In this document: in pieces, positions 1-21,007 of the stretch
Layout of the letters: the number at the start of each line of letters is the position of its first letter
How positions within the stretch are numbered: the stretch's first letter is position 1
Virus record (IMG/VR): IMGVR_UViG_3300032273_000009
Coordinates: 1 to 21,007 of that record
Source: a virus
Length of the DNA: 21,007 nucleotides
Strand: one strand, 5' to 3'
Program-made: the position numbers and the translations under genes
Notes under the pieces: model-generated
Databases searched by the model: none
What the model was told of the DNA's origin: nothing
Seen by the model: the letters and a program-made list of their open reading frames with translations, nothing else

Positions 1-1054
1 CTTCGGAGAAGCCGATGCTTCCCTCTTCGGGGCAGTCCTCCGGGTTGTTGACAGCAGGCAGGTTGTCGATGTTCGACTGGGTACGCAGAACGTACGCCTC
101 ATGGCCCGTGTACGTCGGGAAGTCGATGCGACCGTCAGGCCAGACAGGGGGCCGATCGAAGTCTTCGGAGACAGAAGCGACGAGGCCGACGCCGTTGTTC
201 GTGACACCCATCGAGACGAGGCGACCGGCGTACGGCTCCAACCCCGCCTTGTCTTGCATCCACCAGATTTCCTCGGGGCCAGTGTCAAGCCACCCAGTGA
301 ACGTCGTCGGCACTGTTGACGAGGGTTCCCAGTCAACCCCGTCGTACGTGTACCACGTCAGCGTGCCGAGCGTGGACGACAGCAAGAAGCGGGTGCGGAC
401 AAACACCTCGGACGGGATCGCCCCCGGCAAGTCGTGGCGTTCGATCTCAACGTCGCCGTCACCGATGACAAGCGTGACGACGCCAGTGTCGGTGTGGACA
501 AGCAACTTCCACTTGTTCTGGCCCGCACCGTTCCAGACACCGCCAAGGAACATCTGCGTGTCTTCGCCAGAGAAGAAGGCCGCACCCCAGAAGAGTTCGG
601 CCAACGTGTCGGACGTGGCAGCCCGATAGTTCTCGAAGACGACAGCGTTGCCGGGGATCGCTGCGTCGTTGATCCAGAAGCCGGGAGTACAGAACTCAGG
701 CGGGCGTCCCGGCCACTGGAAGTCCAACTCCCAGGCAGGGCCACGAGGACCGGTGGGACCGGTATTGCCCGTCTCGCCGGTCGGGCCAAGTTCTCCCGTC
801 GGGCCGGTTGGACCGGTCGGCCCGACGGCAGGGAACGTGGGGAACGGGAAGTCAGGGGTGCAGTCAGGCGGAGGTGCGCAGTCGTCGGCGTCCGTTGGCA
901 TGATGCCGCCAGCAGAGATGTACGCCTCGAACAGTTCCTCGGAAACCGTGATGCCGTCGGCACCCAACACCACGTCGGAGTCCAACCCCTGAGTGCGTGC
1001 CAGCTTGATGAGGTAGCTGGCTACTTCCTGGTTGCGGGTTGGAATCAGGGCCAT
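1..1054 (-). CDS. Collagen-like tail fibre/minor tail protein with lectin-like C-terminal region (3' end outside window)
   Basis: An open frame runs from an ATG at 1054 to base 1 without a stop, giving 351 residues so far. Residues 1-60 are a helical N-terminal module (contains LARTQGLDSDVVLG). Residues 78-107 are a Gly-X-Y collagen-like tract made mainly of GPT triplets. From about residue 108 a beta-rich region follows, with Trp/Gly spacing (FLGGVWNGAGQNKWKLLV, then LTWYTYDGVDWE) that resembles concanavalin/laminin-G-type domains of actinophage tail proteins. That suggests sugar or cell-surface binding at the tail tip; this is inference from pattern only. It is the last visible gene of the tail block. 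No clear Shine-Dalgarno precedes the ATG; the nearest GGAAGG is about 15 bases away. The N-terminus resembles that of the collagen-like gene at 1558-2076. Confidence 0.8.
   Translation of the reverse strand, partial: MALIPTRNQEVASYLIKLARTQGLDSDVVLGADGITVSEELFEAYISAGGIMPTDADDCAPPPDCTPDFPFPTFPAVGPTGPTGPTGELGPTGETGNTGPTGPRGPAWELDFQWPGRPPEFCTPGFWINDAAIPGNAVVFENYRAATSDTLAELFWGAAFFSGEDTQMFLGGVWNGAGQNKWKLLVHTDTGVVTLVIGDGDVEIERHDLPGAIPSEVFVRTRFLLSSTLGTLTWYTYDGVDWEPSSTVPTTFTGWLDTGPEEIWWMQDKAGLEPYAGRLVSMGVTNNGVGLVASVSEDFDRPPVWPDGRIDFPTYTGHEAYVLRTQSNIDNLPAVNNPEDCPEEGSIGFSE
734..823 (-). repeat. Collagen-like Gly-X-Y coding repeat
   Basis: This 90-base stretch encodes residues 78-107 of the truncated fibre gene: about ten Gly-X-Y triplets dominated by GPT, with GEL, GET, GNT and GPR variants. 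In phage fibres such tracts form trimeric collagen-like rods, so a trimeric fibre is likely. The 9-base periodicity is also visible in the DNA. Confidence 0.8.
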
Positions 1055-1101
1055 GACAGCAGAGGTTAGCCTTCCTGCCGTTCAGGCAACGGTGACTGGG
1101 A

Positions 1102-1542
1102 TCAGACGAGCTGCTTGACGTTCCCGCCCCGGTCCACAAACGTGGGGGGTGCGAGCTGCTCAGCGGCTCCCGTCGGAGGCGGACACGGGTATCCGGCAGC
1201 GGTGACCTTCCAGACGCCAGTGATCTGATCGTCCACGAGAATGCCCTCAGCCGTGTCCACGGTGACGGTGAGCGTGGTGACATCCTCGGTCACGACGATG
1301 GCCGTGATCGTCACGACCTGATACCCGGTGTCGGTCAGCACAGCGATCTGGTCGCCAACCGCAAGGTCACGCTCCCAGTCGATCGGCCAACCAGCGACTG
1401 AGTAGTTGCTCAGCGTCCAGGTGCCGGAGCCGTCGAAGACGCCGCCACCCATTGGAGGGGGAGCGGGCAGCGGCGCAACGAACAGGGTTCCCTGGTTCGA
1501 GAACTTGAGGTCGGAGTTGATGGATTGGCAGGGAATCTTCAT
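1102..1542 (-). CDS. Hypothetical tail-associated beta-rich protein
   Basis: This 146-residue ORF starts at an ATG preceded by AAAGG seven bases upstream. I do not recognise the family. Residues 1-35 contain a Pro/Gly-rich stretch (PLPAPPPMGGG). The middle is rich in Val and Thr in alternating beta-strand style (GYQVVTITAIVVTEDVTTLT), around an AVGDQIAV segment like those in small beta-barrels. The C-terminus is proline-rich and then polar. It lies between two collagen-like genes, 15 bases after one and 47 bases before the other, all on one strand. A small structural or adaptor protein of the tail tip fits, but the function is not shown by the sequence. Confidence 0.7.
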   Translation of the reverse strand: MKIPCQSINSDLKFSNQGTLFVAPLPAPPPMGGGVFDGSGTWTLSNYSVAGWPIDWERDLAVGDQIAVLTDTGYQVVTITAIVVTEDVTTLTVTVDTAEGILVDDQITGVWKVTAAGYPCPPPTGAAEQLAPPTFVDRGGNVKQLV

Positions 1543-1557
1543 GGGGTGGCCTTTCGG

Positions 1558-2076
1558 TCAGTCAACGGATGGGAAAGCATTGCGCCACGAGTCGGTGATG
1601 AAGCCCAGGTTCTCCAGGCACTCGAACGTGGAAATGAAGATGGCTGCCACGTCGGGGTCGATGCCACCGCACGTGCCGAGGATCAGATCGCACGGCACAA
1701 CATCCGGGCAAGGCGGGCATTCACCGTCAGCACCGGCAGGACCTGTGTTGCCGGTCGGGCCGGGAGGGCCAGGGGCACCAATCTGTCCAGGACCAGCAGG
1801 CCCAGTCGGACCAGTCGGACCAGTCGGGCCTGGGTCGCCAGGCGTCCCCTGACCGCCAGCGCCAGTCGGGCCACCGCACGTCTCAGCAGCCAGCGTCCTC
1901 GGGAGCGCCCTCTTGGCGATGCTCGCCTGGTACAACGCCCACAGCACGTCCGAAGCAGTCACGCCTGCCTGCGTCAAGATGATCGAATCGGGGTCGATGT
2001 GATTCAGACGAGCGACCTGTACCAAACGCTGGATACCGATGTCGGTGATCTGCCGAGTCTCCGTGTGATGAGCCAT
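1558..2076 (-). CDS. Collagen-like tail protein
   Basis: This 172-residue protein has three parts. Residues 1-65 form a helical N-terminal module (VARLNHIDPDSIILTQAG), 68-117 a Gly-X-Y collagen-like tract, and 118-172 a C-terminal cap with five cysteines, including CPPC near residue 120. The tract has a one-residue break in triplet phase near residue 96. The ATG at 2076 was chosen because GGAG lies six bases upstream and the earlier in-frame sequence looks non-coding. The N-terminal module resembles that of the fibre gene at 1-1054, so the two are probably duplicates of one attachment domain. Position after the minor tail genes suggests a tail fibre or virion-surface protein. The family fold is known; its binding partner is not. 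Confidence 0.85.
   Translation of the reverse strand: MAHHTETRQITDIGIQRLVQVARLNHIDPDSIILTQAGVTASDVLWALYQASIAKRALPRTLAAETCGGPTGAGGQGTPGDPGPTGPTGPTGPAGPGQIGAPGPPGPTGNTGPAGADGECPPCPDVVPCDLILGTCGGIDPDVAAIFISTFECLENLGFITDSWRNAFPSVD
1723..1875 (-). repeat. Collagen-like Gly-X-Y coding repeat with short 9-base tandem units
   Basis: This stretch encodes residues 68-117 of the collagen-like gene. On the plus strand CCAGTCGGA repeats in tandem around 1802-1828, matching consecutive GPT triplets. Such nearly identical units can expand or contract by slippage, which would change the rod length. Confidence 0.8.
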
Positions 2077-2128
2077 TTCGCTCTCCGTGATTGTGGGGGG
2101 ACCCCGCTGAGAGCGTAGCCCCATCTGT

Positions 2129-2416
2129 CTACACAGGCCAGGACCCACCAGGCGACCACTGCCCAGACGGACCAGAACCGCCACCGGCACCAGGCACATA
2201 CAACGTGTCCGTCGTGATCACCCACGCCACCGTGTCCGGGAAAGGGTCAGTCGGCAAGTCGTCCTCGGTCATCACGCCGATCGCAGCCACAGTCGTAGCC
2301 AGCACGTTCGCTCGACGCTCCAACTCGGTGAGTCGCTTGTCGGTGTCCTGCAACAGCTCGAACAGCGTGTCCTCGCCTGCCTGCACCCGACTGATAGCCG
2401 GTGTCCCGTCAGCCAT
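2129..2416 (-). CDS. Small tail protein with N-terminal coiled coil and Gly-rich tail
   Basis: This 95-residue ORF begins at an ATG that overlaps the TAA stop of the preceding minor tail gene (TAATG), so it is translationally coupled; GGAG lies eight bases upstream. Residues 15-47 are a predicted coiled coil (ELLQDTDKRLTELERRANVL). Residues 60-74 form a short strand region, and the last 20 residues are Gly/Ser/Pro/Trp-rich, ending GQWSPGGSWPV. A short helix bundle with a glycine-rich end fits a tail-tip adaptor that trimerises next to the fibre proteins. The family was not recognised; the structural role is inferred from position and composition. Confidence 0.8.
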   Translation of the reverse strand: MADGTPAISRVQAGEDTLFELLQDTDKRLTELERRANVLATTVAAIGVMTEDDLPTDPFPDTVAWVITTDTLYVPGAGGGSGPSGQWSPGGSWPV

Positions 2417-3666
2417 TACGGACTCTCCACAACAGGAAGCCCCGTGCTCGGATCGCAGGGCGGGTCGGTCGGCAGAATCATGATCGTCGGAGGCTGAATG
2501 GTGGTGATCGAAACAGTCTCGCCGCCGTCGCCAGTCTCCACGACCTTCAACTCGTGCAGACGGTTGTACTCGGTGACTTCACCACGGCACAGCCGGTCCA
2601 CGGACACCTCGAACCAGCAGCCAGGGATCAGCGTGTTGATGTCCCACGGCGACGACGGCATCAGCGTCGAGTTCGCCGGGACCACGATGGAACGCTCCAC
2701 CGGATAGGCGTTCGACAAGCGACGTTCCGCTGTCTGCGTCCACGTGTTGATCGTTGTCTGCGACGGCAACGGTGGCGGGACTTCCGTCGTGGCTTCGGCC
2801 TGCGAGTTCTCGTTCGACACGATGTCGATGGAGATGGCATACCGATCCCTGGTCGCAGGGGGTGCCGATGCGATGCCAGCGAACCCGGAACCGTTCGTTC
2901 GGATGTACCGAGTCGCCAACGAGTTGCCGTACTCCACGATCCGTGGGTAGTCAGCGATGTCCGCAGGAAGCAACGGGTCGATCTCCAACCAGTTCAGGTT
3001 GATGTCCCAGAAATAGATGTCCCGCCCGACGACGGCGTAGTCCGTGCCGTTGTCTTCGGCCAGCTTGTCGAACTCGGCCCACACCGTGGTGGACCAGGCA
3101 TTTGTCTGGCGAGCCGTTCGACTGTCGCAGTTCGCTGGGGAGTCGATCCGCTGGATGTTGTCCACCATGTTCCACTCGTCGCCGTTCTGGGCGTAGCACT
3201 GCCAGCGCAACAGGTACTCCATGAGTTGAACCGTTGGGACCGACTGATTCGGTGCACCGACCGTCGGATTCGACGGGTCCGGCCCCTGCGGAGCGTCGAT
3301 GTTCTGAGGGTACGACTGGTAGTTGTACCCCTCGCTCACCGCACGCCGCTTCGCCACCCACAGCATGTCCTCGGCAACGATGTCCACCCGGTCGTACTCG
3401 AACTCCATGCGGGTGATGACCCCGCACCACACCAGTTCGTCGTTGCGATAGATGTGCAACTCGAAAGCGACCGGCTCGATCAGTTCGAGAATGTCGCAGC
3501 AGTCGTTCATGCTGACCGACACCTGAGCATTCGAGATCGCATCACGGATGCGCTGCCAACGGATGGTGAACGCAGACACCAGTTCCCCGACCAGCACCTC
3601 GCCGCCTTTCTCGTAGACGTACGCCCGGTTCTGACCGCAGAACGCAGCGTTCTCGATGTTGCTCAC
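2416..3666 (-). CDS. Minor tail protein (tail-tip, Gp37/Tal-like)
   Basis: This 416-residue protein uses a GTG start whose GTGA overlaps the upstream TGA stop; AAAGG sits six bases before it. The N-terminal 110 residues carry the pattern of siphoviral tail-tip proteins that follow the distal tail protein: repeated beta strands with FELHIYRNDELVWCGVITRM at about 68-87, then VDIVAEDMLWVAKRR. This resembles the Gp37-like/Tal group, which closes the tail tube and contacts the fibres. The C-terminal half has further beta strands and ends in a Pro-rich segment. Order after the tape measure and first minor tail gene supports the call. The exact subfamily is uncertain. Confidence 0.8.
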   Translation of the reverse strand: MSNIENAAFCGQNRAYVYEKGGEVLVGELVSAFTIRWQRIRDAISNAQVSVSMNDCCDILELIEPVAFELHIYRNDELVWCGVITRMEFEYDRVDIVAEDMLWVAKRRAVSEGYNYQSYPQNIDAPQGPDPSNPTVGAPNQSVPTVQLMEYLLRWQCYAQNGDEWNMVDNIQRIDSPANCDSRTARQTNAWSTTVWAEFDKLAEDNGTDYAVVGRDIYFWDINLNWLEIDPLLPADIADYPRIVEYGNSLATRYIRTNGSGFAGIASAPPATRDRYAISIDIVSNENSQAEATTEVPPPLPSQTTINTWTQTAERRLSNAYPVERSIVVPANSTLMPSSPWDINTLIPGCWFEVSVDRLCRGEVTEYNRLHELKVVETGDGGETVSITTIQPPTIMILPTDPPCDPSTGLPVVESP

Positions 3667-5111
3667 GCACAGCCTTTCTCTGCTGCACGCACCTCAACGT
3701 CGAACGGCACAGCCGCCCCGACAGCCTGATCGACCGTCACCCGGTACGCCTCACCGGTCACCATGTCCGGCCACTGCACAGAACCAGTCCCCTTGAACGA
3801 ACGAGCAAACCCGTTCCGCACGAGCGTGTCCCCGCCGTACTCGGTGATCGTCTCACGAGCCTTGGCGTCCACGTCCACGAGGCCACCAGCCGGAATGAAC
3901 GGCACGACGTAGCCACCGATCAGTTCGTCCTGGTCATCCCACACACCGACACGGGTGACACCCATGTCAGCTTCCGGCACGATCGTGATGGCAGGCACCG
4001 TGGTCTGCAAACGCTTCGGATACCCAGAAGCAGGGATCGGGAACTCGGCACGCTCCCAGTCGTTCGGCACAGGCACACCACCCGGCTGCGGTCCACGAGG
4101 AATCACCCGAGGCGGGTCGAACGGGTTGTTGATGTTGACCGGCAACTCATCCTGAATTGTCTGCGTGGCAGCCAGCGTTTCCTGCACGACGATCATGTCC
4201 GGGGTGTACTCGTGCGGGTCGGCGCAGGCGATCGTGAACTCGATCTCGGCAATCTCACCCTGATTGAGCGACTGGCGAGACAGCACGATCGGCCCCTCGA
4301 TGACACGCACCGACTGGAAGTTGCGCAGGTACGGCACCAAACATCCGTTGAGGTCACAGCCGAACTCGGGCAAGCCGACGCTGAGCTGGCGATAGATGAC
4401 CACCCAGGTACACCACTCGGGGTGCGGCGACGGCTCCAGGCCGTTCGGGTTCGGGCCGTCCATCAGTTCCTTGTACGTCGAAGGCCACCACGTATCAGGC
4501 GGGCAGTCGTCCGGGCCGTTCGCCAACTCGGCGTAGTTGTCAGCCCAGCACGGCGACACCGGAGGGGCGTTCGGGTCGGTCAGACAGTTCGGGCAGCAGT
4601 CCAGGTACCAGAGGTAGTCCTTGCCGCAGTCCGTGACGCTGATCTCGTACTGGCAGCGCAGCCAGTTCAATCCGACTTCCAGGCCACAGTCGTCGGCAGC
4701 CACAGCCAGGCCACGCACAACGATCTCTCGGGGACCGAACCGCAACCGGGAGACAGCGCCGCCTCCCCCGACTGACGCCTGCACCGTCGCTGACCTCGTT
4801 GAGTCCTCAGCGCCCGTGACTTCGAGGCCGACGACGCCAAAGAACTTGTCGGAGTCCCGGATGTTCGGGTCGTACCACGGGGCCGGGTCGGACACCGGAG
4901 AGAAATAGCCCTCACCATCCGTGAAGAGGAAGTCGGCGTTGGGGCACTCGTCGCAGTCCTTCCACCAGTCGATGCACTCACCGAACTGGTTGCCGTTGCG
5001 GACCTGATTGTTCCACGTCTCGATGTACGCACCGACCCGACCATCGTTGATCAACTCGAACGTCTGCTCAGCCAGCGTTGCGCCGCCAAGAGCCATGTAG
5101 CCGTTATACAT
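3663..5111 (-). CDS. Minor tail protein (distal-tail-like), cysteine-rich
   Basis: The 482-residue product starts at an ATG ten bases after the tape measure stop, with GGAG seven bases upstream; a longer in-frame start would run into the tape measure gene and has no such site. The first gene after the tape measure in siphoviruses usually encodes the distal tail protein joining tube to tip, and the N-terminus (GYMALGGATLAEQTFELIN) fits actinophage minor tail proteins in that slot. Residues 46-56 (CIDWWKDCDEC) and 142-188 hold cysteine clusters, including DCCPNC at 171-176; two more lie near 252 and 257. These could bind metal or form disulfides. It overlaps the next gene by four bases. The role is inferred from position and general similarity. 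Confidence 0.8.
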   Translation of the reverse strand: MYNGYMALGGATLAEQTFELINDGRVGAYIETWNNQVRNGNQFGECIDWWKDCDECPNADFLFTDGEGYFSPVSDPAPWYDPNIRDSDKFFGVVGLEVTGAEDSTRSATVQASVGGGGAVSRLRFGPREIVVRGLAVAADDCGLEVGLNWLRCQYEISVTDCGKDYLWYLDCCPNCLTDPNAPPVSPCWADNYAELANGPDDCPPDTWWPSTYKELMDGPNPNGLEPSPHPEWCTWVVIYRQLSVGLPEFGCDLNGCLVPYLRNFQSVRVIEGPIVLSRQSLNQGEIAEIEFTIACADPHEYTPDMIVVQETLAATQTIQDELPVNINNPFDPPRVIPRGPQPGGVPVPNDWERAEFPIPASGYPKRLQTTVPAITIVPEADMGVTRVGVWDDQDELIGGYVVPFIPAGGLVDVDAKARETITEYGGDTLVRNGFARSFKGTGSVQWPDMVTGEAYRVTVDQAVGAAVPFDVEVRAAEKGCA

Positions 5112-5121
5112 CCGTGCTCTC

Positions 5122-7935
5122 CTACAAGCCCACAGCGATGCGGTTGATGACCTTCTGAGCGGTCGTCTCGGCATTGCCGGTGCGGTCGTTGATCGTGAAG
5201 TTGTTGGTCATCTGGCGGGAGTTGTTCGTGCTGGACGCCCCAGCGTTGTTCGTGACAGTCCCGGCCATCCCGGCGATGTCGCCACGCAACAGCGCAGCCA
5301 TCGCCCGGACCGAACTGTCCACTTGCGACAGCGGACGGGTGAGCGGGATGACAGCCTCGGCACCAGCCTCACCGATCAAGGCGGGTGTCGGCCCGAACAC
5401 GATGCCACCCCTGGCGAACGGGTTGAGGTTCGACACGAAGTTGCCGATCCCTGCACCGATCGACTTGATCCTGTCCACCGCTGCCTGCACCCCTGCGATG
5501 GCCGCACGGAACGGCGCTGCGATGGCATTGGCAACACCGGCCAACGCCCCCGTCACGATGCCGGTGATGCTTCCGAACAACGTGCGGATCGTGTTGAGGA
5601 TGCCGGTGATGACGGTCGTGATCGTGGACTTGATGCCGTTCCAGATGGTCGAGATCGTGGACTTGATGCCGCCCAGGATGCTGGAGATCGTGGACTTGAT
5701 CGAGTTGAACACGCTGCTGACAGAGCCACTGATTGCTGAGAGAGCGCCCGACACGATCGACTTGATCGAGTTCCAGATGCTGGAGATCGTGGACCGGATC
5801 GAGTTCATCACCGACGTGATGAAGTTCGAGACGGCGTTCATCACCGTGCGGGTGACGTTCAGGATTGCGTTCCAGATCGTGTCCCACAGGTCACCGATCG
5901 TCGTCAACGACGACGTGAACGTGTCCACCATGTCGCTGATCTTGTCCAGGAACACGTCGATGACTTCGGTGACGATCTCCTTCCATTCCTCGAACACCTC
6001 ACCCCACTCAGCCAGCAGTGCAGACGTGTCCTCGAAGCTGCCGCCAAGGGTGGCGAGCGGTTCGATCAGCAGGTCGAGCAACGGGTAGAACAACTGGAAC
6101 GCCTCGGACAGCAAAGCGATCTGCAACTGGAGCGGGATCAGAGCGATCTCGATGAGCGGCATGATGGCCGTCAACAACTCGGCCACGAGCAGGATGATCG
6201 GCGTCAACGACTCGATGACCGGGATCAGCGCCTCAGCAACCGACAGCAGAATGTCAGCGAGCGACACCAGCAACACCCCGGCGAGTTCACCGATGACGGG
6301 CAGCAACGGGGCCAACGCCTCGAACAGCAACAGGATGACCTCAGCGACAGCCTGCAACGCCACGCTCAACGAATCGAACACCCCCGTCTCTTCGAGGGCG
6401 ACGAACATCTCACCGAACGCCTCAGCAGCCACACCGATGGCTTCACCGAGAATGTCAAGAACCGGGGTCAACGCCTCCACAGCAGTGGCAAGAACGCCGC
6501 CGATGATGGACGCCAGTTCACCAAGCTGCTCGAACGGGAGAGCGTTGCCGATGGCGACAAGCGCCTGAGCGAACGTGTTGAGGATGCCGGTCCGGGAGAT
6601 GACGTTGAGGACCCCCGCCAGAAGCGGCAGCAGCTCACCGAGCAACTCCGCCAGTTCAGCGAACCGTTCCACGGCACCGTCGGTGACGAGCACATCGAAC
6701 GCACCGACCAGCCCTTCCAGGACAGGCTGCAACGACAACAGAATCTCGCTGCTCGTCTCCAGGAACGTGAGGACAGCGTTCTCGCCCTCGGCGGTGTTGA
6801 TCCAGTCGTTGAACGTCGTCAACACACCGGTCAGCTTGTCGATCAGCGAGTCGCCTTCTTCGCTGGCGATCCTGAGGAGCGAACCGATGACTCGCCCGGT
6901 GATGCCGATGAGGTCCAGCCACGACTGCAACGACTCGACGGCACGCTCCAGGAACCCCGAGATGGATTCGAGTCCTTCGGCGCTGCCGGTGAACTCGGCC
7001 AGCGACTCAGCCCACGAAAGGAACTGGGCAGACAACTGCTCAGCGAACGGGGTGGCGATCTCCACGAAGTTGAAGAACGCAGTGGTCAGCGGAGCCAACG
7101 CACTGAGCACGTTCCCCAGCGTCGTCTCCAGGTTCATGAAGATGCCGGGAAGGTCCGCTCCCTCTACAGCGCCGATGATCTCGATGAACGACGTGTTGAC
7201 GACTCCGGCAAGACGCTCGAACGCCGTGCCCATCTGGTCGATGAAGCCGTTGGGTCCGCCGAGGCGTACCAGCTCGTCGCCCAGTCCAGCGAACAACGCA
7301 TCCTGCACTTCCAGCCTGATCTCCCGGAAGAGCGGCAAGATGTTGCCGAACGCCGTGACGAACAAGGCGGCATTCGGGGCCAGGTTCTCCAGCGACTTCT
7401 CGATGGCCTCCATCGTCTCGGCAGTGATCTCGCCCTCAGTGACCAACTCCGAGAACCCGGTCTTCACTGCGCCGAGAGCATCACCGACACCGACCAACCC
7501 GATGGCGACAGCACCGAACGCCCCAGCGAGGGCCACACCGATCGGGACCAGCGCAGCCGACGCACTCACCGCAGACAGCAGCGACGAACCCAGCGACACG
7601 ACCGCACCAGCAGCGCCGTACAGGGCCACACCGATCGTCTCACCGAACGCAGCGATGATGCTGCCCCACTTGAGCAGTTCACGCCGGAATGCGCTGCGCC
7701 GCTTCGGGGCTTCCCGCTTCTCCGACTTGTTCCAGCCGTCGTTCCAGTTCCGGTTGTTGTCCCGACCGGCGTCCTTCGCTTCCTTGTCGGACTTGTTCTT
7801 GTCCCAGAAATCACCGAACGACTTGGCGTCGATCGAAGACAGCAGCTTGTCTGCCGTAGCTGCAAACGCAGAGAGCTGGGCCAACGCCTTGGCGGTGTCC
7901 GCATCTACGTTGACGGTGATGGATGGAAGCGCCAC
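5122..7935 (-). CDS. Tape measure protein
   Basis: This is the largest gene of the window, 937 residues. It sets tail length and threads the tail tube during assembly. Evidence is the size, long hydrophobic helical stretches through residues 80-640, a hendecad-type repeat region near 690-780 (IKSTISSIL, IKSTISTIW), and the conserved C-terminal pattern GGIVFGPTPALIGEAGAEAV at about 843-862, typical of tape measure proteins. At roughly 0.15 nm per residue the tail would be near 140 nm, a textbook scaling rather than a measurement. The start is GTG, 21 bases after the chaperone stop, with no strong Shine-Dalgarno. It follows the frameshifted chaperones as in most long-tailed phages. Confidence 0.95.
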   Translation of the reverse strand: MALPSITVNVDADTAKALAQLSAFAATADKLLSSIDAKSFGDFWDKNKSDKEAKDAGRDNNRNWNDGWNKSEKREAPKRRSAFRRELLKWGSIIAAFGETIGVALYGAAGAVVSLGSSLLSAVSASAALVPIGVALAGAFGAVAIGLVGVGDALGAVKTGFSELVTEGEITAETMEAIEKSLENLAPNAALFVTAFGNILPLFREIRLEVQDALFAGLGDELVRLGGPNGFIDQMGTAFERLAGVVNTSFIEIIGAVEGADLPGIFMNLETTLGNVLSALAPLTTAFFNFVEIATPFAEQLSAQFLSWAESLAEFTGSAEGLESISGFLERAVESLQSWLDLIGITGRVIGSLLRIASEEGDSLIDKLTGVLTTFNDWINTAEGENAVLTFLETSSEILLSLQPVLEGLVGAFDVLVTDGAVERFAELAELLGELLPLLAGVLNVISRTGILNTFAQALVAIGNALPFEQLGELASIIGGVLATAVEALTPVLDILGEAIGVAAEAFGEMFVALEETGVFDSLSVALQAVAEVILLLFEALAPLLPVIGELAGVLLVSLADILLSVAEALIPVIESLTPIILLVAELLTAIMPLIEIALIPLQLQIALLSEAFQLFYPLLDLLIEPLATLGGSFEDTSALLAEWGEVFEEWKEIVTEVIDVFLDKISDMVDTFTSSLTTIGDLWDTIWNAILNVTRTVMNAVSNFITSVMNSIRSTISSIWNSIKSIVSGALSAISGSVSSVFNSIKSTISSILGGIKSTISTIWNGIKSTITTVITGILNTIRTLFGSITGIVTGALAGVANAIAAPFRAAIAGVQAAVDRIKSIGAGIGNFVSNLNPFARGGIVFGPTPALIGEAGAEAVIPLTRPLSQVDSSVRAMAALLRGDIAGMAGTVTNNAGASSTNNSRQMTNNFTINDRTGNAETTAQKVINRIAVGL
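5600..5860 (-). repeat. 33-base tandem repeats coding 11-residue units in the tape measure
   Basis: The plus-strand string GTGGACTTGAT begins at 5624, 5657 and 5690, exactly 33 bases apart, and diverged copies extend to about 5860. The repeats encode 11-residue units such as SIKSTISSI, which is hendecad coiled-coil periodicity. Unit gain or loss would keep the frame and change tail length in small steps. Confidence 0.8.
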
Positions 7936-7956
7936 GTGTGCCAGTCTGCCAGATCG

Positions 7957-8558
7957 TTACTTCTTCGGAGGGGCTATGCCCATCGCACCGGCAAACGCCA
8001 TGAACGACTCGGCATCTTTCTGCTTCTCCAGATCAGACACTTTGCTGGTGCCGCCGGGTCGTGGACGGTCCAGTTCCCGCTGCACTTCCTCCACCTTGTC
8101 GTGGGGGACATGCGTGAGCACCCAGTAGTGCAGGTAGTTGAAGAACCGTTGGATGCTCAGGTCGAAGGGGTCTTGGCCTTTGCTGGCCGCTTCGCCGTCG
8201 AACGCTTCGTAGACACTGCCGACCGCTGCGACGAGGCGGAGGCAGACGTGGTAGGGCGCTGCGACCACTGCTCCGTCAGCCACTCGACAATCTCCATCGT
8301 CAGTTCCATCTCGATGTCACCGGACTTCAACCCGTCCTCGAACACCCGGTACTGCTCCGGCCCAAGGATCGCCAGCACGAACTCCAGCATCGCCTTGGCG
8401 ATCTCCACCGGGTCTTCGTTGGCCTGCGAGGCCATCAACAGCGTGAGCTGACCCGAAGTCGGGGGGACCGCCTCGAACTCTGTGCCTTCGATCATGAACT
8501 GAATCGGAACCGGATTATCCAGTACCGACTCACGTGCGCCAGTGCGAAACTCTTTCAT
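7957..8558 (-). CDS. Tail assembly chaperone, frameshifted long form (G-T type)
   Basis: The 133-residue short chaperone frame starts at 8558. A second frame, offset by -1, is open from 8316 down to the TAA at 7957 and has no good start of its own. This is the classic lambda gpG/gpGT arrangement just upstream of the tape measure, where ribosomes slip back one base to make a longer chaperone. A -1 slip in the overlap gives about 200 residues. The second frame contains a convincing helical segment (FNYLHYWVLTHVPHDKVEEV) typical of actinophage T domains. No standard slippery heptamer is visible between 8316 and 8157. Candidate sites with good A-site re-pairing are CGC-CCT, GCA-AAG and ACC-CCT. 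The fusion is known biology; the slip site is inferred. Confidence 0.8.
8157..8558 (-). CDS. Tail assembly chaperone, short form (G type)
   Basis: This 133-residue protein binds the tape measure protein during tail assembly in related phages. Residues 1-95 carry the folded domain (FEAVPPTSGQLTLLMASQAN, then LEFVLAILGPEQYRVFEDGL). Residues 100-133 are Ser/Thr/Lys/Arg-rich and probably disordered; they are the stretch that overlaps the second reading frame. The ATG at 8558 has AGGAGG nine bases upstream, one of the strongest ribosome sites here. It shares the 12-base leader TAGGAGGGTCCC with the tiny ORF at 14456. It lies 39 bases after the connector gene. Confident from position and the overlapping downstream frame. 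Confidence 0.9.
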   Translation of the reverse strand: MKEFRTGARESVLDNPVPIQFMIEGTEFEAVPPTSGQLTLLMASQANEDPVEIAKAMLEFVLAILGPEQYRVFEDGLKSGDIEMELTMEIVEWLTEQWSQRPTTSASASSQRSAVSTKRSTAKRPAKAKTPST

Positions 8559-8597
8559 GGGTGGGACCCTCCTAGTTGTCTGATCCGCTCAGCGTAC

Positions 8598-9047
8598 TCA
8601 GTTGGCAGCCGTCGTGATGGCAACGGCGGCATCCGCTGCCCGCTCGATCACATGGTCACCGTCACGGCCACTGGTCTTCTGGTACCAGCGAGCCACGCCG
8701 CCAGCAGCAGACCACGAGAAATACTGGTCCTTCGTGGACGCCGACCGGCCGTTCTCCACGATCGCCGCATGCGGAGCACGAGCACCCAAACGGAAGCCAC
8801 GCCCGTACTGGTTGCCGGTCCGCTCCACGTAAATCGACGCCAGGTAGGTGCCGACAGCGCCGCCACGATGCTTGGCGTTCAACGGATTGTTGACCGGGGC
8901 CAACGTCTGCGCTGTCTTCTTCGCCACAGCCATTGCTTGCTCACGCCACACCAGCACCGGGGCAGGCACAGGCGACGGACCGTTCATCCACAGTCGCCAG
9001 TTCGTCCTCGTCAGGTTGTCGTCAACCTTGACATCGAAGCCTGGCAT
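8598..9047 (-). CDS. HK97 gp10-like neck/connector protein
   Basis: This 149-residue protein is an HK97 gp10-type neck or tail-completion candidate. Supporting signs are its size, its position just before the tail chaperones, a central helix followed by RLGARAPHAAIVENGRSA at about 86-103 (a hallmark-like AxYVExG variant of this family), and a C-terminal Ala-rich helix. It has no cysteine, unlike its neighbours. The ATG lies one base beyond the previous stop region (stop at 9049-9051), so coupling is likely. It could equally be named a minor tail or head-tail connector protein; homologues are annotated both ways. Confidence 0.7.
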   Translation of the reverse strand: MPGFDVKVDDNLTRTNWRLWMNGPSPVPAPVLVWREQAMAVAKKTAQTLAPVNNPLNAKHRGGAVGTYLASIYVERTGNQYGRGFRLGARAPHAAIVENGRSASTKDQYFSWSAAGGVARWYQKTSGRDGDHVIERAADAAVAITTAAN

Positions 9048-9048
9048 C

Positions 9049-9576
9049 TCACGCCCACTTGTACGGGTTCACGAACACCTGCCAGAAGCCGCCGACGCAT
9101 CCACCCTGAGCGATCGTCGGCGTCCACGGACCCAACACGACCTTGCCCTGCTCGAAATCGCAGCACCGGATCGCCTTGTGCAACGCCCACTGATCCTGGA
9201 GCAGACTCAATGTCGTCTCCGTCAAGTCACCAGGCGACGGCAACGAACCGTCCTCTTCCATCGTCGGCATGCACCGCTGAATGCCCACCTCAACCTCGAA
9301 ACCGATCGGCCGTGCGCACGTGTCGTCCAACGTCGGGATCGGGAACGACTCGAACGAGAACGCCGAACCGGGCCGGATGTACGCCATGCCACACACGTCG
9401 TTCTGGCACTCCAAACCGCAGTAGTCCATCGACACCTGAGCACCGGGATACATGCCGCACCAGCAGACCGGGCCAGACCCGGCGTGCTCGACGTGCAGGC
9501 AGACGCACTCCAGCAACTGGGCCATCATCGGGATGACGGGGTTCACCGTCCACTCCGGCAACTCTTGGTCGGGCAT
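9049..9576 (-). CDS. Cysteine-rich head-tail connector-type protein
   Basis: The 175-residue product starts at an ATG overlapping the previous TAA (TAATG), with GGAAG five bases upstream. It contains 12 cysteines, many in pairs: C24/C26, C38/C40, C53/C57/C62 and C138/C139. The C-terminal half is predicted helical-plus-strand and ends in an aromatic segment (FWQVFVNPYKW). Its slot between the larger connector candidate and the gp10-like gene suggests a stopper, adaptor or tail terminator. No catalytic motif is seen. The cysteine pairs suggest a metal site or disulfides, not verified. Function is from context only. Confidence 0.65.
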   Translation of the reverse strand: MPDQELPEWTVNPVIPMMAQLLECVCLHVEHAGSGPVCWCGMYPGAQVSMDYCGLECQNDVCGMAYIRPGSAFSFESFPIPTLDDTCARPIGFEVEVGIQRCMPTMEEDGSLPSPGDLTETTLSLLQDQWALHKAIRCCDFEQGKVVLGPWTPTIAQGGCVGGFWQVFVNPYKWA

Positions 9577-10391
9577 TACTTCTTCCGCATCTGCATCGTG
9601 GTGAGGCGATGCTTCGTGGACGGCATGTCCGGCGACCAGATCAACGGCGGGGTCTTCAACTGGTTCGGGTTCACCGAATAGACGTAGGCGTCAACCTCAC
9701 GGATGCCGGTGCCGTTCTCCCAGATGCTCGCACCCAACTCCATCGTGACGCCCTGACGGGTCACAGACGTGACCGACGACGGCAGCTTGCACTTCTCACC
9801 CATGCACGCCTTGGCGAACTCGCAGGACAACAGACCGGCAGCCCACAGGCCCGCCTCGGTCGGCAGGATGCCGGGGATGTACTTGATCGTGATGGTGCCG
9901 ATCGCACCCTCCGGGGCACCCATGTTCTGGCAATCAGGCCAGCAGTAGCCGTCCTGGCGCACGAGGATGTTGCCGTTGTCGATGCGGAACAACTGGGGGT
10001 CCAGCTTCCAGCCGTCGATGTTCACCTCGGTGATTGCAGCTACCTGACCGGGCATGATCAGCTCACACACGTTGCAGCAAGAGCAGGTGCCGTCCTTGCG
10101 GCAGGCGGCATTCTTCCAGTTCCCGAACGAATCCACGTACGGGTTCATCCACGAACTGCCGAAGCAGACAGCACACGGTTCCGGCGAGAAGCAGGGACGC
10201 ATCGTCACCGGGCACGAGCCGACCCGGCCGCCGGTAAGGGTGCGGATGGTTGACCAAGCCAACGACATAGCCCGGACTTGCAGATCACTCTCGTAATCTG
10301 CGAAGTCCGGGCAGCAGTCGAAGTTCGGCTTGTAGGGGAGACAAACGCCTGGTTCGTTCTCCCCGAAGTCGTATACGTCCGAGAGCGGCAT
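9576..10391 (-). CDS. Very cysteine-rich head-tail connector-type protein
   Basis: This 271-residue protein carries 17 cysteines, over 6 percent of residues. The densest group is at 97-109 (CRKDGTCSCCNVC), a plausible zinc- or disulfide-cross-braced loop; others sit at 60-76 and 190-201. The rest is a mixed alpha/beta protein, with a helix near 33-50 and strands such as AIGTITIKYIPGI at 163-175. In actinophages a protein of this type lies between the major tail protein and the neck genes and is called a head-to-tail connector; I use that name with caution. The start ATG at 10391 has only a weak ribosome site. It overlaps the next gene by one base. Confidence 0.65.
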   Translation of the reverse strand: MPLSDVYDFGENEPGVCLPYKPNFDCCPDFADYESDLQVRAMSLAWSTIRTLTGGRVGSCPVTMRPCFSPEPCAVCFGSSWMNPYVDSFGNWKNAACRKDGTCSCCNVCELIMPGQVAAITEVNIDGWKLDPQLFRIDNGNILVRQDGYCWPDCQNMGAPEGAIGTITIKYIPGILPTEAGLWAAGLLSCEFAKACMGEKCKLPSSVTSVTRQGVTMELGASIWENGTGIREVDAYVYSVNPNQLKTPPLIWSPDMPSTKHRLTTMQMRKK

Positions 10392-10408
10392 GCCTCAGAC
10401 GTTACTCG

Positions 10409-11404
10409 TCACTCGGCAGGTGGCGTGGCACTTGCCGCAGCAGCAGCCTTCTTGACTGGCTTCGCCGCTGCCTGCACACCGGCTGCGCCGACGATGCTGA
10501 CATCGAAGTCGTACGGGATGCAAGCCCCATCCGGGCCAGGTGCAGGAATCACCTGGAGGGTGTAGTCGCCGTCAGCGAGGTAGGTGTGAGTCAGCTCGGT
10601 CCCGGTGTCCGGGTCGTTCGACTCGTCGCCGTCGCCCCAGGTCACACCGACGTACTGGCCGGTCTGGAAGCACGGATCGGCACCCGCACGAGGAATGGTC
10701 ACGGTCACCTCAGCGCCGGACACTTCCACGGTCAGACCTTCCGGCGTCAACGGCACACAGCCGTCGGTCGCCTCAGGCGGATCGCTCGTCGTGAAGATCA
10801 CGTACAGGTGATCGTCCGGGTCAAGCGGGTCAGGCAGCAGCGTGTCCGGGTACGGACCGTTGCCCCAGGCGTTGCCGTCCTTCGTCGCCGCACCAGTGAT
10901 GGTGAACGTGATGGCAGCGTTCTCGATGGTGAAGTCACCAATGACGCCACCCTGCAAGCAGGGGAGCAGCAGGTAGCCGTTCGCACCAGCATCGCCCTCA
11001 CAGGCAACACCGGGGACACCCATCCAGACTTCGAGAGCGAAGCCAGACGAGTCGAGCGTGATCTGCGAGTTCATCTTGAAGCCGATGATGTCGCCCGCTG
11101 CGTCGGTCACAACCGGCTGACCGGTGATGAGCGAGAACAGACACGGCTGAACCTCACAGAAGACGATCTCGACGCCGTACCCATCGAAGGTGGCCGAACC
11201 GGTGTCACGGACACAGGTCTTGCCGTTGGCGTTCGTGACCGTGATCTCTTCGGCCTCGGTGATGTTGGCGGTGAGGGCCACGCTGACGAAGCCCTCAGTG
11301 ACGATGGAGTTGTCGTTCCCGTACTCGGGACCGCAACATCCGTCGGTCTTCGTGACCCGCATCGTCCGTCCTCGGACCAGCGGGAAGCTGTTTGCATTTG
11401 CCAT
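10409..11404 (-). CDS. Major tail protein with C-terminal PKD/Ig-like domain
   Basis: The 331-residue product was started at the ATG at 11404, because AAGGAG lies seven bases upstream and the 22 residues before it look non-coding. Residues 1-190 match the pattern I associate with actinophage major tail proteins (TNANGKTCVRD, then LITGQPVVTDA, FALEVWMGVPG, LQGGVIGDFTIENAAI). Residues 220-306 form an Ig-like/PKD domain with VTWGDGDESNDP and THTYLADGDYTLQV. Such domains decorate the outer tail surface. The last 25 residues are a low-complexity Ala/Lys tail. The protein holds ten cysteines. It forms the tail tube in the model; here the gene lies ahead of the connector candidates. Confidence 0.8.
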   Translation of the reverse strand: MANANSFPLVRGRTMRVTKTDGCCGPEYGNDNSIVTEGFVSVALTANITEAEEITVTNANGKTCVRDTGSATFDGYGVEIVFCEVQPCLFSLITGQPVVTDAAGDIIGFKMNSQITLDSSGFALEVWMGVPGVACEGDAGANGYLLLPCLQGGVIGDFTIENAAITFTITGAATKDGNAWGNGPYPDTLLPDPLDPDDHLYVIFTTSDPPEATDGCVPLTPEGLTVEVSGAEVTVTIPRAGADPCFQTGQYVGVTWGDGDESNDPDTGTELTHTYLADGDYTLQVIPAPGPDGACIPYDFDVSIVGAAGVQAAAKPVKKAAAAASATPPAE

Positions 11405-11415
11405 GTGATTGCTCC

Positions 11416-12234
11416 TTACGTGGCCGGGATTGTGGGATCGCAGGTCGCAGTGGCGTGAACCACCATGCACTCGACCAGTGGAACGTAAATGCGCTCAGCG
11501 AGTGCACGCTGAGGGTCACAGGTACCGTCGGGACGATTCACTTCCGGGACGACCTGCGAAAGCACGTCGCCCTGAATCAGTGAAACTCGGCCAGTCAGGT
11601 ACACGTCTTGAATGCCTCCGGGGGTGTTGTTGGCGACCGGGATCACCTTCGTCCCCAGGAACGTCTCGTAGCCGCCTGCGCCGTCCTCGAACACCAGCTT
11701 CTGCGAACGAGCGCAAGCTGCCATCGAGCGGTGCATGTGGATCACGCCGTACGAGCCGTACAGGACCGACGCAACGTCTTCCATGACCATGATCGTTTCT
11801 CGGATCGACAACTCACCGAGGTCCTGATCGGTGTTGGCCTCAAGCCACCCGGAGATGTACTCGTCAACCTGACGACCCTCCGAGAAGCTGAGCCGTTCTT
11901 CGGCACCGGCCATTGCGTCTTCCAACGCAACCAGCCCACAGTCGTTGCCGTCGTACACGGCGAAGGGTTCCCCCTCCACCAGTTCGGGCTTGCCGAACTC
12001 TTTGTACCCGTCAACCGGCGGGATTGGTGTCGTCTGCGGATCGCAGAGCTGCTGATCAACGCTGTAGCACAGCTCGGTCCACAGTCCGCCCTCGGCGCAA
12101 GCGTTGGTGACGTACTCGGCCCCGAGAAGGTCGTGATCACCAGCAGGGATGATGTTCGCATGTCCGAGGTACCCGTTCTGATTCACGACCGGAGCCGGAA
12201 TCTCGATGTACTTCTTCGCTGCCTGGATGCTCAT
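11416..12234 (-). CDS. Second capsid-like protein (possible pentamer/vertex protein)
   Basis: This 272-residue protein follows the major capsid gene and begins with a near-perfect AAGGAGGT, six bases before the ATG. It has elements I associate with actinophage proteins annotated as capsid pentamer proteins: VEGEPFAVYDGNDC, a helix LSIRETIMVMEDVASVLYG, YGVIHMHRSMAA, and a strand region ending GRVSLIQGDVLS. That suggests an HK97-fold relative that could occupy vertices while the main protein makes hexamers, as gp24 does in T4. Nine cysteines are present. It could instead be a decoration protein or a tail component. The second-capsid idea is inference and needs structure comparison. Confidence 0.55.
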   Translation of the reverse strand: MSIQAAKKYIEIPAPVVNQNGYLGHANIIPAGDHDLLGAEYVTNACAEGGLWTELCYSVDQQLCDPQTTPIPPVDGYKEFGKPELVEGEPFAVYDGNDCGLVALEDAMAGAEERLSFSEGRQVDEYISGWLEANTDQDLGELSIRETIMVMEDVASVLYGSYGVIHMHRSMAACARSQKLVFEDGAGGYETFLGTKVIPVANNTPGGIQDVYLTGRVSLIQGDVLSQVVPEVNRPDGTCDPQRALAERIYVPLVECMVVHATATCDPTIPAT

Positions 12235-12271
12235 GGGACTACCTCCTTCGAGTGGTCGGCCAGTGCCCTGA

Positions 12272-12297
12272 GGGGAAGAGGGTCCCTCCGCTTCCCC
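12272..12297 (-). other. Bulged hairpin in the capsid intergenic gap
   Basis: In the 77-base gap after the major capsid gene, GGGGAA (12272-12277) pairs with TTCCCC (12292-12297), and GAGG (12278-12281) pairs with CCTC (12285-12288), leaving a three-base bulge and a three-base loop. No T-run follows on the transcribed strand, so it is a weak terminator candidate. Partial attenuation, mRNA processing or 3' end protection are alternatives. Confidence 0.45.
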
Positions 12298-12311
12298 CCA
12301 GGACTACTTGC

Positions 12312-14015
12312 TCAGGTCGTCGGCGGGACCGGCGTGACGGGTGCGGTGTGGCACACGTCGATGTCGTCCAGGACGCCCTTGCCGCTGACGCAGATCGGGA
12401 GAGTGATGGCGCACGTGTGGGTGCACTTCTGGACGGCGAGGATGCCTTCCTCCACGAACAGTGCCGTGTACTGGTTGGCTTCCAGGTTCGGGCTGTCGTA
12501 GACCGCATCGAGGTTGATCACGTCGGCGGTGCCCTTGATCCAGGTACCGGCCGGGTACATGAGGATGGTGACCTCATCCGGGATGGTCACGTCGCAACCA
12601 TCGACCACGGGGTCCTGGAAGTCGTAGACCCACTGGACGCTCAGGTTGCGAGCGCTGAACCAGCCGTCGATCTCGGCGTCAGTGACGTTCGAGGAATCCC
12701 GATCGTTCTGCATGGCGAGGTCGATGCGGATGAGTTCCTTGAGCCAGTACGGGGCGACAACTTCCAACTCAGCGGTCTGGCTGAGGCGGTAGCTGTAGCG
12801 CATGCCGATCGCCGTGTAGACGATGCCCTCAAGGGTGATGCTGAGCGAGCCAGCAGCGACACCGACGACCGGGGTACCGGCAGCCATGAGCATCGTGTCG
12901 AGGATGTACTTGTTCACCTTGTGCTGGTGAGCAACGAGTGCACCTTCGATGAAGCGCTGGACCAACTCGGGGTAGGCGGCCTCGGTCAGCAGGGGCGACT
13001 TGATGCACATGCCGATGGCGTCCAGGCGGACCTCATCGAACGGCGGGCAGTCAACCATGCAGCAGTCCTTGCAGTCGCCTGCAATGGCTTCCGGCTCGGT
13101 CTGGAAGAAGCCACACGCCTCGTAGATGTCCTCGAACGACGGGCCGGTCGTCCAGCGGATGCCACCACGGGTGACGTTCATCTCGGGGAGGTCGAGGATG
13201 CCTTCCAGCGTCTCGTACTGACAGATGTCGTACAGCGTCTCGGACGGGGCGCACCAGCCGCCAGCGGCGACGAGCGAACCACCGGGGAGGCGAGCAGCGT
13301 CTCCGGCCTTCCAGAGAAGGTCCATGTCGCCAGCGCCGTCGTTCGACTGAACGAGGTCACCGAAACCCTGCTTCTGGATGAGCGCTGCGCCGTAGCGCTG
13401 ACGCACACCACCGGAAGCGGAGGCGAGGTTCTGCTTGGGAAGACCCTTGGTCCGGCTGAGGATGGCTGCGGTGGCCGCTGCCATTCCATCGAGGTCAGCG
13501 CCGTTGGCGTAGCCGGGAACATCCGCTGCGGCGATCAGGGATGCGGTCTGGGTCTTTGTCGGCACGATCACCTCGGGGGCTGCGGCTGCCGCACGAGCGA
13601 CAGGCGATGGAGTCGCTGCGGATGCGGCGACGGGTTCTGGGACGACCTCAACCTCAGCGGCTGGGACGACTTCTGCCTCGGCAGCAGCGGCGACCGGCTC
13701 GGCCGGGACTTCCTCTGCGACGGGGGCGGCTTCCTCGGCCACTTCGGCTTCCTCGGCCTCGGCCTCGGGTGCGGGAGCGACATCGGAAAGGGCGGCAACC
13801 CGGTCGGCCTTCGCCTGAGCGGCAGCAGCCAGCTCGGCGTCAGCGGCACGCAGGGTGTCGATGGATGCCTTGATCGCCTCAGCGGCGTCCAGGTCTTCGT
13901 CCGAGGAATCCTCGGAGATGGCGAGAGCGTTGAAAGCGTCGAGCGCCTTGTTGATCTCAGCCTCGATGGCGGTGCGATCCGTGATCGCTGCGATGTCTTC
14001 GGGAAGTTCGTACAT
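12312..14015 (-). CDS. Major capsid protein with fused scaffold-like N-terminus
   Basis: The 567-residue product starts at an ATG with GGAG upstream. Residues 1-75 form a coiled coil (AIEAEINKALDAFNAL). Residues 76-150 are a low-complexity Ala/Glu/Pro/Val linker. From about 160 onward lies the HK97-type capsid region as seen in actinophages: ETLYDICQYETLEGILDLPE near 259-278, VTRGGIRWTTGPSFEDI at 281-297, a cysteine cluster at 301-323, and DEVRLDAIGMCIKSPLLTEA at 327-346. The N-terminal part resembles a delta or scaffold domain, usually cut off during maturation by the upstream protease. Thirteen cysteines are present. The ribosome site and an isolated promoter-like site upstream suit a highly made protein. 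Confidence 0.9.
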   Translation of the reverse strand: MYELPEDIAAITDRTAIEAEINKALDAFNALAISEDSSDEDLDAAEAIKASIDTLRAADAELAAAAQAKADRVAALSDVAPAPEAEAEEAEVAEEAAPVAEEVPAEPVAAAAEAEVVPAAEVEVVPEPVAASAATPSPVARAAAAAPEVIVPTKTQTASLIAAADVPGYANGADLDGMAAATAAILSRTKGLPKQNLASASGGVRQRYGAALIQKQGFGDLVQSNDGAGDMDLLWKAGDAARLPGGSLVAAGGWCAPSETLYDICQYETLEGILDLPEMNVTRGGIRWTTGPSFEDIYEACGFFQTEPEAIAGDCKDCCMVDCPPFDEVRLDAIGMCIKSPLLTEAAYPELVQRFIEGALVAHQHKVNKYILDTMLMAAGTPVVGVAAGSLSITLEGIVYTAIGMRYSYRLSQTAELEVVAPYWLKELIRIDLAMQNDRDSSNVTDAEIDGWFSARNLSVQWVYDFQDPVVDGCDVTIPDEVTILMYPAGTWIKGTADVINLDAVYDSPNLEANQYTALFVEEGILAVQKCTHTCAITLPICVSGKGVLDDIDVCHTAPVTPVPPTT

Positions 14016-14117
14016 GACGTGTCTCCTGTGATGGGACGGACAGATGATGGTTCACCGATCCCCCGCTTCACGGAGAGAACACACGTCTGGCTTCGCCATG
14101 ACGGGTGGGCGTCTGAT

Positions 14118-14152
14118 CCACAGCGTATACACACCCTGTGGGTTCAGCGCAA
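14118..14152 (-). promoter_or_regulatory. Promoter-like site with dyad ahead of the capsid gene
   Basis: On the minus strand TTGCGC (14152-14147) is followed after 17 bases by TATACG (14129-14124), a moderate match to a sigma-70 type promoter. An inverted repeat, CCACAG at 14118-14123 and CTGTGG at 14136-14141, flanks the -10 box with 12 bases between arms, so it could be an operator. The 145-base stretch from 14016 to 14160 holds no gene I can support. Weak by itself. Confidence 0.4.
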
Positions 14153-14160
14153 CATACCCC

Positions 14161-14307
14161 TCATTCTCGCCACGAGCGCTGCTCGTAGGACCCACCGTTC
14201 GTCCGCACCAGCCGGAGGCAATCGGCCAGGTGAAGGCACCGATACTCGTCCCCGTCCAGCTTGATCCAGAAGAACGCCGACTTCTTCCTCTTGCCGCATC
14301 GGCTCAT
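14161..14307 (-). CDS. Small 48-residue protein
   Basis: This ORF starts at an ATG overlapping the TGA that ends the small ORF upstream (ATGA), so the two are coupled. The product begins with a basic patch (MSRCGKRKK), then FFWIKLDGDEYRCLHLADC and a helix-like LRLVR, and ends RSWRE. Cysteines are at 4, 25 and 32. It looks like a folded small protein rather than chance sequence because of the coupling and regular hydrophobic spacing. The family is not recognised. It sits between the protease/membrane genes and the capsid gene. No function is proposed. Confidence 0.6.
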   Translation of the reverse strand: MSRCGKRKKSAFFWIKLDGDEYRCLHLADCLRLVRTNGGSYEQRSWRE

Positions 14308-14456
14308 GCCTTCGCACGGGCATAGGTGCCGTTGTGCTTCCGTGCGACCGTGATCGCCTCGGACAACGACCCGACATTCACTTTCCTACCGTCCTTGTAC
14401 GTGACCACGTACCCTTTCGCCTTGCGGCGACCGCCTCAAGCATGCAACGACTTCAT
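14304..14456 (-). CDS. Small ORF interrupted by an in-frame TGA at codon 7
   Basis: A strong ribosome site (AGGAGG, six bases upstream) precedes an ATG at 14456. The frame reads MKSLHA, then TGA at 14438-14436, then continues for 43 codons without a stop to a TGA at 14304 that overlaps the next start. The distal part (KGYVVTYKDGRKVNVGSL, then EAITVARKHNGTYARAKA) looks like a real small domain with beta strands and a helix. Options are stop-codon readthrough, a disabled gene, a sequencing or assembly error, or a real GTG start after the stop (34 residues; AAGG lies 11 bases upstream). TGA ends most genes here, so general recoding is excluded. The sequence alone does not settle it. Confidence 0.5.
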
Positions 14457-14473
14457 GGGGACCCTCCTATGGC

Positions 14474-14656
14474 TCAGTCGTCGTTCTTGGAGACGACGGG
14501 CTGGTTCTCGGTCATGTCAGCATTGCCGATCAGGTACCCGATCACCAACGTCAACGCCGGAACTCCGACCTCGGTGGCGAGTCCGGCGATCATGCCGAAG
14601 ATGAGTGCAAGGGCGACCACGCCCAGCGTGATGATCTTCACCACTGAAATCTGCAT
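14474..14656 (-). CDS. Small membrane protein
   Basis: This 60-residue ORF has a good ribosome site (GGAGG, six bases upstream) that lies inside the 3' end of the protease gene, which ends one base before it. Residues 5-27 (VVKIITLGVVALALIFGMIA) form one clear membrane helix. A shorter hydrophobic stretch (VPALTLVIGYLIG) at about 32-44 could be a second, and the C-terminus is acidic and polar. Its size and helices would fit a small holin-like protein or a head-assembly membrane factor. Family and role are not identified. Confidence 0.75.
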   Translation of the reverse strand: MQISVVKIITLGVVALALIFGMIAGLATEVGVPALTLVIGYLIGNADMTENQPVVSKNDD

Positions 14657-14657
14657 G

Positions 14658-17162
14658 TCAGACCTCCGTCAGATTCGACAACCGCTTGGCACGGCCAGCA
14701 GCCTTGACACTCTCCAGGTTCTGGAGGCGGACCTTGCGCTCGGTGCGCTCGTCAATCTTGGCGAGCACAGCAGCAGCGATCGAGTCAGCGGTGACGGGTT
14801 CGTCGTGAACGACGACGCCTGCGGCGACGAGAGCGGTCTGCTTCTCTCCGCTTGCAGCCAGGGCAGGACGGGTCACCGGGAAACCGGGGACGTTCACGGC
14901 AAGCGCCGCCACGAGTTCGAGGTTCCCCCCGATGGAACGCCAGTCGCCCGACAGCCCACCGGCAGCCTTCAACGTGCGCACCTGCTCGTCGGTCACCCCG
15001 TCGCACACGACACCCGAGAACCAGATTCCATGCTCATCCTCTCCGACCCGGACCTTCGCCACAGCGGTGCCCGTGTTGTCGTAGTGCGCCGACGTGGAAG
15101 AAGCCGACAGGTTCAGGTCGGCGTGCCCGGTACCCAACGTCAGCGTTCCGACGGCCAGTTCACCCTCGGTTGTGTCGATCGCACCCAGATGGAAGTGGGC
15201 GTACGACGACTTCGACTTCGGTGCGGTGACGCACTTCCGGTCGATGCCGATGTGGCACACACCCCACGTGGCGAGGTGCCCGAAGGCGTGGTTGCCGACG
15301 ATCTGGAGAGCGGTCGGGCCGTCCAGCTTCGGGTCATCGAAGATGCGACGATCGGTCAACGCTGGAGGCGCAGCGGATACCAGGCTGATGGCCGGGGCCA
15401 TGCCGGGGAAGTCTTTGTCAGCGGAAGCGGCAATCATGGCGGTGTCCTCGCAGTCGGTGCAGTTCGGGTCGAGTGAGCTGGCGTTCCGTGCGGCTCGCCG
15501 TCGGTTCTCCGGCGTGTCAGGCGGGTTACCGGGCTTGCCGAGTTCTCCCGGCCAGTAGCCAAGAGCGTCGTGGTGCCACTGAGCGCAGGTGCGGTTCAGG
15601 AAGCGGGGTTCGATGTACTTGCGGAGTTGGCGGGTGCAGCGAGTGAAGTCGCCGTTCGTGCCCCAGCGAATCTTGGCTGCGCCCTTGCCCTTGGTCCAGT
15701 AGTTGTGGATGCGGTTCGTCTCTTCGGGGTGGGTGATCCACCCGGAGCCACGCTTGTACGACTTGACCTCGGCAGCAGCAGCGACAGGTTCCGGTGCTTC
15801 CGGGTCGATGCCCAGCGAGATGAACGCTTCCTGGAAGGCGGGAATCTGCACGATGGTGAGGCCGGAGATGCGTGCCTCGCTGAACTCTTGCGACGGCATG
15901 CGACCGGTGGACAGCGCTTCCTCCATCTCGGCGTCGGACGGCATCGACTGCACGCCCTTGTCGGCGTCGATCGACACGCCACTGAGTGCGCCCTGTGCGA
16001 TGAGGTTGATGACTTCTTCCGTCTCGGCCACGTCGGTCAGCAGTTCGCCGGTCCAGTGGACCATGCCGTCGTCTCGGCGCTCCAGGGTGTCCAAGCGACC
16101 CACGACGACCTTGCCGTTGTGCTCCCCGATGTCGGCACGCTGCCAGGTGAGCGGAAGCGGCAAGTCACGCCACGTCAGTGCGCCAGGAAGGAACGAGCGG
16201 CCGTCGCCGGACTCGACACCCTCGGGTGCGGCCACGCCGTACACCGGCATGTTCTCGTCCTCGGCCGGGATCAGCTCGTCAGGAACAGGCGGCTCTTCTT
16301 CGTCCACGACCTCTTCTTCGACAACCTCTTCTTCGACCATCCCGACAGCGTACGTGTCTGCCGACCATGTGTCCGGGATCAGGTCCTCTGCGTCCAGATC
16401 ACGGGCACGCTTGCGGATGTGCGCCTTCGCAGCTTCGGGATCACTCGCACGACCGATCGCTTGGATGGCGTTTCGCAGGTCTTCCACGTCAGCAATGGGG
16501 TACGAACCGTCAGGAAGCGCCCACCCCTTGTCGGCCATCTCTTTGCGTTGCGTCGTGTCGTATTCACGGAAGCTCGAAGCGACGAGCGGGTTCATGTCGA
16601 TGGCAAGCACGCAGCGACAGTTGATCCACGCCGCAGGCGGACCGACCGGCTGACCAGGGAACAGCAACTCTGCTTCCGGCTCGGACTTCACGGTGAACGT
16701 CTCGGTCATGTTCACCGTCGTCCCATCAAGCGAGGCGTGGATGTCACGCACGGCATCGTCCCGCATCGTGACCCACGTCTTGATGGGTTCGGAATCTCCC
16801 GGAGCGACATTCGACTGCGCAGCAGACAAAGTTGCGGCTCCGAGAGTGGCGGTGGCGAACCAGTTGATCATCCGGTCGAGCTGGGCAGCCTCGGCCGCTT
16901 CGCTGGACGTGTCGGGGACCAACATCTCGACGGCACCACGCATGGAATCCAGGAACGCAACGAGGGCCAGATCAGCAGACCCTTCCTCGCCGCCTTCTTC
17001 GCCGTACATCAGAAGAAACGCAGCGGCCAAGGCCACCATCAGAATCTCGGTACGAGCATCTTCTTCCGGCTCAGCGAGTGCTTCTTCGACGGCGGGCTCA
17101 TACAGCTCAGCCAGTTCGACAAGCGTCTCGTCTCGCTCAGCGGCGAAGGCGATCAAGTCCAT
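14658..17162 (-). CDS. MuF-like head morphogenesis/capsid maturation protease fusion with two protease-like modules
   Basis: The ATG at 17162 was chosen because earlier in-frame sequence overlaps the portal gene; the product is 834 residues. Order: an N-terminal helical region; MuF-type domain about 100-190 (RDDAVRDIHASLDG, FPGQPVGPPAAWINCRC); a conserved actinophage segment 212-265 (ALPDGSYPI, KAHIRKRAR); an acidic linker 276-290; protease-like module 1, 305-450 (GALSGVSIDAD, ARISGLTIVQIPAF); a basic module 468-560 (GAAKIRWGTNGDFTRC, CAQWHHDALGYWPGELGKPG); and protease-like module 2, 600-765 (LGTGHADLNL, GGLSGDWRSIGG, NVPGFPV). It should process the capsid precursor. The ISG motif of module 1 has a serine (433) where module 2 has alanine (LVAALAV), so module 2 may be inactive. 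The portal lies directly upstream. Confidence 0.85.
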   Translation of the reverse strand: MDLIAFAAERDETLVELAELYEPAVEEALAEPEEDARTEILMVALAAAFLLMYGEEGGEEGSADLALVAFLDSMRGAVEMLVPDTSSEAAEAAQLDRMINWFATATLGAATLSAAQSNVAPGDSEPIKTWVTMRDDAVRDIHASLDGTTVNMTETFTVKSEPEAELLFPGQPVGPPAAWINCRCVLAIDMNPLVASSFREYDTTQRKEMADKGWALPDGSYPIADVEDLRNAIQAIGRASDPEAAKAHIRKRARDLDAEDLIPDTWSADTYAVGMVEEEVVEEEVVDEEEPPVPDELIPAEDENMPVYGVAAPEGVESGDGRSFLPGALTWRDLPLPLTWQRADIGEHNGKVVVGRLDTLERRDDGMVHWTGELLTDVAETEEVINLIAQGALSGVSIDADKGVQSMPSDAEMEEALSTGRMPSQEFSEARISGLTIVQIPAFQEAFISLGIDPEAPEPVAAAAEVKSYKRGSGWITHPEETNRIHNYWTKGKGAAKIRWGTNGDFTRCTRQLRKYIEPRFLNRTCAQWHHDALGYWPGELGKPGNPPDTPENRRRAARNASSLDPNCTDCEDTAMIAASADKDFPGMAPAISLVSAAPPALTDRRIFDDPKLDGPTALQIVGNHAFGHLATWGVCHIGIDRKCVTAPKSKSSYAHFHLGAIDTTEGELAVGTLTLGTGHADLNLSASSTSAHYDNTGTAVAKVRVGEDEHGIWFSGVVCDGVTDEQVRTLKAAGGLSGDWRSIGGNLELVAALAVNVPGFPVTRPALAASGEKQTALVAAGVVVHDEPVTADSIAAAVLAKIDERTERKVRLQNLESVKAAGRAKRLSNLTEV

Positions 17163-17181
17163 ACCCGAACACCGTAGCCAA

Positions 17182-18957
17182 TCAGGTCGTCGGCTTGATG
17201 GCTTCCAGGTGAGCGGTGGACAGCAGACGTGCCATCGTCGCCCGGTTGTGCTCACGCTTCTGCGACAGCAGACCACGCACGTAGAAGTCGAGAACGGACA
17301 CGACCGGCTCCGGCGAGACGGTCAACCCTGAGAGCACTTTCGGTGCGCAGTCCCACGCCCCGGCCAGCAACTCGTCCTCTTCGCCCGCCAGGACCATGTA
17401 GACCGCATCGGCAGTCATCGCTGTCGTGTCGGTCCGGGGGTGCTTGTTGCGCAGCTTGTTCCCGGCACGCTCCAACGCACGGAACACCAGCACCTCGGAC
17501 GCAGCGATCAGCGGCGACTCGGAATCCTCCATGTCGGGGATGCCACCGGCTTGGCCGCCGTCGTTGATTTCGGTGTCGGTCTTCGTGTTCGTCGGCTGTT
17601 CCTGCGGGTCGTCCGGGAACACGATCGACGTGTCGATGTTCGCTCCCAGAATGCGCAACGCCTCGGCAGTGAGTTCCGGTGTGATCGCACCAGTGGCGAT
17701 GCGCTGCAACAGCCAGGCGACGTACTCGTCTTGCGCCATCTTGTCCTCGGGCTTGAAGCCCGTCTCCCGGCGCACAGCCTCGGAACCCAGCAGGCCACGG
17801 TCGTGCATTTCCAACGCTTCGGTCGAACGGTTCGGTCGGGTACGAATCTCGGCAGTGTCGGCAATGACGTAGTAGTCGTTGAGTTCTTCGTCGGGCACGA
17901 TGCCTTTGAGCGCCGGACGCAGGTACGTGTTCGTCAGTGCTGCGTTGATGACACCAAGGCGAGGTTCGAGGTGCGCCTTGATCGCACTCTCTTCCGACAG
18001 CCAAGCGTTCCAGTGGTTCGCATCGCCGTTGCCCATGAGGACTTCCGGCGGGACATCCATCCCGATGGCGAACCGTGAGATTGCCGACTGGCGCATCTCG
18101 ATGACCGACTCGTCCAGGTCCGACCAGAACGTCAGGTGCTGAACCTTCTCCAGTTCGTCGCCGGGTGCAGTCACCACGATCGGGATGAAAGCTGCCGGAG
18201 AGTTCCGATCCGCAATGGCGGCATTCATCGCTTCGCCCAGCGACTGGAGGAACGTGTCAGCCTGAGAGGCTTCCGGGTCTGCTTCGTTCGATGCTGCGAA
18301 CTGAATCTCCGACGGCATGAACAGGATGCCCGCCCCGGCCAAGCGAGAAGTCAACTGCGCCGAGATGTGGTCGTCGTAGCCAACGATCTGCGAGAGCGTC
18401 TTGATGTTCGAGCGGGTGGGTGCGTCAGCTTCGGACGGGTTCGTCGGGTGCGGCGTCCACACTCGAATGACGAGATCGTTCGCTGTCAGCGGCACACGGT
18501 TCTCGCTGTCACCGAAGTTGCCGGTCAGTTTCCCGTTCTTGCCTTGGGTCAGCTTGCCGGTGGACAGCACGTCCCACTGGTCTTCGCCGGACACGGTACG
18601 GGCAGTGATGTACCCCTCGCCGCTCACCGTCATGTCGGTGCCCAGCAACTGGATCATCTGCGCCTGGTTCTGCGGGCCGCCGTAGAGGGCGTCCATCGCT
18701 TCACGGGCAGGACCGGAATCGAGGGGGACCAGTTCGTTGCCGTCACGCCTCGCCGCATGCAGCGTGGCACGGGACATGACGTTGCCGATCCAGTTGGCGA
18801 CGTAGCGCAACTCGCCCACCGTGTCGAAGAACTGCCACGCCTGGTTCTGCCACCCAGCAGCCGTGCCAGCCTTGCCCTGACTCGACGCAGGCAGACGGAC
18901 GGCTGATGCCACAAAGCCGTTGGGGGCTTCCGGCTGACGGGTTCGTTGGCGTGCCAC
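17182..18957 (-). CDS. Phage portal protein
   Basis: This 591-residue protein would form the dodecameric DNA gate at one vertex. The core pattern is clear: QFFDTVGELRYVANWIGNVM at 42-61, DHISAQLTSRLAGAGILFMP near 196-215, and the actinophage portal signature SRFAIGMDVPPEVLMG at 294-309 with NHWNAWLSEESAIKAHLEPR at 314-333. Residues 440-591 form an extended C-terminal region with an acidic linker and helices. The start is GTG with no strong ribosome site, 14 bases after the DUF1360 gene. It stops 19 bases before the MuF/protease gene, the usual order. Confidence 0.92.
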   Translation of the reverse strand: MARQRTRQPEAPNGFVASAVRLPASSQGKAGTAAGWQNQAWQFFDTVGELRYVANWIGNVMSRATLHAARRDGNELVPLDSGPAREAMDALYGGPQNQAQMIQLLGTDMTVSGEGYITARTVSGEDQWDVLSTGKLTQGKNGKLTGNFGDSENRVPLTANDLVIRVWTPHPTNPSEADAPTRSNIKTLSQIVGYDDHISAQLTSRLAGAGILFMPSEIQFAASNEADPEASQADTFLQSLGEAMNAAIADRNSPAAFIPIVVTAPGDELEKVQHLTFWSDLDESVIEMRQSAISRFAIGMDVPPEVLMGNGDANHWNAWLSEESAIKAHLEPRLGVINAALTNTYLRPALKGIVPDEELNDYYVIADTAEIRTRPNRSTEALEMHDRGLLGSEAVRRETGFKPEDKMAQDEYVAWLLQRIATGAITPELTAEALRILGANIDTSIVFPDDPQEQPTNTKTDTEINDGGQAGGIPDMEDSESPLIAASEVLVFRALERAGNKLRNKHPRTDTTAMTADAVYMVLAGEEDELLAGAWDCAPKVLSGLTVSPEPVVSVLDFYVRGLLSQKREHNRATMARLLSTAHLEAIKPTT

Positions 18958-18971
18958 GGGACCGAGGCTAC

Positions 18972-19283
18972 TCAGTCAGCCGGTACGTCTCGGGCATTCA
19001 GGATCGCCGCCAGGTACGCACCACCCAGCCACAGGTTCGGCACCCACCAGACCCAGGACAGATCGGTCGCCCATGCGAGCAGAAGGTTCGGCAGAGCAAA
19101 CCACGGAGCCACGCAGAACGAGCAGGTCACCAGCTCACCCCAGTTGGGCGGGACTGCCAGCACGTACTTCTCTCGCAGCCACACGATTGGGGGCCAATCG
19201 TCGTCAACGACGAGACGGGCGAGTCGGCCCGTTGCTGCAATGCCGATGATGAACGCAGCGATGGTGGTGAGATCAACTTGCAC
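18972..19283 (-). CDS. DUF1360-type membrane protein
   Basis: I place the start at a GTG (19283), with GGAAGG eight bases upstream, giving 103 residues and an 11-base overlap with the sulfotransferase-like gene. A first hydrophobic helix is at 6-20. The diagnostic part is LVTCSFCVAPWFALPNLLLA at 51-70, like the CxxC-containing core of DUF1360 proteins, followed by further hydrophobic segments. Members are found in many actinophages, often near the portal; their role is unknown. An upstream in-frame start (19346) lies deep inside the neighbouring gene and is less likely. Confidence 0.75.
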   Translation of the reverse strand: MQVDLTTIAAFIIGIAATGRLARLVVDDDWPPIVWLREKYVLAVPPNWGELVTCSFCVAPWFALPNLLLAWATDLSWVWWVPNLWLGGAYLAAILNARDVPAD

Positions 19284-19857
19284 GGGAAGCACCTTCCAGT
19301 AGTTCGTACGTCGCCCACACTGACCCCGGAATGTCGTCCAGGTCAATGTCGGCTCTCGTCCGATGATTGTACGTCTGGCTCACAGCCGGGATCGCCGCTG
19401 CCAGTTCTGAGGCGTTCAGGTGCAACGCCCGAACGATCTTCTCCCACGCCACGGAGTCGATGTTCGTGACGAAGTGGGCGTAGTTGAGGGCGTGCTGGTT
19501 CGACGCCACGTACCAGTGGCAGGCAGCGTCGAACGGTTCCATGTTCTCGATGTCAGGCACGTAGTTCCGCATGAAGTCGAGGTACATCGAGTTCCGGTCG
19601 AAGAACCCGATGCCGAGGAAACTGGAGATCACTGCCGCCGGGTGGCGATACAGCAGACCGATGTTCATTTCGTGTCGCACTTGCGGCAGATACGGAATCG
19701 CCAGCCACGACACGTCTACGGTCACGTCACGCTTCGGGTCGGGTCCGTGCGGTCCGAACACGAACTCGTGACCGGCCGTGATCGACTCACAGTTCTGGAG
19801 CACCTTGGCGACGTACCCGGTTCCGCATCGACCTGTCCCCGTGATGACCAGCCTCAC
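19273..19857 (-). CDS. Sulfotransferase-like P-loop protein
   Basis: The GTG at 19857, overlapping the previous TGA (GTGA), gives 194 residues; a TTG 36 bases upstream is possible but would run 40 bases into the prior gene. The N-terminus LVITGTGRCGTGYVAKVL places a glycine-rich 5'-phosphosulfate-binding loop after the first beta strand, as in PAPS-dependent sulfotransferases. Residues 68-80 (LLYRHPAAVISSF) fit the 3'-phosphate-binding Arg/Ser segment. It would transfer sulfate from PAPS to an acceptor, perhaps a glycan made by the upstream glycosyltransferase. The acceptor is unknown, and a related P-loop kinase-like fold is a lesser alternative. Confidence 0.75.
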   Translation of the reverse strand: MRLVITGTGRCGTGYVAKVLQNCESITAGHEFVFGPHGPDPKRDVTVDVSWLAIPYLPQVRHEMNIGLLYRHPAAVISSFLGIGFFDRNSMYLDFMRNYVPDIENMEPFDAACHWYVASNQHALNYAHFVTNIDSVAWEKIVRALHLNASELAAAIPAVSQTYNHRTRADIDLDDIPGSVWATYELLEGASRAS

Positions 19858-20078
19858 GTGAGTCGCCAGACCTGATCGGCTTCGGTCGGGCAAGGCGGGT
19901 GGTCGTGGAAGTCCATCGTCTCCACGTCGTCGGGCAGCATGCCGACATCGCCGTCAACGACAGACAGCGTTCCGATCATGCGGAACCATGAGTCCTTGTC
20001 GGCCTTGTTCCAGTGCTCGATCCGTGACCCGATCACCATGAGGGGCACCTGGCCGTGACGCCACTTGTGTTCGGTCAT
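19854..20078 (-). CDS. 74-residue conserved-looking hypothetical protein
   Basis: The ATG at 20078 overlaps the methyltransferase stop (ATGA), with AGGAAG five bases upstream, so the gene is coupled and the longer frame starting further upstream is rejected. The product has a beta-rich N-terminus (GQVPLMVIGSRIEHWNK), acidic/Asp-rich middle (VVDGDVGMLPDDVETMDF) and a C-terminus with HDHPPCP. No known family. Its place between a methyltransferase and a sulfotransferase-like gene suggests a role in the same modification, but that is guesswork. Confidence 0.75.
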   Translation of the reverse strand: MTEHKWRHGQVPLMVIGSRIEHWNKADKDSWFRMIGTLSVVDGDVGMLPDDVETMDFHDHPPCPTEADQVWRLT

Positions 20079-20665
20079 GGGTTCTTCCTCGCAATGATCA
20101 CACCCCGAGGTGACGGCCAGTCCAGGTACGAGAACCCCTGCGACAACAGCGCCGTCCTCAGTCTGTCGGACCACGGGCCAAAGTGCGGAGCGGTGTCGTG
20201 AAAGCAGACGATCGCCCGCTCGCTGTAGTGCTCCAAGTAGAACTCGAACTCGGGTTGGCGGAGTTGCAGCAGGCTGTCGTGCCAGGCGAAGTCGATCGGC
20301 TGGAAAGACCACGGCTTCATCGACGGCTGGGCGTACGGGATGATCGGCAGGTCCTCGTACGGTTCCCAGTTCCTCAATGCCTCGTTCAGTGTGGGTATGT
20401 CCGGCTCGTACGTGTGAAGGGTGCCGTGCCCGTTGCTCTTCAAGGCTTGGCCGATCGCCAACGCCATGAATCCACGAGACGTTCCCGTCTCCAGCACCAC
20501 GTCCGGCTGATGCCCCCGGATCATCCCGGCGACCATCTCGATCACTTCCGCTTCTGTCCCCTGGATGTCGTGTGTGTGCCACCACTTCGGTTCCCTGCAT
20601 TCCTGCCTCGGCTTCGTGAAATCAGATTCCTCGTACCAACCAACGTCGATGTTCGGACTGCTCAT
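20075..20665 (-). CDS. Class I SAM-dependent methyltransferase (Methyltransf_24/cephalosporin hydroxylase-like)
   Basis: This 196-residue enzyme carries the SAM-binding motif I VVLETGTSRG at 56-65, an acidic post-I residue in YEPD near 86-89, IDFAWHDSL at 124-132, and CFHDTAPH at 154-161, which matches the small O-methyltransferases of phage and sugar clusters. It would methylate a sugar or another small acceptor. The ATG has GGAGG seven bases upstream and overlaps the glycosyltransferase-type gene by four bases, so they act as one unit. Substrate unknown. Confidence 0.85.
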   Translation of the reverse strand: MSSPNIDVGWYEESDFTKPRQECREPKWWHTHDIQGTEAEVIEMVAGMIRGHQPDVVLETGTSRGFMALAIGQALKSNGHGTLHTYEPDIPTLNEALRNWEPYEDLPIIPYAQPSMKPWSFQPIDFAWHDSLLQLRQPEFEFYLEHYSERAIVCFHDTAPHFGPWSDRLRTALLSQGFSYLDWPSPRGVIIARKNP

Positions 20666-21007
20666 TGCTTGGCCTCCACTTTCTTGAAGAACTCATCGAA
20701 CGGTTCGCCCCACGCTTCGGCGTGCGTCGTGTAGATCGAGTAGTCGGTTCGTGCGGCGGCCTGGAGAACCATCGACCAGGCCAGGTCGTTCTCGTTGCGC
20801 CTCAAGTGGTGCTTCGCCAGGTAGTAGAACGGTTCACGTCTGGCCGGTTCCTCGGCCACAGCCTTCCAGTAGTACCGCTCCGGGTGGCTGTCGATCTGCG
20901 CCAGCATCATGTACGCCTCTTGGCGCTCCGGCCCCCACGTTGCCTTGTCGTGGTGGATGTACTTCCACAGCGCAACACGTGCCTTGTCCCACATGGCCCG
21001 GAACTTG
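20662..21007 (-). CDS. C-terminal part of a glycosyltransferase-type protein (5' end outside window)
   Basis: The frame is open to the right edge: residues K-F-R-A precede the first internal Met and no stop is seen, so 114 residues are visible and the catalytic domain lies outside. The visible part (YIHHDKATWGPERQEAYMML, then YYWKAVAEEPARREPFYYLA) is a helical repeat-like tail I associate with family 2 glycosyltransferases of phages. It could also be a separate TPR-like protein. It is joined to the methyltransferase by an ATGA overlap, so both probably act on the same glycan. The assignment is from pattern recall and needs the missing N-terminus. Confidence 0.55.
   Translation of the reverse strand, partial: KFRAMWDKARVALWKYIHHDKATWGPERQEAYMMLAQIDSHPERYYWKAVAEEPARREPFYYLAKHHLRRNENDLAWSMVLQAAARTDYSIYTTHAEAWGEPFDEFFKKVEAKQ

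Follow-up and report, generated by a model that had tools for sequence, protein, structure and literature searches.

A glycosyltransferase (GT), a methyltransferase (MT) and a sulfotransferase (ST) are encoded beside the portal gene of an uncultured actinophage-like virus. In our reading, which we give about an even chance, they form a phage glycan-decoration set in which a glycan on a virion protein is capped with methyl and sulfate groups. The ST belongs to a little-noticed phage family that is recurrently fused or adjacent to GTs, which gives good grounds for supposing that a sulfated or methylated glycan is built.

The window is the entire public IMG/VR contig of 21,007 bases. The GT gene is open at the contig end, and its 5' part was read from a syntenic phage, L002 (IMGVR_UViG_3300013101_000064). 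From the right end, the minus strand carries the GT tail, the MT, a 74-residue protein (X), a P-loop protein, a DUF1360-like protein, the portal and the head operon (Table 1). A single 872-aa ORF of the window (14658-17276; phrog_859), kept in relatives, joins a Mu F-like head morphogenesis domain to a prohead protease domain of the S78 type.

Table 1 Features at the right end of the window, in order from the contig end.
Feature	Position	Strand	Remarks
GT2 glycosyltransferase, C-terminal TPR-like part	20662..21006	(-)	last 114 codons; open at contig end; phrog_13126
SAM-dependent methyltransferase, 196 aa (putative sugar O-methyltransferase)	20075..20665	(-)	PF13578
Protein X, 74 aa	19854..20078	(-)	homologues in L002, L003, L050, L053
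Sulfotransferase, 194 aa, GTG start	19273..19857	(-)	assigned by motifs, fold and family
DUF1360-like small membrane protein, GTG start at 19283	18972..19283	(-)	phrog_781, E=2.5e-8
Portal protein, head-operon anchor	17182..18957	(-)	phrog_776, E=2e-145; 72% identity to L002

On sequence and model grounds, the P-loop gene encodes a member of the PAPS-dependent sulfotransferase superfamily, with putative use of PAPS. Sulfotransferases bind PAPS through two motifs, the P-loop for the 5'-phosphosulfate and an Arg-x7-Ser pair for the 3'-phosphate. In our ST alignment of 25 sequences, G7-T8-G9, T13, H30-E31, S50-W51, A53, R71 and P73 are invariant (25/25). R10 and G12 are kept in 23/25, as is S79, which follows R71 at a spacing of 8 (R-x7-S). 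The family profile matches SULT chains across the R-x7-S region, and the same stretch is aligned in SULT4A1. The HE and SW pairs are specific to the family, and the catalytic base may be among them. The AlphaFold (AF2) model has a pLDDT of 95.8; its top Foldseek matches are 3-OST-1 (heparan sulfate 3-O-sulfotransferase), which leads, SULT7A1 and a bacterial sulfotransferase. At E<=0.001 there are eight matches in the PDB, every one a sulfotransferase, with TM-scores of only ~0.5, which places the resemblance at the level of the superfamily and not of a close relative. The protein shares the fold, the P-loop and the R-x7-S 3'-phosphate motif with the heparan 3-OST, SULT and Sulfotransfer_3 enzymes. 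Unlike them, it represents a compact subfamily (194 aa) with its own signature, GTGR[CS]GTGY...GHE...SW.

PF13469 (Sulfotransfer_3) is matched by the window ST with 19.7 bits and by its L002 homologue with 26.2 bits, short of the gathering cut-off of 27. The model is reached at E<=0.1 by 11 of 21 family members, those shown individually lying below the cut-off. The ST is thus a member of the superfamily and not a curated member of PF13469.

The two-sequence ST alignment retrieved 20 viral loci. The non-redundant viral loci of the family number 18 (the window, L002, L030 with L032, L031, L033-L038, L040-L042 and L044-L048). A GT is fused to, adjacent to or close by the ST in 16 of these 18, by a raw count of neighbours. 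Fusions of ST and GT occur in L031 (GT4, 2e-13), L033 and L040 (both GT2) and, weakly, L030/L032. The GT adjoins the ST in L034, L035, L041, L044, L046, L047 and L048, and lies near it without adjoining in the window, L002, L037, L042 and L045. In the two remaining loci, L036 (where a methyltransferase is next) and L038, no GT was found fused to, beside or near the ST. In L046 the neighbour of the ST is itself a GT2-methyltransferase fusion, which brings together the three activities that the window encodes. Several separate ST-GT fusions are hard to explain unless the ST is functionally linked to glycosylation. Two loci also connect the pair to the capsid: L034 has the order major head protein, ST, GT4, head-tail adaptor, and L035 the order head protease, major capsid protein, ST, glucosyltransferase.

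Two further islands were observed among these loci. L037 carries three sulfotransferase-like genes in a row (7402-9185) within a phage glycan island with rhamnosyl- and GT2-type transferases. In L030 (9540-12317), GDP-mannose dehydratase-like, second sulfotransferase, nucleotidyltransferase and GT2 genes make up a nucleotide-sugar and glycan island.

The family was also met on a bacterial MAG contig (L052:850-3969), where ST, TPR and GT41 share one frame of 1039 aa. GT41 is the O-GlcNAc-transferase family. This contig was the only hit in 84,980 genomes, which were scanned for one exact motif, so the rarity of the ST in bacteria is a hint rather than a result. By tblastn against 50,697 named phages, neither the window ST nor its L002 homologue nor two distant ST relatives found a match, and the MT and X likewise gave none in that set. 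Single-protein scans of viral contigs returned nothing for ST or X; it was two- and three-sequence alignments that retrieved the relatives missed in this way.

Of the GT, the window has only the C-terminal part, which matches phrog_13126 (beta-1,4-glycosyltransferase; E=6.9e-7). Along 109 aa this tail shares 50% identity with the full-length GT2 (312 aa) encoded by L002, which matches the same family with E=1.2e-66. The catalytic half is read from L002, and the Pfam GT2 models score below their cut-off. The nearest solved relative of the L002 enzyme is GmaR (E=1.7e-5), then, weakly, SunS (E=0.13). GmaR is a flagellin GlcNAc-transferase composed of a GT domain and TPR (PMC9638930). The phage protein resembles it in having a GT2 domain and a TPR-like C-terminal half, the latter assigned from weak TPR matches. 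It differs from GmaR in that no antirepressor domain is seen, and the sequence similarity is modest. By tblastn, 44 named phages match the GT, none of them listed as a mycobacteriophage. In one Actinomycetia phage, DSL-LC01 (L049:4436-7080), a GT of this kind overlaps an annotated tryptophan halogenase gene beside collagen-like genes, possibly another pair for glycan or fibre tailoring.

The MT exceeds the gathering cut-off of PF13578 (Methyltransf_24) with 31.4 against 26.3 bits. Its L002 homologue scores 28.1 bits, and identity is 55-60% in L002, L050 and L053. An earlier note, made from the letters of the window, had called the edge protein a glycosyltransferase and its neighbour a methyltransferase and had proposed a search with PF13578; both assignments are borne out. 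Its call of a sulfotransferase-like gene for the P-loop protein stands by motif, fold and family; the PF13469 search that it proposed gave a match below the gathering score.

The gene order of the window recurs in L002: TerL, a 102-aa protein, GT2 (312 aa), MT, X (71 aa), ST, DUF1360, portal. Protein identity between the two is 50% for the GT tail, 55% for MT, 41% for X, 44% for ST, 44% for DUF1360 and 72% for the portal, so that both order and coding are kept at a large sequence distance. The DUF1360 homologue of L002 exceeds the PF07098 cut-off. A DUF1360-like gene lies close to the portal in nearly all related loci and bounds a variable interval. Across 26 portal relatives, the interval between TerL and DUF1360 is a cargo slot with differing contents. 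A GT of the same kind occupies it in L006, L007, L008, L011, L014, L026 and L028, accompanied in L026 by an unrelated-looking sulfotransferase. The earlier note had treated unrelated host genes beyond the contig edge as evidence against its reading; the syntenic relatives show GT and TerL there. The portal found no match in the 84,980 genomes searched for a host.

Other methyltransferase-like genes lie between DUF1360 and the portal in L011 and L019-L021. By eye, those at L019:3022-3780, L020:9211-9969 and L021:9283-9969 carry a DNA cytosine methyltransferase-like motif, LLDLFCGAGGxSVGYARAGF.

The composition of the slot shows that GT, MT, X and ST are not one fixed unit, since L050 and L053 have the order TerL-GT-MT-X-DUF1360-portal with no ST, and L003 has TerL-X-DUF1360-portal with no GT, MT or ST between. 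The two sister cassettes that lack the ST also indicate that the GT-MT step does not depend on sulfation. GT and MT stay together in four loci (the window, L002, L050 and L053).

It had been proposed that overlapping start and stop codons from the GT tail to the P-loop gene mark the four genes as a unit. The overlaps themselves are all present, each of 4 nt: ATGA at GT/MT (20662-20665), ATGA at MT/X (20075-20078) and GTGA at X/ST (19854-19857). The ST gene further shares 11 nt with the DUF1360-like gene downstream. These overlaps suggest, from sequence, that the GT, MT, X and ST genes are co-translated. By crude gene calls, equally tight junctions occur elsewhere in the contig (for example 3666/3663 GTGA, 2416 TAATG, 9576 TAATG and 9047/9049). 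Because tight junctions are common here, the overlaps do not single out the four genes, and we rejected them as the mark of a special unit; the set also splits in L003, L050 and L053.

Protein X has no match in Pfam, PHROGs or NCBIfam, in line with the earlier description of a protein with no known family. Its homologues were found only in this clade, always directly upstream of DUF1360 or of ST-DUF1360. Structure prediction, which had been suggested for this protein, gave a confident, small all-beta AF2 model (pLDDT 90.6, from a four-sequence alignment), for which neither the PDB nor a set of viral models yielded a significant fold match. X is probably not catalytic. Since L003 carries X with no glycan gene, we take it to belong to the backbone and to have ended up within the slot. 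Its membership in the glycan cassette was rejected: it is not confined to loci with GT, MT or ST.

We infer that the three enzymes work on one glycan with a virion protein as the acceptor, in the following order of steps. The GT2 with its TPR-like C-terminus would place a sugar on a phage structural protein that is expressed from the same block of late genes. The Methyltransf_24 enzyme would then O-methylate the resulting glycan, and the ST would transfer sulfate to it from host PAPS. The outcome would be a capped, negatively charged virion surface, produced by a cassette that occupies, between TerL and DUF1360/portal, a slot for variable cargo. A modified glycan, on the virion or on a host sugar, had been suggested before. 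The glycan part agrees with the ST-GT links; as to the acceptor, a virion protein is favoured by the likeness to GmaR, the position in the head operon and the ST-GT pairs behind capsid genes. The proximity to structural genes may, on the other hand, reflect the cargo hotspot and not the choice of acceptor.

The main alternative, though unlikely, is that sugar, methyl and sulfate are added to a host surface glycan during infection, to mask a receptor or to exclude superinfection. Relatives of the GT are annotated as lipooligosaccharide (LOS) glucosyltransferases, which keeps a host acceptor under consideration; the one in phage PaBG is annotated as an LOS beta-1,4-glucosyltransferase. The PHROG of the GT is filed under moron / host takeover. 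However, a place within the late head operon points to late expression, and no flippase or membrane acceptor gene is seen in the slot. GmaR, moreover, acts on a protein, and the ST-GT pairs of other phages lie directly behind a capsid gene.

It is rather improbable that the three enzyme genes are unconnected cargo (morons) collected in an insertion hotspot, with no common substrate. The contents of the TerL-DUF1360 interval do differ in each relative, L050 and L053 lack the ST, and in L003 X is by itself. Against this, GT and MT occur together in four loci, STs of the family are fused to, beside or near GTs in 16 of 18 non-redundant viral loci, and even the unrelated-looking ST of L026 shares its slot with a GT. 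Phage GTs that act on modified DNA bases are known, but modification of DNA bases or of a small molecule, in place of a protein or envelope glycan, is very improbable here, as none of the window genes scanned stood out as a base-hypermodification gene and the GT2-TPR, GT4 and GT41 partners are of the protein or polysaccharide type, not the DNA-GT type.

The preferred reading, a decorated virion protein, has precedents. Mycobacteriophages Che8, Corndog and Myrna glycosylate their capsid and tail-tube proteins with their own GTs (Freeman et al. 2023, via PMC12363180 and PMC11256854). The virus of the window resembles them as an actinophage-like virus encoding its own glycosyltransferase, though one of another type. 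The passages of PMC12363180 and PMC11256854 on this glycosylation describe no sulfotransferase step. In the Che8 relative Maravista, the GTs are found towards the 3' end of the genome, whereas the GT of the window lies between TerL and the portal. Sulfotransferases have been reported in phages before: OM43 phages carry Sulfotransfer_3, whose role in phages was called unclear (PMC10580990), and in glacier viruses a sulfotransferase is among the phage auxiliary genes (PMC8290583). Those are single-gene reports, whereas the window ST has conserved GT and MT partners, and its relatives show fusions and placement in capsid operons.

Sulfation is the unusual part of an otherwise known type of phage glycan-modification module, and we infer its chemistry and acceptor. 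A literature search on phage sulfated glycans found nothing relevant. To our knowledge, sulfated virion glycans, if real, would be the first known for bacteriophages. The GT fusions and the placement behind capsid genes lead to a testable claim, namely that the sulfate goes onto a glycan, probably that of the virion. More generally, and tentatively, a phage-enriched ST subfamily repeatedly fused to GTs might enable phages to build sulfated, methylated capsid glycans. If so, a sulfated virion would alter the charge of the particle, its adsorption and its recognition, and phage glycosylation would extend from sugar addition to tailoring, as in eukaryotic glycan biology.
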